A DNA stretch of 64,000 nucleotides, taken from NCBI RefSeq assembly GCF_023721415.1, contig NZ_JAMQVC010000002.1:62001-126000 (forward strand). Direction: 5' to 3'. Below, in pieces: positions 1 to 64,000 of this stretch. Numbering within the stretch: position 1 is the first letter of the stretch; every line of letters starts with the position of its first letter. This DNA is from Galbibacter mesophilus. GTDB taxonomy: Bacteria > Bacteroidota > Bacteroidia > Flavobacteriales > Flavobacteriaceae. Both the position numbers and the translations under genes were made by a program. The notes under the pieces are model-generated. The model searched no databases and was not told the origin of the DNA. It saw only the letters and a program-made list of their open reading frames with translations.

Positions 1-31
1 TTCTGAAGATGAATTTTTAGCAATGCTTTAA
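1..31 (+). CDS. 3' end of an upstream gene (partial)
   Basis: An open frame entering from the left edge, read from base 2, encodes SEDEFLAML and stops at TAA 29-31. It lies 4 bases before the next gene on the same strand. With only nine residues the product cannot be identified, and chance readthrough is possible. Confidence 0.3.
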   Translation, partial: SEDEFLAML

Positions 32-35
32 ATGT

Positions 36-710
36 ATGGGAAATAGCAACCTTCTAAAACTCTTTTTTGGTTTTAGCATTTTATATTTTGTTACAAGGGT
101 TTTAGATATCAATTTGGTTGCCAATATTGCCAAGGCAAGTTTAATTCCTATCGTTTTCTTTAACTATTACTTTTCCAAAGCAAAAGTGGACATCGTTCCT
201 GTGGTTATTTTACTGTTTTGTTTTTTGGGAGACCTTTTTACCTTACATCTCACCCCTTTTACCACTCGTGCTTTTTTGGTTAGTTACGGTTTGAGTTACC
301 TTATTTTAGCCATAGCCTGTTTCTGTACCATTCGTGATTTTGATGTTAAAAAGCTCATTTTTTCGGCTGTGCCGGTTATTATACTTTGGTTTATCTATTT
401 CAACTATTCTATAAAAGATATTTTCGGAGAGCAAATGGGGGATTTGTATCCCTTCATAATAGTATATTCCATCGTACTGAGTTCTTTCACCATTATAGCT
501 TTGGTGAATTATTTCAATAACGAACAGAAAATAAATCTTTATCCGGTGCTTATTTCGGTTTCTTTTTTACTGGCGGATATTATGACGGCTATCCATAATT
601 TTATTGTGCCCTTATTTTTTTATACCGTTACCGTAGTGGTTTTAAAGGTGATTTGTTACTTCTTTTTGATGAGGTTCATCAACACTTTCGAATTTAAACG
701 TCTATACTAA
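36..710 (+). CDS. YhhN-like multi-pass membrane protein
   Basis: The 224-residue protein is almost entirely hydrophobic, with about seven or eight membrane segments and only short polar loops. Its length and segment pattern fit the YhhN/TMEM86 family, whose animal members are lysoplasmalogenases. Bacterial members are mostly uncharacterised, so no substrate is proposed. The ATG at 36 follows the upstream stop by four bases. The last 17 bases overlap the 3' end of the convergent metallophosphatase gene (stop at 694), so the two converging transcripts overlap. The family call rests on overall pattern rather than a catalytic motif. Confidence 0.6.
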   Translation: MGNSNLLKLFFGFSILYFVTRVLDINLVANIAKASLIPIVFFNYYFSKAKVDIVPVVILLFCFLGDLFTLHLTPFTTRAFLVSYGLSYLILAIACFCTIRDFDVKKLIFSAVPVIILWFIYFNYSIKDIFGEQMGDLYPFIIVYSIVLSSFTIIALVNYFNNEQKINLYPVLISVSFLLADIMTAIHNFIVPLFFYTVTVVVLKVICYFFLMRFINTFEFKRLY

Positions 711-1599
711 TTCCTTCGGAAGACTTTTTGTTGGCGTCGAAATAAAAATCAATCCTTCCGAGGTAAATTCCGTAGCAACCTACTTGATTGATGAGAACTT
801 TTTTACCCTTTCGATTGGTTTCTACTACTGGTTTATCCATAAACGTATGCGTATGTCCGCCAATAATAAGATCGATGTTCTCGGTGTTTCTAGCCAGTGT
901 AATATCAGAAACTTTGTCGGAATTGTATTGATAACCCAAGTGTGAAAGGCAAATAACCAAATCGCAGTTTTCACTTTCTTTTAATTCTTTGGTAATATCT
1001 TGGGCAATGTTAATAGGATCTAGGTAGACCGTTTCTTTGTACAGTTTTTTGCTTACGAGTCCGTCCAGCTCTATACCCAAACCAAACACCCCGATTTTAA
1101 GTCCATTTTTGACATATATTTTATACCGATCCACGTTCCCGTCCATAATGGTATTTTTAAAGTCGTAATTGGAGTTGATCAGGTTGAATTTAGCATGCGG
1201 CAGTTGGGTGAACAAACCTTCAATACCATTGTCGAAATCGTGGTTGCCAATGGTAGCGGCATCATATTTCAGCATACTCATCAGCTTAAACTCAATTTCA
1301 CCTCCATAAAAATTGAAATAAGGAGTTCCTTGAAAAATATCCCCTGCATCAAAAAGTAGCATGTTCGGATTTTCTTTTCGGATAGATTCAATGAGTTGGG
1401 CCCTTCTTGCAACACCTCCCGCGTTAGGATTTCTTGCGTGGTTGGCAGGGAAAGGGTCGATATGGCTGTGCACATCGTTTGTATGAAGAATGGTAAGGTG
1501 TTTTTTGGGAGTTCCGTTGCAAGCCGTGAGCGATAATCCGCCAGCACTAATAAATGCTGTACTTGCTATGGTGCTGTTTAAAAATTGCCTTCTCTTCAT
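694..1599 (-). CDS. Metallophosphatase/5'-nucleotidase, catalytic domain only
   Basis: This is the N-terminal catalytic half of a UshA-type 5'-nucleotidase. The metal-binding motifs of the calcineurin-like phosphoesterase fold are present in order: TNDVHSH near residue 40 (D42, H44), GDIFQGT, GNHDFD and GGHTH. The N-terminus reads KRRQFLNS followed by a hydrophobic stretch and LTAC (C27), which resembles a twin-arginine signal ending in a lipobox, so a Tat-exported lipoprotein is likely. At 301 residues it lacks the C-terminal substrate-binding domain of UshA. That domain is encoded by the gene immediately upstream in the same operon, 3 bp away. The pair probably hydrolyses extracellular nucleotides to release phosphate and nucleosides. 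Confidence 0.85.
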   Translation of the reverse strand: MKRRQFLNSTIASTAFISAGGLSLTACNGTPKKHLTILHTNDVHSHIDPFPANHARNPNAGGVARRAQLIESIRKENPNMLLFDAGDIFQGTPYFNFYGGEIEFKLMSMLKYDAATIGNHDFDNGIEGLFTQLPHAKFNLINSNYDFKNTIMDGNVDRYKIYVKNGLKIGVFGLGIELDGLVSKKLYKETVYLDPINIAQDITKELKESENCDLVICLSHLGYQYNSDKVSDITLARNTENIDLIIGGHTHTFMDKPVVETNRKGKKVLINQVGCYGIYLGRIDFYFDANKKSSEGISIDV

Positions 1600-1602
1600 T
1601 GG

Positions 1603-2367
1603 TTATTGTTTATAAAAGCGGTTATCAATACTGGCTCTAATAGTGTCTACTTTTTGAAAATAATCAATCAATTCGTTCCGAAGTAAATAATCAAGGTCAG
1701 TAGAAGAAATAGGGTTTTTAAAAAAGTCCATTTTATCGCCTCCCGAAGCTAAATAATCGGAAGTAGCTACAAAATAGGTTTGTTCTTTATCAATACTTTC
1801 ACCATTAATGGTTACGCTGTTTAACGAATTATCTTTATTTAAAACAATTTGAATTTGTTTGCAAATTGGGTGAGCGCGTTGGTTTGTTACAAGGTATTCA
1901 ATCAGTTCCTCAATTTTTTCTGAAGAAAGTTCCAAAACCAATATTTTATTCTCAAAAGGCATGAGTTGATAAGCGGTCCTTCTACTAATATTTCCTTTAG
2001 GCAGCGACGCCCTTATGCCTCCGTGATTAAGCAAAACAAAATCGATATTCTTTCCCGTTCTTTTATGGAAAACTGGGTTGGATTGCTCATAAGTAATATC
2101 GGCCATTAAATTTCCGATAGCCGTGTTCAACTCGCCTTGGTCTTTAGAAAGAGAGGTCGTGCTGAAAGCTAAAGGTTCATCAAGAACTTCTTCGATATGG
2201 GTGCGGTAGGGAGTGATAAAATTTTTAAGACTGTCTATTCCCTGAAGGGAGTCGGTGATTTTAATTTCTTTACCTGAAATCTTATAAACTTTCGTAGAAT
2301 TCTCTTTGCAGCTTAGAAAAACCAACATTGTTATAAATGTAACAAAATGTGTTGTTTTAATGCGCAT
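1603..2367 (-). CDS. 5'-nucleotidase C-terminal (substrate-binding) domain lipoprotein
   Basis: The open frame runs back to 2547, but the start used here is the ATG at 2367. It gives MRIKTTHF, a hydrophobic stretch and lipobox FLSC, a standard lipoprotein signal, and a 254-residue protein. Two signatures of the 5'-nucleotidase C-terminal domain are visible: GGIRASLPKG and ASGGDKMDFF, which in UshA contact the nucleotide base. No metal-binding catalytic motif is present. It is the first gene of a two-gene operon, 3 bp before the catalytic half, so together they reconstitute one UshA-like enzyme from two lipoproteins. Such splitting is known in Bacteroidota. Confidence 0.85.
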   Translation of the reverse strand: MRIKTTHFVTFITMLVFLSCKENSTKVYKISGKEIKITDSLQGIDSLKNFITPYRTHIEEVLDEPLAFSTTSLSKDQGELNTAIGNLMADITYEQSNPVFHKRTGKNIDFVLLNHGGIRASLPKGNISRRTAYQLMPFENKILVLELSSEKIEELIEYLVTNQRAHPICKQIQIVLNKDNSLNSVTINGESIDKEQTYFVATSDYLASGGDKMDFFKNPISSTDLDYLLRNELIDYFQKVDTIRASIDNRFYKQ

Positions 2368-2406
2368 AAGATTCTTAATTTTAATAGCTGGATGTATTGA
2401 AAGTTT

Positions 2407-2414
2407 TACATTTG
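2407..2414 (+). promoter_or_regulatory. Candidate -7 box (TACATTTG)
   Basis: The sequence matches the Bacteroidota sigma-factor -7 consensus TAnnTTTG and lies 20 bp before the ATG at 2435, in the short divergent gap between the nucleotidase operon and the DUF6913 gene. No clear -33 TTG is present at the expected distance. Confidence 0.4.
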
Positions 2415-2434
2415 CAAAAATAATGGAAATGTGA

Positions 2435-2956
2435 ATGATTTTTAAGGGCCTTAAAGAAAAATCAATAAAAAAAGCAATACAATCGGCAATTACAGGACCT
2501 AATCGGTACGGTAAAGAAAACGATGTAGTACGTTCTTTAGCAATCATTATCGATTACGATAAATTGGTAGATTATAAGCCACTTTTGGATATAGCCAAAG
2601 CAATAAACGTAAGTAATGAAAACGTATCTATTGTAGGTTATGTGTCTAAAATGTATAAAAATGTAAACTATTTAATTCCGGTTTTTTCTGATGAGTCTTT
2701 CGGAATGAAAGGAAAAGTAAAAACGGAAGAAATCGGTGTCTTTTTAAAGAAGGAATATGACATTGCAATAAATTATTACTCAGAACCAAATATTTATTTG
2801 CAATTAGTTTCCGCCTTATGTAAAAGTGATTTAAAAGTAGGCATTAGTAACGAATTGGAAGCGCTAAACGATTTGGTTCTAAAGGTAGATGAAAAGGATT
2901 TTACCATGTTCAACAAAGAGCTGGTTAAGTACCTTACTATTTTAAAAAAGATATAA
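2435..2956 (+). CDS. DUF6913 family protein
   Basis: This 173-residue soluble protein has no signal peptide or membrane segment. It matches the conserved flavobacterial family of unknown function found just upstream of dapA. The N-terminus is basic (KEKSIKKAI), followed by alternating hydrophobic strands and a C-terminal acidic/hydrophobic helix. No catalytic motif is recognised. It ends 2 bp before the dapA start, so the two genes are almost certainly co-transcribed. The promoter-like TACATTTG lies 20 bp upstream of its ATG. Function unknown; the family name is recalled from overall similarity. Confidence 0.65.
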
Positions 2957-2958
2957 TT

Positions 2959-3852
2959 ATGTCAAAGTTTTTAGGAACAGGAGTTGCCCTGGTAACCCCT
3001 TTTAGAGAAGATTTAAGTGTGGATGTGGAAGCACTTGTGGATATTGTAAACCATTCCATAAACGGTGGAGTGGAATATTTGGTAGTTTTAGGGACTACTG
3101 CAGAATCTGCAACGCTTTCCAAAGAGGAAAAAGAACTTGTAAAACAAACTATTATAAACGCCAATGCCGGTCGCGTGCCATTGGTAGTTGGTGTTGGAGG
3201 GAATAATACTGCGGAAGTGGTAAATGAATTAAAATCAAGCGATTTTTCTGCTTTTGATGCCATATTAAGTGTGTCTCCTTATTACAACAAACCGACACAG
3301 GAAGGGATTTATCAGCATTTCAAAGCAATTGCAGAAGTTTCTCCTTTGCCCATCATTTTATACAACGTTCCTGGAAGAACGGGTTCGAATGTATTGCCAA
3401 AAACCATCATTAGATTAGCTAACGATTTTAAAAATATCATTGGAGTAAAAGAAGCGGCTGGTGATATTGTTCAGGCAATGAAACTTATTAAGGATAAACC
3501 AAAAGATTTTTTAATTATCTCTGGCGACGATATGATTACCTTGCCAATGGTTTTGGCTGGTGGAGCTGGGGTTATTTCCGTAATTGGTCAAGGGCTTCCA
3601 AAAGAATTTTCATCCATGGTTCGTTATGCTTTGAGAGGAAATTTAGACGATGCTAATCACATCCATTTTCAATTAATGGACATTATGGAATATATTTTTG
3701 AGGAAGGTAATCCGGCAGGAATCAAGGCTGTATTTGAAAACTTAGGTTTGAGCACTGCGTTAACAAGACTTCCTTTAGTACCAGCTACGGATGCATTGAA
3801 GGAAAAAATAAACGGTTTTCCTCTGTTGGTTACCAACAAGATAAAAGGATAA
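2959..3852 (+). CDS. dapA: 4-hydroxy-tetrahydrodipicolinate synthase
   Basis: DapA condenses pyruvate with aspartate semialdehyde, the first committed step of lysine and diaminopimelate synthesis in the cytoplasm. The 297-residue length is normal for the family. Key residues are visible: the GTTAES active-site threonines (T46, T47), SPYYNKP (Y108/Y109), YNVPGRTG with catalytic Y135 and substrate-binding R140, and the Schiff-base lysine K164 in [17 protein letters not shown] loop follows. It starts 2 bp after DUF6913 and is followed by a strong hairpin terminator at 3885-3920, so the transcript probably ends there. Confidence 0.97.
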
Positions 3853-3884
3853 TTCTTATTTGAATATACGGGATTCTTTAATAA

Positions 3885-3920
3885 ATAGGCTTAACTGACT
3901 AACGGTTGAGCCTATTTTTT
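3885..3920 (+). terminator. Rho-independent terminator after dapA
   Basis: The arms ATAGGCTTAAC (3885-3895) and GTTGAGCCTAT (3905-3915) pair over 11 positions with one G-U, around a 9-nt loop, and run directly into a T tract. Confidence 0.85.
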
Positions 3921-3996
3921 GTATGAAAAACAGGGTGGGATGCGTTAAACTAATAATAAAATTCATTGAAGCGCGTCTTACCTTAAAAAAGGACAT

Positions 3997-4158
3997 TGAA
4001 CTCATCTTGATTTTTTGTGTTTAACCGAAAATGAAGTGAAATTAGTCTAGATGAGGCACTTATTGAAAGGCATAGCATCGCTAAGGATAAGAAAAGTAAC
4101 GAAATATAGGCGAATTTCAATCATTTTTTAGGAAATAGATAAAGTCGAGATGAGTTCA
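3997..4158. repeat. Intergenic element bounded by 11-bp inverted repeats
   Basis: TGAACTCATCT at 3997-4007 is perfectly inverted as AGATGAGTTCA at 4148-4158, and similarity continues a few bases outside. The 162-bp segment between dapA and bamD has no credible ORF. It holds a nested inverted pair (ATTGAAA / TTTCAAT). It could be a MITE-like repeat or a structured untranslated RNA. Only one copy is in the window, so repeat status is unproven. Confidence 0.35.
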
Positions 4159-4204
4159 TTATATTCACTTCGTAAAATAGTTTTTTAAATTACATATATT
4201 TAAC

Positions 4205-4212
4205 TAATTTTG
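4205..4212 (+). promoter_or_regulatory. Candidate -7 box (TAATTTTG) for the bamD-coaBC operon
   Basis: This is an exact match to TAnnTTTG, preceded about 22 bp upstream by a T tract that may act as the -33 element. It would give a leader of roughly 90 nt before the bamD ATG at 4308. It follows the dapA terminator and so probably begins the next transcription unit. Confidence 0.45.
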
Positions 4213-4307
4213 CCCGATAAAATATCTGTACTCCAATTGTTTGGAATACGTGTAATACAAATTTATTGGAGCTAAAAAATAATTACCTTCCAAAGGGTCG
4301 TAAGTTT

Positions 4308-5123
4308 ATGAAATATACATATTTAGCAATTTTTTTCGTTTTTACTTTTGTTAGCTGTAGCGAATACCAAAAAGTGTTGAAGGACAGTGATGTTAAGAAA
4401 AAGTACGAAATGGCAGAAAAGCTTTATAACGAAGAGGATTATAAACGTGCGAATAGACTTTTGGAGCAAATTGTACCGCAATACGTAGGGAAACCTCAAG
4501 GAGAGCGACTCATATATTTTTATGCCAATTCGTATTATCAAATGGAAGATTATTTTCTGGCGGCTTATCAGTTTGAGCGATTTTCTAAGTCTTACCCTCG
4601 AAGCGACAAGGCAGAAGAAGCGGCCTTTTTAGGAGCTAAAAGTCAGTATTTAACTTCTCCAAGATATAGTTTAGACCAAACAGAGACCGAAAAGGCAATT
4701 AGCAGATTGCAGGTTTTTATCAATACCAATCCAGAGTCTCAATACATGGAAGAAGCCAATGAAATGGTGGCTGAACTAAGGGCGAAATTGGAAAAGAAAG
4801 CTTTTGAAATTGCTAAACAATACAATAGAATATCAGATTATAACGCGTCAATAAAATCTTTTGAACTATTTTTCAAAGAATTTCCGGGATCGGTATACAA
4901 AGAAGACGCTTTGTATTACAACTTTTTGGCCAGGTACAATTTAGCAATCAATAGTATCTATTCAAAAAAAGAAGAACGTATTAACGATGCGCAGGCTGCG
5001 TACAATAAATTAGTAGCCGAGTTTAGTGAAGGCGAATATGCAAAAAAAGCTGCCAAATTAAATGAGGAATTGACCAATGAGATGGCAGATTTTAAACAAT
5101 TAATGGAACAATACAGTAAATAA
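4308..5123 (+). CDS. bamD: Outer membrane protein assembly factor BamD
   Basis: BamD is a lipoprotein with tetratricopeptide-like helical repeats that works with BamA to fold outer membrane proteins. The frame is open from 4266, but the ATG at 4308 gives a proper lipoprotein signal (MKYTYLAIFF..FVSC) and a 271-residue protein, close to the family length. Repeated helical pairs with Y/A/F spacing (YKRANRLLEQI, YFLAAYQFERF, SQYMEEANEM) and the SYPRSDKAEEAA motif are typical of BamD. It is followed after 7 bp by the omega-like gene and then coaBC, the usual flavobacterial order. Confidence 0.92.
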   Translation: MKYTYLAIFFVFTFVSCSEYQKVLKDSDVKKKYEMAEKLYNEEDYKRANRLLEQIVPQYVGKPQGERLIYFYANSYYQMEDYFLAAYQFERFSKSYPRSDKAEEAAFLGAKSQYLTSPRYSLDQTETEKAISRLQVFINTNPESQYMEEANEMVAELRAKLEKKAFEIAKQYNRISDYNASIKSFELFFKEFPGSVYKEDALYYNFLARYNLAINSIYSKKEERINDAQAAYNKLVAEFSEGEYAKKAAKLNEELTNEMADFKQLMEQYSK

Positions 5124-5130
5124 AAAAGTT

Positions 5131-5451
5131 ATGAGCGAATTAAGAAATTCTGAAGCACCGGTTTCTACCGTAACGTATGATAGAAATGAAATAGATGTCC
5201 CTACAAATAATATTTATGAGGCAATCTCAATTATATCTAAGCGTGCCAACCAAATTAATGGAGATATTAAAAAGGAATTGATTGAGAAATTGGAAGAGTT
5301 TGCTACATATACTGATAGTCTTGAAGAGATTTTTGAGAATAAAGAGCAAATAGAGGTTTCTAAATTTTATGAAAAACTGCCTAAGCCACATGCAATTGCT
5401 GTGGAAGAGTGGTTAAACGATAAGATTTATTACAGAAATACAGAAAAATAG
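5131..5451 (+). CDS. rpoZ: DNA-directed RNA polymerase omega-like subunit
   Basis: This 106-residue acidic protein has the core NIYEAISIISKRANQI, which matches the conserved Rpb6/omega segment that clamps the beta-prime subunit (the NxYEA..I...RA pattern). The C-terminal half (KFYEKLPKPHAIAVEEW) is the extension seen in Bacteroidota omega homologues. It lies between bamD and coaBC with gaps of 7 and 6 bp, the standard arrangement in flavobacteria. It would act as a non-essential assembly and stability subunit of RNA polymerase. Confidence 0.85.
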   Translation: MSELRNSEAPVSTVTYDRNEIDVPTNNIYEAISIISKRANQINGDIKKELIEKLEEFATYTDSLEEIFENKEQIEVSKFYEKLPKPHAIAVEEWLNDKIYYRNTEK

Positions 5452-5457
5452 TAGGGC

Positions 5458-6669
5458 ATGTCCATACTTAGCGGCAAAAAGGTTTTACTGGGTATTACTG
5501 GTGGTATTGCCGCTTACAAGTCGGCCTACCTAGTTCGACAATTTATAAAAGCTGGAGCAAGCGTTAAAGTGGTAATGACAGAAAGTGCAAAAGACTTTGT
5601 TACCCCTTTAACGCTTTCTACGTTATCTAAAAATCCGGTGTATTCTTCGTTTACCAATGATGAAGAAGGCAGCGAAGTATGGAACAATCATGTAGATTTG
5701 GGTTTGTGGGCAGATGTAATGGTCATTGCTCCAGCAACTGCAAACACTCTTTCCAAGATGGCCAGTGGCGCCTCTGATAATTTTTTGTTGGCTACGTACT
5801 TATCTGCTAAATGTCCAGTGTATTTTGCTCCGGCGATGGATTTGGATATGTACAAACACCCATCTACTAAAAATACATTTGATACTTTACAATCTTTTGG
5901 AAATGTAATTATACCAGCCGGTCACGGGGAATTGGCTAGTGGTTTGGTTGGAGAAGGTAGAATGGCAGAGCCTGAAGAAATTGTTTCTTTCATTGAAAAG
6001 GATGTAATTTCTAAACTTCCGCTTAAAGGAAAAAGGGTGCTTATTACTGCAGGACCTACTTATGAAGCAATAGACCCAGTCCGTTTTATAGGTAACCATT
6101 CCAGTGGGAAAATGGGCTATGCCTTGGCTAAGGAAGCCGCAAATTTAGGGGCTGAGGTGTTTTTAATTTCGGGACCTACGCATTTAGATTTGAAACACTC
6201 CCATGTGAAACTGGTTCGTGTGACTTCTTCCGAAGAAATGTACAACGCGACCCATCAGGTGTTTAATCAAGTGGATATTGCTATCCTTTCTGCAGCGGTT
6301 GCCGATTACCGACCTTCCGAAGTAGCTTCAGAAAAAATTAAAAAGAAAACAGCTGCACTTCAAATTAATCTTGAACCTACAAAAGACATCCTCGCTTCTT
6401 TAGGGGAAGTTAAAACCAAGCAGTTTTTAGTAGGTTTTGCGTTGGAGACGAATAATGAATTGGAAAACGCCCAAAAAAAGCTGAAAATCAAAAATTTAGA
6501 CGCTATTGTTTTAAATTCTTTGAATGATGTAGGTGCAGGTTTTGGAAAATCAACAAATAAAGTTACTTTTATAGATAAGAAATTGAATAGCATTCCGTTT
6601 TCATTAAAGTCGAAAACAGAAGTTGCTATCGATATTTTTAATGAAATTCTGCGTCGTTTTCATGGTTAG
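5458..6669 (+). CDS. coaBC: Bifunctional phosphopantothenoylcysteine decarboxylase/synthase
   Basis: CoaBC performs two consecutive coenzyme A steps: CTP-dependent ligation of cysteine to 4'-phosphopantothenate, and FMN-dependent decarboxylation. The N-terminal flavoprotein half shows GITGGIAAYKS, the catalytic histidine in NHVDLGLWADV and the APAMDLDMY segment, equivalent to the PxMNxxMW motif with N replaced by D. The C-terminal ligase half shows ITAGPTYEAIDPVRFIGNHSSG. The 403-residue length is normal. Its stop overlaps the start of the DUF4835 gene by 8 bp, indicating translational coupling. Confidence 0.96.
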   Translation: MSILSGKKVLLGITGGIAAYKSAYLVRQFIKAGASVKVVMTESAKDFVTPLTLSTLSKNPVYSSFTNDEEGSEVWNNHVDLGLWADVMVIAPATANTLSKMASGASDNFLLATYLSAKCPVYFAPAMDLDMYKHPSTKNTFDTLQSFGNVIIPAGHGELASGLVGEGRMAEPEEIVSFIEKDVISKLPLKGKRVLITAGPTYEAIDPVRFIGNHSSGKMGYALAKEAANLGAEVFLISGPTHLDLKHSHVKLVRVTSSEEMYNATHQVFNQVDIAILSAAVADYRPSEVASEKIKKKTAALQINLEPTKDILASLGEVKTKQFLVGFALETNNELENAQKKLKIKNLDAIVLNSLNDVGAGFGKSTNKVTFIDKKLNSIPFSLKSKTEVAIDIFNEILRRFHG

Positions 6670-7552
6670 GAAGCTTTTATGTGTCGTTTTTTTATGCGTA
6701 GCTCAATTTACATTGGCGCAAGAGCTTAACTGTACCGTGATTGTAAATTCGGAACAGGTAAATCAAACCAACCAGCAGATTTTCAAAACGCTGGAAAAAT
6801 CACTTAACGATTACGTTAACCAAACCAAATGGACTAATCGTAACTACAGTAGTGCGGAGCGTATTGAGTGCAGTATGATGATTACCGTTACGAATTACGA
6901 AAACACTACCTTCAATGCAACCATTCAGGTGCAATCTAACCGTCCAGTTTACAATTCTACCTACCAATCACCTGTATTTAATTATCAAGATAAGCAGTTT
7001 ACCTTTAATTATGTAGAGTTTGCTCCCATATATTTTAATCCGAATGTATTCGAATCAAATCTTACATCGGTTATCACATATTATGTTTACATAATGCTGG
7101 GAGTGGATGCCGATACTTTTACAAAAGAAGGAGGAACGCCTTATTTTAAGCAGGCACAAAATATTGTGAATCTAGCTCAAGGAAGCGGCTACAGTGGTTG
7201 GCAACAAGTTGATGGCAATAGAACTCGATGGGAATTGGTAGATAACCTTTTATCAAATACTTTTAAAGAGTACAGATTGGCACTTTATAATTACCATCGT
7301 TTGGGATTGGATAAGCTTGTGGACAATGCTACGTTGGCCAAGGAGTCCATTGCAGGTTCCATGAAATTGTTTGATCGATTGAACGACGTGCGTCCAAATT
7401 CCTTTGTGCTTCAAGCTTTCTTCGACGCTAAATCTGAGGAAATCGCCAATGTTTTTTCTGGAGGTCCAAAAGTCGATATTGTCAAATTGAAAGAAACCTT
7501 AAATCAGATTGCTCCTTTGTATGCAGATACTTGGTCTCGTATAAAATATTAG
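6662..7552 (+). CDS. DUF4835 family secreted protein
   Basis: The start is placed at ATG 6662, which gives the signal peptide MVRKLLCVVFLCVAQFTLAQ cleaved before ELNC. The upstream extension to 6623 lies inside coaBC. The mature protein begins with the family pattern ELNCTVIVNSEQVNQTN. The 296-residue length and the position after coaBC and before recN match the conserved flavobacterial DUF4835 family. The function is unknown; the signal peptide puts it in the periplasm or at the outer membrane. The ATG overlaps the coaBC stop, so it is part of the bamD-omega-coaBC operon. Confidence 0.85.
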   Translation: MVRKLLCVVFLCVAQFTLAQELNCTVIVNSEQVNQTNQQIFKTLEKSLNDYVNQTKWTNRNYSSAERIECSMMITVTNYENTTFNATIQVQSNRPVYNSTYQSPVFNYQDKQFTFNYVEFAPIYFNPNVFESNLTSVITYYVYIMLGVDADTFTKEGGTPYFKQAQNIVNLAQGSGYSGWQQVDGNRTRWELVDNLLSNTFKEYRLALYNYHRLGLDKLVDNATLAKESIAGSMKLFDRLNDVRPNSFVLQAFFDAKSEEIANVFSGGPKVDIVKLKETLNQIAPLYADTWSRIKY

Positions 7553-7777
7553 CCAAGTTACAAGTCGTAAATTATGAGTTGTTTGTTTTTAGGACGCATT
7601 AAGCAATACGCAGTAAGCTTTTTTTTGCTTCCCGCACCCAAAACCTAACACCCAACACCCATAAAACTAACATCCGTGCATCCGTGGCACTTTTCGGCAA
7701 TTCATTCATAAAAAATCCACAATATTTTATTTCTGTTTGAAGAACAATTATCTTTGGGAAACTAAATTCAAGAAACT

Positions 7778-9439
7778 TTGTTAGCAACGCTTACTATAAA
7801 AAATTACGCTTTAATAGATCATCTCCAAGTTCGTTTTTCTGAAGGTTTTACAACCATTACGGGTGAAACCGGAGCTGGTAAATCGATTCTTTTGGGCGGA
7901 CTCTCATTGGTGCTGGGGAAAAGGGCCGATTTGAGCAGTATTAAGAACAGCGAAGAAAAATGTGTGATTGAAGCAAGTTTTAAGATTGAAAACTATCAAT
8001 TGGAAGACTTTTTTAAAGAATCCGATCTTGATTTTGAAAAGCAAACTATCATTAGAAGGGAAATTTTACCCAGCGGAAAATCCCGAGCTTTTATAAACGA
8101 TACGCCCGTAACGTTAGATGTACTATCCCAACTAGGTGTTCAGCTTATAGATATCCATTCGCAGCACCAAACGTTGCAATTAACCGATAACGATTTTCAG
8201 TTTAAGGTGATAGATGCGGTGGCATCCAATGAAAAAGTATTGGAGAAATACACCCAAAAACTAACACAGTATCATCAAATTAAAAAAGAACTCAAAAAAC
8301 TGATTGATTTTCAGCAGGAGGCAGATAAGGAATACGATTATAATTCCTTTTTGTTGCAAGAGTTAGAAGCTGCCAATTTAAAAGAAGGAATGCTTGAGGA
8401 GCTGGAGGCGACCTACGAAAAATTGAACAACGTAGAGGAGATTTCAGAGAGCATCTCTCATGCACAACAAATTTTAGGAGAAGAGCAAATAGGGACGTTA
8501 AGCGGACTCAATGAATTGAAAACGATTTTCAATAAACTTTCGCATTTTGGAGTTTCTTATAAGGAGCTGTATTCAAGGGTGCAATCTGCTTTGATTGAAC
8601 TGGATGATATTCACGTGGAAATCCAACGCTTAGAGGAAGGTTTGGAAGCCGATCCTCAGCAATTGGAGGAGGTGAACAACAAGCTTCAGTTGATTTATAG
8701 CTTACAGAAAAAGCATCATGTTTTAGAGATATCAGAATTGCTGGCGGTACAAAAAGAACTGGCTGAAAAAGTTTCCAAAACAGAAAGTTTGGAAAGCGAT
8801 ATTAAAGAGCGGCAGTTGGAGCTTTTAAAACAAGAAGAAGAATTGGATGCCATTGCCAAAACTATTAGAACAAACAGGGAAAAGGCCATTCCTGCATTGA
8901 AAAAACATTTGGAAGCGGTATTAAAAGAGCTTGGAATGGGCAATGCACAGTTTAAAATTGATTTGGAAGCAACGAGTAAGTACTTTTCAAATGGAAAAGA
9001 TGAACTTCATTTCTTATTTTCAGCAAACAAAGGAGGAAGTTTTAATGAGCTGAGAAAAGTGGCTTCTGGAGGGGAACTTTCTAGAATAATGCTCGCTATA
9101 AAATCCCTTTTGGCGCAATACATGCACTTACCCACTATTATGTTTGACGAAATAGATACGGGGGTTTCCGGTGAAATTTCCAACAAAATGGGGGAGATTA
9201 TGCAACAAATGAGCAAAACCATGCAGGTATTTACCATAACCCATCTTCCACAGGTAGCCGCTAAAGGAGACGCCCAGTTCAAAGTGTTTAAAGAAGACAA
9301 CCAAGGAGTGACTGCTTCCCAGATGAAAGAATTGTCGGAGGAAGAACGAGTTAGGGAGATTGCAGAGATGCTTGGTGGAAAAGAAGTTTCTGATGCTGCT
9401 ACAGCGCATGCTAAGGAATTATTGCTGAAGAAAAATTAG
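7778..9439 (+). CDS. recN: DNA repair protein RecN
   Basis: RecN is an SMC-like ATPase acting early in double-strand break repair. The Walker A motif GETGAGKS is at residues 29-36, a long coiled-coil region follows (about residues 160-370), and the Walker B/D-loop segment IMFDEIDTGVSG and the ABC signature ASGGELSR lie near the C-terminus. The 553-residue length is normal. The start is a TTG at 7778; the residues after it (LATLTIKNYALIDHL) are the usual RecN beginning and no ATG fits better. A 225-bp gap without a gene separates it from the DUF4835 gene. Confidence 0.95.
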   Translation: MLATLTIKNYALIDHLQVRFSEGFTTITGETGAGKSILLGGLSLVLGKRADLSSIKNSEEKCVIEASFKIENYQLEDFFKESDLDFEKQTIIRREILPSGKSRAFINDTPVTLDVLSQLGVQLIDIHSQHQTLQLTDNDFQFKVIDAVASNEKVLEKYTQKLTQYHQIKKELKKLIDFQQEADKEYDYNSFLLQELEAANLKEGMLEELEATYEKLNNVEEISESISHAQQILGEEQIGTLSGLNELKTIFNKLSHFGVSYKELYSRVQSALIELDDIHVEIQRLEEGLEADPQQLEEVNNKLQLIYSLQKKHHVLEISELLAVQKELAEKVSKTESLESDIKERQLELLKQEEELDAIAKTIRTNREKAIPALKKHLEAVLKELGMGNAQFKIDLEATSKYFSNGKDELHFLFSANKGGSFNELRKVASGGELSRIMLAIKSLLAQYMHLPTIMFDEIDTGVSGEISNKMGEIMQQMSKTMQVFTITHLPQVAAKGDAQFKVFKEDNQGVTASQMKELSEEERVREIAEMLGGKEVSDAATAHAKELLLKKN

Positions 9440-9461
9440 TGCATGGCAAACGACAAAGTTG

Positions 9462-10265
9462 ATGAATGATATCCCTGTTAAAAACAAAATAAGCCATTAC
9501 GCAGACTTAAAAATAGCCCCGTTTGATCCTGCCAAACGAAAAACAAGGCCGCATAGACACCATAAATATTTTGAAATTGTTTATTTAAGCAAGGCAGAAG
9601 GATATCATTTCATAGACGATAAAGAATATAAAATCCATGCGCCTACCTTTTACTTCATAAAAAAAGATGCTGTTCATTATTGGGACATCAGTAACAATCC
9701 GGAAGGTTATGTAATAATTTTTAAAGAGGAATTTCTAGAAAACACATCCGACAAAACGCTTAATAGCTTGTTGTTTCAATTAATAAACCATCATGAAGAG
9801 CGATGCGAAAATCCGAATTTGGTAGAAACACTGTTTTCGCTATTGGTAACGGAATTCAATAAAAGTTTACATCCGAATAAGCATTATTTTGAAGGGCTGC
9901 TGAAAGCATTATTGGCACAGATTAATAAAAAATTGGAGCACAAAAATCTTTCTAAGTCAGAAGAGTTTTTAAAGTTATTGTCTGAGAGTCCTGTTAATAA
10001 TGTTGGATTTTATGCAGATAAACTCGGCGTGAGCAATCAAAAACTCAATCAGTTGTGCAAAGAAAATTTTTCTAAGACTACCACAGAAATCATTGCTTAT
10101 CATATAAATAAAGAAGCAAAACGACTTTTACGGTTTTCATCGAAATCTATTTCAGAAATTGCGTACACGCTTTATTTTAAGGATGATTCTCATTTTGTGC
10201 GCTATTTTAAGAAACATAACGGTATGACTCCGTTAAAATTCAGAAATACATCAAATAGACCATAA
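9462..10265 (+). CDS. AraC family transcriptional regulator
   Basis: The 267-residue protein has an N-terminal cupin-like sensor domain (HRHHKYFEIVYL and DAVHYWDI, typical histidine-rich beta-barrel strands) and a C-terminal AraC double helix-turn-helix ending SEIAYTLYFKDDSHFVRYFKKHNGMTP in parts, the classic second HTH. The ATG at 9462 is used; the TTG one codon earlier is also in frame. It lies 22 bp after recN. Two perfect 13-bp direct repeats at its 3' end, in front of the next gene (a TonB-dependent receptor), are likely its operator, so it probably controls that receptor. The inducer is unknown. Confidence 0.88.
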   Translation: MNDIPVKNKISHYADLKIAPFDPAKRKTRPHRHHKYFEIVYLSKAEGYHFIDDKEYKIHAPTFYFIKKDAVHYWDISNNPEGYVIIFKEEFLENTSDKTLNSLLFQLINHHEERCENPNLVETLFSLLVTEFNKSLHPNKHYFEGLLKALLAQINKKLEHKNLSKSEEFLKLLSESPVNNVGFYADKLGVSNQKLNQLCKENFSKTTTEIIAYHINKEAKRLLRFSSKSISEIAYTLYFKDDSHFVRYFKKHNGMTPLKFRNTSNRP

Positions 10266-10284
10266 TAAAATTCAAATAGACCAT
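10251..10284 (+). promoter_or_regulatory. Direct-repeat operator, probably for the AraC regulator
   Basis: TCAAATAGACCAT occurs twice with no mismatch, at 10251-10263 and 10272-10284, 21 bp apart (two helical turns). The first copy includes the last codons and stop of the araC-type gene; the second ends where a -33 element would sit for the -7 box at 10305. Tandem half-sites abutting the -35 region are the usual layout for AraC-type activation. Confidence 0.65.
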
Positions 10285-10304
10285 TTTAAGGTAAATATTA
10301 CTTT

Positions 10305-10312
10305 TATTTTTG
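10305..10312 (+). promoter_or_regulatory. Candidate -7 box (TATTTTTG) of the TonB-receptor gene
   Basis: This is an exact TAnnTTTG match, 28 bp before the ATG at 10340 and 21 bp after the end of the second 13-bp operator repeat. It has no TTG at -33, which fits a promoter that needs an activator. Confidence 0.5.
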
Positions 10313-10339
10313 CCCATCGAACTAAAAACTTACCAAACC

Positions 10340-12817
10340 ATGCGTTCTATTTTATTTTTAACTTTCTTACTTCTAATTTTTGCATTGCCTACCGTAAAGG
10401 CTCAGGTTACCGGTCGTGTGGTAGATGCCACCAATGGTGAGCCGCTGGAATATGCTACGGTAGCTATTTACAAGGCAGGTGGAAACACTTTGGTAACCGG
10501 AGTGGTAACAGGGCAAAATGGAGAATTTACCTTGGAGGATGTTAAAAAAGGAACGTATTTTTTGGAAACGTCTTTTATAGGCTATGAAACCAAAAAAGGG
10601 TCTCAATTTACGCTAGCTAAAAGGAACCAAAAGAAAGATGTTGGTGCTATAGGTATTAATCCGAGTCAGCTTTTTTTAGATGAAGTGGTTTTATCGGGAA
10701 AGAAAGCAACAGTAATTAATAAAGTAGACCGACAGGTTTACGAGACAGGCGCTTTTAAAAATAGTCTCGGCGGAAGCGGTACCGACGTTATAAAAAACTT
10801 ACCATCTGTTTCAGTAGATGCTTTAGGGGAAATATCAGTTCGGGGAAGCGAAGGTTTTGTAGTGTTGTTGAACGGTAAGCCTATTCAGTCCAATGCTACT
10901 TTGATTTTGGGACAGTTACCGGCAAATGCTATAGAAAGAGTGGAGCTTATTACGGCACCATCTGCAAAATACGACCCAGAGGGAAAAGCTGGAATTTTGA
11001 ACATCATTACTAAAAAAGGTGCTGCAGATGGAACTTTTACCCAAATAAATGTGCGAGGCGGTTTTCCCAGTATTGAAGATTATGACAATGCCGAACCAGC
11101 GCATCGTTATGGTGCCGATATTACACATAATATTAGAAAAGGCAATTGGAATGTTTCCATGGGCGCCAGTTACCAGCGCAACGATATTCAAGGTAGAAGG
11201 GAAGGAGACGTGTTCACCATAATAAACGATACCTTAACCCGTTTTCCTTCGGATGGAGAACGTAGTTTTGATGAGGTAAATTATTCCGGAAGGTTTACAG
11301 TGGATTTTACTCCAGACACACTAAACACCTATTCCGTTGGATTTTATGCTGGAAAGCGTTCCAAAGACCGTACGGCAGATATTTTGTATTTTGATAATCA
11401 CGCAATCACCCCTGCGGATGGCGGCGATCGTATTTATACCTTCCAATATTTTAATGAAAATTTACGGATTCGGAAAGGGGATTTTGTGCTAGGAAGTTTT
11501 GATTATGCACATACCTTTAAAAACAATTCTAACATTTCAACCTCTTTTTTATATGAATATACACTGTTGGGTGGCCCTACTACGAATTTGAATCTCGGTT
11601 TTCCCGACACCAGCGTAGTTTTACAGGATGAATTTAATACCAATGATAATCCGCTTCACGGGATGCGTTTTCAAGTAGATTACCAATTTAAGCCTTTATC
11701 CATCGGTCAATTGGAGACAGGATATCAATTCAGAAATTTAGACCACACAGGGGATTTTGTATACGAACGAAGAAATCAAAATACGGGAGAGTACGAATTG
11801 GTTCCCGAATTTTCCAGTGAAGTTGATTTAACCCGTCAAATTCATTCTGGATATCTTCAACTTTCAAAATCTATGGACAAATGGGAATACAGCGCCGGAC
11901 TTCGTTTAGAAGCGATGGACAGGAATTTGGATTTGAAAGATAAAATTGGAGTGGTAGATACTACGTACATGTATGATTATGTAAAGCTATTTCCTTCCGC
12001 AGCAATACAATACACGGTAAATGACGACGTAAAACTGAAAGCAGCATACAGCAAGCGCGTGGAAAGAACAACTTCTTTTAAAATGAATCCGTTTCCCGAA
12101 CGTGAGCATTCAGAAACGTTGGAGCAAGGGGACCCAACGTTACGTCCGGAATTTATTGATTTGGCAGAAATAGGGGTAACCAAATCTTTTGAAGAGAAAA
12201 ATTCTTTATATCTTACGGCTTATTACCGAAATGTTGATAACCTCATAAATCGTGTGAATACTGTCTATAACGATACTATTTTAAATAGAATCTATTCGAA
12301 CATAGGAAGTGGTAAATCCCTAGGTTTTGAAGTGGGATCAGAAATTGAAGTGGCAGAAAAATGGTCTAATTTTGTTGGGTTGAACATTTACAATTATCAA
12401 ATAGACGGTAATTTCAACGGCAAAACAATTGATGAAAACAGCTGGCAATATTCCATCAACCTGAATTCTACCTACGATTTTTCAGATACCGCTTCGCTTC
12501 AGTTTACCTTTAATTATTTATCTGAAAGGCAAACCGCGCAGGGAGAAGATTCCCGATTTTATTCCCCCAATCTTACTTTTCAGAAATCGTTTTTCAACAA
12601 TCAGCTAACCGCATCCCTGCAGTGGATGAATATGGATATGGGACTTTTTGATACCAATGAACAACGAATTACAACCCAGGAACCGGGGAGCTTTTATACC
12701 ACTACAAATTATGTGTATGAAGTTGATATGGTAATTTTAAACCTGGCATACACCTTTAATCAGAATAAAAACAAATCGAAGTTTATAGAAAGCGAGTTTG
12801 GAAAACGTGAATTCTAG
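10340..12817 (+). CDS. TonB-dependent receptor, outer membrane beta-barrel family
   Basis: The start is ATG 10340, giving the signal peptide MRSILFLTFLLLIFALPTVKAQ and an 825-residue protein; the open frame continues back only to a TTG. After the signal comes a carboxypeptidase-regulatory-like domain (VTGRVVDATNGEPLEYATV), then a plug domain with SGTDVIKNLPSVSVD, and a long beta-barrel ending in the Bacteroidota pattern with LNLAYTFN near the C-terminus. The architecture fits the outer-membrane-beta-barrel family rather than SusC; no SusD gene follows. It probably imports a siderophore, metal complex or oligomeric nutrient using TonB energy. The AraC gene upstream and the 13-bp direct repeats suggest inducible expression. 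Confidence 0.85.
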   Translation: MRSILFLTFLLLIFALPTVKAQVTGRVVDATNGEPLEYATVAIYKAGGNTLVTGVVTGQNGEFTLEDVKKGTYFLETSFIGYETKKGSQFTLAKRNQKKDVGAIGINPSQLFLDEVVLSGKKATVINKVDRQVYETGAFKNSLGGSGTDVIKNLPSVSVDALGEISVRGSEGFVVLLNGKPIQSNATLILGQLPANAIERVELITAPSAKYDPEGKAGILNIITKKGAADGTFTQINVRGGFPSIEDYDNAEPAHRYGADITHNIRKGNWNVSMGASYQRNDIQGRREGDVFTIINDTLTRFPSDGERSFDEVNYSGRFTVDFTPDTLNTYSVGFYAGKRSKDRTADILYFDNHAITPADGGDRIYTFQYFNENLRIRKGDFVLGSFDYAHTFKNNSNISTSFLYEYTLLGGPTTNLNLGFPDTSVVLQDEFNTNDNPLHGMRFQVDYQFKPLSIGQLETGYQFRNLDHTGDFVYERRNQNTGEYELVPEFSSEVDLTRQIHSGYLQLSKSMDKWEYSAGLRLEAMDRNLDLKDKIGVVDTTYMYDYVKLFPSAAIQYTVNDDVKLKAAYSKRVERTTSFKMNPFPEREHSETLEQGDPTLRPEFIDLAEIGVTKSFEEKNSLYLTAYYRNVDNLINRVNTVYNDTILNRIYSNIGSGKSLGFEVGSEIEVAEKWSNFVGLNIYNYQIDGNFNGKTIDENSWQYSINLNSTYDFSDTASLQFTFNYLSERQTAQGEDSRFYSPNLTFQKSFFNNQLTASLQWMNMDMGLFDTNEQRITTQEPGSFYTTTNYVYEVDMVILNLAYTFNQNKNKSKFIESEFGKREF

Positions 12818-13181
12818 CGGTTTTTGAAGTTTTGTCTGAAAATTTAACGAAGGGCAATTGTGCCAAAAAGGCATTTTAAAATCATCATTTAGGCTAAACG
12901 TACGGTTGTTTAGACAAACTTTTAGTTTCGGCCTGTCTAGAAAAATATTGAAAATCAAAGAAGCAGGGTGGATAAATGATAAAAATCTGTTTGAGGCCGA
13001 CCGTAGGAAGGGCGAGTTATTTTTATCAGTAGCTGTGGGTTGTGTAGTATTTTCTTATATTTTTATAGCAAGCCTAGTCCCGAAGCTTCGGGATTTGGTT
13101 CGTTTTTTTATCGATGAAAAAAATGAACATATAAAGTGTAGGTACAATTAGCGCGAGTGTTATAAAATCATAATAAAGGCA
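12818..13181. other. Gene-poor gap with a 16-bp palindrome
   Basis: No supported gene lies between the TonB receptor and fabI. A TTG-initiated frame of 97 codons (12858-13151) is judged spurious. TCCCGAAGCTTCGGGA at 13078-13093 is a perfect 16-bp palindrome of the REP-like kind scattered in flavobacterial genomes. TAGCGCGAG near 13149 resembles part of a second palindrome found at 59712-59732. Confidence 0.5.
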
Positions 13182-13210
13182 TTACAATTAAAATAAATTA
13201 GATAATTTTG
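13182..13210 (+). promoter_or_regulatory. Candidate fabI promoter
   Basis: TAATTTTG at 13203-13210 matches the TAnnTTTG -7 box, with TTA at 13182-13184 in the -33 position (18-bp spacer). It lies 39 bp before the fabI ATG at 13250. Confidence 0.45.
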
Positions 13211-13249
13211 GACTTCTTAAGTTGAATAAGCAATTAACCATAAAGAAAT

Positions 13250-14068
13250 ATGTCATATAATTTATTAAAAGGGAAGAAGGGAATCATTTTTGGAGCATTG
13301 GATGAAAATTCAATCGCCTGGAAAACAGCCATGAAGGCTCATGAAGAAGGAGCTACTTTTGTATTGACAAATGCACCTATTGCGATGCGTATGGGTCAGA
13401 TTAAAGAGCTGGCTGAAAAAACCGGATCTGAAATTATTCCAGCAGATGCTACCAATGTTGAAGAGTTGGAAAACCTTGTAGAGAAATCAATGGAAATTCT
13501 TGGAGGAAAAATAGATTTTGTTTTGCACTCTATCGGTATGTCAATAAATGTTAGAAAAGGAAGACATTATACAGACGAGAAATACGATTTTACCGAAAAA
13601 GGTTGGGATGTTTCTGCGTTGTCTTTCCATAAAGTTTGTCAGACTTTGTACCAAAAAGATGCCATGAACGAATGGGGAAGTATTGTAGCTTTAACCTATA
13701 TGGCGGCACAACGTGTATTCCCAGATTATAATGATATGGCAGATAACAAGGCATATTTAGAATCTATTGCTAGAAGTTTTGGATATTTCTTCGGAAAAGA
13801 AAAAAATGTAAGAGTAAATACCATTTCCCAGTCACCAACTCCAACAACCGCTGGGCAAGGTGTAAAAGGATTTGATGGATTTATAGCCTATGCAGATATG
13901 ATGTCACCACTTGGGAATGCAACCGCTCAAGAGTGTGCTGATTATACCGTAAGTTTATTTTCAGACCTTACGAGAAAAGTAACTATGCAAAATCTTTTCC
14001 ATGATGGAGGTTTCTCAAATACGGGTGTAAGTGATGAGGTAATGGCTAAATTCATGAAAGAAGATTAA
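13250..14068 (+). CDS. fabI: Enoyl-ACP reductase (NADH), FabI type
   Basis: FabI reduces the trans-2-enoyl-acyl carrier protein in the last step of each fatty-acid elongation cycle. The protein is 272 residues, in the family range. It starts with the FabI-like nucleotide-binding segment GKKGIIFGALDENSIAW in place of the classical TGxxxGxG of other SDR enzymes, and has HSIGMS at the end of strand four. The catalytic pair is Y160 and K167 in the YxxxxxxK spacing specific to enoyl reductases, with Y150 in the conserved LTYMAA segment. It is a single-gene unit: a promoter-like box lies upstream and a long hairpin downstream. Confidence 0.93.
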   Translation: MSYNLLKGKKGIIFGALDENSIAWKTAMKAHEEGATFVLTNAPIAMRMGQIKELAEKTGSEIIPADATNVEELENLVEKSMEILGGKIDFVLHSIGMSINVRKGRHYTDEKYDFTEKGWDVSALSFHKVCQTLYQKDAMNEWGSIVALTYMAAQRVFPDYNDMADNKAYLESIARSFGYFFGKEKNVRVNTISQSPTPTTAGQGVKGFDGFIAYADMMSPLGNATAQECADYTVSLFSDLTRKVTMQNLFHDGGFSNTGVSDEVMAKFMKED

Positions 14069-14088
14069 TTTGCCGAAAATAATGATAC

Positions 14089-14142
14089 AAAGCTGTTTGA
14101 AAAGTGAGAAGCATGATTAAAATTCACTTTTTAAACAGCTTT
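14089..14142 (+). terminator. Hairpin terminator after fabI
   Basis: AAAGCTGTTT (14089-14098) pairs with AAACAGCTTT (14133-14142), and the inner AAAAGTGA pairs with TCACTTTT, giving a long stem. The trailing T tract is weak (TTATTGTTT). Confidence 0.6.
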
Positions 14143-14167
14143 ATTGTTTATAAAAGCTAGAAAGAAG

Positions 14168-15169
14168 ATGATGCTTGATTTCTCATTTATAATTCCTGTT
14201 TACAATCGTCCGGAAGAGATTAAAGAACTGCTGGAAAGTATGCGGGCGCTAACGGGTTCTATTCCTTTTGAAGTGGTAATCGTAGAAGACGGTTCTACCA
14301 TTTCTTCGGAAAGTGTAGTAAAGCTTTTTGAAGCTGACTTGAATATTTCTTACTACTTTAAACCAAATTCTGGCCCCGGCGATTCTAGGAATTATGGTAT
14401 GAAAAAAGCCAAAGGAAACTATTATATTATTTTAGATTCCGATTGTATTTTGCCACCGCAGTATTTAGAAGAGGCTAAAAAAGCGCTGGATAAGAATTAT
14501 GTAGATTGTTACGGTGGACCTGATGCAGCACATGAATCGTTTACCGACCTTCAAAAAGCTATTAACTACAGCATGACGTCGTTTTTAACGACGGGCGGTA
14601 TACGTGGTGGGAAAAAATCGGTTAATAAATTTCAGCCACGAAGTTTTAATATGGGACTTTCCAAAAAGGCATTTGAAGCGACTGGCGGCTTTGGGAAAAT
14701 TCATCCCGGGGAAGATCCAGACCTCACCATCCGTTTGTGGAAAGCCGGTTTTGATACGGTTTTAATACCGGAGGCGTTTGTTTATCATAAACGAAGAATT
14801 TCTTGGGAAAAGTTTTATCAGCAAGTTCAAAAGTTTGGTCTAACAAGGCCTATTTTAAATAAGTGGCATCCTGAGACCAAGAAAATTACCTATTGGTTTC
14901 CATCTGTTTTTGTTTTAGGCTTTCTTGTTTCGTTGTTGTTTTGGGCCGCTGATGCACCTTTGTTGCTAAGGTTGTACGGTTTCTATTTCTTGGCGGTTTT
15001 CGCGGAAGCACTTTATAAAAATCGCAGTGCCAAAATCGCATTACTTTCTGTTTTCGCCGTGGTTGTTCAGTTTGTAGGTTACGGATTGGCTTTTGTGAAA
15101 TCTACTTTTTTAATTACCTTTTCCAGTAAAAATCCGGAAGATATTTTTCCAAAACTTTTTTTTAAGTAA
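14168..15169 (+). CDS. Family 2 glycosyltransferase with C-terminal membrane segments
   Basis: The first plausible start is the tandem ATG at 14168/14171 rather than the TTG at 14144, which lies in the fabI terminator. This gives 333 residues. The GT-A fold is clear: FIIPVYNRPEEI at the start, VEDGST, the GPGDSRNYG segment, the DSD metal/nucleotide-binding motif in ILDSDCILPP, and a GEDPDLTIR acceptor motif. Two hydrophobic segments near residues 235-275 and 290-315 anchor it in the inner membrane. It probably transfers a sugar to a lipid or surface glycan; the donor is unknown. The ybbR-like gene begins 8 bp downstream. Confidence 0.87.
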   Translation: MMLDFSFIIPVYNRPEEIKELLESMRALTGSIPFEVVIVEDGSTISSESVVKLFEADLNISYYFKPNSGPGDSRNYGMKKAKGNYYIILDSDCILPPQYLEEAKKALDKNYVDCYGGPDAAHESFTDLQKAINYSMTSFLTTGGIRGGKKSVNKFQPRSFNMGLSKKAFEATGGFGKIHPGEDPDLTIRLWKAGFDTVLIPEAFVYHKRRISWEKFYQQVQKFGLTRPILNKWHPETKKITYWFPSVFVLGFLVSLLFWAADAPLLLRLYGFYFLAVFAEALYKNRSAKIALLSVFAVVVQFVGYGLAFVKSTFLITFSSKNPEDIFPKLFFK

Positions 15170-15177
15170 TCGAATTA

Positions 15178-16143
15178 ATGGCAGGGAAATTTTTCACATA
15201 TTTAAAAGCGTTACTAAAAAAGCCAAAAGCATCAATTTTTTTGATGTTTTTATTCATTTCTTCCTTTATTTGGTTTTTAATTTCCCTTTCCGACAATTAT
15301 ATTTCCCATGTAACCTTCAATTTAAACTACATGTCCATTCCAGAGGATAAGCTGGTTTTGGGAAAACCTAAAAAGAATATAACGGTTGATATTGAAGCTT
15401 CGGGATTTAAGATATTGAACTATAGAATCTTCAGAAGGGAATTGAATTTACCGTTGGATAATTTCAAAGAAAAAAAAGGAGACCATTTTTACATGCTTCC
15501 AGCCCAGGTAGAAAATGTAATCAACAATCAGTATAAATCTTTAGTGGTGCGTAAAATGAATCAGGATTCATTGCTGCTGGATTTAGGGGTGAACAAGAAA
15601 AAGTATATAAAAGTAGACCCCGATATTCATTTTGAATTTGCTGAAGACCATCAATTGAAGGATTCATTAAGAATTCAGCCCGATTCCATTTGGGTGCGTG
15701 GCCCGGAAGATTTGGTGAAAAAAATTAAGGAAGTAACCACGGAAAAAGGGAACTATAACAACGTAAAAGGCAGTTTTGAATACGTTTTGCCTTTAAAAAT
15801 CCCAGATTCCGTTAAAGAACTGGAATTTGAAACCAAAAGAATTACGATTAGCGGGACGATGGAGCGGTATTCAGAAAGAATTATTTTGGTACCAGTGCAA
15901 GTTCAAAATTTACCAGAAAACACCACGCTAAAATTGTATCCCGATAAAGTCAAACTTATTTGTAAAGCACCCATTTCGCAACTGAAAAATATAAATGAAA
16001 ACGGCTTTAAAGTGGTTTGCGATTATAATGATATACAAAAAAATAGCGCCGTTGTTATACCGCGATTAGTAGAGAAACCTAAGTATGTTACATCCGTGAA
16101 AATGTTGGATATGAAATTGGAATTCTTAATAAAAAAGCAGTAA
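15178..16143 (+). CDS. YbbR-like domain protein (CdaR-like)
   Basis: The 321-residue protein has a short basic N-terminus, one membrane helix (about residues 19-38) and then YbbR-type beta domains with the motif pattern VDIEASGFKIL and IQPDSIWVRGPEDLVKKI. In Firmicutes the homologue CdaR modulates a diadenylate cyclase; in Bacteroidota the role is not established. Its stop codon shares bases with the coaE ATG (TAATG), so the two are translationally coupled, the usual flavobacterial pairing. Confidence 0.8.
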   Translation: MAGKFFTYLKALLKKPKASIFLMFLFISSFIWFLISLSDNYISHVTFNLNYMSIPEDKLVLGKPKKNITVDIEASGFKILNYRIFRRELNLPLDNFKEKKGDHFYMLPAQVENVINNQYKSLVVRKMNQDSLLLDLGVNKKKYIKVDPDIHFEFAEDHQLKDSLRIQPDSIWVRGPEDLVKKIKEVTTEKGNYNNVKGSFEYVLPLKIPDSVKELEFETKRITISGTMERYSERIILVPVQVQNLPENTTLKLYPDKVKLICKAPISQLKNINENGFKVVCDYNDIQKNSAVVIPRLVEKPKYVTSVKMLDMKLEFLIKKQ

Positions 16144-16739
16144 TGTTTGTAGTTGGTTTAACAGGAGGCATAGGAAGTGGAAAATCTACGGTAGCCAAAT
16201 TTTTCGAAGAAATGGGTGTGCCTGTATTTATTGCCGATGCCGAGGGGAAGAAATTGATGGCGAATAACGAAAGTGTTAAGGAAGCTGTGAAGTCTTTTTT
16301 GGGCAATGAAGCGTATCAAGCAGATGGTAAACCCAATACGGCTTATATTGCAGGCATTGTTTTTAAGGATAAAAATAAACTTCAGCAATTAAATTCAATT
16401 ATCCATCCAGCGGTAGCGACTTCATTTAAAAGTTGGAAAGAACAGCAAACAGCCCCCTATGTCCTAAAAGAAGCGGCTATTCTTTTTGAAAGTGGAAGTT
16501 TTAAAGATTGTGACTACATTGTAACTGTGTCTGCTCCAGAGAAACTACGTATTGAAAGGGTGCTGACGCGTGATAACACTGCAAAAGAAGCCGTAGAAGA
16601 GCGCATGAAAAATCAGTGGCCCGAAGAGGAAAAAATAAAGCAATCTGATTACGTTATCCAAAATATAAATTTAGAAACTACGCGAGAACTTGTAGGAAAA
16701 GTACATTCGTTATTACTTAAAAAAAGTATTTCAACCTAA
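16143..16739 (+). CDS. coaE: Dephospho-CoA kinase
   Basis: CoaE phosphorylates the 3'-hydroxyl of dephospho-CoA, the last step of coenzyme A synthesis. The P-loop GGIGSGKST is at residues 8-16 and the CoA-domain segment LFESGSFKDCDYIV is present. The 198-residue length is normal. The ATG overlaps the stop of the YbbR-like gene. With coaBC in this window, two of the CoA steps are encoded here, about 10 kb apart. Confidence 0.95.
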   Translation: MFVVGLTGGIGSGKSTVAKFFEEMGVPVFIADAEGKKLMANNESVKEAVKSFLGNEAYQADGKPNTAYIAGIVFKDKNKLQQLNSIIHPAVATSFKSWKEQQTAPYVLKEAAILFESGSFKDCDYIVTVSAPEKLRIERVLTRDNTAKEAVEERMKNQWPEEEKIKQSDYVIQNINLETTRELVGKVHSLLLKKSIST

Positions 16740-16811
16740 AAATTTAACATTTTTGTTAACGTTAGGTTAAATGCTTAACATACCTTATTACAAAGCCTTA
16801 ATTTTGACCAA

Positions 16812-18383
16812 ATGAGTAGACGCTTATTTGTACTTCTGGTAATCTTAATGAGTTTGTCCTTGATGGGGATTATATTCGTTCAGGGTTATTGGATTAAAAC
16901 AGCAGTAGACGATAAAGAGGAGCAATTCTCCAATATGATTTCCCAAGTCCTTCATTCTGTTTCAGAGAAAATAGAAGATAGGGAGATAAGGGATTATTTC
17001 GATAAGTATATTAAGCTTAAAGATAGTATTGGAGATCTAAAAGGAGCCACCTTACGAGAGTTTTTCTTTGTTGAAAAAGATAGGAATAATAACGAAACGC
17101 TTATTTATTCCCACGGAATTTTAGAAGAAGATTATGGCATTTCTTCCACGTTCTTTGATAATAACAATGCAGATACAGCAACCATTAAAAATTATACGAG
17201 CAAACGCACTACGCAAATTTTTAAGGAGGAGTATGGTATTGATGGTAAGGTGTATTCTCCTGTAGAACGAATTGAAAAGATAGGAGGATTTTCCGCTTTA
17301 GATAAAGCACAGTTTGAGGATGTTTTTAAGGAAGCGGCTAAAAGAGTGCCAATTCATAAGCGGGTTAGTAGACAAGAAATTGAACTTTTGCTTCAGAAAG
17401 AACTTAAGAATCGAGGAGTAAAACTCAACTTTGAGTATGGAATTTTTAGCAAAGGGTTAGTGACCAAAGTTCGGTCCAGCAACAGGATACAAATGGCACA
17501 ATCTCGTTACAAAACAGCCTTGTTTAAAGATAGTGAAGGGAATAGCAACTACGACTTGTTGGTGAGTTTTCCTGAAAAAAAGAAATTTCTGATTTCTTCT
17601 ATAATTGAAATGGCAATACTTTCGGTGGTATTTACGCTTATCATAATCATAGCATATTCAAGTGCACTGTATCAATTGATAAAACAAAAGCAGATTTCAG
17701 AAATAAAAACGGATTTTATCAACAACATGACACATGAGTTTAAAACGCCCATTGCCACTATTAATTTGGCATTGGATTCTATGAAAAACCCGAAAGCTTT
17801 TGAAGATCCGGACAGGGTAAAGCGTTATTTGCAAATGATTCGGGACGAGAATAAAAGAATGCATGCTCAAGTAGAAAATGTATTGCGTATTTCGAAACTT
17901 GAAAAGAATCAATTGGATATAAGTAAAGATAAGGTAGATGTTCACGATATTATAGACGAAGCGATTGCTCATGTAGAGTTGATGGTGGAAAATAGGGGCG
18001 GACGCATAAAAACGCATTTAGATGCACCAAGGAGTGAAATATTAGGAAACGATTTTCATCTTACCAATATACTGGTGAATATTTTGGATAATGCTAATAA
18101 ATATTCCCCGAATGCTCCGGAAATTGATGTTTATACCGAAATTGTAAAAAATAGCATTGTTATAAAAATAAGTGATAAAGGAGCCGGAATGAGTAAAGCC
18201 GTTCTTAAAAGAATATTTGAAAAATTCTATCGTGAATCCACTGGGAATATTCACAATATAAAAGGACACGGTTTAGGGCTCGCTTATGTAAAAAGCATTG
18301 TAGACGATCACCAAGGTGAAGTTTACGCAGATAGTGAAAAAGATAAAGGAAGTACCTTTTTTATAAAGTTACCTTTAATATAG
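16812..18383 (+). CDS. Sensor histidine kinase
   Basis: This 523-residue membrane kinase has one TM helix near residues 5-26, a roughly 230-residue periplasmic sensor region without a recognised domain, and a second TM near 260-290. The HisKA box NNMTHEFKTPIATI follows, with phosphorylated H308, and the HATPase region has N-box LVNILDNANKYSP and G-boxes DKGAGMS and GHGLGLAYVKSI. No HAMP domain is evident. The response regulator follows after 4 bp, forming a classical two-component pair. A TAATTTTG box at 16799-16806 lies only 5 bp before the ATG, which would make the transcript nearly leaderless. The signal is unknown; the adjacent SusC/SusD systems are possible targets. Confidence 0.92.
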   Translation: MSRRLFVLLVILMSLSLMGIIFVQGYWIKTAVDDKEEQFSNMISQVLHSVSEKIEDREIRDYFDKYIKLKDSIGDLKGATLREFFFVEKDRNNNETLIYSHGILEEDYGISSTFFDNNNADTATIKNYTSKRTTQIFKEEYGIDGKVYSPVERIEKIGGFSALDKAQFEDVFKEAAKRVPIHKRVSRQEIELLLQKELKNRGVKLNFEYGIFSKGLVTKVRSSNRIQMAQSRYKTALFKDSEGNSNYDLLVSFPEKKKFLISSIIEMAILSVVFTLIIIIAYSSALYQLIKQKQISEIKTDFINNMTHEFKTPIATINLALDSMKNPKAFEDPDRVKRYLQMIRDENKRMHAQVENVLRISKLEKNQLDISKDKVDVHDIIDEAIAHVELMVENRGGRIKTHLDAPRSEILGNDFHLTNILVNILDNANKYSPNAPEIDVYTEIVKNSIVIKISDKGAGMSKAVLKRIFEKFYRESTGNIHNIKGHGLGLAYVKSIVDDHQGEVYADSEKDKGSTFFIKLPLI

Positions 18384-18387
18384 AAAC

Positions 18388-19104
18388 ATGGAAACAGTAA
18401 ACAAAAAGATTTTATTAGTAGAAGATGACCCCAATTTCGGGATTGTTCTTAAAGATTACCTTTCAATGAACGATTTTGATGTAACCCTAGCCAAAAATGG
18501 GATGGAGGGATATGAAAAATTCAGAAAAGATCACTACGATTTATGTATACTTGATGTAATGATGCCTTACAAAGACGGATTTACATTGGCCAAGGAGATT
18601 AGGGAAAAGGATGAAAATATTCCGATTATCTTCTTAACGGCAAAGACCATGAAAGAGGATGTTCTGAAAGGTTATAAAGTAGGTGCAGATGATTATTTGA
18701 ACAAGCCCTTTGATTCGGAAGTATTATTATTTAAAATCAAAGCGATTATTCAAAGGAAGTCAACAGAATCGTTGGCCGATAGTAAGCAATTTGAATTTGA
18801 GATTGGTAATTTCCATTTAAATTCGAAGTTACGATTCTTAACTTATAAGGAAGAAGAGCCGATAAAACTATCTCCAAAGGAAAATGAATTATTACGTTTA
18901 TTAGCATTGCATGAAAATGATTTAATGCCACGGGAGTTAGCGCTAACAAAAATTTGGAGAGACGATAATTATTTCACTTCCCGAAGTATGGATGTTTACA
19001 TCGCCAAATTAAGAAAATATCTTAAAAAGGATGACGATGTAGAAATATTAAACATTCACGGTGAAGGGTTTAGGTTGGTTGTAAAAAGCGAAGCCGAAAA
19101 CTAA
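18388..19104 (+). CDS. OmpR-family response regulator
   Basis: The 238-residue protein has a receiver domain with acidic pocket EDD (residues 12-14), phospho-acceptor D56 in ILDVMMP, and the conserved lysine in NKPFDSEV. A C-terminal winged-helix domain of the Trans_reg_C type follows (SPKENELLRLLA, SRSMDVYIAKLRKYL). It begins 4 bp after its histidine kinase and is followed by a strong terminator, so the two-component system is its own operon. Confidence 0.94.
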   Translation: METVNKKILLVEDDPNFGIVLKDYLSMNDFDVTLAKNGMEGYEKFRKDHYDLCILDVMMPYKDGFTLAKEIREKDENIPIIFLTAKTMKEDVLKGYKVGADDYLNKPFDSEVLLFKIKAIIQRKSTESLADSKQFEFEIGNFHLNSKLRFLTYKEEEPIKLSPKENELLRLLALHENDLMPRELALTKIWRDDNYFTSRSMDVYIAKLRKYLKKDDDVEILNIHGEGFRLVVKSEAEN

Positions 19105-19156
19105 GGTTGTGAAAAGTCAAAATGTTAGCAGTTTAAAATAACCTAAACTGTTTGTG

Positions 19157-19194
19157 ATAAAAAAAGGATGTCAAAAAAATGGCATCCTTTTTTT
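19157..19194 (+). terminator. Terminator after the two-component operon
   Basis: The stem AAAAAGGATGTC / GGCATCCTTTTT has a short A-rich loop and a run of seven T residues. Confidence 0.85.
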
Positions 19195-19343
19195 ATTGTA
19201 AAATTCTTAAAAAATTATATAATTGCATGCCAATCGCATTTTAGACCCTACCTATTTTTATAAATTTAACAATTCGTCTTCTTATTGTTAAATTACTGTA
19301 AATTTTCACTATTTTTACGGTTCAATCAACTTAAAATAAACAA

Positions 19344-22300
19344 ATGAACAAATTATTAGTTACAATGACACTGTTATTGTACTGTGGTTTTGCGTTTGCG
19401 CAATCCGTTAGTGGTAGGGTATCAGATGGACAAGGAACCCCTTTGCCGGGAGTAACCATTCAAGTCGATGGGACTTCAAAGGGTACAACAACCGATTTTG
19501 ACGGTAATTACACTTTAGCCGCTGCAGAAGGCGATGTATTAGTGTTTACCTACATCGGTATGAAAGCAATCACCAAAACGGTTGGAGCCAGTACAGTTAT
19601 CAACGTAAGTATGGTAGAAGACGCACAAAGCTTGGACGAAGTTGTAGTTACGGCTTTGGGGATTTCAAGAGACAAGAAGTCGTTAGGATATGCCACTCAG
19701 GAAGTGGATGGTGATAACTTTACATTAACTAACGAGCAAAATGTACTAGGCTCTCTGTCTGGTAGGGTAGCGGGGGTTCAGGTTACTGGGTCTTCTGGAG
19801 CTAGTATGGGGGGAACTCAAAAGATAAAAATAAGAGGGGTTAACTCAATTAGTGGAGGGGATCAACCTTTAATTGTTATCGATGGAACACCAATTTCAAA
19901 TGCAAACTTTTCGGGAAGTGATCAAGCAGATTATGGTAATCTCGCTCAAGATATAAATCCAAACGATATTGCGGAGGTAAATGTTTTAAAAGGACCTGCA
20001 GCTTCTGCCTTGTATGGAATTAGAGGACAGTTTGGTGTAATAATGATAACTACTAAAAAAGGGAAAAAAGGACCAAAAAAGGTAGGGGTGCAGTTTTCTT
20101 CTTCGTTCTCATTGGAGTCGGCGTATAATTTTATTCCATTACAAAATTTATATGGAGGAGGTTCAAGTCAGTCTTTCAGAACTTTACCTAATGGAGATCC
20201 TTACGTAGATATTAGTGTGGATGAGAGTTGGGGTCCGAAAATGGATGGTACTCCTGTAAGGCAAGTTTTCAGTTTTTATCCACAAGATCCAGAATACGGA
20301 CAACTTACTCCTTTTGTTGCACACCCGAATAACGTTGAGGATTATTATAATACAGGGAGTACATTCAATAATAATATATCCATTACCGGTGGTAATGAAA
20401 ATACCTCTATTAGATTGAGTGCGAACCATACCAATACAGAAGGTGTTGTACCTAATACACATTTAGATCGTACCAATATTGGTTTAAGTGCGAGTTTAAA
20501 TTTATCTGATAAACTTACGGTATCTAGCAATATAAATTATGCAGGAAATGAAGGTCAGCGACCTTCTCAAGGGTCAGAATACGGGGGAAGTTATTTAGTG
20601 CAGTGGTTTCAAAGAAATATAGATATGAACCGTTTGAGGGATTATAAATATGATGATGGTACATTTTTGCACTGGAATTTAAGGAGACCAAGTTCAAGCA
20701 CTGGAGAATTGACTAATTTTAGTCCGCTTTATTGGAACAATCCATACTTCGAAGCATATGAAAATATAAGCACGGACACAAGAGATCGTTTTTTTGGGGA
20801 TATTGGGATGTCCTATAAAGTAATTCCTGAATTAGAGATAAGCGGCTTTTTAAGAACCGATATGTTTACTCAGAATATAGAGGAAAGACAGGCTTTTGGC
20901 GGAACAAGATTACCATCATATTCAATAGGAAAATATCAAAATAAAGAGTTTAATTATGAACTTTTAGCTCAATACAAAAAGTCTTGGGATAAATTTTCAT
21001 TGGATGCGACTTTAGGTGGTAATATTTATAAAAGAAATTATTCCTATCTTTCTCAAAGTACTGTAGGTGGACTATCATCACCTGGATTTTATAATATCGA
21101 TGCTTCAATTGATAGACCAAATACAACTTCCTATCTTCTTCAGAAAGAAATTAGAAGTTTCTATAGTTTGGTGTCTCTTGGCTATGATGGCACATATTTT
21201 ATAGACGCCTCTATAAGAAATGATAATTCGTCTGCTTTACCAGAGCAGAATAATTCTTACTGGTACCCTTCAGTATCCGGAAGTGTGGTTTTTAGTGAAT
21301 TAATTAACTGGAAGCCATTGAGTTTCGGTAAAATAAGAGCAAGTTATGCTCAGGCAGGTTCAGATTTAAGTCCATACCAAACAAGCGTTTATTATGGTGT
21401 TGGAACGGTATATGATGGAGTGAATACACTTTTTGTGCCAGACAGACTGAATAACCCAGTTATTGAACCTTCATTTTCAAACTCCTTTGAGGCTGGGATG
21501 GAACTTAACTTCTTCAGCAATAGACTGGGCTTTGACTTCACTTATTATCAGCAAAAAAATAAAAATCAGATATTGAATTTGGACGTATCTGGAACCAGTG
21601 GCTATAGTTCTAGTATTATTAATGCGGGACTTATAGAAAATGATGGTTATGAATTAACAGTTAGGGCTACACCTTTGCAAAGTGAAAATTTTGCTTGGGA
21701 TTTTACCTTTAATATAAACAAAAATGAAAGTGAGGTAGTGGAACTTGCACCTGGTATAGATGTATACACATATGATTCTACAACCTATGCAAGTGTTACG
21801 AGTTATTTAAACTCTTATGTTGGAGAGCCATTTGGTAGCTTAGTTGGACAAGCTTATCAAAGGGATGAAGCTACTGGACAGATATTATTGGACGACAATA
21901 ATATGCCTTTATATACAGATGCAACGCATAACTTTGGTTCTGTTTTGCCAGATTTTAATGGTGGTTTTCAAAATACATTCAGAATTGGTCAATTTGCTAT
22001 TACAGGAATGATTGATTTTCAAGGTGGGGGGCAATTTTTTAGTAGATCTAAAATGCTAGCTGTAAGAACTGGACAAGATGCTCTAACGGTTGCTACAAAC
22101 GACAACGGTATGAACGTAAGGGATCCTTTAGATCAAGGCGGGGGAGTTAAGGTTAGCGGTATTTCTGCTTCAACTGGTCAAGAAGTGACAGCTTATGTAG
22201 ACGCCCGTTCCTATTATAGAAATACTTTGGGAAGAAGAATCTATGAAGAGTGGCTGTACGACGCTTCATATGTGAAGCTAAGGGAACTAAGGGTACAATA

Positions 22301-22511
22301 CACCTTAGGAGAATCTTTAATGGATAAACTTCCTTTTGAAACCATGAGTTTATCATTAATTGCTAGAAACCCTTTAATGATTTGGCAAGAAGCTCCTGAA
22401 GGGATAAATCCTTCGGAAATATCTACGGGTGCACAATCCATTAGTTGGTATGAATCTGGACAACTACCCACCGTTAGGTCTTATGGGGTGAATTTAAATG
22501 TTACATTCTAA
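19344..22511 (+). CDS. SusC/RagA TonB-linked outer membrane transporter (system 1)
   Basis: This 1055-residue protein is the barrel partner of a SusC/SusD glycan- or peptide-uptake complex. Signal peptide residues 1-20 end at FAFAQ. A carboxypeptidase-regulatory-like domain follows (GTPLPGVTIQVDG, DFDGNYTL), then the TonB box DEVVVTALG near residue 98 and the plug with the SusC signature KIRGVNSISGGDQPLIVIDG, in two parts. The barrel ends with the aromatic terminus NLNVTF. The SusD partner begins 4 bp after the stop. The first ~100 residues closely match SusC 2 at 24218, including a 25-bp identical DNA stretch in the signal region, whereas the barrels differ. The substrate cannot be told. Confidence 0.95.
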   Translation: MNKLLVTMTLLLYCGFAFAQSVSGRVSDGQGTPLPGVTIQVDGTSKGTTTDFDGNYTLAAAEGDVLVFTYIGMKAITKTVGASTVINVSMVEDAQSLDEVVVTALGISRDKKSLGYATQEVDGDNFTLTNEQNVLGSLSGRVAGVQVTGSSGASMGGTQKIKIRGVNSISGGDQPLIVIDGTPISNANFSGSDQADYGNLAQDINPNDIAEVNVLKGPAASALYGIRGQFGVIMITTKKGKKGPKKVGVQFSSSFSLESAYNFIPLQNLYGGGSSQSFRTLPNGDPYVDISVDESWGPKMDGTPVRQVFSFYPQDPEYGQLTPFVAHPNNVEDYYNTGSTFNNNISITGGNENTSIRLSANHTNTEGVVPNTHLDRTNIGLSASLNLSDKLTVSSNINYAGNEGQRPSQGSEYGGSYLVQWFQRNIDMNRLRDYKYDDGTFLHWNLRRPSSSTGELTNFSPLYWNNPYFEAYENISTDTRDRFFGDIGMSYKVIPELEISGFLRTDMFTQNIEERQAFGGTRLPSYSIGKYQNKEFNYELLAQYKKSWDKFSLDATLGGNIYKRNYSYLSQSTVGGLSSPGFYNIDASIDRPNTTSYLLQKEIRSFYSLVSLGYDGTYFIDASIRNDNSSALPEQNNSYWYPSVSGSVVFSELINWKPLSFGKIRASYAQAGSDLSPYQTSVYYGVGTVYDGVNTLFVPDRLNNPVIEPSFSNSFEAGMELNFFSNRLGFDFTYYQQKNKNQILNLDVSGTSGYSSSIINAGLIENDGYELTVRATPLQSENFAWDFTFNINKNESEVVELAPGIDVYTYDSTTYASVTSYLNSYVGEPFGSLVGQAYQRDEATGQILLDDNNMPLYTDATHNFGSVLPDFNGGFQNTFRIGQFAITGMIDFQGGGQFFSRSKMLAVRTGQDALTVATNDNGMNVRDPLDQGGGVKVSGISASTGQEVTAYVDARSYYRNTLGRRIYEEWLYDASYVKLRELRVQYTLGESLMDKLPFETMSLSLIARNPLMIWQEAPEGINPSEISTGAQSISWYESGQLPTVRSYGVNLNVTF

Positions 22512-22515
22512 ACAG

Positions 22516-23910
22516 ATGAAGATGAAAAAAATAAATATATATATATTGTTAATAACACTCGTATTGAGTAGTTGTAGCAATTTTGATGATGACATCAATT
22601 CCAATCCGAATGCTCCTAATCAAGCTTCGGGAATGCAATTAATTGCACAAGCTCAATTGTCCCTTCCAGGTCTTAGCTCGTCTCCGCAAGGTGAATTTAT
22701 GGCTCAATATCTGGCAGAATCTCAATATGTGGGCGTGTCTTTATATCCCATGCAAAATACTAGCTTTTATGGATGGTATCAGGGACCATTGGCAGACCTT
22801 GAAGCGGTTTTAACGTCTGAAGATTTATCTGCTGCAGATGGACCTGTAGTGAATCAATTAGCAGTGGCTAAAATTCTTAAGGCATATTATTTTTGGAATA
22901 TTACAGATAGGTGGGGGGATGTTCCTTACACGGAAGCTTTAAAAGGGCAAGAAAATTTTACGCCGAAATATGATACCCAGGAGTCTATCTATAATGATTT
23001 GTTTAATGAACTTAAAGAAGCCGCTAATATGATGGTAAGCGGGGACTTAAGCAATGATATAATTTATGGAGGCGACATGCAAAAATGGAGGAAATTGTCA
23101 AACTCTATAAGACTTTTGATGGCATTGCGATTATCGGAAGTAGATCCTGCCAAAGCGCAAGCCGAATTTGTTGACGCAATGGGAGATGGTGTACTTTCTT
23201 CCAATGAAGATAATTTATTTTTTCAGCATTTGGCTGAAGCCAATAATCAAAATTATTGGTATTCCCAAATTGTGGACAGAAACCGGGAGTGGTGGGCGAT
23301 AACTGAAGGCATGGTTTCTCAAATGAAGCCTTACGATGATCCTAGATTACCAATTTATGCTAATCCTGCACGAAGTAATGGAGAATACGTGGGTATGTTG
23401 TATGGGGAGGAAGAAAATATTGGGACAGAGGAATATTCATTACTTGGTGATGATATCTACGCTCAAGATGCCCCAGTTTATCTGCTAACCTATGCACAGG
23501 TTCTTTTTGCTATGGCAGAGGCATCAGAACGTGGTTGGATAGCTGGTGATTCAGAAGGTTATTACAAGACAGCAATTGAGAATTCAATTTTGCAATGGAC
23601 TGGAACTACAGATGGTGTTTCGGATTATTTAGCACAACCCGATATAATGTTTAACGGGAATTCTGCTATGGAACAAATTGCTTTACAACGTTGGATTCAT
23701 CTGTATATGTTTGGTTACGAAGCGTGGGCAGAATGGAGAAGAACAGGATTACCGGATATATTTGTTTCACCTAATGGAGTGGATATTCCAACAAGACTTG
23801 GTTATCCAGACAATGAAGCTTTTAATAATGAAGAAAGCTATAACGAAGCTATTCAGAGACAATTTGGTGGTCAAAATGATATTTATGGCAAGATTTGGTG
23901 GGATAAATAG
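22516..23910 (+). CDS. SusD/RagB-type surface lipoprotein (system 1)
   Basis: The start is set at ATG 22516 (ATG 22522 is also possible), giving MKMKKINIYILLITLVLSSC, a lipoprotein signal, and 464 residues. The SusD-like pattern is visible: NFDDDINSNPNAPN after the lipid anchor, KAYYFWNITDRWGDVPYTEAL, YNDLFNELKEAANMM and the C-terminal IALQRWIHLYMFGYEAW segment. This protein caps the SusC barrel on the cell surface and binds the substrate. Its signal region contains an (AT)6 tract that is in frame here; the homologous tract in SusD 2 is out of frame. A clean terminator at 23938 closes the operon. Confidence 0.92.
   Translation: MKMKKINIYILLITLVLSSCSNFDDDINSNPNAPNQASGMQLIAQAQLSLPGLSSSPQGEFMAQYLAESQYVGVSLYPMQNTSFYGWYQGPLADLEAVLTSEDLSAADGPVVNQLAVAKILKAYYFWNITDRWGDVPYTEALKGQENFTPKYDTQESIYNDLFNELKEAANMMVSGDLSNDIIYGGDMQKWRKLSNSIRLLMALRLSEVDPAKAQAEFVDAMGDGVLSSNEDNLFFQHLAEANNQNYWYSQIVDRNREWWAITEGMVSQMKPYDDPRLPIYANPARSNGEYVGMLYGEEENIGTEEYSLLGDDIYAQDAPVYLLTYAQVLFAMAEASERGWIAGDSEGYYKTAIENSILQWTGTTDGVSDYLAQPDIMFNGNSAMEQIALQRWIHLYMFGYEAWAEWRRTGLPDIFVSPNGVDIPTRLGYPDNEAFNNEESYNEAIQRQFGGQNDIYGKIWWDK
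22535..22546 (+). repeat. (AT)6 tract inside the SusD 1 signal-peptide code
   Basis: Six AT dinucleotides encode part of NIYI in the signal peptide. A change of one unit would shift the frame. The tract is in frame in this sequence. It matches a tract of the same size near the start of SusD 2. Confidence 0.7.
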
Positions 23911-23937
23911 AAAAATACTACTTTTCCTTTAATTTAC

Positions 23938-23967
23938 AAACGGCTCGATTTTCGAGCCGTTTTTTTA
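23938..23967 (+). terminator. Terminator after SusC/SusD system 1
   Basis: The perfect stem AAACGGCTCGA / CGAGCCGTTT has a 4-base TTTT apex and is followed by a T run. The remaining 250 bp to the next gene are A+T-rich with nothing else recognised. Confidence 0.9.
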
Positions 23968-24217
23968 TTCCCTCTCCTTATCAATAATCTATTTGTTGAA
24001 TTTTTCTTCGACTTATTAAGTGTCGTATTTCAGAAACAGCTTAAACTATTCAATAAGCCTTCATAAAAACTACACTACTCTTTCTTTTTAATTTTAAGAC
24101 TATTTTATGTTAAAAACAGCTTATATTCTTTAAATTATATTTTATTTCTATATTTTAATGCTTTATTTCATTAATTTGATTGGTGATATAAATATTTAAA
24201 CAACTTAAAATTTGAAT

Positions 24218-27200
24218 ATGAATAGAGTATTAATTACAATGACACTGTTATTGTACTGCTGTTTTGCTTTTGCACAATCGGTTAGCGGTACAGTAACAGA
24301 TGCACAAGGGACACCATTACCAGGAGTAACTATCCGGGTAGATGGAACTTCTATCGGTACCACCACCGATTTTGACGGAAATTACACCATAAGCACTTCA
24401 CAAGGAAATGTTTTAATATTTACCTATGTCGGCATGAAGACTATAAGCAAAACTGTTGGGACAAACGCGGTTATAAATGTCAGCATGATGGAAGACGCCC
24501 AGAGCTTGGATGAAGTTGTAGTTGTAGGGGCTTTTGGTCAAGCTGCCAAGAAAAAATCAGTCAGTAATGCAATTCAATCGGTTTCCTCAGAGCAGTTACT
24601 GGAAGGGAACCAAAATAATATGGTTAATGGCTTGCAGGGAAAGGTGTCGGGAGTTACCATTTCGAATTCTGGCGGTGCTCCAGGAGCTTCTTCCGTGATT
24701 TTAATTCGAGGAGGTAATTCTATTACGGGAAATAATCAACCGTTATTTGTGGTGGATGGTATTCCCATAGATAACTCTACTGAATCGAGTTCTCAAGTTG
24801 CAAGCATAAACCGGGCATCGGATATTAATCCAGAAGATATTGAGAGTATTTCGGTTTTAAAAGGACCAACAGCAGCGGCTTTATATGGTATTCAGGCATC
24901 AAATGGTGCGGTAATAATAACTACCAAGAAAGGAAAAGCCGGCGTTAGTAAAGTAAGTTATTCCGGTTCGCTGTCAGTCGATCAAATTTTGGGTACTCCA
25001 GATGTTCAGACTATATATGGACAAGGTGAAGAAGAGTCGGACGGAGAGATTAATCCAGAATCTTCTTTTTCATGGGGTAATAAAATCCTTGATGGATCAC
25101 CAATTTATAGAAATATTGATGATTTCTACAAAACCGGGATTACACAAAATCATAACGTTAGTTATTCCGCAGGAAGCGAAAAAAGCAATATCTATTTTTC
25201 AATTGGTGACATTTCCCAAGATGGGATTATTCCTAGTACAGCTTACGATAAAACGTCCTTCAAAATAAATGCAAATTCAAAGTTTGGAGAAAATTTTACC
25301 GTTGGCGTTTCCGGAAATTATATAAATACTTCTATTGCAAGTACAAGACAGGGTAATGCTACTGGTGGTAGCTTTAACAGTTTGCTGTCATATCCTGTAA
25401 ACGTGAATGCAAGAGATTATTTAAATCCGGATGGCTCCCAGAAGAAATTTTTCAGCGATCAGCAATTCGATAATCCTTATTGGAGTATCGCAAACAGTCC
25501 CAATACCAACGATGTCAGACGTTTAATAGGGGTTATAAACTTGAATTATCAATTTTTAAACGACTTTCATGTAACCTACAAAGTAGGTACGGATGATTAT
25601 AATGAATATAGTAAAAGAATCACTGGAAATGGATCTTTGGTAGAAAATAGAGAAGATGGTTTTATAAGTCAATATGAAAAAGACCACTCCAGGTTCACTT
25701 CCATGTTGTTGTTGCGGTACAATAAGAAAATAACGGAAGATATTACTTTAGATGCCATGATGGGTAATTCGATTGAAGAGTTGGATATTCGTACGACCTA
25801 CACTTCTGGAGACGGATTTCAAACACCGGGCATATACAGTGTGGCCAATGTGGCAAAAGAAGATCAAACAGTTAATGAGTTGATTCGTCGGAAAAGAATT
25901 ATAGGTTTGTTTGGTGAGTTAAAGCTTGGTTGGAAGGATGCTCTATTTTTAACAGCAACAGGAAGAAATGATTGGACCTCGACGATCCGTCCTGAAAAAA
26001 GGTCTTTCTTTTATCCTTCCGTAGGAGCGGCAGCGATACTTACCGATTTGTTCGAAATTCCAACCGATGGCACCCTAAACTATTTAAAGTTAAGAGGTAC
26101 ATGGGCTAAAGTAGGTAAAGATGCACCCATAGGGGCTTTGGAAAGCTCATTAGGTAAAAACATTAATGGCTCCGCTAGTTCGGCCTATGCTTGGAATGGG
26201 GTTAATGTAGGGAATCCTGATTTAGAGCCAGAATTTACCGATAGTTATGAAGTGGGGGCCGAAGTAAGATTTTTGAACAATCGGTTGTCTCTGGATATGT
26301 CCTATTATTATAGTTTATCAGATAATCAGATATTGAGGGATATTCGGGTGCCCCCAACAACAGGAACCTTTTTTGCCACACTCAATGGCGGATCTATAAA
26401 AAATACCGGATTTGAAGCTTTACTCTCCGCAAAAATCTTAAGACCGAAGAACAATGGATTATTCTGGTCTTCTGATTTCAATTTTGGGATGAATCAAAGT
26501 ACTGTGGAAGAGCTGCCTGGCTTTTTAAATGAAGTATATCTTTCCGATTCATTTACTTTTCGAAACTCAGCAGCAGGAGCAGCTATTTTAGATGGTTCTC
26601 TATTCGGATTGAGAGGTAGGCAGCCAACAAAAGACGATAATGGTAATATCATTATTGATGATAGTGGCTTACCCGTTTTAACAGATCAAACTTATCCAAA
26701 CGTAAATAGAATGCCAGATTGGACTCTAGGGATAACAAATACGTTTAGATATAAAGGAGTTTCTCTTTCTTTTTTATTGGATATAGTTTATGGGCAGGAC
26801 GTGTACAACGCTACCGAGTCGGCCATGATTTACTACGGACAAAGCCCTATAACGCTCGATAGGGGTGAACAAGTTACTTTTACAGGTGTAGACCCAGTTG
26901 GGAACCCTAGGGAAGTTACCACTACAAAGGACCAAAACTATTATACTAATTATTACTCCTTAGATTCTAACAATTTTATTGAAGACGGTTCATTTGCCCG
27001 ATTAAGATATATAACATTATCCTATAGGTTTCCAAGGGAACTAATCGAAAAATTCTCGTTGTCCTCATTGGAATTATATACCACGGGAAGAAATTTATTC
27101 ACAATTACGAATTATAGTGGAGTAGATCCAGAGGTTAATACTTTTGGAGCAGGGGTATCTGGTGCAGGTTCCACCTACATCGATAATCTCGGTACTCCAA

Positions 27201-27241
27201 ACACCAAAGGCTTTGACTTGGGTTTGAAATTCACATTTTAA
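24218..27241 (+). CDS. SusC/RagA TonB-linked outer membrane transporter (system 2)
   Basis: The start is ATG 24218; the open frame reaches a TTG two codons earlier. The 1007-residue protein has a signal peptide ending at FAFAQ, a carboxypeptidase-regulatory-like domain (GTPLPGVTIRVDG), TonB box DEVVVVGAFG and the SusC plug signature VILIRGGNSITGNNQPLFVV. The C-terminus LGLKFTF has the aromatic end expected for a barrel. It is a paralogue of SusC 1 in its first ~100 residues only. Its SusD partner follows within 50 bp, but that gene's start is disturbed (see next entry). Confidence 0.94.
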   Translation: MNRVLITMTLLLYCCFAFAQSVSGTVTDAQGTPLPGVTIRVDGTSIGTTTDFDGNYTISTSQGNVLIFTYVGMKTISKTVGTNAVINVSMMEDAQSLDEVVVVGAFGQAAKKKSVSNAIQSVSSEQLLEGNQNNMVNGLQGKVSGVTISNSGGAPGASSVILIRGGNSITGNNQPLFVVDGIPIDNSTESSSQVASINRASDINPEDIESISVLKGPTAAALYGIQASNGAVIITTKKGKAGVSKVSYSGSLSVDQILGTPDVQTIYGQGEEESDGEINPESSFSWGNKILDGSPIYRNIDDFYKTGITQNHNVSYSAGSEKSNIYFSIGDISQDGIIPSTAYDKTSFKINANSKFGENFTVGVSGNYINTSIASTRQGNATGGSFNSLLSYPVNVNARDYLNPDGSQKKFFSDQQFDNPYWSIANSPNTNDVRRLIGVINLNYQFLNDFHVTYKVGTDDYNEYSKRITGNGSLVENREDGFISQYEKDHSRFTSMLLLRYNKKITEDITLDAMMGNSIEELDIRTTYTSGDGFQTPGIYSVANVAKEDQTVNELIRRKRIIGLFGELKLGWKDALFLTATGRNDWTSTIRPEKRSFFYPSVGAAAILTDLFEIPTDGTLNYLKLRGTWAKVGKDAPIGALESSLGKNINGSASSAYAWNGVNVGNPDLEPEFTDSYEVGAEVRFLNNRLSLDMSYYYSLSDNQILRDIRVPPTTGTFFATLNGGSIKNTGFEALLSAKILRPKNNGLFWSSDFNFGMNQSTVEELPGFLNEVYLSDSFTFRNSAAGAAILDGSLFGLRGRQPTKDDNGNIIIDDSGLPVLTDQTYPNVNRMPDWTLGITNTFRYKGVSLSFLLDIVYGQDVYNATESAMIYYGQSPITLDRGEQVTFTGVDPVGNPREVTTTKDQNYYTNYYSLDSNNFIEDGSFARLRYITLSYRFPRELIEKFSLSSLELYTTGRNLFTITNYSGVDPEVNTFGAGVSGAGSTYIDNLGTPNTKGFDLGLKFTF

Positions 27242-27265
27242 CATAACAACAATGAAGATAGTAAA

Positions 27266-27278
27266 ATATATATATATA
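27266..27278 (+). repeat. (AT)6A tract that breaks the SusD 2 reading frame
   Basis: The alternating run at 27266-27278 lies between the expected ATG (27252) and the SusD frame. The ATG frame hits a stop after about 21 codons. Removing one AT, or adding two, would join the ATG to the SusD frame and create the lipoprotein signal MKIVKYIYTTLLIVTVSC. Confidence 0.75.
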
Positions 27279-27286
27279 CGACATTA

Positions 27287-28756
27287 TTGATAGTAACTGT
27301 TTCGTGTTCAGATGATTATTTTGATGTGAATACTTCTGAAACAGCTCCAACTACAAAATCACTGGCACCCCAATACAGAATTCAAGGTGCTATTGAAAAT
27401 ACTACCGGTACGGCCCAATATAGGGGAACGCGGGAAGTTCTTGGAATTGTACAATATGGATCACAAAATGTGGCGAACTATTATTCAGAAACCTGGAGCT
27501 CTTTTTTAACATCAGGTAGCTATTTTTTCTGGCAAAATGCGTATGTGTATGCTTTGCCAAATACTGCAGATTTAATTGTTTTAGGCAGGGAATACAACGC
27601 CCCCAATTATGTAGCGGTTGGTAAAATTTTAAGGGCCTATGTTTATGGAATGGCGACAGATCAGTATGGTTCGATTGTGACGGAAGATACTTACGATGGA
27701 GAATCCTCCATGAATCTTACACCTCAGTTTGTTAACCAAGAAGAAGCTTACAAAACAATTTTTTCTTTGTTGGATCAGGCTATTGAAGAATTGGATCAAC
27801 CCAGTGAAATTGGTTTAAATATTGAAGAAGGAGATGTTCTTTATGAAGGCGATGAGAACTCTTGGAAGCAATTTGCTTATGCCTTAAAAGCACGGTATAT
27901 GAATCATTTGTCTAAGAAATCTTCTGGAGAGCTGACTTACAACCCTCAAGAGATAATAAATTTATGTCAAAAAGCATTTTCATCAAATCAAGACAATGCT
28001 AAAGTTCAGTTTCTTGGGGGGGAGGCAGTAAACCAAAATCAACCATTCAGTGAGGATGGTTTTGGATCTACGCGATTTGATTTCTTTTCTGAGTTTTTTG
28101 TGAAATTACTTAAAAACCCTCTGAATTTAGAAGAACCTTTTGAAGATCCTAGGTTGCCCACAATTGTACCGGAAGCAGTGAATGGAGGATACTTCGGAGT
28201 TAGAACGGGAGCTGGAGTGGACACCGACACCGATTCTTATGATAATTATTCCATAGGAAATGGCGGTTTTTACACCAAACCAGATTCCCCAACCTACATG
28301 ATGACGTATAGTGAAGTTAAATTTATTGAAGCCGAGGCCAGATTTAGATCTGGCGATAAAAGTGGTGCTTTTGCGGCAATGAAGGAAGGGGTGCAAGCAG
28401 ATCTAGATAAGTTAGCAGTTCCTCCAGCCAAAATAAGTACATATTTAAACAAGTTGGATGATGAAGTGGGCATTTCGAAAATTACCTTGTCTCATATAAT
28501 GGTACAGAAGTATATAGCCAACATGTTGAATCCAGAAACATGGGTAGATATGAGGAGAATGGACTACGATGATACTATTTATCCTGGCCTAAAAAGACCG
28601 GAAAATGTTAATTTGGATATATTTCCTAATGAAGATGATTGGATTCAAGCCATGATGTATGAAAATAACGAAGAAAGTAGAAACTATGAAAACATTCCAG
28701 ATAACAATCCAGCAATACGATTAACGACTCCTCTTTGGTGGAATATGCCGGAATAA
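27287..28756 (+). CDS. SusD/RagB-type surface lipoprotein (system 2), start out of frame
   Basis: The open frame from TTG 27287 encodes 489 residues with SusD-like features: lipobox TVSC followed by SDDYFDVN, the segment RAYVYGMATDQYGSIV, SPTYMMTYSEVKFIEAEA, and a C-terminal MVQKYIANMLNPETWVDMRR. The frame reads back without an ATG to the SusC 2 stop at 27239-27241. The obvious start, ATG 27252, is out of frame by an (AT)6 tract; deleting one AT unit would give an intact lipoprotein signal of normal length. As read, translation would need the TTG at 27287, leaving only a stub of signal peptide. Phase variation, an inactive allele or a sequencing error are all possible. Confidence 0.85.
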   Translation: MIVTVSCSDDYFDVNTSETAPTTKSLAPQYRIQGAIENTTGTAQYRGTREVLGIVQYGSQNVANYYSETWSSFLTSGSYFFWQNAYVYALPNTADLIVLGREYNAPNYVAVGKILRAYVYGMATDQYGSIVTEDTYDGESSMNLTPQFVNQEEAYKTIFSLLDQAIEELDQPSEIGLNIEEGDVLYEGDENSWKQFAYALKARYMNHLSKKSSGELTYNPQEIINLCQKAFSSNQDNAKVQFLGGEAVNQNQPFSEDGFGSTRFDFFSEFFVKLLKNPLNLEEPFEDPRLPTIVPEAVNGGYFGVRTGAGVDTDTDSYDNYSIGNGGFYTKPDSPTYMMTYSEVKFIEAEARFRSGDKSGAFAAMKEGVQADLDKLAVPPAKISTYLNKLDDEVGISKITLSHIMVQKYIANMLNPETWVDMRRMDYDDTIYPGLKRPENVNLDIFPNEDDWIQAMMYENNEESRNYENIPDNNPAIRLTTPLWWNMPE

Positions 28757-28774
28757 TCTTATTTACTAAAACTG

Positions 28775-28823
28775 AAATCCCAAAACTTAGGATAACAAAA
28801 GTTGACTAGGTTTTGGGATTTTT
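28775..28823. terminator. Bidirectional terminator between convergent genes
   Basis: AAATCCCAAAAC (28775-28786) pairs with GTTTTGGGATTT (28810-28821) and runs into T residues. It separates SusD 2 (plus) from the aminotransferase (minus). The A-rich left arm can also serve the opposite strand. Confidence 0.7.
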
Positions 28824-28833
28824 ACGTTTTATA

Positions 28834-29874
28834 TTAGCCTGTAAAACAATTTAATGCAGTAACAAGCTTTTCGATGTCCTCTTTTGTATGGTGTGCGCTA
28901 AGCACAATTCTACTCATCAATTCATCATTTTCTGTTGGGTAGCGAAAACTAGTTATCAAGATGTTGTTTGCAAGTAAATGTTCAGTAAGCCTTTCGTTGA
29001 AAAATGTGAATGTAGGATGGTCGCTTAACTGAACAAACAATTCTTTCTTCTTCAAATTGTTATAAAATAAATCTTGGTTTTCCCGCAGTTTCTTAAGTCG
29101 TTCTTCGTAAATGCTAGATGCATCTTTTAAAGTTGAAACTGCCGCAGGAAGAGCAGGAGAAGCACCACCATAAGTATCTGTTTTTTGTATAGATGCTATC
29201 CTGGTTTGAGTGCCAAAAATGGCGCCTGCTTGCACACCAAATCCTTTTCCCAGAGAACCACAGACCACTATTTCTTTGGCGTTAAATTGTTTCAGTAATT
29301 TATACACACCTTCGCCAGTTTTCCCAAGAACACCAAATCCGTGGGAATCGTCAACAACTAAAATGGTTTCAGTGAGATCCAAATTTTTTAAGAACGGATA
29401 ACTGGGGTAAGTGTTTTCAGTAAAATCGACTGAATCAAAGAATATTACTTTTTTTTTATCTTTTTCAGATTGTTGAAATACTTTTAAAAAATGATGGTAA
29501 TCTATACAAGCGGTTTCATTTTTAGTGAAAAGCGATGAATGTGTATGAGGAACAATCAATTTTTGGTATTCTTCCGAAGAAAAATAATGACTAACCAGTT
29601 GGGAAGCCAAATATCCGGATGAGAGCGTACAACAGCTTTCGCTGCCAATTTTCTTTGCTAAATATGATTCTACTTCTTCAAAAATAGAGAATTGTATATT
29701 CGATTTTCGGGAAGCACCATAGTTGGTTCCGTACTTTTGAATATTCTCAATAAAAATTTGTTGAAAATCGGACAACGTCTGCAAGCCCAAATATGCCGTG
29801 CCTCCAAAATAAAGAAAGTCGCCTAATTCAGTAGTGATTTTTCTATCGGGAAATTCATCAACTTTTGTAATCAT
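28834..29874 (-). CDS. PLP-dependent aminotransferase of the AONS/KBL (BioF-like) family
   Basis: This 346-residue class I/II aminotransferase-fold enzyme has the alpha-oxoamine synthase features: SSGYLAS after the first helix, VVDDSHGFGVLG (D176 for the pyridine nitrogen, H178) and the Schiff-base lysine K210 in GSLGKGFG. BioF, Kbl and serine palmitoyltransferase belong to this group. At 346 residues it is about 40 shorter than typical BioF, and no biotin genes are adjacent, so BioF itself is not claimed. It lies 2 bp downstream of the dipeptide epimerase gene in one operon, suggesting a shared amino-acid or peptide substrate pathway. Confidence 0.8.
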   Translation of the reverse strand: MITKVDEFPDRKITTELGDFLYFGGTAYLGLQTLSDFQQIFIENIQKYGTNYGASRKSNIQFSIFEEVESYLAKKIGSESCCTLSSGYLASQLVSHYFSSEEYQKLIVPHTHSSLFTKNETACIDYHHFLKVFQQSEKDKKKVIFFDSVDFTENTYPSYPFLKNLDLTETILVVDDSHGFGVLGKTGEGVYKLLKQFNAKEIVVCGSLGKGFGVQAGAIFGTQTRIASIQKTDTYGGASPALPAAVSTLKDASSIYEERLKKLRENQDLFYNNLKKKELFVQLSDHPTFTFFNERLTEHLLANNILITSFRYPTENDELMSRIVLSAHHTKEDIEKLVTALNCFTG

Positions 29875-29876
29875 AG

Positions 29877-30887
29877 TTATAATAAGGTTACCCCAGATCC
29901 TCCTTCCGAAGGGAAAATAACTTTACCACCTTCTAAAATTTCAACGCCTTTTGCGATATCGTGTTTTAAAAGCATGGCACCATCCATATCTACATAATCC
30001 AATTGCGGCAATAGTTGTGCGATAGCAGAAATTCCTACCGAAGACTCCGTCATACACCCAACCATTACTTTCATTCCCAACTCTTTGCCGCGTTTAATCA
30101 TTCGTAGCGCAGGTGTAAGTCCGCCGCACTTCGTTAATTTTATATTAATTCCGGTAAAGTGCCCATGACATTTATCCACATCTTCTTCAGTAATGCAACT
30201 TTCATCAGCAATAATGGGCAGAACACATTTGTCGATTATCTGCTTGTAACCTTCTAAGTTATCAGCAGGTAAAGGCTGTTCTAAAAACTCAACTCCCAAC
30301 TCTTTCAATTTTGGAGCAAGTTCCAGCGTTTGCTCAGGAGTCCATGCATTGTTGGCGTCAATTCTAAAAATAGCGACGGTATGCTCCCTTAATTGTTTTA
30401 CAATTTCAAGGTCGTTTTGTGTTCCTAATTTTATTTTATACAGAGGCCACGGTTTTTGGAGCATTTTCTCCACCATTTTTTCTACGGAATCAATCCCGAT
30501 AGTGTAATTGGTTATAGGATAACTTTCGTTGCTTGTTCCCCAAATTTCATACAATGGTTTTCCTTGAAGTTTACCATAAAGATCGTGTGCAGCTAAATCT
30601 AAAGCGCATATAGCAAAATTGCTTAACCCTTTGTCCTTCAAAAAAGTATGAAAACCTTCAGGTTTGTCAAAATTGAAATCATTGATTTCTTTTTCAATGC
30701 CACGAATTTCTTCCATCATGGAAGCAACAGTAATTTTGTAATACGGATTGGCGGTGGCTTCTCCATAGCCCGTTTTTCCGTTAAGGTGAAGACCAACTAC
30801 TAAACTGTCTTGAAAATCGTGGGATTCACGAGAAATACTGAAGGTGTGCTCTAATTCCAGCACATATTTTTTTAGGGAAACTTGCAT
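29877..30887 (-). CDS. Dipeptide epimerase (enolase superfamily)
   Basis: The 336-residue protein is of the muconate-lactonizing/mandelate-racemase type. The catalytic set of L-Ala-D/L-Glu epimerases is visible: the KxK pair K151/K153 in YKIKLG, metal ligands D177 (FRIDANN), E203 (FLEQPLP) and D228 (IIADES), and the opposite-face lysine K250 in NIKLTKCGG. Such enzymes epimerise Ala-Glu or related dipeptides, often from murein peptides; in Bacteroidota the specificity varies. It is the first gene of a two-gene operon with the AONS-like aminotransferase. Confidence 0.9.
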   Translation of the reverse strand: MQVSLKKYVLELEHTFSISRESHDFQDSLVVGLHLNGKTGYGEATANPYYKITVASMMEEIRGIEKEINDFNFDKPEGFHTFLKDKGLSNFAICALDLAAHDLYGKLQGKPLYEIWGTSNESYPITNYTIGIDSVEKMVEKMLQKPWPLYKIKLGTQNDLEIVKQLREHTVAIFRIDANNAWTPEQTLELAPKLKELGVEFLEQPLPADNLEGYKQIIDKCVLPIIADESCITEEDVDKCHGHFTGINIKLTKCGGLTPALRMIKRGKELGMKVMVGCMTESSVGISAIAQLLPQLDYVDMDGAMLLKHDIAKGVEILEGGKVIFPSEGGSGVTLL

Positions 30888-30944
30888 GAAATGTTGTTTT
30901 GTACGAAGATATAAAATGAACTATTAAAACAGCGTGTATTGTAG

Positions 30945-30986
30945 AAAAAAAGCGAGCATTTACTCTGCAAAGAATAAATGCCCGCC
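30945..30986 (-). terminator. Terminator of the GIN/PspC operon
   Basis: On the minus strand GGCGGGCATTTATTC pairs with GAGTAAATGCTCGC around TTTGCA and is followed by a T run. It lies about 30 bp after the stop of the GIN-domain gene at 31018. Confidence 0.8.
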
Positions 30987-31017
30987 GTTGGGTTTGGTTG
31001 GTTGTTGGTATGGTGTT

Positions 31018-31719
31018 TTAATCAATCTTTACATTTTCTACAATTTTCGGACTTCCATTGTAGGAAACTTCGCCACCAGAAGATTTATGAATGGCTATTT
31101 CATTGGCAGCGTTTACTTCAATGTCTGCACCGCTACTGGCATCGGCTTTTACAATTTTAGCTTTTAATCGGTGGGCATTTATATCGGCGCCGCTGCTAGC
31201 ATTGGCCTTTAGTGTTTCTGTAACACCGTACACTTCAATTTCGGCACCGCTGCTCGCTTTTAAAGTGACACTAGTTGCTTGTAATTCGGCTTCAATGTCG
31301 CTACCGCTGCTGGCATCCAAGGAAATTTCGTTGGCTTCAATAGTTCCCATGGTACTCATGTCTGCTCCGCTGCTGCTTTCCAAACTAACAATTTTGGGCA
31401 AGGAAACATAGACTTTTTTAGAAGAAACCCTACCAATAGGTTCTTTACAGCTAATTTTTAAGGTTCCATTGCTAACGCTTGTTTCTATTAGGTCGATTAC
31501 ATTTTCATCAGCCTCTACTTTTATGGAAGTACTTTCTGATTGTGTTACAAAAACGTCCAGCCCTTCGGTAGCTTTTACAGATTCAATGGTTTCATCAGCT
31601 CCGCGCTGTTCGGTAATTACATTTCCATTTCCTTTCACGCCGCCACCAAAATTTAGGTTGCACGAGACCAGGAACAGTGAGATTACGAAAGATATTACTA
31701 CTTTAATTAATGTACTCAT
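31018..31719 (-). CDS. GIN domain (DUF2807) lipoprotein
   Basis: The 233-residue lipoprotein has the signal MSTLIKVVISFVISLFLVSC. The mature part starts GGGVKGNGNVITEQR, the hallmark of the DUF2807 putative auto-transporter adhesin (head-GIN) domain, and then forms a beta-helix. A repeated ASSGAD-type unit (SSSGADMS, ASSGSDIE, ASSGAEIE, ASSGADIN, ASSGADIE) recurs about every 19-20 residues, as expected for one beta-helix turn. It is the last gene of the DUF4870-PadR-PspC-GIN operon, with a terminator 30 bp downstream. The role is unknown; it may act in envelope or adhesion functions linked to PspC. Confidence 0.88.
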   Translation of the reverse strand: MSTLIKVVISFVISLFLVSCNLNFGGGVKGNGNVITEQRGADETIESVKATEGLDVFVTQSESTSIKVEADENVIDLIETSVSNGTLKISCKEPIGRVSSKKVYVSLPKIVSLESSSGADMSTMGTIEANEISLDASSGSDIEAELQATSVTLKASSGAEIEVYGVTETLKANASSGADINAHRLKAKIVKADASSGADIEVNAANEIAIHKSSGGEVSYNGSPKIVENVKID

Positions 31720-31741
31720 GATTTTAGTTTTTTTGATTGAT

Positions 31742-33412
31742 TTACAGACTGTCTTTTACTACAGTTTTAGGTTCTTCAATTTCTAAAGAATCTATTGTTT
31801 CTATTTCTTCGGAAGGATTTTCTTCTTCTGAAATTTCCTCTTCTACAGGGCAATCTAGACATGTAAGCACTCCTAAGTCGTCCATTAGCCAAGTGTGGTT
31901 TGCCAAAGACCTTCCGTAGTAATTTTGATCATTTTTAATATCCCCTCCAATTTTATAACGTACTGAATTGTGAATCTTAACAAATCTATCCTGTGGTATA
32001 AAAACAGTTATTTCTACTTCTTGGTCACGAAACTTATTTTTAAAATCGGTAGTTAGGTAATTGTTCAAGTATAAAACATTGTTATCCAAATTAAAAGAGT
32101 ATTCTATTTTATCAGCTCTTTCAAAAGCATTGCTGTAATTATTTCCCTGCGATTTTTTCTCAATTTCTATCCGTGCTTCGTTGTTTGGGGATTGCTTAAT
32201 AGTGACTTGCACCACTTCACTGTAGATAAGTTTTCTATCGCCGTCCATTGCAATATCAAAATCAGAATCACGGAAATACCGATTCTTTAAGTTTTGGGCT
32301 TCTACCATACGTATCTCTAAGGTATCCGCAGAGGTTAGCGGGATAGTTTGCGTTTCCGTTGCGGTGGCATTAAAACTGTATTCGGTCGCTGTTTTTACTC
32401 CTAAAGTTATAAGACCAATAATAGATAGCAGCCAAACCCCTAACAGTGTAAATTTAGCAACATTTCCTATGGATTTCAAGTTGTTAACTAAAATCTTTAA
32501 TCCTAAATAGAATAAAAAGAAAAATGGAATTCCAATGGCAAAGAAAGACAGGAGGGAGATAAGCCACACAGGGGCGTCTACCGTTATGTCTATATATTCT
32601 TGCCAGGGCTGGTGTCCCCAGAAGTCAATCGTGCCTGCTGTGAATAAACCTATGAAAAGCGCTATTAAAACTGTGGCGGCAGTAACAATTACAATAATTC
32701 CAATGAACTTTGCTAAAACTTTAAAAAAGAATAGAATAACGGACATTATCGAGTCAAAAAAATTCTTGGAATTTTTTTTTACAGAAGCGCCCATCTTGTC
32801 GTAATCTACACTTTTCACTTTTTCGGTAACACCATCAAAGCCTTCCTTGATTTTTTTTTCGATATTACTGATGTTAACCGGTTCCCCTGTCATGGCAATT
32901 TTCTGGGCAGTGGTAGCTGCTTCTGGAACCAAAATCCAAAACAGAATGTAAACCAAAATACCAAATCCTGAAAAAATAGTGGTAAGGATGAAAAGCAAGC
33001 GTACCCAAAGAGCATCGATACCTAGATAATGACTTAAACCAGCGGAAACACCACCGATATATTTATTATCGGTATCCCTAAATAATTGCTTACGTTCTTT
33101 TTTGGCGTGTGAGGTTTTTGCTTTTGGCTCATCCTCAAAGATTTCTTCATCTACCAAATAATCTTCCGGTTGTCCCATAATGGCGATCACTTCCTCTACT
33201 TCTTTGATGGTAACCACCTGCCTATCGTGTGATAGTTTTTCAGAAAAAAGTTCCGCTATTCTTGCTTCAATATCAGCAATTATTTCAGCTTTACCTTGGG
33301 AGTCGGTAAAAGATCTTTTAATGGCGTCCAGATAGTGCTGGAGCTTTATATACGCATCTTCATCTATGTGGAAGAAGGTGTTTGCCAGGTTTATATTGAT
33401 TGTCTTATTCAT
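31742..33412 (-). CDS. PspC domain-containing membrane protein
   Basis: This 556-residue protein begins with a cytoplasmic N-terminal region (about residues 1-105). A PspC domain follows, at about 108-165 (FRDTDNKYIGGVSAGLSHYLG, then a TM helix ending ILFWILVPEA). Further membrane segments lie near 225-260, 275-310 and 325-350, followed by a C-terminal extracytoplasmic domain of about 190 residues and an acidic tail. In enterobacteria PspC senses envelope stress; this flavobacterial form is much larger, with fused domains. It lies between padR (11 bp upstream) and the GIN lipoprotein (22 bp downstream), all on the minus strand. Confidence 0.88.
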   Translation of the reverse strand: MNKTININLANTFFHIDEDAYIKLQHYLDAIKRSFTDSQGKAEIIADIEARIAELFSEKLSHDRQVVTIKEVEEVIAIMGQPEDYLVDEEIFEDEPKAKTSHAKKERKQLFRDTDNKYIGGVSAGLSHYLGIDALWVRLLFILTTIFSGFGILVYILFWILVPEAATTAQKIAMTGEPVNISNIEKKIKEGFDGVTEKVKSVDYDKMGASVKKNSKNFFDSIMSVILFFFKVLAKFIGIIVIVTAATVLIALFIGLFTAGTIDFWGHQPWQEYIDITVDAPVWLISLLSFFAIGIPFFFLFYLGLKILVNNLKSIGNVAKFTLLGVWLLSIIGLITLGVKTATEYSFNATATETQTIPLTSADTLEIRMVEAQNLKNRYFRDSDFDIAMDGDRKLIYSEVVQVTIKQSPNNEARIEIEKKSQGNNYSNAFERADKIEYSFNLDNNVLYLNNYLTTDFKNKFRDQEVEITVFIPQDRFVKIHNSVRYKIGGDIKNDQNYYGRSLANHTWLMDDLGVLTCLDCPVEEEISEEENPSEEIETIDSLEIEEPKTVVKDSL

Positions 33413-33423
33413 AGTTAGTGCTT

Positions 33424-33747
33424 TTATTTTGTTACCAGGTTAACTGCATTTCTTAACTCGTCCCAAGTGGTGTCGAGCTCTTTTAAAAATAGCTTACCTT
33501 CATCGGTAAGGGTGTAATATTTTCTTGGTGGGCCAGAAGTGGATTCTTCCCATCGGTAGCTTAGCAAGCCGGCGTTCTTAAGTCTTGTGAGTAAGGGGTA
33601 AATAGTACCTTCTACTACAAGCATTTTTGCGTCCTTTAGGGTTTCTAGAATTTCAGAAGCATATTTATCCTCATTTTCTAAAATGGATAGAATGCAGTAT
33701 TCTAAAACCCCTTTGCGCATTTGTGCTTTTGTGTTCTCTATATTCAT
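33424..33747 (-). CDS. PadR family transcriptional regulator
   Basis: The 107-residue winged-helix protein has the PadR signature: LEYCILSILENEDKYASEI at the start, EGTIYPLLTRLKNAGLL as recognition helix, and SGPPRKYYTLTDEG in the wing. It has only the N-terminal DNA-binding domain. It precedes pspC by 11 bp. Small PadR proteins in front of PspC/GIN genes are a recurrent Bacteroidota arrangement, so it probably represses its own operon. Confidence 0.93.
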   Translation of the reverse strand: MNIENTKAQMRKGVLEYCILSILENEDKYASEILETLKDAKMLVVEGTIYPLLTRLKNAGLLSYRWEESTSGPPRKYYTLTDEGKLFLKELDTTWDELRNAVNLVTK

Positions 33748-33819
33748 GGTTTCATGATACTTTTGTTAAACGGTTCGTTTTTTGATTGATCTTTTTGATT
33801 TGATTGATGATGATTAATG

Positions 33820-34290
33820 CTATTTGATGAATGCAATAGTAAAAGGGTATTTGTAAGCCGTTCCTTCATTGGCACGAATGGTGGCTATAATGCTGCAAAA
33901 TACATCCATTATTAATAGAGCTATACCCAACATTCCCAAAAGTGAAATTAGGCCCGCGTTCCAACCGAAACCGCTGAAATGCTCGAAATTAAAATCCACT
34001 GCATGTCGGTTATGCTCCAAAAGGTCTGCAAGTCCCACAAATTCCCAAGCTGTAAATAATACTACAGGAATTGCTATTAGGCCCAGCACAATGCTGTATA
34101 ATAAAATGCTTATTTGAAAATTGATGGCCTGTTTTCCATTTTCATCTACAAATGGCAATTTTTCCCTGTTGGATGTCCACAAGAGTAGTGGAATAATAAA
34201 GTTCCCAAATGGGATAAAATACTTGGAAAAGGTTGAAAGATGTATAACCGCCGCCAAGTTTTTTTCATGTTTACTGATGGTTGATTCCAT
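33820..34290 (-). CDS. DUF4870 domain-containing membrane protein
   Basis: The 156-residue protein has about four membrane segments with the DUF4870 pattern: LAAVIHLSTFSKYFIPFGNF at the start, GKQAINFQ in the middle and NEGTAYKYPFTIAFIK at the end. It is a small membrane family of unknown function, often beside PspC/GIN genes. It is the first gene of the minus-strand operon and lies 72 bp before padR. A promoter-like pair sits at 34378-34411. Confidence 0.88.
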   Translation of the reverse strand: MESTISKHEKNLAAVIHLSTFSKYFIPFGNFIIPLLLWTSNREKLPFVDENGKQAINFQISILLYSIVLGLIAIPVVLFTAWEFVGLADLLEHNRHAVDFNFEHFSGFGWNAGLISLLGMLGIALLIMDVFCSIIATIRANEGTAYKYPFTIAFIK

Positions 34291-34377
34291 GTTCGTTTTT
34301 TGATTTGATGCTCCAAAATGGAGAGTTGATTGATGATTAATTAGAAATTGAATTATATAACCTACTAATTTCTATTG

Positions 34378-34411
34378 CAAATATATATCTAAAAAAAGGT
34401 ATTATGCAAAA
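34378..34411 (-). promoter_or_regulatory. Candidate promoter of the DUF4870-PadR-PspC-GIN operon
   Basis: On the minus strand the order is TTTTG (34411-34407, -33 element), a 21-bp spacer, and TATATTTG (34385-34378, exact TAnnTTTG). It lies 88 bp upstream of the ATG at 34290. Confidence 0.5.
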
Positions 34412-34461
34412 CATAGTACTCTAATTTAACAAGAATTTAAGAGTATTAAGGAATGTTTTAT

Positions 34462-34646
34462 AAGAAGTAATTTAAACTTTTTGAGTTGAAGCGAACCTGC
34501 CTCGCCGGCAGGCAGGAATTAATGGTTTTGTGCCTCTATGAAGTTTTTTTGAGCTGCATAGCAGTGCTACGGAGCAAGAAAAAGAAGAAATAGAGGTGCG
34601 AAATAGCAAATTTTTAGCCAATTTGTAAAAGTTTAAATAACTTCTT
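34462..34646. mobile_element. MITE-like element, 185 bp, 20-bp terminal inverted repeats
   Basis: The left end AAGAAGTAATTTAAACTTTT (34462-34481) matches the reverse complement of the right end (34627-34646) at 19 of 20 positions. Inside are the REP-like palindrome CCTGCC..GGCAGG (34496-34516), an inverted pair around GCCTCTAT / ATAGAGGT, and a central hairpin near CATAGCA/TGCTACG, so the whole element can fold into one long hairpin. There is no ORF. A TACTTTTG -7 box follows 5 bp after the right end, in front of the DUF4442 gene, so its right arm could contribute promoter sequence. Only one copy lies in the window. Confidence 0.6.
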
Positions 34647-34734
34647 TAATTACTTTTGAAGAAATTATCCATTCCGAAGAATGTTGTCGTGCATTTGGAA
34701 AGGAAATTTAAAAAGTTTTTAAAACCTATTATAT

Positions 34735-35187
34735 ATGAAATTAACTCCTTCGGAACTCAATAAATTCTCAATGTTTAAATTGCCTTCTGCTTGGTTGTGT
34801 GGGGTGCGTGTAATGGCCATTAATGATGAAAGTTGTACGACATCTGTAAAGCACCGATGGATTAACCAAAATCCATTCAATTCTATGTTCTGGGCAGTGC
34901 AAGGAATGGCTGCGGAATTGTCAACAGGTGCTATTGTAATCGGGAAAATACGCGAGCAAAATCATAAAATATCCATGCTCGTTGCTAACAACAAAGCGAA
35001 CTTTTCTAAAAAAGCCACAGGAAGAATTACTTTTGAATGTAACGACGGTCATTTAATAGATGAGGCCATTAAAAACACCATCGAAACAGGGGAAGGACAA
35101 ACCTTTTGGATGCAGTCCATCGGTAGAGATGAAGCTGGAGATGTAGTTTCCACATTTGATTTTGAATGGACCGTTAAAGTAAAATAA
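34735..35187 (+). CDS. DUF4442 (hotdog-fold) protein
   Basis: The 150-residue soluble protein matches the DUF4442 family, which has the hotdog fold shared with acyl-CoA thioesterases. Typical segments are NPFNSMFWAVQGMAAELSTG (the long central helix) and VANNKANFSKKATG (a core strand). No catalytic residue can be assigned with confidence, and the substrate is unknown. It stands alone between the MITE-like element and a clear terminator at 35220. Confidence 0.85.
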   Translation: MKLTPSELNKFSMFKLPSAWLCGVRVMAINDESCTTSVKHRWINQNPFNSMFWAVQGMAAELSTGAIVIGKIREQNHKISMLVANNKANFSKKATGRITFECNDGHLIDEAIKNTIETGEGQTFWMQSIGRDEAGDVVSTFDFEWTVKVK

Positions 35188-35219
35188 TTTAGAAGAGACT
35201 TTTATAATTTTTTGTACTG

Positions 35220-35250
35220 CCCTAATCCCTGAAACGGATTAGGGTATTTT
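35220..35250 (+). terminator. Terminator after the DUF4442 gene
   Basis: CCCTAATCC (35220-35228) pairs with GGATTAGGG and leads into TATTTTT. The next 300 bp are A+T-rich with no gene; a -7 box for the next gene is at 35545. Confidence 0.85.
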
Positions 35251-35544
35251 TATTGGCGACTATTTTTATTTTAGAATTTCCAATTTGCATAGAGCTTTAT
35301 AGCTTCTTCTTTTAATATGCTTAATAAAGATTAAAATTTTTAACGGAAACACGGTAAATAATCTATTATAAGCTAGTTAATTACTGAATGTGTATTAGGG
35401 ATTTTACTCTTCATTTGAATTGCTTAATTTTTTTATGATTAAAAAATAATGAAATAATACTCTATTATCAACCATTTAAAGAGTATATAGGTTTTTTTGT
35501 AGAAAAAAAACTAACTCTTAATTTTTTATTATAGAAAATTTATA

Positions 35545-35552
35545 TATGTTTG
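35545..35552 (+). promoter_or_regulatory. Candidate -7 box (TATGTTTG)
   Basis: This is an exact TAnnTTTG match, 35 bp before the ATG at 35588. The -33 region is a T-rich stretch near 35522-35530 without a clear TTG. Confidence 0.4.
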
Positions 35553-35587
35553 TGTTGTGTATATTAATTAACAAATCTATTTAAAAA

Positions 35588-36202
35588 ATGAACAAAAAAT
35601 TACTTATTGTCGCTATGCTCTTCGGAGTGGTCCTGGTTTCTAATGCTCAAGAGCAAGGGAAATTTAGAGTTGGATTGGATATCGGTTACACTATACCTAA
35701 AGGTGGTGGTGGTGTTATGTTTGATATCGAACCCAAATACAATATTGCAGATAACATGAATGTTGGTATTCGTGTAACCAGTGCTGCAATGGCGAAAGAA
35801 ATTGAAGCGAGTGGAGGATCTGCCGAAGCTAAACTTTCCTCTACAGTATCTTACTTAGGTACATACGATTATTATTTTCATAGTGGTTCTGGATCTTTCG
35901 CGCCTTACTTAGGAGCTGGTTTAGGTTACTATGGTCTGGGAAATTTTGAATTTGACTCAGATACTGCTTTTGACGGAGCTGAATTGGATGTTGATGGAAA
36001 GTTTGGAGGAATGATTCGAGGTGGTTTTGAATTGGGTAAATTCAGACTTGGAGTAGAGTATAACATTATTCCTAAAACGGACTTGGGTAGTTCATATGAC
36101 GATGGCATGGGGAATAGTGTAACAACTTCAGGCGAAATTAAAAATAGCTATTTCGGAATATCCCTTGGATTCTATTTAGGTGGCGGTAAATGGGGCAAAT
36201 AA
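35588..36202 (+). CDS. Small outer membrane beta-barrel protein
   Basis: The 204-residue protein has the signal peptide MNKKLLIVAMLFGVVLVSNAQ and alternating amphipathic strands rich in glycine and aromatics (FRVGLDIGYTIPKGGG, YLGAGLGYYGLGNF, GVEYNIIPKTDLG), ending near FGISLGFYLGGGKWGK. This fits an OmpX/OmpA-like eight-stranded barrel of the OMP_b-brl type. No binding function can be assigned. It is a single-gene unit between a promoter-like box and a perfect terminator. Confidence 0.8.
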   Translation: MNKKLLIVAMLFGVVLVSNAQEQGKFRVGLDIGYTIPKGGGGVMFDIEPKYNIADNMNVGIRVTSAAMAKEIEASGGSAEAKLSSTVSYLGTYDYYFHSGSGSFAPYLGAGLGYYGLGNFEFDSDTAFDGAELDVDGKFGGMIRGGFELGKFRLGVEYNIIPKTDLGSSYDDGMGNSVTTSGEIKNSYFGISLGFYLGGGKWGK

Positions 36203-36227
36203 AATTTACACACCATAATATAGTTTT

Positions 36228-36260
36228 AAAGGTCGTCTAAGTTTCTAGACGACCTTTTTT
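36228..36260 (+). terminator. Terminator after the beta-barrel gene
   Basis: The perfect 12-bp stem AAAGGTCGTCTA / TAGACGACCTTT has a short loop and six T residues. The 290 bp to the next gene hold only a promoter-like box. Confidence 0.9.
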
Positions 36261-36520
36261 AATCCTGCTTATTTATGTCATAAACCTCTGTACAGGGTTG
36301 CATAGGTGGTTTAAACCTCTAGTTCTTTTTAAGGATCTAACGTTCTGTATTGTTTATTTGCATAAATGACTCTTAAAATATTGATTTTCATTACGTTAAA
36401 ATTTTTACAAAAGCAAATTTCTGCTTCAAATGAACTATGATTTTTCCCAATAGAGTTAATAATTATTCAATTTTGTTATTTTCCCAACTGATTCTGATAA
36501 CTTAGTGATATAATTTGTTC

Positions 36521-36528
36521 TATTTTTG
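36521..36528 (+). promoter_or_regulatory. Candidate -7 box (TATTTTTG) of the AraC-BLUF gene
   Basis: This is an exact TAnnTTTG match, 23 bp before the ATG at 36552. No convincing -33 element is present. Confidence 0.4.
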
Positions 36529-36551
36529 GTGACTGATAAAGATTTATAAGA

Positions 36552-38027
36552 ATGTCTGAATTAGATTCGAGAATATTATTTGAAGAATTGGAGGCTTTTT
36601 TTGAACAAAAAGGAAGCACTACTGCAGATGGTGGAGTGTTAAAAATTGATAGTGAAAAAGGAGTAGGAGAAGTTTCTTGCGTGCAATTATTTAAGGGATT
36701 GGAATTACTCTTGTTTGATGTTGCCTTGCAACAGCCCTTAGAATTTAGCTATAAAACGGAGAGTGATGCATTTATCCATTTTCTATCGATACAAGAGGGA
36801 ATGATGCAACATAGTTTTGGTCCTGATGAGGAAATGCAAACCGCGTTTCGTTTTCAAAATGTAATTTTAGGAAGTACAAAAAAGGCTACATCTTATTTCT
36901 ATCTTCCTAAAAACACCAAGCTTAAATTTGGTTTAATCACTTTGTTCAAAACCAATTTTGAACCTTCCCATAATTTTAGAGGTCAACTTCCAGTTTTGTT
37001 GAATAACATTTTTAAAGGCTTTGCCGGTAAACATAGATACACCTATTTTGGAGATATTTCGGACAGGGATTCGGCCTATTTAAGTAAAATTTTTAAACTA
37101 TCTAATCATCGATTAGAAGATAGACTAAATGTTGAAGCTGCTGTGTATCATTTGTTGGCCTCCAAGTTAAAGGATCACGATCAGGATCAATCTAAAGAAG
37201 CGAGAAAAGACGAATTAACCCAAACGGAAATTTCAAGTCTGTTAAAACTGAGTGAATATATAAGCAGAAATTTAGATAAAACCTTAAAAATTAAAGAGCT
37301 TGAACGGGAGAGTGGATTAAATCAGAAAAGAATTCAGTACGGTTTTCAACAATTTTTTGGGTTCAGTGTAAATAAATACATAGTGAATTTAAGAATTTTA
37401 AAGGCTAAAGAGCTTTTGGAAAACACCGATTTAAGTATATCTGAAATAGTTTTTAAAATTGGGTTGAGCAGTCGTAGCTACTTTTCTAGAATTTTCTCTG
37501 AGAAATACGGTATCCTTCCCAAAGAATACAAATCAAATTTGCATTTGTCTAATCCAACTTTTGAGCTTTGCTATTATTCCACAGCAAGCAAAAACCTGAA
37601 GCATGATGATTTTAGAGATATTTTACATGAAGCAAATAAGTTTAATGAAAAACATTCCATAACGGGCTGCCTTATTTATCATGAAGGTTATTTTATGCAG
37701 TTGCTGGAAGGAAACAAAGACCATGTCGAGTCTATATATCAACAGATTAAATTAGACAAAAGACACTCAAACCTTAAGATTATGTTTACAGGTTTTAAGT
37801 CTGGACGTATATTCGACGAGTGGAGTATGGCTTTTATCGAGGAACCTTCTGTATTTAGTATGAATAATCTAAAAGACTTTAAATTACTAAGCGTCGATAT
37901 GCTTCGAATGCTCGATAAGACATCAAAAAGTAAACAAGATAATATTTTACAAACCAAATTGATGTGGGAAAGTGCTAGAAATACACTTATTTTAGAAGCT
38001 GAAAATCATACTCAAATTGCAATTTAA
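36552..38027 (+). CDS. AraC-type regulator fused to a BLUF blue-light sensor
   Basis: This 491-residue protein has three parts. Residues 1-215 resemble an AraC-type N-terminal sensor domain. Residues 222-330 are an AraC DNA-binding domain (IKELERESGLNQKRI in HTH 1, ISEIVFKIGLSSRSYFSRIF in HTH 2). Residues 337-432 are a BLUF flavin domain. All residues known to matter for BLUF photochemistry are present: Y341, N365, Q383, W424 and M426. Their spacing (24, 18, 41 and 2) is the same as Y21, N45, Q63, W104 and M106 of AppA. A tail of about 60 residues follows. The likely role is a transcription factor whose activity responds to blue light through FAD. No flavin or photolyase genes are nearby. The next gene on this strand, 766 bp away, encodes a TraG-like relic. 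Confidence 0.9.
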   Translation: MSELDSRILFEELEAFFEQKGSTTADGGVLKIDSEKGVGEVSCVQLFKGLELLLFDVALQQPLEFSYKTESDAFIHFLSIQEGMMQHSFGPDEEMQTAFRFQNVILGSTKKATSYFYLPKNTKLKFGLITLFKTNFEPSHNFRGQLPVLLNNIFKGFAGKHRYTYFGDISDRDSAYLSKIFKLSNHRLEDRLNVEAAVYHLLASKLKDHDQDQSKEARKDELTQTEISSLLKLSEYISRNLDKTLKIKELERESGLNQKRIQYGFQQFFGFSVNKYIVNLRILKAKELLENTDLSISEIVFKIGLSSRSYFSRIFSEKYGILPKEYKSNLHLSNPTFELCYYSTASKNLKHDDFRDILHEANKFNEKHSITGCLIYHEGYFMQLLEGNKDHVESIYQQIKLDKRHSNLKIMFTGFKSGRIFDEWSMAFIEEPSVFSMNNLKDFKLLSVDMLRMLDKTSKSKQDNILQTKLMWESARNTLILEAENHTQIAI

Positions 38028-38599
38028 ATTTTCCTGAGCATTTTATAATCCCGATACAGTGCTTATTTTTCTTAATTAAGGTATTGAAAGACGATTTTCA
38101 ATTATAGTTTTGTGGTTATTGTATTTAACATCTTAGCCCAATAAAAAGATAGTTCTTTAAATAATTCAATTGTGTATTACCTATAATTTTAGAGAATGAC
38201 TAACCAACTTACATTTTCTGTTGTAGTATTACCTATTATTTAAGAGCTATCTTTTTCATGAAATCTACATTGTTTTCCCTCACAAACGTTTACTGAAGTT
38301 CTTTAAAAGAAATTGCTTTGCTTTAGGAGTTTCTGTTTTAATTATCAGATTTATAATATTTTAGATATTACTTTTTGAAATAATCTTCCCTGTGTCCATT
38401 TTATCTTATGTTTAATTTCGATTGTTGCAAGGATATCTTCAAATGTGATAATCTTGGTTCTACAAGTTGGTTACTTTTACTAAAAATTGCTATGCAAAGA
38501 AAAAATGAAGCATTTAAAAGAAGTTTTCAAAAGTTAAAATAACCTTTTAAGGTAGTTAGCCTTGCACAATGCTAAACTGTGCTTTTAAAGGAATTTTTT
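38028..38599. other. Long untranslated gap, left part
   Basis: This stretch after the AraC-BLUF gene is A+T-rich. No frame with a plausible start exceeds about 20 codons and no strong hairpin follows the stop codon. A loose inverted pair AAAAAGATAG / CTATCTTTTT (near 38142 and 38242) could form a large stem. Its length suggests regulatory DNA or an RNA gene rather than a missed protein. Confidence 0.4.
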
Positions 38600-38694
38600 T
38601 TGATAGACTTAAATTGTTTCAATAGTGGTGGTAACATAGTTACCAGGTTGGTTTGTTTAGGAGAAAGGTCCTATTTAATAGGGCCTTTTCTTTT
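38600..38694 (+). ncRNA. Candidate small RNA ending in an orphan terminator
   Basis: A terminator-like hairpin (AAGGTCCTAT / ATAGGGCCTT then T-rich, 38661-38694) stands about 630 bp from the previous stop codon and 100 bp before the next start. It is preceded by a perfect 7-bp stem TGGTAAC-ATA-GTTACCA (38629-38645). A terminator with no CDS in front of it suggests a short transcript. The 5' end is undefined. A long leader of the TraG-like gene with an attenuator is the alternative. Confidence 0.35.
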
Positions 38695-38793
38695 ACTGCA
38701 ACATCCAAGACACTGATTTGCTACCAATGAAAGTTGTAAAATGTATAACCAATCCTGTATCTTTCCATTGGGTACAGCTAAATTATAATCAAT

Positions 38794-40182
38794 ATGATAG
38801 CTGCTTTTTTATCGATTAAAGAATTCGCAAGTTTCCAAACGGAAGCCGTGGAAAAAATTCGATTGGCTACTGAATCTGGTGGAATTTACGTGAGTAACGT
38901 AAAGAAGGGTACTGCCATTATTGGTGCTTCGGAAGAAAATACTAAAGACCATTTTGCTTTTAATTACTTTCAGCATTTCAGTAAATATGAATATAGCGGA
39001 ATGTTCTATGACCACGACAATTTTAAGCTTACAAGCTTGGTGTATCCTTTGCTCGATGCTTATAAAAGAGACTTAAAAATTATTTCTTTTGATATTATTT
39101 ACCATCGTGTCAATCCAATAGCGCCTAAATATTTACCACTGAAGAGAGATATTAGGCAATTTGCAAACTTGTTTATTAAGAACATAATCTTTAGTCAAAC
39201 CCATACCAGTTTAAAAAGTACTAAAATACGATGGAAGTCAGCCGAAAGCTTACTTACTGGAATTATATATTATTTAAAAAAGCACCATCCCGAGAGTTGC
39301 ACCATACCACATGTTATAAGTATTATCAATGAATATACCTTAGTGGAAATCACTAAACTATTGAATGCGGATGATGAAGTGGTTAATTTGTCTTCGGAAT
39401 TTTTGCAGTTGGCAAATAACGAACCGACAGAGCTCAAAACACTTATAGATTTTTTAAAAGATTATTTTCATCAAGTAAGCACCGAAAGGATTTTTATGGC
39501 CTTATCTAAGGATGAAATAAATTTAAAAATTTTCTCCAATGCGGATAAGCATGTGATATCGGTTGTCAATAATCCCTTAAAGGAAACCGTTTATTCTCCT
39601 CTACTTTCGTTAGTGTTGAATACATCTATGAAAGATAGAAAAGAGTTTAAGAAGAATTCTTTTCTTTATTACAAGGAGTCGCAATGCTTTTATGTTTATC
39701 GCTTGCACAGATTGTTTTCAAAGTTGAGAAGAAACAATGTATCCATTGTATATGAATTGGATGAAAAGTTTCAAAACGACTTATTTTATGGTAACAGAGT
39801 CAGCGACAATATTTTAAGCAGATTGTCCTATAAATTCATAGGCAAAGGCGTAAGTCAAATTTCGGCTAGATATAGTCAAAAAATGATTCAGCGTGTTAAA
39901 GATAAAGCGAATAGGATAGTGAAAAACGAACGCTTCGGGATGCAAAAATTGATTCTCCGCTACAGCAGTAATTTATCCCGAATTCTATCCAATAAGTTTA
40001 CAAAGCTAAAATTTGGAGAATTCATCGGCCGACTCGATGATAAAGATATTATTACCAAGTTTGATACAAAAGAACAACAACGCATTAAACCTTTACCAGA
40101 AAGGGTCTACACATCTAAAGAACTCAGCGAGAACTATGAGAAAATTTTAAAGGATGTAGCCTTGATAAAGAAAGAAATATAA
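38794..40182 (+). CDS. Orphan TraG/VirD4-like protein with degenerate ATPase motifs
   Basis: The 462-residue protein follows the order of segments of Bacteroidota conjugative coupling proteins (TraG/MobC type): a GTAIIGASEENTKD segment where the P-loop GTPGSGKS belongs (residues 39-52), YDHDNFKLTSLVY for the YDxKxPDL strand, RVNPIAPKYL for the CNPI-P-YL motif, LTGIIYYLKKHH and TIPHVISIINE, and in the C-terminal part YGNRVSDNILSRLSYKFIGK and SARYSQKM for the YG-A-I-N-GN and TA-S-G motifs. The Walker A lysine/serine are gone, and the Walker B region reads LYYKESQ instead of LDE-PT. The N-terminal membrane part and much of the ATPase core are missing. ATP hydrolysis is therefore unlikely. No relaxase, integrase or other transfer gene is nearby. 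It may be a decayed relic or a domesticated protein. The homology call is from motif order and needs a profile search. Confidence 0.6.
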   Translation: MIAAFLSIKEFASFQTEAVEKIRLATESGGIYVSNVKKGTAIIGASEENTKDHFAFNYFQHFSKYEYSGMFYDHDNFKLTSLVYPLLDAYKRDLKIISFDIIYHRVNPIAPKYLPLKRDIRQFANLFIKNIIFSQTHTSLKSTKIRWKSAESLLTGIIYYLKKHHPESCTIPHVISIINEYTLVEITKLLNADDEVVNLSSEFLQLANNEPTELKTLIDFLKDYFHQVSTERIFMALSKDEINLKIFSNADKHVISVVNNPLKETVYSPLLSLVLNTSMKDRKEFKKNSFLYYKESQCFYVYRLHRLFSKLRRNNVSIVYELDEKFQNDLFYGNRVSDNILSRLSYKFIGKGVSQISARYSQKMIQRVKDKANRIVKNERFGMQKLILRYSSNLSRILSNKFTKLKFGEFIGRLDDKDIITKFDTKEQQRIKPLPERVYTSKELSENYEKILKDVALIKKEI

Positions 40183-40227
40183 GCTTGTTAAACTTACTAA
40201 TTACAGTTATTGGAATTCCTATAAAGT

Positions 40228-40260
40228 AAAAAGCTATCTCCAAATAGAGATAGCTTTTTT
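40228..40260. terminator. Bidirectional terminator between TraG-like gene and giant T9SS gene
   Basis: The perfect 13-bp stem AAAAAGCTATCTC / GAGATAGCTTTTT has a short loop. A-rich and T-rich flanks allow termination on both strands of these convergent genes. Confidence 0.9.
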
Positions 40261-40298
40261 GATGTTTCTGATTTGTATAAACAATATTTAAATAGATT

Positions 40299-43200
40299 TT
40301 ATTTCTTCACAATCTTCGTTTGAGCCACCATTTTACCTTTTTTATCTACCAATCGTAGCAAATAAACACCTGCCGGAAAACGACTCATATCAATCCTTCC
40401 TTGGTTAGACGCTTCTACCTTGAAAGAGCTGACCAATATTCCACTTAGATTGTATAAGTATCCTTCGCTAAGTACGGCCTTGCCAACCAGTTGATAACTA
40501 GCTTCACTTCGCACCGGATTCGGATAAATATTGATAGTGAACTTTTCAGGTGAATCCGCGTTTGGTAAATCAGCAATAGATTGCGCGCTGCTACTTGTCA
40601 CTTCAAAAATAACCGATAGTGGAATTCCAGCTTTCCCTTTTCCGTTTTTCTGATCGTAAGGTGTAGCGGTAACATAATTGGTTCCTAGCGGAAATTCAAC
40701 CGCATTAAGGTCCGTACCATTATTTTTATCACCTTTCAAAGCGTACGGAATTACGTTTTCCTTCTGAAAATTGGTTTTTCCGTTAAAATCGAAAACAACA
40801 CTTTGAGTTCCAATGGCTGTAGCATTCGCAACAATACTAAATGCATTCGCATCATAATCATCTAAGTTTATAACGGTCCCATTTTCTAAAGTTCCAATTT
40901 CTTCATCCGTTTCGGCATTGAAGAGTGTGAAACTAGAAACCATCAATGGTGATTGCGTTACTTCAAAAGAAACTGTTAACGGAATACCCATCATGCCGCT
41001 ACCATTTTTCCCCGAGTAGGGAGTCGCGGTGATGGTGTTATCACCCAAAGGAAACGCCACAGGGATGAATTCTGTTCCATTTTTCTTATCGCCATCCAGT
41101 GCGTATGGAGCGATATTTTCTTTCTGGAAATTCTCTTTTTCATTAAAATCGAAAATCACGCTACCTACAGGCAAATCGCCAATATTGGCAACCACGCTAA
41201 ACGCATTTGCGGTATAATCATCCAAATTGATAACATCTCCCTCTTCAAGTGAACCAATTTCTTCATTGGTGTCGGCATTAATAAGCGTAAAGCTTACCAC
41301 TTCAGGAGCGTCAAGTACATCCAATGTAACTGGAATGTTGATTTCTGAACGGATAGGATCGTTACTACTTACCACAATATCACCGGTAAAGGAAGTATTG
41401 GCTTCAAGTCCTTCCGCGGAAAAAGTTATAGGCACTTCGGCTGTTTCTCCAGGCTCCACCGTTCCAGAAATAGGAGGTGTAAAAGTAATCGCCAATCCGT
41501 CTGTTAAGAATTCTGTATTGAAAATCACTTGAAGGCCTGATAATCCTCCAGGGCCTTCCAGACCAACCGTGCTGCTTGTACGAATGGTGGAATTCACATT
41601 TTCGTATTGCATTTTTATACTTCCATCAGGAAATAAAATTACTTGAAAAGTTACCGGATCTGGTACGGGTAAGAAAGGCGGAAAGCCAAACCCTGGAACT
41701 GCTTCGTACTGAACGATAAAATATTCCGAAGTCCCCATGTAGAAGACACCCGTTCCGTTTTGTGGCTCCAAATCGTCCCAAAGTCCTGCAATAAGCATAT
41801 TCGGATTGGCAGGATCTGGAATTTGAGTATTGATAAAGTTACTTCCAGTTATTTCAGCAAATGTTAAAAATCCGTTTGCTCCAATCGTCACACTATCTTG
41901 CTCTTCTCCGAAGAACTTAAATGGAAAAGGAAGTGCAACCGTTTCTTCATCATCAGCGCCAACATTCGCTACTTCACCACTTTCACTTATATCCATAAAA
42001 TCATATGCCGGTCCGCCACTATTATTGTCTACCCAAGTGTATCCAAATGTTCCCGGACCGCCACTGGCATTGAGTGGGGAAGGACCAACTCTGGTATCCA
42101 ACGCTTCTTTGCTTCTAATTTTTGCATACTCCAGTTTTTCATAGGTCGCCACTTTTTGATTGGCTTCACCTGCCTTACCGAAAAAGGGTGGTGATAAGGC
42201 ATAATTAAGTGTTGAATTACCGGTATTGCTAATTGTAACGGTTTCTGTGATTTCTTGCTCACGAACCACTTCTAGGTTCAAAGAATCTGGAGTCACTTCA
42301 ATTACAGGAGGATCAACCCCTTCTCCAAAAAGATACACTATGGCGGTTTCCATTCCAAAAGCATCATTGCTTTCAATAATTATTTTGTCCTCTATAAATC
42401 CGACCGAACTTGGTTTAAAGGTAACCCCAATTTGTAGGGTTTCGTCGGGAGCTAAGGTTATTGGTGCAATGGTATCTAAAATAAAATCACTGGTTTCATT
42501 GCTTATCGATGTAATTTCTAAATCTTTGGAACCGGTATTTTCCAGCAAGAAATTAGCTTCAGATTCCAAACCAACAAAAATTGGGTCGTATTGTAAAGTA
42601 TCTGGAGTTACAGAAATTTCAGGAAAACCAATCACCGTTAATTCAAAAAGAGCGGAGTTTAACGAATCGCTTGGAGCGTTACTGGACACCATGAGCTCGT
42701 CAAAGTACACGCCGTCGTTCAATTCAGTAGCATCTAAAGTAACCGATAATTGTTTAGAGCCTCCGGCTGGAACAACTCCCGAAAGCGGACTCACATTACT
42801 GATTAAATCTGTAAAGAAGATGGATGGTTTTACAAAGCGAATTGCCAAATCATCTTTTATATATTCGGTATTAAAAGCAACTTGAGCACCATCAGTACCA
42901 TCAAAGTTTTCTATACCTACTGTGGCAGTATTTCTAAACGGAGCGGTTTCTACATCCTCGTAATAAAAATCGATATTTCCATCAGGGAATAAAACAATTT
43001 GGAAGGTAACTGTTTCATCTACTTCACCAAAGAATATTGGTGCTTGCGTCCATTGAACCACAAATTTACTTCCATCATCAAAATAATGAACCGATCCATT
43101 GTCGTTTTGCGGTTCCAAATCGTTCCAGAACGCAGCTATCACAGCGTTTATGCCATCTTCGGTTGGAATTTGTGTATTTACGTATGTCAATCCGCTGGGA

Positions 43201-46200
43201 TCTTCAAACGTTACGAATCCATTCGCATTAATAATTACCGAAGCATTGGTTTGTCCATAGAATTCAAAAGGAAAAGAAATGGCAACTTCAGTAGAACCAT
43301 CCCCACCAAGATCGGTAGTTATTTCTGTTCCTACTGCTGTAATGTCTTCAAAATTAAAAACAGGTCCGCCGGGCTCATCACTATCTATCCAAGTATAACC
43401 AAAGCCATTGTCCGTTCCAACACTGTAATCAACACTAGCACCTTGCCGGTTGTCTTTAAAACCTTTTTCCTGTTGCAGGCTAAAACTTTCAAAATTTATC
43501 CGTTTGGTGTCATTCAATTTCACATTAGGATCGGCTAGAGCAGCCGCCACGGCGAGATCTGGAAAGGAAAAAATTAATGGTGCCTTTCCATCATTTTTAA
43601 GTGTGATTTCTGTATCAATGGTAGTTCCCGCATCGGTGGTAAGCATAACTTCCTGAGGGTCTAAAACCGCGATTGGCGGTTCTACACCCACGCCATTCAC
43701 AACCACTTCCAGTGTTTGGGTGTTATCGGCGTCACTTTCAATGGTAATAATTCCATTTATATTTCCTGCTTCGGAAGGTGTAAAAAGCACTTTCACTTCT
43801 AAACTATCGGAAGCTGCAATGGTTGCGGAAGTTGGATCAACCGAGAAATCGGCGTTATCCGAAGCAATATTAGAAACATTCAATTCTGCGAGTCCGTTAT
43901 TTATTATGGTAAACGAACGTTCCCTTTCTGCGCCAATAAAGACATCATTGAACAATATGAATTCCTCTGAAAGGGCAATTTCTGAAACTTGTCCGGCAAC
44001 TTCAAAAGTCGTAGCTACGGAGGCTTCAGGTGTAACGGGATCATTACTTGCTACCAAAATATCACGATTGTATGTACCGTTGGCCAAATTTTCGCCGTTA
44101 AATGTAACCGTAACATCTACCGATTGTCCCGGAGAGATGGTTCCTTCCGAAGGTTCAAGCGTAATGTAACTTTCTTCGGAAGCTCCGCTAAGCGCCCTAA
44201 CAAAAAATACAAACCCCGACGGATTGTAAGTGGCGCCGCCATCTCCGCTGAAAAAATAAGTATTAGGCCTTTGGGTGGCATCGTTATCTACCCCTTGCGG
44301 AAATTCAATACCATCAGGGTATTTGTGTACTACCCAAAAAGACTCGCCAGCCGTAAACGTAAGTGACTCGCTGAGTTCTTCTGCAACTAGAATACCTTCT
44401 TCGCTGGTTTGGTTGAATGTTTGGGTAAGCAGTAATTCGCCATCGTTGGGAGTATCACCGCCACGATAGATTTCCAAAATAACTGGAGCGTCGGTAACCG
44501 TTTCTGTACGGTACCCATTTCGTACCGCTGTAAGGGTAAACTCGTTTTCAGCGTCAAATTTTACAGCACTTGTATAAGCGCTTGTTTGTACGCCAGCAAA
44601 ATTATCAGGAAACGGAATGCCGCTATCATAAAAAATGGAATCTTGAAAAGTAGCATTGTCTAGAATTTGAACAGAAGGCACACTACTTTTTTCAATTACT
44701 CCTCTTGACTTCTCTTTAAACGGACCTGCATTTCCTTCGCCATACCTTGCTAAATCCAGATTGCTTAAAAGTAAATCTGTTGGAGCGGAAGGGCTATCAA
44801 ACTGAAGCGGCCCAAGCGATGTTGTAAAATCCAAATCGCTTTCTCCTGAGTTGGAAATACTAAAAGTTTCCGTTTTTACAGGAGGCATATCTGTTTGTAC
44901 ATTCACCGAAGCGCTCAATGAGTCTGGATTTACACCAATGGTTGGTGGTTGCAAAACGGTTAGTGAAACCGGAATATCCACCGGAGAGTTTACAGAATCG
45001 TTGCTATTTACAGTGAGAGAGGCTTCGTAATTTCCTGGGTCAATCGCTCGGGCATCAAATTTAACTTGAACCGTTTGGGAAGATCCTGGTGGAACTACGC
45101 CTGCATTGGGAGCCACCGATACAAAGAATGCATTAGGATCGCCATCAGTAATTTCCAAGTTGTCTACATCAAAGGTAGATCCTGTTTCTTCCATTGCTGA
45201 AAGAAATACCGCCTGTTCGATTATAGGGGCAAAACCCTGTCCTGAAAACACCAATTCGTCATCAAAATAAATGGAAAAAGTAGCATCATCTTTATCAACG
45301 ATTATTCTCAATTCGAAATAGCCGGAAGGGATGGATGCTTCAATTTGAACAAAATTGGGATCTGTTAGTACATCAATAGTTCCATCGGCATTAAAGCGTA
45401 ATCTAGTCACCACGGAGCCAGCAGTTGGCGATTGCGGAATTACTTCCCAAGTAGTGCCGCTTCCTTGAATATTTATTTGTGCACTTAACACCATAAAAGG
45501 TTCGTCTGCTGGAGAAATGCTGGGCGAAAGCGCTAAAATACTTCCAGGTCGCGTGCCTCCAAGTCCGTCTGAAACACCTCTAAAATGCTGGTTTCCTTCA
45601 AAAGAGTTTTCAGTAGAAATAATCCAGTTATCGGCGTATTGAGAAGCCCAGCCCAATTGTCCGTTGAGGTTACCAGGGGTGAATTCCTCAAAATCGGTAG
45701 CGTAAAGGGAAGTTATTACTTCCGTAAAGTCATTATTTTGAGTTTTTACCAAGGATGCTATTCCGGATGTTTTAGCCGAAAGATTGGTAAATTGCTTTTT
45801 ACTTTTACCCGCTTTGGTGACAGCTTTGTTACTGAGAGCCACTTTTTCAGCGAATTCCATCGGCGGTTCATCATTTACGGTAATATTAAAATTAAGATCG
45901 GCATCACCGGTATTTTCAATAACTAAGTCACGGGAGACAATTTGTAGCTGCTGAATGGTTTCTTCAAAAGAATTAGGCGTGACTACCAAAAACGGAGTTT
46001 CCGTGCCGTCCAGTACCCTTACTTCAACAGGAACGGCTATGGCCTCAACCAATTCCGGCGCAGTAATGAAAAGCGTGTCGTTGTATACTCCTTTCAATAA
46101 TCCAGCGGTATTTAATTTAATTTCCAGTGAATCTGAGCTTGCAGAAGGAATGGTAAGTTGTTGCGGTTGGATAAGTTCAATGGTCGTATTTCCAGCATTA

Positions 46201-47327
46201 GCTGCAGCTGTTGCCGTAATGGAAACATCTGCAATATTGGAAATAGTAATCGTTCTTCTTATGGTGTCGCCAACAAAAAGCTCCTCATCTATAGAGTTTG
46301 GAGAGACCAATAGAGGTGGAGCTTCTGCATCGTTTATAACCCATCCCATATCTTTAAAAAGTCCGCGCGTAATATCTCCAATATCAAAATTGGATTCTGC
46401 GGTTCCCACTTGTGGAGTCATTAAGGAATTTACATCACCTGCTGGGAAAGCCGCTTCATCCCAATGTGCTAGGCTGGAGCCTCCCTGCCAATTAGACGGC
46501 GCATACAGTTCTGGTCGCATACCGGCCAAAGCGGCAACGGCAAACGTGCCTCCCATGAAAATATCACCACCTGTAAAGGCATCGCCTAGTTCAGTGGAAG
46601 GATCTGGAAAGTCCAATAACGAAGTTCCATCGCCATCTTCAATAAAAACGCCAAAAATAGACGGTAAACCGTTAGACCGAAGTGTTCCAACTCCGTTGTT
46701 GAATCCGCGAACGGTGGTAAAACCAAGTCCGTGTCCTGCTTCATGTAGTGCAACCGTAACAAAATCGAACAATCCAGAAGGCGTGTTTCCATCGGTGCCG
46801 AAATACCACGGAATACCATTTCCAAGGTTTACGATTAAATCGAAGTTTTCATCAGGAAAAAGGGTTTCACCAGCAATGGCATTTGCCAATGCTGCTGGAT
46901 ATAAAACGTCGGGATCGGGAGCTCCTGGAACTCCACTAACGTTGTACGCCGGACCGGCAGAAGCAAGTACTCCTGGGCCGAGATCGGCAAAATCTGCAAA
47001 AATTTTAATAGGGACGGGGGAGACAATTTGAGTAGCCCAAATATCGAGGGCAAATTGAAAGGCTGCTTGTGCTTCTGGGTTGGCTTGTGCGCCAGGACCG
47101 TATGTTACTTGAATTTCGGCTGTAGCCACATTTTGCATACGCTGTTGAAGCCCTTTACTTCGCTCGGGAGGAATATTGACCCGAGTGTTCATGTCTTGAA
47201 ATTTAGCAGGACAAATTACTGGGGTTGCCGGTAATTTTTTTGGCTGCTGAGCGAATACATCCAACTGGCAGAAAAAGGAGAGGAGGAAGGCCAGTGCAAG
47301 ATGTATGGGAAAGTAATTTTTTCTCAT
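40299..47327 (-). CDS. Giant T9SS-secreted multidomain protein with metalloprotease-like head
   Basis: This 2342-residue protein has a signal peptide ending near FAQQ (residue 27). Residues about 60-335 resemble the bacterial HExxH family with HEAGHGLGF (H195, E196, H199), LAHWDEAAFPAGD and SLMTPQVG. The position of the third metzincin histidine is a threonine. The middle is a chain of immunoglobulin-like modules of the choice-of-anchor D type (ISVTPDTLQYDPIFVG, ITSISNETSDF), a laminin-G-like segment (about 545-770) and two nidogen-like domains that share FGYTW.D and an N-TE(Y/F)--D-LAI-F ending. Two ~114-residue tandem units (about 2010-2123 and 2129-2243) precede the T9SS type A sorting domain (about 2263-2342; INIYPNP, GVYLLRLVDKKGKM). 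It is secreted through the outer membrane and probably attached to the surface. It stands alone in its transcription unit. Confidence 0.88.
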   Translation of the reverse strand: MRKNYFPIHLALAFLLSFFCQLDVFAQQPKKLPATPVICPAKFQDMNTRVNIPPERSKGLQQRMQNVATAEIQVTYGPGAQANPEAQAAFQFALDIWATQIVSPVPIKIFADFADLGPGVLASAGPAYNVSGVPGAPDPDVLYPAALANAIAGETLFPDENFDLIVNLGNGIPWYFGTDGNTPSGLFDFVTVALHEAGHGLGFTTVRGFNNGVGTLRSNGLPSIFGVFIEDGDGTSLLDFPDPSTELGDAFTGGDIFMGGTFAVAALAGMRPELYAPSNWQGGSSLAHWDEAAFPAGDVNSLMTPQVGTAESNFDIGDITRGLFKDMGWVINDAEAPPLLVSPNSIDEELFVGDTIRRTITISNIADVSITATAAANAGNTTIELIQPQQLTIPSASSDSLEIKLNTAGLLKGVYNDTLFITAPELVEAIAVPVEVRVLDGTETPFLVVTPNSFEETIQQLQIVSRDLVIENTGDADLNFNITVNDEPPMEFAEKVALSNKAVTKAGKSKKQFTNLSAKTSGIASLVKTQNNDFTEVITSLYATDFEEFTPGNLNGQLGWASQYADNWIISTENSFEGNQHFRGVSDGLGGTRPGSILALSPSISPADEPFMVLSAQINIQGSGTTWEVIPQSPTAGSVVTRLRFNADGTIDVLTDPNFVQIEASIPSGYFELRIIVDKDDATFSIYFDDELVFSGQGFAPIIEQAVFLSAMEETGSTFDVDNLEITDGDPNAFFVSVAPNAGVVPPGSSQTVQVKFDARAIDPGNYEASLTVNSNDSVNSPVDIPVSLTVLQPPTIGVNPDSLSASVNVQTDMPPVKTETFSISNSGESDLDFTTSLGPLQFDSPSAPTDLLLSNLDLARYGEGNAGPFKEKSRGVIEKSSVPSVQILDNATFQDSIFYDSGIPFPDNFAGVQTSAYTSAVKFDAENEFTLTAVRNGYRTETVTDAPVILEIYRGGDTPNDGELLLTQTFNQTSEEGILVAEELSESLTFTAGESFWVVHKYPDGIEFPQGVDNDATQRPNTYFFSGDGGATYNPSGFVFFVRALSGASEESYITLEPSEGTISPGQSVDVTVTFNGENLANGTYNRDILVASNDPVTPEASVATTFEVAGQVSEIALSEEFILFNDVFIGAERERSFTIINNGLAELNVSNIASDNADFSVDPTSATIAASDSLEVKVLFTPSEAGNINGIITIESDADNTQTLEVVVNGVGVEPPIAVLDPQEVMLTTDAGTTIDTEITLKNDGKAPLIFSFPDLAVAAALADPNVKLNDTKRINFESFSLQQEKGFKDNRQGASVDYSVGTDNGFGYTWIDSDEPGGPVFNFEDITAVGTEITTDLGGDGSTEVAISFPFEFYGQTNASVIINANGFVTFEDPSGLTYVNTQIPTEDGINAVIAAFWNDLEPQNDNGSVHYFDDGSKFVVQWTQAPIFFGEVDETVTFQIVLFPDGNIDFYYEDVETAPFRNTATVGIENFDGTDGAQVAFNTEYIKDDLAIRFVKPSIFFTDLISNVSPLSGVVPAGGSKQLSVTLDATELNDGVYFDELMVSSNAPSDSLNSALFELTVIGFPEISVTPDTLQYDPIFVGLESEANFLLENTGSKDLEITSISNETSDFILDTIAPITLAPDETLQIGVTFKPSSVGFIEDKIIIESNDAFGMETAIVYLFGEGVDPPVIEVTPDSLNLEVVREQEITETVTISNTGNSTLNYALSPPFFGKAGEANQKVATYEKLEYAKIRSKEALDTRVGPSPLNASGGPGTFGYTWVDNNSGGPAYDFMDISESGEVANVGADDEETVALPFPFKFFGEEQDSVTIGANGFLTFAEITGSNFINTQIPDPANPNMLIAGLWDDLEPQNGTGVFYMGTSEYFIVQYEAVPGFGFPPFLPVPDPVTFQVILFPDGSIKMQYENVNSTIRTSSTVGLEGPGGLSGLQVIFNTEFLTDGLAITFTPPISGTVEPGETAEVPITFSAEGLEANTSFTGDIVVSSNDPIRSEINIPVTLDVLDAPEVVSFTLINADTNEEIGSLEEGDVINLDDYTANAFSVVANIGDLPVGSVIFDFNEKENFQKENIAPYALDGDKKNGTEFIPVAFPLGDNTITATPYSGKNGSGMMGIPLTVSFEVTQSPLMVSSFTLFNAETDEEIGTLENGTVINLDDYDANAFSIVANATAIGTQSVVFDFNGKTNFQKENVIPYALKGDKNNGTDLNAVEFPLGTNYVTATPYDQKNGKGKAGIPLSVIFEVTSSSAQSIADLPNADSPEKFTINIYPNPVRSEASYQLVGKAVLSEGYLYNLSGILVSSFKVEASNQGRIDMSRFPAGVYLLRLVDKKGKMVAQTKIVKK

Positions 47328-47532
47328 AGTTATCTGGTTAATATGTTAAAGAACTTATTGTCAGCAATTTAATAAAACTTATCGAGGAAATTGGCGTATT
47401 ATCGATGTTTTTTATGTTAAAATATTAGTTTACAGATAATTATGATTCTTCAAAAAAGCATTAAAATAGGCGCCTTTTTGGGGACAGTTGTGTGTAGTCT
47501 GAAACAATAAAACTTCCAATAATCACTGATTG

Positions 47533-47581
47533 TGTGTACGTACACATATTTTTACATATATTTGTTATGTGTACGTACACA
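47533..47581 (+). promoter_or_regulatory. Twin 14-bp palindromic operators bracketing a -7 box
   Basis: TGTGTACGTACACA is perfectly palindromic and occurs twice, at 47533-47546 and 47568-47581, centre to centre 35 bp. The -7 box lies between them, so the upstream site covers the -33 region and the downstream site the expected transcription start. This is a typical repressor layout; the half-site style fits GntR- or LacI-type uronate regulators. No such regulator gene is in the window. Confidence 0.75.
47557..47564 (+). promoter_or_regulatory. -7 box (TATATTTG) of the SDR gene
   Basis: This is an exact TAnnTTTG match between the two palindromes, giving a leader of about 50 nt before ATG 47622. 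A TTG at 47530-47532 is 24 bp upstream, longer than the usual spacing. Confidence 0.55.
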
Positions 47582-47621
47582 CATTTTTGAAAGTCGTAAC
47601 CAATCAACAAAAAATATAATA

Positions 47622-48449
47622 ATGAGCAAAGTAGTAGTTTTAACAGGTGCAGGAGGAGTTTTATGTAGTACATTGGCAAAAGCATTGGCAAAAGAAGGTC
47701 GCAAAGTTGCAGTTTTGGATTTGCGTAAAGAAGCCGCGGACAAAGTAGCAAATGAAATAAAAAATGATGGAGGCGAGGCATTGGGTGTAGCCGCAGATGT
47801 TCTAAAAAAAGAATCGTTGGAAATCGCAAAAAAAGAGATTAACGAAGCTTTTGGTTCTGTAGATATTTTGGTAAACGGAGCGGGAGGAAACCATCCGTTA
47901 GGAACAACATCCAATCCGCATTTTTCAAAAGAAGATCTGGAAAACAAGGCAGAAGGATTTAAAACGTTTTTCGATTTGGATAGTGAAGGAATTCAGTTTG
48001 TTTTTAATCTTAATTTCATCGGTACATTGTTGCCAACACAAGTATTCGCCAAAGATATGGTAGGTAAACAAGGATGTAGTATTTTAAACATTTCTTCCAT
48101 GAATGCCTTTACGCCATTAACCAAAATACCAGCTTACAGTGGAGCAAAAGCAGCAGTTTCTAATTTCACCCAGTGGCTGGCAGTTCATTTTTCCAAGGAA
48201 GGAATTCGCGTAAATGCACTGGCTCCTGGATTCTTCTTAACCGAACAAAATAGAACCTTACTAACACAGACGGATGGAAGTTTAACGGAAAGGGGTACAA
48301 CCATTATCAATCAAACCCCGATGGGTAGATTTGGTGAGCCGGAAGACCTTATTGGCACCACCCTTTGGTTATGTGGGGAAGGAGCTTCATTTGTTACCGG
48401 AGTTGTAGTGCCGATTGATGGTGGTTTCAGCGCTTTTAGTGGAGTATAG
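47622..48449 (+). CDS. SDR oxidoreductase, D-mannonate oxidoreductase type
   Basis: The 275-residue protein starts at ATG 47622; the frame is open to 47532, but that would run through the operators. Short-chain dehydrogenase features are TGAGGVLCSTLA (cofactor loop), NGAGG, the catalytic Y and K in YSGAKAAV, and the serine in ISSMNAF. The C-terminal pattern APGFFLTEQNRTLL and TGVVVPIDGGFSAFSG is that of Bacteroidota SDR proteins annotated as D-mannonate oxidoreductase (fructuronate reductase), which act in hexuronate breakdown with mannonate dehydratase. No dehydratase gene is adjacent. The twin palindromic operators suggest substrate-controlled expression. Confidence 0.85.
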   Translation: MSKVVVLTGAGGVLCSTLAKALAKEGRKVAVLDLRKEAADKVANEIKNDGGEALGVAADVLKKESLEIAKKEINEAFGSVDILVNGAGGNHPLGTTSNPHFSKEDLENKAEGFKTFFDLDSEGIQFVFNLNFIGTLLPTQVFAKDMVGKQGCSILNISSMNAFTPLTKIPAYSGAKAAVSNFTQWLAVHFSKEGIRVNALAPGFFLTEQNRTLLTQTDGSLTERGTTIINQTPMGRFGEPEDLIGTTLWLCGEGASFVTGVVVPIDGGFSAFSGV

Positions 48450-48487
48450 TATTTTTCTAATTATAATTTAATCTCGTAGTTAAAAAT

Positions 48488-48522
48488 CAGTCTGCCGACC
48501 TTTGTTGGCGGGCTGTTTTTTT
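48488..48522 (+). terminator. Terminator after the SDR gene
   Basis: AGTCTGCC pairs with GGCGGGCT using G-U pairs, around GACCTTTGTT, followed by seven T residues. Confidence 0.8.
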
Positions 48523-48603
48523 ACTCACTAAATGTGATTTGCAATGCCTTGATTGCTTACACCGAGGTTGTTTACTAATTATTCTCAACATTATTTGCAA
48601 CGT

Positions 48604-49695
48604 TTACTCTTCAGCAATAAAATCTTCAATTGCCAAAAAAAATAAAAAGTAAGTGTCCCTCACCGTATTAAAATTTATTTGAGACAAACTTTTAGCCGTT
48701 GATTGTTCATCATAATCAAAAGAGATGGAAGCGATGTCAAAACCCAACGTGTTTTGGCTATTCGGCTTACGTTGTCCCAAAATACTGTCGTTAAGGGTTA
48801 TAGAACTATTGAGAAAATTCCGTTGTTCCCTCGTTTTGGTATGGAGGTGTTGTTTTTGATTGGTGTTGAACATTAAAATGAGCTCGTCCGTTTTTAAGCG
48901 TTCATCGCCTTCCAAAGCTCCTAATGTGATTTTTGCTAAGGATTGAGGTTCCGGTAATTTGTTTATCGATGGAATATTATACAAGTAGCCACCTTTTACA
49001 ATTGGTTTGCATCCGTGTATTAACGTGAATTTTTTCTTCGGAAGGTTTTTGTCTTCGTAGATTAAATATAGCAACCATCCTGCCGCGCTGCCACCGAGCA
49101 AATGCCCTTGCGCGGCTCTTACATTGGCTACCGTGAACTCTCCGTTGACGTTTTTTTTGTTTTTTAATAAAGAAGTGACATCAGCAAAGCAAACGTAAGG
49201 CTTTGCTATACTATCAATTTTATCAGCTATAATTTCTCCTTTTACGGATTGGTAGTTTGCATCTCCTGGGAGTTTTATTTTAATTTGATTATAGGTTTCA
49301 ATACGTTTTATTTCTTCTGAATATAGGTACTCCGTATTTCCTTTTACCATTTCGCCTTTTTCGTAAGGGTAAGTTGCTGTCCAATACAAACCGGCGAAAA
49401 CGATATTTTCAGCTGAAATAGGAAGTTGTAAATGTGCTGAACTCGAACTAAACGTTTCCACATCGTAATCTATATCCGTATAAACCATAGCTAGCCGATC
49501 ATTTTTTTCGGCTCCGTAACCTATATGATTGTATGGTTCTGAAGCATGGATGCTCAAAATATTATTTCCAATCACCGTACTCTCTCCCTTGAGAACAAAC
49601 TCATTTTTTGGAAACAATCCTTTTTCTTGTCCATTTGCAATAGAGGAAATAAGAAAAACAGAAATTAGAACCTTTTTTGTGAAAATAGATTTCAT
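48604..49695 (-). CDS. Secreted protein of unknown function
   Basis: The 363-residue protein has the signal peptide MKSIFTKKVLISVFLISSIANG. The mature part is beta-rich, with ENIVFAGLYWTATYPYEKG near residue 95 and GHLLGGSAAGWLLYLIYED near 195. Segments like AGLYW and AxGWxLxVxYED also occur at the start of large flavobacterial surface proteins with gliding-associated C-termini. Here no sorting domain follows; the protein ends IEDFIAEE. It may be a short member or a truncated relative of those proteins. It lies alone on the minus strand, with its 5' end about 250 bp from tRNA-Pro. No enzymatic motif is recognised. Confidence 0.6.
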   Translation of the reverse strand: MKSIFTKKVLISVFLISSIANGQEKGLFPKNEFVLKGESTVIGNNILSIHASEPYNHIGYGAEKNDRLAMVYTDIDYDVETFSSSSAHLQLPISAENIVFAGLYWTATYPYEKGEMVKGNTEYLYSEEIKRIETYNQIKIKLPGDANYQSVKGEIIADKIDSIAKPYVCFADVTSLLKNKKNVNGEFTVANVRAAQGHLLGGSAAGWLLYLIYEDKNLPKKKFTLIHGCKPIVKGGYLYNIPSINKLPEPQSLAKITLGALEGDERLKTDELILMFNTNQKQHLHTKTREQRNFLNSSITLNDSILGQRKPNSQNTLGFDIASISFDYDEQSTAKSLSQINFNTVRDTYFLFFLAIEDFIAEE

Positions 49696-49864
49696 GAAAA
49701 CGAGTAAGTGTTGTTCTCTTAAATATACTAAAAACTGCTGATTTTAAGGATGTTTATTAAAACGGTCTAATTCTGTTGAGAAATGAAATTTAAAACGGTG
49801 CAAAAATTCCTTGTGATTTTAGTGTAAAATCTACTGAACTTTATATTTTTGCAATCACAAAATA

Positions 49865-49903
49865 CGGGATGTGGCATCCTGAAGCTTGGGAGTAGCGCAC
49901 GCG
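49865..49903 (+). pseudogene. Degenerate 5' half of tRNA-Pro
   Basis: CGGGATGTGGC at 49865-49875 is identical to the first 11 bases of the intact tRNA-Pro 84 bp downstream. AGTAGCGCACGCG at 49891-49903 resembles the D-arm and anticodon-stem stretch GGTAGCGTACACGC. The 3' half is absent and the intervening bases do not fold as a D loop. This looks like a remnant of a duplicated tRNA gene. Confidence 0.45.
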
Positions 49904-49948
49904 ATTCCTCTCAAACACAAACCATCGAACAGGTGAAATTGCCATTAA

Positions 49949-50022
49949 CGGGATGTGGCGCAGTCTGGTAGCGTACACGCATGGGGTGCGTGTGGTCGCA
50001 GGTTCAAATCCTGTCATCCCGA
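49949..50022 (+). tRNA. tRNA-Pro (anticodon GGG)
   Basis: This 74-nt cloverleaf has acceptor CGGGATG paired with CATCCCG, discriminator A at 50022, D-arm GCGC..GGTAGC, anticodon stem CACGC/GCGTG with the seven-base loop ATGGGGT (anticodon GGG), and T-arm CAGGTTCAAATCCTG. CCA is not encoded. Its 3' end is repeated downstream at 50174 and 59974, which marks it as a probable integration site. Confidence 0.95.
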
Positions 50023-50056
50023 CAAGATAATGTCTGGCTTTGAAAAAAGTTGGGCA

Positions 50057-50111
50057 TTTTTTATTAAAACCTGAGCCAAGCTGGGCTTGAGGGAATGGAT
50101 TTAATAAAAAA
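50057..50111. repeat. 12-bp perfect inverted repeat downstream of tRNA-Pro
   Basis: TTTTTTATTAAA (50057-50068) is perfectly inverted as TTTAATAAAAAA (50100-50111), with an inner GAGCC / GGGCT pair. The T-rich arm is 5' on both strands, so it is not a normal terminator. It lies in the 151-bp segment between the intact tRNA and the first extra copy of its 3' end. Confidence 0.5.
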
Positions 50112-50173
50112 GGGACGAAACGTTGTAGCGGCAGGCATTATTTTGCAACAAATGCGATGTAAGGGGATTATAA

Positions 50174-50254
50174 AAATCCTGTCATCCCGACGAATCTAGA
50201 AATAATTTAAATAAAAAACCACTGTTAGTCTTTTAGATTTTCAGTGGTTTTTTT
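50174..50254 (+). repeat. Extra tRNA-Pro 3' end plus terminator (candidate attachment site, left)
   Basis: AAATCCTGTCATCCCGAC (50174-50191) repeats the last 18 bases around the end of tRNA-Pro exactly. It is followed by GAATCTAGAAATA and a terminator hairpin AAAAAACCACTG / CAGTGGTTTTTTT (50213-50254). The same block in the same order recurs at 59974-60046, roughly 80 per cent identical by eye. The two copies bracket about 9.7 kb. Confidence 0.75.
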
Positions 50255-50639
50255 GGGTTAATTGACTATTTCTTGACAATCGATTCATTCATATTAAACA
50301 TTTCTTAAGGCATAGAATATGTTGCTTTATGGTAGTTTTGGCTCAAAATAAAATGATTGTCAAGACTTTTCTAGAACGTTAGAATTTTCACTTCAATGTT
50401 TTTCAAATTACATATAAACAATCAATCGGGGGTATTTTTTTTCAGGAGATGGTCTAAGAAAGAATCATTTGAAAATTTATTCAATCAATTTCTAACTATA
50501 AACCAATATAATCTACGAGAAAGAATATTTTTTTAATTAATGCAGTAAATATTTGTTTCTGATAAAATAATAAATTACTATTGTAGGAATGATACTATTA
50601 TTTTTCCGTTAAAAATTAACTAAAACCACCTCTAACCCC
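50255..50639. other. Gap without genes before the surface-protein operon
   Basis: These 385 A+T-rich bases separate the left repeat from the GTG start at 50640. No frame with a plausible start and no strong hairpin is visible. A promoter is expected here but no exact TAnnTTTG box stands out near the start. Confidence 0.4.
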
Positions 50640-53600
50640 GTGAAAGGTAAATTATTACTCGTTTTTATTCTATATTTTTTCTTAACCCACTCAGTTGAAG
50701 CTCAAATACTAGATGCGCAACTTTTAGAAATGAAATTCTCGAATGACGGGTATCCACAAAGGTTTACCAAAGCTGAGAATGGGTTTTACTTCATGGCAAA
50801 TCGAAAGGAATTGTGGTTCACAAAAGGAACTGTTGCCGAAACTAAGCTTATAGCCGATTTTGGTAGATCGGGTAGCATACGTAATATATTGCCCGTGGGC
50901 AACTCTGTTTATTTTGTTGGCGAGAAAAATTTCGGAAGTGTTGAGTTGTGGGTTAATCATGGTACTGAAAATGAGGTGATCCAACTTACAAATAGAGATT
51001 TAACATTTAGTCAAAGCGAATCTATAATTAATCTAATTGTTTTAGGGGATAGGGTAATATTTAGTGCTTATGCAGAATCTCATGGTATGGAACTTTGGAT
51101 TACAGATGGAACAGAAATTGGAACTCATGTGTTAAAAGATATCAATATAGGTGAAGAAAGTAGTTCTCCTAGTAACTTTTTTATTTTTAACCAGCAACTA
51201 ATATTCAAAGCATATACTCAAGAAACAGGGATGGAATTATGGACTACAAATGGAACAGAAGAGGGTACTGTTCTTTTAAAGGATATCCGAAAAGGAGAGG
51301 ACAGTTCGATGAATGTAAGTGTGGGATATCAAGTCTATAAAGATAATTTTTATTTTTTTGCAGATGATGGCATAAATGGCTATGAACTATGGAAAAGCAA
51401 CGGTACATCAAATGGCACCAATTTGTTTAAGAATATCAATGAGGGAACGCTTTACGACGGAAGTGGATCTACAATGAAAGGTGGGGTTCTGAATGATAAA
51501 TTAATATTTTTTGCCAATGATGGCATTCACGGCGAAGAAATTTGGCAGACTGATGGTACTGAAGAAGGGACGAATTTATTAACAGAATCAATAGAAGGAA
51601 CAGCAACATCCTTCGGATCTGGTTTAAGCGAATTCGTATTTTCTAAGAAGAAAGCTTTTTTCAATATCCGAAGTTATCATGATGAGAATGATGGACTATG
51701 GGTTTCAGATGGTACAGAGGATGGTACACAGTTGATAAAGAATGTTTTAGCTAGCCATTTAACATTTGATTCAACTGAAGAGTCTATTTATTTTTTCGGT
51801 AGCGGTGATAGTTATTTCAATAAACCGTTATGGAAGAGTGATGGCACGCCCGAAGGAACGAAAATGGTTTCGGATACCGCACTTTCTTCGAATATAAGTT
51901 CTCACGAAAACGACATAATTTTATTAAATGAGAAAGTATTTTTTGCGGGTGAAACTGAATTTAACGGAGTAGAAATGTGGAAATATGATGAAGATAAAGA
52001 TGAAACATCGTTCTTTTATGACTTTAATCATGTCTACGGAGTAAGTCCAACACTTCTAACACCTGTTGGCGATAAACTTTTTTTCAGAGGGAATAAAGAA
52101 GGTACCTTCGATTTACTGACTTCCGATGGGACCTCGGAAGGAACTAGGTATCTTACAATAAATACTGAAGGTCAAGGAGTTGATGATGAATCTGAATTCA
52201 TAAATTTCAATGGGAAACTAGTGGTCAGTGCAAATGACGGAGTACATGGATATGAATTATGGATAAGTGATGGAACCGTAGAGGGAACCAAAATGATAAG
52301 GGATATAAATCCAGGTAGTGCTAGTAGTATGTATAATGAGGAGTATTTAAAAACTTTTACTGTTATAAATGATAAATTATACTTCATGGCAGATGACGGC
52401 GTTCACGGTTTTGAACTTTGGGCTACCGATGGTACGGAAGAAGGAACTTATAGAATTACGGATATTGCAAAAGGTAGTGGGAACCGATATGACAGCAATC
52501 CTCAAAACCTGGTGTGGTACAAAGACATGATTTATTTCTCATCTTTTGATGGCGGGATTGATGCAATTTATAAAACAGACGGCTCTTCATCTAATGTTTC
52601 CAGAGTTGTTAATATAAAAAGATTAGAATCTATCAGCGTTATAAATGATAAACTAATTATAGTTGCAAATACTTCAGATACCACCTATGGACCACATGAT
52701 ATTTGGGTTTCAGATGGAACCTCTAAAGGGACCTCTCATTTAATGTCTTTTGGCGATGGTATTGATAGTTCTATTCGACTTCTTACCATTCTTAATGATG
52801 AATTGTATTTTATCGCCCGCTATCCAAATCCTAGATATGAAAGTTTTCCAGAATTTTCAGGTGAAACTGTTTATAAAACGGATGGTACAACGGAAGGCAC
52901 TATTCCACTATTTATCGGCAGCGAACATTCCATTCACAATCCAGATGTTAACAATCTAATTACCTGTGGAGAGTATGTCTATTTTGGAGTTGGTGATAGT
53001 TTTAACGTTGCAAAAGAGCTTTGGAGAACAGACGGTACGGCAGAAGGTACTTTGCCGATTGTTACACAACAAGAAGGAGTGATAAACATAATAGAGGACA
53101 TAGAGTGCTATAGAGATAACGTTGTATTCCGACAGTATGCTTATCCAGAAAAACTATGGATTACAAATGGGGATCCAAGCAATGTTAATAGCATGGATTT
53201 CAATATTATTAATGGTTCACTTTTTAGTAGATATTCTAGTTTAACCACTGTTGGGGATAAGCTATTTTTTGAAGGAACTTCTGATAAAAGCGGTAGCGAA
53301 ATTTACGTAACTTCTCCTTTGGAAGTTAGATCCTCAGAGAATTTTGTAGATGAGGATCAAGATGGAGTTATAGATATTTTTGATGAATGCCCAAACACCC
53401 TTCAAGGAAACGAAGTTAATAAATACGGTTGCGCAAATAATCAATTGGACGATGATAAGGATGGCGTAACAAATGATAAGGATGAATGCCCCCAAACTCC
53501 CGTTGGAGAAGAAGTTGACACCAAGGGATGTTCGGAAAGTAGTTATTTAGATGAGGACAATGATGGAGTAAATGACACTCTTGATAAATGTTTCAAGACT

Positions 53601-54455
53601 CCTGTAGATGAAATTGTAAATGATGACGGATGTTCTCAAACTCAACTTGATGACGATGAAGATGGTGTAATGAACGATAAAGACATTTGTCCGGAAACAC
53701 TTCCTCTCTATCCAGTAGATGAGAATGGTTGTCCTCTTGTTTTCGACCTTCCTTCGAACAATTTTACGATAGAAACTACTGGTATAACATGTGAAGGTAA
53801 GAATAACGGCCGATTATTAATTAGGGCGAGTGAAAGCTATAATTATGTCGCCAAGGTAAACGATGATTCTTACAACTTTACCACGGAATTATCTATTGAG
53901 AATCTTTATGCAGGCTACTATGATCTTTGCATTACAATACCGGAACAAACCGATTTTAAGAAGTGCTTTAAATTTTATATTCCAAACGCATCAACGGTAT
54001 CAGGAAAATCAACAGCAGTTATTAATGAAAAAGGATTATCAGAACGAATAGAAATGCTTTCAGGAACTGCTCCCTATTCAGTTGTGATTAATGGAGAAAA
54101 AGTTTTAGTGACCATGTCTTCAGCATTTTCAATTGAGGTTAAACATGGAGATTTGTTGCAAATTTATTCTAAGTTTCATTGTGAGGGAACTTTCGAGAAA
54201 AGGGTTCAATTTGAAAATGCTGTAAGTGTGTCACCTAATCCAACTCATGATTATGTTTTCGTTGATCTTCCAAAACAGAATGATTCTGACATCACTGTAA
54301 GAATTTATAATTTAAATTATCAATTGATAGAGTCTAGTTTGTACACAAAAAATAATGAAACTTTAAAAATAGACATGAGGCATTTATCATCTGGAGTTTA
54401 TTATGTACAGATTGGTAGCCGTAATTCCGTGGTTCATAAAATTGTGAAACGATGA
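50640..54455 (+). CDS. T9SS surface protein with ELWxxDGT repeats and TSP3 calcium repeats
   Basis: The 1271-residue protein starts at a GTG and has the signal peptide MKGKLLLVFILYFFLTHSVEAQ. Residues about 60-890 are a long series of ELWxxDGTxxGT repeats (for example GMELWITDGTEIGT, GYELWISDGTVEGT, LWRTDGTAEGT), probably a large beta-propeller or solenoid. Residues 903-1034 hold four thrombospondin type 3 repeats (DEDQDGVIDIFDECPN, DDDKDGVTNDKDECPQ and two more) that bind calcium. The last ~78 residues are a T9SS type A sorting domain (VSVSPNPTHD; SGVYYVQIGSRNSVVHKIVKR split over strands). Its stop overlaps the next ATG (ATGA), so it heads a four-gene operon. Probable role: surface display or adhesion; the ligand is unknown. 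Confidence 0.9.
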   Translation: MKGKLLLVFILYFFLTHSVEAQILDAQLLEMKFSNDGYPQRFTKAENGFYFMANRKELWFTKGTVAETKLIADFGRSGSIRNILPVGNSVYFVGEKNFGSVELWVNHGTENEVIQLTNRDLTFSQSESIINLIVLGDRVIFSAYAESHGMELWITDGTEIGTHVLKDINIGEESSSPSNFFIFNQQLIFKAYTQETGMELWTTNGTEEGTVLLKDIRKGEDSSMNVSVGYQVYKDNFYFFADDGINGYELWKSNGTSNGTNLFKNINEGTLYDGSGSTMKGGVLNDKLIFFANDGIHGEEIWQTDGTEEGTNLLTESIEGTATSFGSGLSEFVFSKKKAFFNIRSYHDENDGLWVSDGTEDGTQLIKNVLASHLTFDSTEESIYFFGSGDSYFNKPLWKSDGTPEGTKMVSDTALSSNISSHENDIILLNEKVFFAGETEFNGVEMWKYDEDKDETSFFYDFNHVYGVSPTLLTPVGDKLFFRGNKEGTFDLLTSDGTSEGTRYLTINTEGQGVDDESEFINFNGKLVVSANDGVHGYELWISDGTVEGTKMIRDINPGSASSMYNEEYLKTFTVINDKLYFMADDGVHGFELWATDGTEEGTYRITDIAKGSGNRYDSNPQNLVWYKDMIYFSSFDGGIDAIYKTDGSSSNVSRVVNIKRLESISVINDKLIIVANTSDTTYGPHDIWVSDGTSKGTSHLMSFGDGIDSSIRLLTILNDELYFIARYPNPRYESFPEFSGETVYKTDGTTEGTIPLFIGSEHSIHNPDVNNLITCGEYVYFGVGDSFNVAKELWRTDGTAEGTLPIVTQQEGVINIIEDIECYRDNVVFRQYAYPEKLWITNGDPSNVNSMDFNIINGSLFSRYSSLTTVGDKLFFEGTSDKSGSEIYVTSPLEVRSSENFVDEDQDGVIDIFDECPNTLQGNEVNKYGCANNQLDDDKDGVTNDKDECPQTPVGEEVDTKGCSESSYLDEDNDGVNDTLDKCFKTPVDEIVNDDGCSQTQLDDDEDGVMNDKDICPETLPLYPVDENGCPLVFDLPSNNFTIETTGITCEGKNNGRLLIRASESYNYVAKVNDDSYNFTTELSIENLYAGYYDLCITIPEQTDFKKCFKFYIPNASTVSGKSTAVINEKGLSERIEMLSGTAPYSVVINGEKVLVTMSSAFSIEVKHGDLLQIYSKFHCEGTFEKRVQFENAVSVSPNPTHDYVFVDLPKQNDSDITVRIYNLNYQLIESSLYTKNNETLKIDMRHLSSGVYYVQIGSRNSVVHKIVKR

Positions 54456-55153
54456 AAAAGCTTATTTTAATTCTTATTATATTCTCACATCAAGCATGCA
54501 GTAAATCTGATGACAATGAAAACGGAGAGGCACCATCGAATCCTCCCGAAATAATGAACTTACCACCTTCTATTCCAAATAAAGTATATCCAGATAATGG
54601 TTTATTATGTTTAGATAATCCCCTCGAATTTAAATGGAATCCTTCAACAGATAAAGAAGGAGACTCTATTGTCTATATAATTGAAATTGCTAAAGACGAA
54701 GCGTTTGAAAAAATCGTGGAAAGTAGAGAGGTTTCAAATTCGAGTTTAAGACTCTCACTTGAAAAAGGTATTCAGTTTAATTGGAGGGTTAAAGCCAAAG
54801 ATATTAATGGCAATTATAGTGACCATTCCTCAGTTTGGAAATTCTACACAGAAGGAGAGGGAATAATTAATTACTTGCCATTTACCCCTGAATTGATTAG
54901 TCCTAAAGCATTTTCCAAGGTAGATAACAGTATGGTAAATTTAATTTGGTCTTCTAGTGACGTGGATCAAGATAGTCTTACATATGATATTTATTTCGGA
55001 ACCATACAGCCACCTCCATTATTGCAGGAAAACTTTGAAACGATTTCCTACGAGATTTCAATATCTTCGGGAAAAACTTACTATTGGAAAATTATAGCAA
55101 AAGACGATAATGGAGGAGTCAGTGAAGGAAGTGTATGGGTTTTTAAAAGTTAA
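54452..55153 (+). CDS. Lipoprotein with two fibronectin-III-like domains
   Basis: The 233-residue protein has the signal MKKLILILIIFSHQAC and lipidated C16. Two repeats of a fibronectin-III-like fold follow: LEFKWNPSTDKEGDSIVYII...FNWRVKAKDINGNYS and VNLIWSSSDVDQDSLTYDIY...YYWKIIAKDDNGGVS, each a W-strand followed by the W/Y-K-I-x-A-K-D motif. The ATG overlaps the stop of the large T9SS protein by 4 bases. It probably sits on the outer membrane surface as an accessory of that protein. Confidence 0.85.
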   Translation: MKKLILILIIFSHQACSKSDDNENGEAPSNPPEIMNLPPSIPNKVYPDNGLLCLDNPLEFKWNPSTDKEGDSIVYIIEIAKDEAFEKIVESREVSNSSLRLSLEKGIQFNWRVKAKDINGNYSDHSSVWKFYTEGEGIINYLPFTPELISPKAFSKVDNSMVNLIWSSSDVDQDSLTYDIYFGTIQPPPLLQENFETISYEISISSGKTYYWKIIAKDDNGGVSEGSVWVFKS

Positions 55154-55172
55154 ATTTGATAAGGGATTTTAT

Positions 55173-56573
55173 ATGAGGTTTATACAGATAGTTTTGTTTT
55201 TGTTTTTAATTTCTTGCAGCAAAGATGAAGACACAGTTACCGTTGTGGAGCAAGAAGGTCCACCAGCAACCAATTTAGTTCCCAGTAATTTCAGTATTAT
55301 TGATATTGTCTTCGATGGGAAGGTAGCTACTATTGATTGGGAAGATGCCATAGATGGGGATACAGATGAAGTGTATTATAAACTTTATGTAGACAATGCC
55401 TTGATTGATGAATATACACAGTCGATTGCAACGGTAGAATTACAGTACAATTCAAGTTACAATGTTAGAATTATAGCCACAGATAGAAATGGTGGGACTG
55501 TTGAAACAAATAAGGAAATCGATTCCCCGAATAGTAAAATTTTATTCTTTCAGGAATCAAATGGTATCACGAACGCTTTGGATTTATATACCCGAAAACC
55601 ATTGTGGAAAAAAAAGGGATTTGCAGCAGAAACATTCTCGGTTTACCAAAATGTAATTTATTCCACAGTCAATAATGGATTTGAAGGATTGGATATATTA
55701 ACTGGCGAAACGATTTTTACTCCTAATCTTCCAAGTTTGAATAATAAAAGTACTCATCACATCCTTGTAGACGATATGAATATATACGCGCTAGCAGTAG
55801 ATGCTGATATGCACTGCGTCAACCGAATAACAGGAGAAGAATTATGGGAGGTAAGTTTGTTTAGTTATCATGCCCCACCAGCTATGGATGAAAGTAGGGT
55901 ATTTGTATCGTCCAGAAATAATGGACATATAAAAGCAGTTAATAAATTAACGGGTAATGTAGACTGGAGGAGAGAGGTAGATTTTTCAAACGGTAGTGTA
56001 GCGCCACGGATTTACACAAACCCTTTAATATCAGGTGAGGATATTTACTATGGAGACAACCTCGGCCGATTCTATTCCGTAAATAAAAATACAGGAGAGA
56101 AAAATTGGACTGTCAATGGTTTTAATTCGTTTTCACCTTCTCCTGCTTCCTATGAAGAAAACATAATTGTAGGGACTTATAATGATCTCTTTTCTTACAA
56201 AAAAAGTAATGGCAATAGAAATTGGATCTATAGGTCTTCGGGGTCTTTTCAATCTTCCCCTTTTGTTAATGATGGTAAAGTATATATTGGAGTGTCTAAA
56301 ACAATAGGAGGGGAATTAGTCTGCTTGAATGCAGATACTGGAAAACTAATTTGGCAATTCGAGCTAGGTAGCGTAACAACCACTTCTCCAGTGGTTTATA
56401 ATAATATAGTCTATATGGGAGATTGGAGTAACAAAGTTTACGCCATAAATGCCGATACTGGTGTTCTCGAATGGACAATAAATACGGACGAATCCGTAAT
56501 GCAGTCCTTTACCATTGTGATTGGAAATGGGGATAACGTAATCTATCCGTCTTCCCATGGTTTAAGCAATTGA
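55173..56573 (+). CDS. PQQ-like beta-propeller lipoprotein with fibronectin-III domain
   Basis: The frame is open from 55110, but ATG 55173 gives the lipoprotein signal MRFIQIVLFLFLISC and 466 residues. It begins with a fibronectin-III-like domain (ATIDWEDAIDGDTDEVYYKL, RIIATDRNGGTVE). An outer-membrane PQQ/BamB-like propeller follows, with repeated blades built on the A-x-x-x-x-TG-x-x-x-W pattern (VNRITGEELWEV, VNKLTGNVDWRR, VNKNTGEKNWTV, LNADTGKLIWQF, INADTGVLEWTI). No PQQ-binding catalytic residues are evident, so a scaffold or binding role is likelier than a dehydrogenase. It is the third gene of the surface operon. Confidence 0.85.
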   Translation: MRFIQIVLFLFLISCSKDEDTVTVVEQEGPPATNLVPSNFSIIDIVFDGKVATIDWEDAIDGDTDEVYYKLYVDNALIDEYTQSIATVELQYNSSYNVRIIATDRNGGTVETNKEIDSPNSKILFFQESNGITNALDLYTRKPLWKKKGFAAETFSVYQNVIYSTVNNGFEGLDILTGETIFTPNLPSLNNKSTHHILVDDMNIYALAVDADMHCVNRITGEELWEVSLFSYHAPPAMDESRVFVSSRNNGHIKAVNKLTGNVDWRREVDFSNGSVAPRIYTNPLISGEDIYYGDNLGRFYSVNKNTGEKNWTVNGFNSFSPSPASYEENIIVGTYNDLFSYKKSNGNRNWIYRSSGSFQSSPFVNDGKVYIGVSKTIGGELVCLNADTGKLIWQFELGSVTTTSPVVYNNIVYMGDWSNKVYAINADTGVLEWTINTDESVMQSFTIVIGNGDNVIYPSSHGLSN

Positions 56574-56592
56574 TTTTCGAATTTTAAATATC

Positions 56593-57855
56593 ATGATAAA
56601 AAGAATTATTTTTAGCTTTATATGTATCGTTTTGTTTTCTTCCTGTAATAAAGAAGAGCCAGAAATAATTACGGTTTATGAGCCCTATGAATCAGAACCA
56701 TTAAGTACAGAGAATTTAATAACTTCATTTAATTTGGTGATCAATGGTGAAAAGATCACTGGAGCCATAGATCAAACTACGAGGCTAATTACTTTTGAAA
56801 CGGAAGGTGCGGATATCAAAGCTTTAATTCCGGAAATTGAATACTCAAATAATGCAACTATTTCACCCGCTCCAGGTCTTGTTCAGAATTTTGAAGATGA
56901 GGTTGTTTACACTGTCATAGCAGAAAATGGAGATCCAAATGTATACCGAGTAGTTATTAATAATAGACCTTTAAGCGACTCCAATGAAATTCTATCTTTT
57001 AAATTCAATTTAAATGGTGAATCCATTAATGCCAGAATAGATAATGAATTAAAGGAGATTAAATTTGAAACAGGTTCTATGGACATTAGTAATATTATGC
57101 CTACAATAGAAATTTCAAAATATGCAACCATATCTCCAGAAAGTGGAACAGTTCAAGATTTTAATAGTCTTAAAACGTTTATTGTAACAGCGGAAAACGG
57201 GGATCAAGTTGAATACGATATTGTTATTAATGAACCTATAATCACCAGGTGTCATGCCGTAGCTGGTATTTTTAGTAATTCACCTATGTTATTGTATGCA
57301 GGAACAGAAATGGTTGTTGGAGGGAATTTTATAAATATAAATAGAGAAAATACTCAAATATATCTCTTTGATGGTCAGAATAGCTATCCAATTAGTATAA
57401 CTAAAGAGGAGCAAAGCGAAAATAATTTCCTGATAAATTATCTTTATTATTTCACGATACCAAGTACTATTCCTTCAGGCTCTAATTATAAAATAGTTTA
57501 CGAGATGAATGGTCAAAAAATGGAGTATGAAGTTCAAATGGATATTCTTTCGGAAAATGTTCCAAAATTACTTTCGCTAAATCAAACTATATACGAAAGA
57601 GGAGACAGATTGGAATTGACAGGAGAAAACTTACCAGACATGATGGTAATTCCGTCAAATGGATCTCTGTACCTAATTCAACCATCTAGTAGCTACGATT
57701 TATTTGTAAATGAGGAAAAGACCTTGTTAACTCTTACCCTAAATAATTATTATTTATTTCCGTCTTACTATGGACGTGAAGGTCACCAAAGAAAAATAAC
57801 TGTGTTAGGGCCTGGTCGAAGGGTTGGCCCATCAATAACAACAATTTTTGATTAA
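56593..57855 (+). CDS. Lipoprotein with DUF5018-like repeats and IPT/TIG-like domain
   Basis: The 420-residue protein has the signal MIKRIIFSFICIVLFSSC. Two repeats of about 90 residues follow, each with FNLVINGEKITGAID / FKFNLNGESINARID, a NNATISPAPG / KYATISPESG strand and a final TVIAENGDPNVY / IVTAENGDQVEY, the DUF5018-type pattern. The C-terminal half has an IPT/TIG-like fold (MVVGGNFININRENTQIYL). It lies 19 bp after the propeller lipoprotein and is the last gene of the operon. AAAACTTTT / AAAAGTTTT at 57869-57902 may form a weak terminator. Function unknown. Confidence 0.8.
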   Translation: MIKRIIFSFICIVLFSSCNKEEPEIITVYEPYESEPLSTENLITSFNLVINGEKITGAIDQTTRLITFETEGADIKALIPEIEYSNNATISPAPGLVQNFEDEVVYTVIAENGDPNVYRVVINNRPLSDSNEILSFKFNLNGESINARIDNELKEIKFETGSMDISNIMPTIEISKYATISPESGTVQDFNSLKTFIVTAENGDQVEYDIVINEPIITRCHAVAGIFSNSPMLLYAGTEMVVGGNFININRENTQIYLFDGQNSYPISITKEEQSENNFLINYLYYFTIPSTIPSGSNYKIVYEMNGQKMEYEVQMDILSENVPKLLSLNQTIYERGDRLELTGENLPDMMVIPSNGSLYLIQPSSSYDLFVNEEKTLLTLTLNNYYLFPSYYGREGHQRKITVLGPGRRVGPSITTIFD

Positions 57856-57946
57856 GTAAATGTCGAGGAAAACTTTTGAATTATCAAATCGGGAAAAGTT
57901 TTAAAGCTGTTTTGTCGCAAAATGCCCTTTTAGATTTAAGTACATA

Positions 57947-58005
57947 GGCTACGGGCCGATGATATCATCATTGGGCAACAGCGCGGCACAGCGCTGGAAA
58001 TACAA
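57947..58005 (+). repeat. Rhs core-boundary repeat, copy 1
   Basis: These 59 bases match 59645-59703 at 54 of 59 positions. They encode the Rhs core end YGPM..SSLGNS-AQRWKYN and are visibly richer in G+C than the surrounding DNA. The two copies enclose the tip and immunity genes. Confidence 0.85.
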
Positions 58006-58891
58006 TGGCAAGGAGTATGATGGGAGCCTCAATATCAATACCTATGATTTTGGAGCTAGGAATTATGACCCTGCATTGGGCAGGTGGATGAATATTGATC
58101 CACTCTCAGAAGATTATCTTAGGCATTCTACTTACAGTTATGTAATGAATAATCCACTAAGTTTTATAGATCCTGATGGGAAATCAATTTTATGGAAGCC
58201 GGAAATAAAAGAGAACGGATCTGTTACTTACATTGCAGAAAAAGGAGACAGTGCAAAAACGTTATCCAGTCAATATGGTATCAGTCAAGATAAAGCTGAA
58301 GAAATAACAGGAACCACTGGAGATACCAAAATTGCAGAAGGAACAGAAGTTTCTGGACAAGAAGTTAAGGATGCTACTGGAAGTGAGATACTAAGATTAG
58401 ATTTAATGTCAAAAGAGGGTAAAAGTGAACAACGAAGATTTGATCAATTTGTGTTTGCTAGAGATCATGCTACAACAAAAGGAGAGCATAGTTTCCTCGT
58501 ATCAAAATATTATTCAAATAGATTTAAGGCTTCAACAAGTAAATGGACAGGGACAGGAACTATAGATGGTACTGCATTTATGAAAATTGATGGAGAAAAT
58601 ATAAAGGTACATTATTCATTCAGACTAGCTGATCCATCATCATACATGAACCCAAATAGAGATGTAAGAATCGGAGTGTCATCAAACCATTCTAGGCAAT
58701 ACCCTAGTCAGGTGATAGGCCCCCTACAGGAAGTCTTAATGTTTCCTAATCTTCATCCTAGAACAGGGGGGCATCAACGATACTCGACAATGGGCGTCCA
58801 TACAAATAATAGTAATAAATTAGATTCTAGGTTTGATAAGAAGTACCCTCCTTACGAATATTTTAAGACTCCAAAACCGATAAAAAATTAA
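57959..58891 (+). CDS. Orphan Rhs C-terminal tip (putative polymorphic toxin)
   Basis: The 310-residue frame is the end of an Rhs protein without its YD-repeat core. Residues 1-72 hold the RHS-associated core motif (YDFGARNYDPALGRWMNIDPLS, shown here in part; YSYVMNNPLSFIDPDG). A LysM-like segment follows (VTYIAEKGDSAKTLSSQYG), and then a tip of about 170 residues with no domain I recognise (FARDHATTKGEHSFLVS; HPRTGGHQRYSTMGVHTNN). Rhs homology continues upstream in frame to about 57923 (PFRFKYIGYGPM), so the ATG at 57959 is only the first available start. A lipoprotein gene begins 2 bp after the stop, in the position of an immunity gene. As an orphan it may be silent, a cassette for recombination into a full Rhs gene. 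Confidence 0.75.
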   Translation: MISSLGNSAAQRWKYNGKEYDGSLNINTYDFGARNYDPALGRWMNIDPLSEDYLRHSTYSYVMNNPLSFIDPDGKSILWKPEIKENGSVTYIAEKGDSAKTLSSQYGISQDKAEEITGTTGDTKIAEGTEVSGQEVKDATGSEILRLDLMSKEGKSEQRRFDQFVFARDHATTKGEHSFLVSKYYSNRFKASTSKWTGTGTIDGTAFMKIDGENIKVHYSFRLADPSSYMNPNRDVRIGVSSNHSRQYPSQVIGPLQEVLMFPNLHPRTGGHQRYSTMGVHTNNSNKLDSRFDKKYPPYEYFKTPKPIKN

Positions 58892-58893
58892 AT

Positions 58894-59463
58894 ATGAATA
58901 AATTTTTGATATTACTTATTCTAGCATTTTTTTTAAATAGTTGTAAAACACAAGAAGAAATTATAGAGTTAAAATTAAAAGTATGTGTAAATACTGAGGT
59001 ACAGAGATTTAGAAGGCTTAATGGGAATTCTAATAGTAAGGATATTTATATTTCTTTACTAGAGATAGAAGATATGCTTATAAAAGAAAACTTCCTTCAA
59101 GGAAAAAAGTTAGATAGTTATAAAAGTTTGATAACGAATATACTAGGAGATGTAGAAAACCAAGAAAGTTTGAGAGAAATAATTGAGAGGAACTTCAAAG
59201 ATCAATTACTTGAATTGACTTATGACCCGACTGTAATTTTGATACAGTGTCCACAAACAATCTTAATAACCGAAAAGAACAAAATTAATTCAACATTGAA
59301 TCTCCAGTATGAGACTATGAATTGGTTGGCAGCAGAAGAATATAAAAATAAAGAAGCGATAGACCAATTATTCTCTGTAACTAATCCTAAGGATTTTGAT
59401 AAAATTATATATCGTGTTCCTTTTATATATATCATTCTTATGAATATGCAAGTTTTGAATTAA
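58894..59463 (+). CDS. Lipoprotein, probable immunity protein to the Rhs tip
   Basis: The 189-residue protein has the signal MNKFLILLILAFFLNSC with lipidated C17. The mature part is largely helical and charged (LEIEDMLIKENFLQGKKLD; SLREIIERNFKDQLLEL) with no recognised domain. It begins 2 bp after the Rhs tip and is enclosed with it between the two core-boundary repeats, which is the standard place for an immunity gene. If it is, its lipidation implies that the toxin is neutralised in the periplasm or at the membrane. Its last codons touch the start of the Rhs core remnant. Function is inferred from context only. Confidence 0.6.
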   Translation: MNKFLILLILAFFLNSCKTQEEIIELKLKVCVNTEVQRFRRLNGNSNSKDIYISLLEIEDMLIKENFLQGKKLDSYKSLITNILGDVENQESLREIIERNFKDQLLELTYDPTVILIQCPQTILITEKNKINSTLNLQYETMNWLAAEEYKNKEAIDQLFSVTNPKDFDKIIYRVPFIYIILMNMQVLN

Positions 59464-59713
59464 GAATGCGGAAGGCTATGTGAGCCTGAAGGGCAATGGG
59501 GGCTATAAATACGTGTACCAATACAAGGACCACCTGGGCAACGTAAGGCTGTCCTACCAGGATGCGGACGGCAACGGCAGCATAGACCCTGCCAGTGAGA
59601 TTGTGGAGGAGAGCAATTACTATCCTTTCGGTCTGAAACATATGGGCTACGGGCCGATGACATCATCCTTGGGTAACAGCGTGGCACAGCGCTGGAAATA
59701 TAACCCCCGCTAG
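59459..59713 (+). pseudogene. Rhs core remnant
   Basis: An open frame without a proper start encodes GYVSLKGNGGYKYVYQYKD and DHLGNVRLSYQDADGNG, the classical Rhs core, then YYPFGLKHMGYGPM and QRWKYN, and stops after PR at TAG 59711-59713. The Rhs motif NGKEY and everything after it are missing. The sequence is markedly G+C-richer than its surroundings. It is the scar of a former Rhs gene or tip-exchange event. Copy 2 of the core-boundary repeat lies at 59645-59703. Confidence 0.8.
59645..59703 (+). repeat. Rhs core-boundary repeat, copy 2
   Basis: 54 of 59 bases are identical to 57947-58005. The distance between the copies is 1698 bp and spans exactly the tip and immunity genes. Confidence 0.85.
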
Positions 59714-59715
59714 CG

Positions 59716-59730
59716 CGAGCGTCACGCTCG
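59716..59730. repeat. Short palindrome after the Rhs remnant
   Basis: CGAGCGTCACGCTCG is a 7-bp perfect inverted repeat around one base, within CTAGCGCGAGCGTCACGCTCG. A shortened version of its left part occurs near 13149. It is of the REP-like type. Confidence 0.5.
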
Positions 59731-59973
59731 TGTTGGAAAAGGTAAATACTTATCTAATATTTATCCACACATATAATAACTGGATTTTAACCATACCAAT
59801 ATTATGATACCTTATACTTCGTTAATTGAAAAATGATTTTTAATTCCTTGAAAAAAAATTATAGTTTTGTGTTTAAGATCAAAACGACGCGAAAGTTACC
59901 TATTCGGTTACCTGTTTTTGAGACACGTGTATAACTATTTGATATTCAGAAATATATTAAATATAAGTTAGTT

Positions 59974-60046
59974 CTGTCATCCCGACGAACCTAGAAATAG
60001 GTCAAAACAAAACGCTGTTAATCTGCTGATTTTCAGTGGTTTTTTT
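59974..60046 (+). repeat. tRNA-Pro 3' end plus terminator-like block (candidate attachment site, right)
   Basis: CTGTCATCCCGAC (59974-59986) equals the 3' end of tRNA-Pro. It is followed by GAACCTAGAAATA and GATTTTCAGTGGTTTTTTT, the same order as at 50179-50254. The left arm of the hairpin has decayed (ACGCTG instead of CCACTG). It bounds the 9.7-kb segment on the right. The 260 bp before it hold no gene. Confidence 0.75.
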
Positions 60047-60085
60047 ATGCTTTCTATTTGTGGAAAGTAGTATAAATAAATGTAA

Positions 60086-60290
60086 ACTTTACAACTGATT
60101 TCCACCCAAGCACTTCCTCAAGAATTAAAATTAAATACTACAGCCGAACATGGAGTTCAACCTTTGTATAATCCAATGTATCTTGCATCTCGTTGGACTT
60201 TTTGAATTTTACCAGTTTCAATTTACCTACAATTCCTTTATCAGCTTAGGTGTTGGCTATAAGGAAGAAAAAGCAACATGTAATAATTAG
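60086..60290 (+). pseudogene. Frameshifted C-terminal remnant of an outer membrane protein
   Basis: The frame from 60086 encodes ELKLNTTAEHGVQPLYNPM and then YLASRWTF before TGA 60203-60205. Skipping one T gives a second frame, EFYQFQFTYNSFISLGVGYK, ending at TAG 60288-60290. The alternating aromatic/polar pattern looks like beta-barrel strands. There is no start. It is probably a decayed gene end just outside the right repeat. Confidence 0.4.
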
Positions 60291-60346
60291 TCAACTTTTC
60301 ACAAGTTTATATTTGGAATGTTACACTTCGTACCTACTTATGTTAT

Positions 60347-62524
60347 TCAATTATCGGTTATTGGCTTTTTAGGCTGAAATTCTGGATGCCCAGATTGCCA
60401 ATAGAAAAATGATAAAATACCTGAAAGAGATTCAATTGCTTGTGATTTTGTATCGCCCATACCGTGCCCTCCTTCAAAATCTGTTAAAAATAAAATAGGT
60501 TTATCAGAAGCATTGGCAGCTTGCATTTTAGCAGCAAATTTTGCTGGTTGCCAGGCAATCACGCGAGGATCATTGATACCTGCTGTAATTAGGGTAGCTG
60601 GATATTTAGTTCCTTTTTCAAGGTGATGATAAGAATCCATTTCTAAAAGCCCTTTAAATTCATCCGGATCTTTAACAGTACCAAACTCTGGAATATTTAC
60701 TGGTCCGTTGGGCGAATCTTCTCCTCGGATGGTATTCATGCATCCAACCTCTGGGCAGGCAGCTACAAAAAGGTCTGGACGTTCCGTAATGGCTCTACCT
60801 ACAAAAATACCGCCTGCGCTGGCAGACCAAATGGAAAGTTTGTCTTTGGAAGTGTACTTTTCTTTAATTAAATACTCTGCCGTTGCAATAGCATCCTTCC
60901 ATGTGTTGGGTTTGGTAAGTTTTTGTCCTGCCATATGCCATTCATCACCCAATTCTCCACCACCTCTTACATGTGGAACTACCATAATGCCTCCGTGCAG
61001 GGTATAAGCAAGGATTACCGGGCTAAAAAATGGATTCATCGATATTCCATAAGCTCCGTAGCCATAAATTACTGCAGGATTTTTTCCATTCATTTTGATT
61101 TTTTTGTTGTAAATAATAGAAACGGGAACTTTCACTCCATCGTGAGAGGGGATCATTACTTCTTTTACTGTTAAATCTTTCAATTCAGGATATTTTACTT
61201 CGCTTGATAATGGTTCTGCTATAAAAGAATCAATATCAGGGGAGTAGCGGTATCTTTTCTCTGGAGATGTCCATCCACTTATATTTACAAATAAATCTTT
61301 TTCCTTACTATCCCAAGCATATAAAGAGGCGTTTCCAGCAGTAAAAGGAAGCTTTAATTCTTTTGTTTCCTTACTTCCGGAAGGCTTAAAGTAAACTTTC
61401 GCTTCAACCCCGTTGGAGTTGACAACATAGTACAGTCCACTTTTGTTAACAGCAAAATTTACCAGAACTCCTGTTTTCGGCTGTGGAACTACTTCTTTGG
61501 CCATGGAAATAGCTGGGTTTTCCAAGGAAGACTTTAAAATTTTAAAATTCGAAGCGTTTTTAAAGGTTTGATAGTAAATAGCATTCTCTGTCAAAAAGAA
61601 ATCAGATACTTGGTCCTCTTTCATCGCGAGAGGTTTCCATGGTGTCCCCTTAGACTCTAAAGAACGTTTGGCATAAATTTTATAGCTTTTGTCTACTGTA
61701 ACCACAATGGCTAAATAGAGCTTCGAATTGTGGTCGTAAAATACAATGGGTATTTCTTTTGGTTCTATATTTAGTTCTGGATTGTTTTCCGCTGAAAAAA
61801 CATCTTCGTCAATATTGGGATCCGTTCCTAATTTATGAAGTCTCACTTTAGTGTTTGTTTCCCTATTCGCAGCGGTCACATCCGAAGAATTCATGGGAGT
61901 ATACAAAAAATGCTGACCATCTTCCAACCATGATGGGCCAATGCCCCAAACAGGTTCAATAGTTTGAGAAACTTTCTCTCCCTTAAGGTTTAATACGAAC
62001 ATCTCTCCAGTTTCAGAACCGTTGGGCGCTAGCTCTACAGAAACCAAAGTTCCATCAATATTGGGTGATAGGGATGAAATTGTGTAGGTTAAACCAGAAT
62101 CCTTTTTATACGATAAAGGATCAAACAAAAACTTTTCTTCCCCTTTATAGCCGTTGCGGTAAAAAAGTTTCCCAGTTTCATCTTCGGGTAGTTGCTTTAA
62201 ATAAAAATAGTGATTGTTATTCGTAATATTCACATTATATATGTTGGCATCTTTTCTATTTATTAAAGCCAACATTTCATCATTTAATTTTTGCTTCCCT
62301 GGGATTTTATTTAATACTGCTTCAGCGTAATTGGCATTATCTTTCATCCAAGAGATAACATTGGGGTCGTTTAAATTTTCTAGATAGCGGTAGTGATCAT
62401 CAATTTTTTGACCGTAATACTCGTCGGTTACAATCCTTTCAGGAGTGTTTTCTGGTTTAACTGGATCTTGGGCTACGAGAATTGTGCTAACAAATAGGAA
62501 GCACCATAAACTGTACTTTTTCAT
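60347..62524 (-). CDS. Prolyl oligopeptidase family serine peptidase (S9A)
   Basis: The 725-residue exported peptidase has the signal peptide MKKYSLWCFLFVSTILVAQ. An N-terminal seven-bladed propeller (about 75-420) filters substrates, and an alpha/beta-hydrolase domain follows. The catalytic serine lies in SASAGGIF (family GGSxGG, here with the first two glycines replaced by S and A), the aspartate in TAGINDPRV and the histidine in FEGGHGMGD. The segments YGAYGISMNPFFSP and VPHVRGGGELGDEWH are typical. It cleaves short proline-containing peptides, here probably in the periplasm. The ATG at 62524 is the only suitable start. Confidence 0.93.
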   Translation of the reverse strand: MKKYSLWCFLFVSTILVAQDPVKPENTPERIVTDEYYGQKIDDHYRYLENLNDPNVISWMKDNANYAEAVLNKIPGKQKLNDEMLALINRKDANIYNVNITNNNHYFYLKQLPEDETGKLFYRNGYKGEEKFLFDPLSYKKDSGLTYTISSLSPNIDGTLVSVELAPNGSETGEMFVLNLKGEKVSQTIEPVWGIGPSWLEDGQHFLYTPMNSSDVTAANRETNTKVRLHKLGTDPNIDEDVFSAENNPELNIEPKEIPIVFYDHNSKLYLAIVVTVDKSYKIYAKRSLESKGTPWKPLAMKEDQVSDFFLTENAIYYQTFKNASNFKILKSSLENPAISMAKEVVPQPKTGVLVNFAVNKSGLYYVVNSNGVEAKVYFKPSGSKETKELKLPFTAGNASLYAWDSKEKDLFVNISGWTSPEKRYRYSPDIDSFIAEPLSSEVKYPELKDLTVKEVMIPSHDGVKVPVSIIYNKKIKMNGKNPAVIYGYGAYGISMNPFFSPVILAYTLHGGIMVVPHVRGGGELGDEWHMAGQKLTKPNTWKDAIATAEYLIKEKYTSKDKLSIWSASAGGIFVGRAITERPDLFVAACPEVGCMNTIRGEDSPNGPVNIPEFGTVKDPDEFKGLLEMDSYHHLEKGTKYPATLITAGINDPRVIAWQPAKFAAKMQAANASDKPILFLTDFEGGHGMGDTKSQAIESLSGILSFFYWQSGHPEFQPKKPITDN

Positions 62525-62754
62525 AATTTAATTGTTTGATTGGTTACAAAACAAAAGTGCAAGTCTATGATATTGTAGGAAATGGTTATTTAAAAGTAGT
62601 TAAAAATCACATAAGATTGGTTTAGAAACGGGTTGAATTGTATCAATTAACCGATTATAAGGGTTATTCCTTAAGAATGAGGGCTTTTGCTCTTAAGTGA
62701 GACCGGATTGGCTACTTACATCCGGTAAATCTCCGATTTAAAAATAATGCAAAC

Positions 62755-62786
62755 AAAAAAACGCTCAAGCAAGCTTGGCGTTTTTT
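62755..62786 (-). terminator. Distal terminator hairpin downstream of tRNA-Arg
   Basis: On the minus strand AAAAAACGCCAAGC pairs with GCTTGAGCGTTTTTT. It follows the extra tRNA-Arg 3' end at 62807-62820 by 20 bp. The 230 bp between this hairpin and the peptidase start contain only a short ACCGGA / TCCGGT pair (62702-62726). Confidence 0.75.
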
Positions 62787-62806
62787 CTTATTGAACTATT
62801 AATTCG

Positions 62807-62820
62807 TGACCTCGGCAGGG
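62807..62820 (-). repeat. Extra copy of the tRNA-Arg 3' end
   Basis: GTGACCTCGGCAGG at 62807-62820 is identical to 62970-62983, the 3' end of tRNA-Arg with one flanking base, 163 bp away. The rest of the T-arm does not match. Each copy is followed, on the minus strand, by a terminator hairpin of different sequence. Confidence 0.75.
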
Positions 62821-62933
62821 TTACAGATCCTTTTCTGTTCCCTTTTGCAAATAGAAAACCTGCAATGCACATGCATTGCTTCTTTTTGTTTTCTCCAAAA
62901 GCGTAAACTGAAGTTCCGCTTTTTACATAAAAC

Positions 62934-62962
62934 AAAAAAACCACGTAGTAACGTGGTTTTTT
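62934..62962 (-). terminator. Terminator directly after tRNA-Arg
   Basis: On the minus strand AAAAAACCACGT pairs with ACGTGGTTTTTT around a 4-base loop, 8 bp after the end of tRNA-Arg. Confidence 0.9.
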
Positions 62963-62970
62963 GCTTGTAG

Positions 62971-63044
62971 TGACCTCGGCAGGATTCAAACCTGCAACCT
63001 TCTGAGCCGTAATCAGATGCGCTATTCAGTTGCGCCACGAGGCC
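62971..63044 (-). tRNA. tRNA-Arg (anticodon ACG)
   Basis: The 74-nt cloverleaf on the minus strand has acceptor GGCCTCG with CGAGGTC (one G-U), discriminator A, D-arm GCGC..AATAGCGC, anticodon stem TCTGA/TCAGA with loop TTACGGC (anticodon ACG), and T-arm GCAGGTTTGAATCCTGC. CCA is not encoded. A terminator follows after 8 bp. Confidence 0.96.
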
Positions 63045-63133
63045 GTCGGAACATTGGCTATTCGCTAATGCGGGTGCAAATATAGTATTTTTTATTTAAA
63101 TGAGTCAAGGGAAATATAAAAATTATAAAAGCT

Positions 63134-63141
63134 TAATTTTG
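63134..63141 (+). promoter_or_regulatory. Candidate -7 box (TAATTTTG) of the Crp/Fnr gene
   Basis: This is an exact TAnnTTTG match only 4 bp before the ATG at 63146, which would give a nearly leaderless transcript. No clear -33 element is present. Confidence 0.35.
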
Positions 63142-63145
63142 ATTC

Positions 63146-63778
63146 ATGAAAGAACTCATTAAACAACACTTTAACAATCGCTTGGACGATGCTATAATTC
63201 AGCATATTGCCAAATTAGGTACATTAAAATCGTTTAAAAAAGATGATATTATTATAGATGTAAATCAGGAGTTAATTTTTGTTCCTTTGGTACTCAAAGG
63301 CATCATTAAAGTGTTGAGAGAAGATGAAAATGAAAATGAATTGCTTTTGTATTTTCTAGAAAAAGGAGATACTTGCGCAATGTCTTTAACGTGTTGCCAA
63401 AAAAAATCAAAAAGTAAGATTCGCGCTGTTGCCGAAAGTGATGTCCAACTTATCATGATTCCTTTTGAGCAAATGAACGCATGGTTTGCAACTAATAACA
63501 GTTGGAGAAACTTCATACTAGAAAGTTACCAAATAAGGTTCAATGAAATGTTGGAAACCATAGATACGTTGGCATTTTTGAAAATGGATGAAAGACTCCA
63601 TAAATTTTTGATTGATAAATTAAAAGTAAAAGGGGAGAAAACTTTAAAAATTACACATCAAGAAATAGCAGAAAACCTAAATACCTCCCGGGTTGTTATT
63701 TCGAGATTATTAAAAAAGCTGGAAAACGAGGGGCTTTTTAAGTTATACCGTAATAAAATTGAAGTTTTAAGCTTTTAA
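63146..63778 (+). CDS. Crp/Fnr family transcriptional regulator
   Basis: The 210-residue protein has an N-terminal cyclic-nucleotide-binding-type beta-roll (VPLVLKGIIKVLREDENENEL, in parts; YFLEKGDTCAMSLTCC) and a C-terminal winged HTH (ITHQEIAENLNTSRVVISRLLKKLE). The CxxxxxxCC cysteines around residues 78-86 could sense redox state or bind a cofactor, but the residues that bind cAMP are not evident. It lies 84 bp before a YeeE/YedE transporter gene on the same strand, a pairing common in Bacteroidota, so it probably regulates sulfur-compound transport. Confidence 0.92.
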   Translation: MKELIKQHFNNRLDDAIIQHIAKLGTLKSFKKDDIIIDVNQELIFVPLVLKGIIKVLREDENENELLLYFLEKGDTCAMSLTCCQKKSKSKIRAVAESDVQLIMIPFEQMNAWFATNNSWRNFILESYQIRFNEMLETIDTLAFLKMDERLHKFLIDKLKVKGEKTLKITHQEIAENLNTSRVVISRLLKKLENEGLFKLYRNKIEVLSF

Positions 63779-63862
63779 TAGCTTTCCGCTTTCTAAGTAA
63801 CATTTATTACAGAACTTCTCTTTATCAGATGGTAACTTTGCTGTAAATTAAATCAGAATTCA

Positions 63863-64000
63863 ATGGATATTATTTTTGAGTCATGGCCTTGGTACATTTC
63901 TGGGCCATTAATTGCGATGGTGATGTCGCTTCTTATTTACTTTGGAAAGACATTTGGGATGTCTTCCAATTTAAGAACATTTTGTTCCATGGCGGGAGCG
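63863..64000 (+). CDS. YeeE/YedE family transporter (5' end, truncated by window)
   Basis: The frame from ATG 63863 encodes DIIFESWPWYISGPLIAM and then LLIYFGKTFGMSSNLRTFC, 46 residues to the window edge. The SGP-IG-x-x-x-LL-Y--GK-FG-SS-LR pattern is the start of the YeeE/YedE (DUF395) family, which includes thiosulfate importers. It follows the Crp/Fnr gene by 84 bp. Confidence 0.85.
   Translation, partial: MDIIFESWPWYISGPLIAMVMSLLIYFGKTFGMSSNLRTFCSMAGA

Follow-up and report, generated by a model that had tools for sequence, protein, structure and literature searches.

The window, that is, the whole stretch of 64,000 nucleotides of Galbibacter mesophilus DNA that was analysed, carries a gene whose product, judged from profile matches and a predicted model, is a complete AraC regulator to whose C-terminus an entire PixD-like BLUF protein is joined. 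We call the regulator complete because the N-terminal third of the protein corresponds, in its predicted fold, to a cupin-type AraC regulatory domain. The fusion probably acts as a light- and ligand-responsive AraC regulator on tandem 21-bp sites, those of its own promoter included. The domains, predicted folds, conserved residues, the clade of fused BLUF domains, the fixed linker and the tandem promoter repeats on which we draw were all computed here. With a whole BLUF on an AraC regulator, and with promoter repeats that it may bind, the protein qualifies as a promising candidate for a light-controlled gene switch of natural origin.

Domain architecture of the fusion protein

The gene and the parts of its product were delimited as follows.

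36552..38027, + strand: AraC-BLUF fusion gene, 491 aa (open reading frame, Pfam matches, fused relatives)
36552..37217, + strand: N-terminal regulatory domain, residues 1-222, with a cupin-like beta-barrel (~22-132) and helices (146-214) in the predicted fold
37221..37547, + strand: AraC double-HTH DNA-binding domain, residues 224-332
37530..37571, + strand: HTH-to-BLUF linker, residues 327-340, 14 residues long in 15/15 fusions
37563..37832, + strand: BLUF core, residues 338-427, with Y341, N365, Q383, W424 and M426
37860..38021, + strand: C-terminal helices, residues 437-490, with W472 and R476, counterpart of the C-terminal region in BLUF proteins that stand alone

As the preliminary description had it, the gene is a single open frame of 491 codons, starting with ATG on the + strand. 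The AraC DNA-binding domain that it placed before the BLUF was confirmed by Pfam matches over the cut-offs to HTH_18 (62.9 bits, E 3.6e-17, residues 252-327) and HTH_AraC (32.7 bits, residues 290-326), and the BLUF profile search proposed with it matched PF04940 at 97 bits, against a curated cut-off of 25 (E 7.1e-28, residues 338-427, profile positions 3-92 of 92). Searched by sequence against the PDB, the BLUF part retrieved BlsA, Tll0078/PixD, AppA and BLUF cyclases, and the HTH part RamA, AraC, the xylose operon regulator and MarA. Residues 13-104 of the AppA chain 2bun_A aligned with residues 337-428 of the fusion over equal lengths, and the claim that Y341, N365, Q383, W424 and M426 have the AppA spacing proved correct (24, 18, 41 and 2). 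Of the features of the BLUF family, the profile, the BLUF fold and the flavin-pocket Tyr/Asn/Gln and Trp/Met were thus found, and of those of the AraC/XylS family, the double HTH and, in the predicted fold, an N-terminal cupin regulatory domain.

Such a cupin domain is usual, though not universal, in AraC/XylS regulators. By sequence, the best PDB chain for the N-terminal domain of the fusion reached just E 0.13. In the predicted model, residues ~333-483, corresponding to the BLUF core and the C-terminal helices, aligned with the PixD and BlsA structures; the orientation of the domains is uncertain in this model (pTM 0.57), and the linker stretch 331-333 has a pLDDT below 50. The preliminary description had proposed a one-component light-responsive regulator. 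This proposal was supported in part: the AraC and BLUF domains and the five residues agree with it, the N-terminal cupin domain had been overlooked, and the light response is a prediction.

The fusion was the sole BLUF found in its own genome. A rhodopsin search of that genome gave no match, and 14/14 control genomes were silent in the same search too, so that the non-phototrophic habit named in the preliminary description is a supposition.

Distribution, conservation and origin of the fusions

A search for further AraC-BLUF fusions, also proposed beforehand, was successful. With a profile (A1) built from nine fusions, which would not detect BLUF joined to AraC proteins of an unrelated family, we found full-length fusions in 11/397 genomes of the family draw (8/237 genera, 14 genes) and in 1/150 genomes of another family. 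The phylum draw contained three genomes with a fusion out of 395, and the class draw the same three out of 395. The architecture is therefore not unique to the window, since a congener has a 63% identical fusion and others occur in further genomes. That the gene could be an artefact of gene calling or assembly, or a chimera, is refuted by the presence of the same architecture, without internal stops, in 14 other genes of 11 other genomes, and we give this explanation practically no weight. The AraC-BLUF fusion is rare yet recurrent. BLUF domains of any kind were commoner than the fusion (at least 154/397 genomes of the family draw), and in the genus of the window they occurred in two of seven genomes, both times as fusions. 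Unfused relatives consisting of the N-terminal domain and the HTH (~340 aa) were common. In the plasmid search, 80% of the query was not found at one place in any record.

The residues Tyr, Ser343, Gln, Glu386, Gly387 and Arg404 were conserved in 15/15 fusions and Asn in 14/15, and the copy in the window has all five photocycle residues. Trp424 was kept in 11 of the 15 fusions and replaced in four, and Met426 was kept in eight, the remaining seven having Leu. Stand-alone BLUFs retained both Trp and Met in 47/47 cases. Since W424 and M426 are replaced in some fusions, part of the family may signal differently or no longer signal at all. Locus L067 (G198) carries a tandem pair of AraC-BLUF genes (7002-8450 and 8649-10100). 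In the second of these, G198b, the conserved Asn and the Trp are both missing, and this copy may be altered.

This drift of the W/M positions bears on another interpretation, according to which the BLUF binds flavin but serves to dimerise, or reports mainly a cue other than light (temperature, flavin level or redox state), while the cupin ligand drives the regulator. The retained cupin domain and the abundance of unfused relatives would fit such a role, as would the report that photoregulation of iron metabolism by BlsA, a short BLUF, is lost at 30 C (PMC5955987, as far as its accessible text goes). Tyr and Gln are nevertheless invariant, Asn is nearly so, the copy in the window keeps the whole set of five, and the tail of the fusion fits the PixD and BlsA structures in the predicted model. 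We consider this interpretation rather improbable and prefer a regulator that responds to light as well as to a ligand.

Phylogenetic analyses were performed separately on the two halves. The BLUF tree was computed from 62 domains, the BLUF-profile matches of the sampled loci after exclusion of sequences >240 aa, duplicates and fragments in L083, L124, L149 and L150. The 15 fused domains formed one clade in this tree (99/98), with one change of state. The tree of the AraC halves also contained 62 sequences, the unfused ones being matches >145 bits covering the profile (L119 was excluded). The fused halves and four unfused ones grouped in one clade (support 100/99). Three changes of state are needed in this tree, which therefore does not show one fusion event for the AraC half; one gain followed by losses, or more than one event, would both be possible from it. 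The same subgroups were recovered in both trees: the window gene with G005, G237 and G498; G216 with G390 and G233; G439 with G280; and the G198 pair. Taken together, these topologies suggest that the fusions probably trace to one old fusion event. The joint between HTH and BLUF measured 14 residues in each of the 15 fusions, with a variable linker sequence.

In the comparison of the window gene with G005, amino-acid identity was 50% in the N-terminal domain, 84% in the HTH and 63% in the BLUF core, and synonymous changes were saturated or nearly so. The BLUF core is constrained, as indicated by a pN of 0.22 against a saturated pS of 0.94, and this constraint is weaker than that on the HTH.

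We also considered whether AraC and BLUF genes were neighbours before fusing (the Rosetta-stone pattern), which was unsupported as a general pattern. One close neighbour case was G050, with AraC and BLUF 14 bp apart on the same strand; its BLUF did not group with the fused ones (AU p 0.031, a marginal value on a long branch). Among 30 stand-alone BLUF loci with 1.5-kb flanks, the AraC-half profile matched in two, one of these matches being HTH-only. Outside those 30 loci, G024 has a different AraC-type gene directly after its BLUF.

Tandem repeats in the promoter regions

The following elements were located upstream of the fusion gene.

36228..36257, no strand assigned: perfect inverted repeat of 12 bp with T's behind it, probably terminating the preceding gene
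36467..36480, + strand: predicted half-site 1 of the operator, 85 bp upstream of the ATG (rank 1/127,932 with the held-out motif; score 13.5 with the all-trained motif)
36488..36501, + strand: predicted operator half-site 2, weaker, 21 bp on (score 5.9, all-trained motif)
36509..36522, + strand: possible third half-site, weak, 21 bp further (score 5.2, all-trained motif)

Because of the likely terminator, the fusion gene is probably its own transcription unit. The 130 bp upstream of the 15 fusions repeat themselves at 21 bp, this offset being the best of 36. The mean best 13-bp self-match at offset 21 had 3.73 mismatches versus 5.51 in controls (AT-matched intergenic upstreams of the same loci, with a pool of only 10 for one member), and 0/5000 resamples were as good. 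A 21-bp tandem motif found de novo in 13 upstreams, those of the window gene and G005 being left out, scored 215.5 versus a null mean of 147.8 (sd 8.3) and a null maximum of 171.7 among 297 control sets. When each group contributed a single upstream (nine in all, that of the window included), the score was 175.5, and none of 647 sets exceeded 144.5. In separate motif runs compared with shuffled sequences, the subgroups gave nothing significant (26 and 7 of 60 shuffles as good for group A, 59 and 5 of 60 for group B); with all upstreams pooled, 0 and 1 of 20 were as good.

The motif from the 13 upstreams outside the genus of the window ranked the promoter of the window gene 1st of 127,932 positions, both strands counted. 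Because this held-out motif places the gene's own promoter first, the tandem sites suggest autoregulation by an AraC-type dimer, the fusion itself being the presumed binding protein. In leave-group-out scoring, a fusion's own upstream topped its locus in 6/15 cases (window, G005, G234, G237, G379 and G233) and five further fusions ranked 7 to 109; no operator was found upstream of G439, G280, G198a and G198b, with ranks of 194 to 307 in their own loci. The Bacteroidota promoter pattern occurred three times in the window versus 4.7 expected, and not upstream of the fusion gene.

The repeats could instead belong to the AraC subfamily in general, or to another regulator, and have nothing to do with light control by the fusion. 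Trained on all 15 fusions, the motif reached a score of at least 12 in 3/47 unfused relatives, the best being G004 from the genus of the window, and an unfused paralogue in the same genome has a site of score 17.3 located 166 bp upstream of its start, so that the subfamily may have this site in common. In the unfused relatives, too, offset 21 nominally had the fewest mismatches, though weakly. At the same threshold, however, the motif was present in 11/15 fusions (in-sample) and in 0/153 control upstreams. We judge this explanation unlikely, less so than the one based on redox or temperature, and retain the view that the fusion would act on the repeats of its own promoter.

The motif was not enriched in the promoters of stand-alone BLUFs (3/107 versus 11/436 controls, Fisher p 0.54). 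The two best of these promoters, in G124 (L040) and G332 (L146) of one genus, carry it 97-100 bp upstream with scores of 22.0 and 17.3. Five of the 11 motif-bearing controls are genes transcribed divergently from unfused AraC relatives, and their sites may be genuine. In five genomes of genus g151 (L100, L101, L093, L095 and L098), the motif (13.4-15.9) precedes a gene of ~161-165 aa that diverges from the unfused AraC relative and is a candidate target.

Proposed light signalling, known systems and neighbouring genes

In the mechanism that we favour, we infer flavin binding, a photocycle, a dimer, binding of the repeats by the fusion, ligand sensing by the cupin domain and the sign of the response. 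Three modules would be at work, a cupin ligand/dimerisation domain, the AraC double HTH and a PixD-like BLUF on the fixed 14-residue linker. The dimer would occupy tandem half-sites 21 bp apart, corresponding to two helical turns, at its own promoter and at other promoters. Blue light on the BLUF flavin would rearrange the Tyr341-Gln383 hydrogen bonds, and beta-5, Met426/Trp424, the C-terminal helices and the short linker would relay the change, which would reach either the DNA-binding domain or the interface of the dimer. DNA binding or activation would then be altered, and light and the cupin ligand would jointly control one operator. The half-site spacing resembles that of araI1-I2 in E. 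coli.

BLUF photochemistry is well studied, and BLUF-driven transcription is known mostly via separate partner proteins. With sensor, DNA-binding domain and predicted operator in one short gene, signalling from BLUF to DNA becomes testable with one protein and one short DNA. The cupin-type regulators AraC, BgaR, CuxR, ToxT and Rns combine a cupin-like domain and a double HTH, as the fusion does in its predicted fold; in them the DNA-binding domain comes last, whereas in the fusion a photosensor stands behind it. BlsA and PixD (Slr1694, Tll0078) have a BLUF core and C-terminal helices like those of the fusion but stand alone, while the BLUF of the fusion is covalently joined.

Several relatives in kind are in print, and we rely here on the accessible parts of the papers cited. 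The BLUF+AcrR (TetR-type) protein of Curtobacterium luteum (WP_058726129.1, 335 aa; PMC8508746 Table 4, after Kaushik et al. 2019) is likewise a natural BLUF joined to a DNA-binding regulator, of another HTH family and size. That table lists a selection of eight BLUF partners, AraC not being among them. YcgF (BLUF-EAL) and the BLUF cyclases (PAC) use BLUF as the input of a fused protein (PMC8508746) and differ from the fusion in their output domains; a PAC-like protein, in which a nucleotide cyclase domain comes after a flavobacterial BLUF, is present in a relative (G297, L070 7254-8282). In BLADE, an AraC DNA-binding domain was engineered with the LOV module VVD (PMC9614035). Both BLADE and the fusion put light input on an AraC DNA-binding domain, but BLADE is man-made and its LOV replaces the N-terminal domain, whereas the fusion is natural, keeps the cupin and has its BLUF at the C-terminus. 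Given the BLUF-AcrR fusion, the reported contact of BlsA with AraC-like regulators and LOV-AraC engineering, this kind of protein is already known. A natural AraC-BLUF protein was not described in the BLUF literature searched, most subscription papers lying outside the search, so that a description may exist elsewhere; nor is one named in the accessible text of PMC8508746, PMC9614035, PMC9020721, PMC4603819 and PMC5955987. New here are the 21-bp-phased tandem repeats upstream of many fusion genes and, as far as that search goes, the natural AraC-BLUF with the sensor behind the DNA-binding domain. The fusion could serve as a natural template for light-controlled AraC tools, hitherto engineered with LOV (PMC9614035, accessible part).

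A more far-reaching picture is quite possible, and we put it forward tentatively. The fusion would be a natural two-input switch for light and a chemical signal, with the BLUF behind the DNA-binding domain on an invariant linker and self-tuning via two or three 21-bp-phased half-sites, hence a native single-chain light-controlled AraC activator. After one founding fusion it would have been kept, duplicated and partly re-tuned (Trp/Met to other residues) in scattered Bacteroidota.

Light could also act in trans, the BLUF recruiting or releasing another protein as short BLUFs do and the AraC part just bringing it to DNA. BlsA of Acinetobacter is said to act by contact on Fur, BfmR, OmpR and AraC-like regulators (PMC8508746, accessible part) and reportedly binds Fur in the dark and far less under blue light (PMC5955987, accessible part). 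Sensor-kinase genes lie near G216a, G216b, G390b and G390a (the last by similarity), and receiver genes near G233 and G280. No neighbour gene was, however, common to all fusion loci, the window fusion has no kinase or receiver gene directly adjacent, and the fixed 14-residue linker suggests direct coupling of BLUF to AraC. We consider action in trans improbable, more so than the other roles discussed above, and favour signalling within the single chain.

Other neighbours were partly common or particular to single loci, and we list the stress, repair and signalling genes among them simply as observations. An unfused AraC relative lies near G237, G216b, G390b and G498. The G216b locus has a photolyase, the G216a locus DUF2383, and the G390b locus a catalase, DUF892 and a second BLUF. 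In G280 (L134 8877-12067), the AraC-BLUF gene follows umuC- and umuD-like genes of the same orientation at a distance of 102 bp. Ku and LigD lie nearby, and a link between blue light and DNA repair is possible at this locus.

The gene downstream of the fusion in the window (38794-40182) encodes a 462-aa protein with no Pfam match; its counterpart in G005, the next same-strand gene after the fusion there, is 64% identical. By eye, the protein is a possible TraG/VirD4-type coupling protein. It was ruled out as a specific partner of the fusion because longer relatives occur in 7/7 genomes of the genus (its own included), among them five without BLUF. Between the two genes, a 128-nt hairpin (38135-38262, -31 kcal/mol, z -6.1) has a similar counterpart at the same place in G005 (-32.3 kcal/mol), with partly different letters in the arms. 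Rfam gave no match at the gathering threshold in 33-42 kb of the window, and the hairpin may be a long terminator or an unknown RNA. Further on, 40299-47327 encodes a 2342-aa protein with HYDIN/ASPM-type Ig repeats, a nidogen-like stretch and a Por secretion tail.
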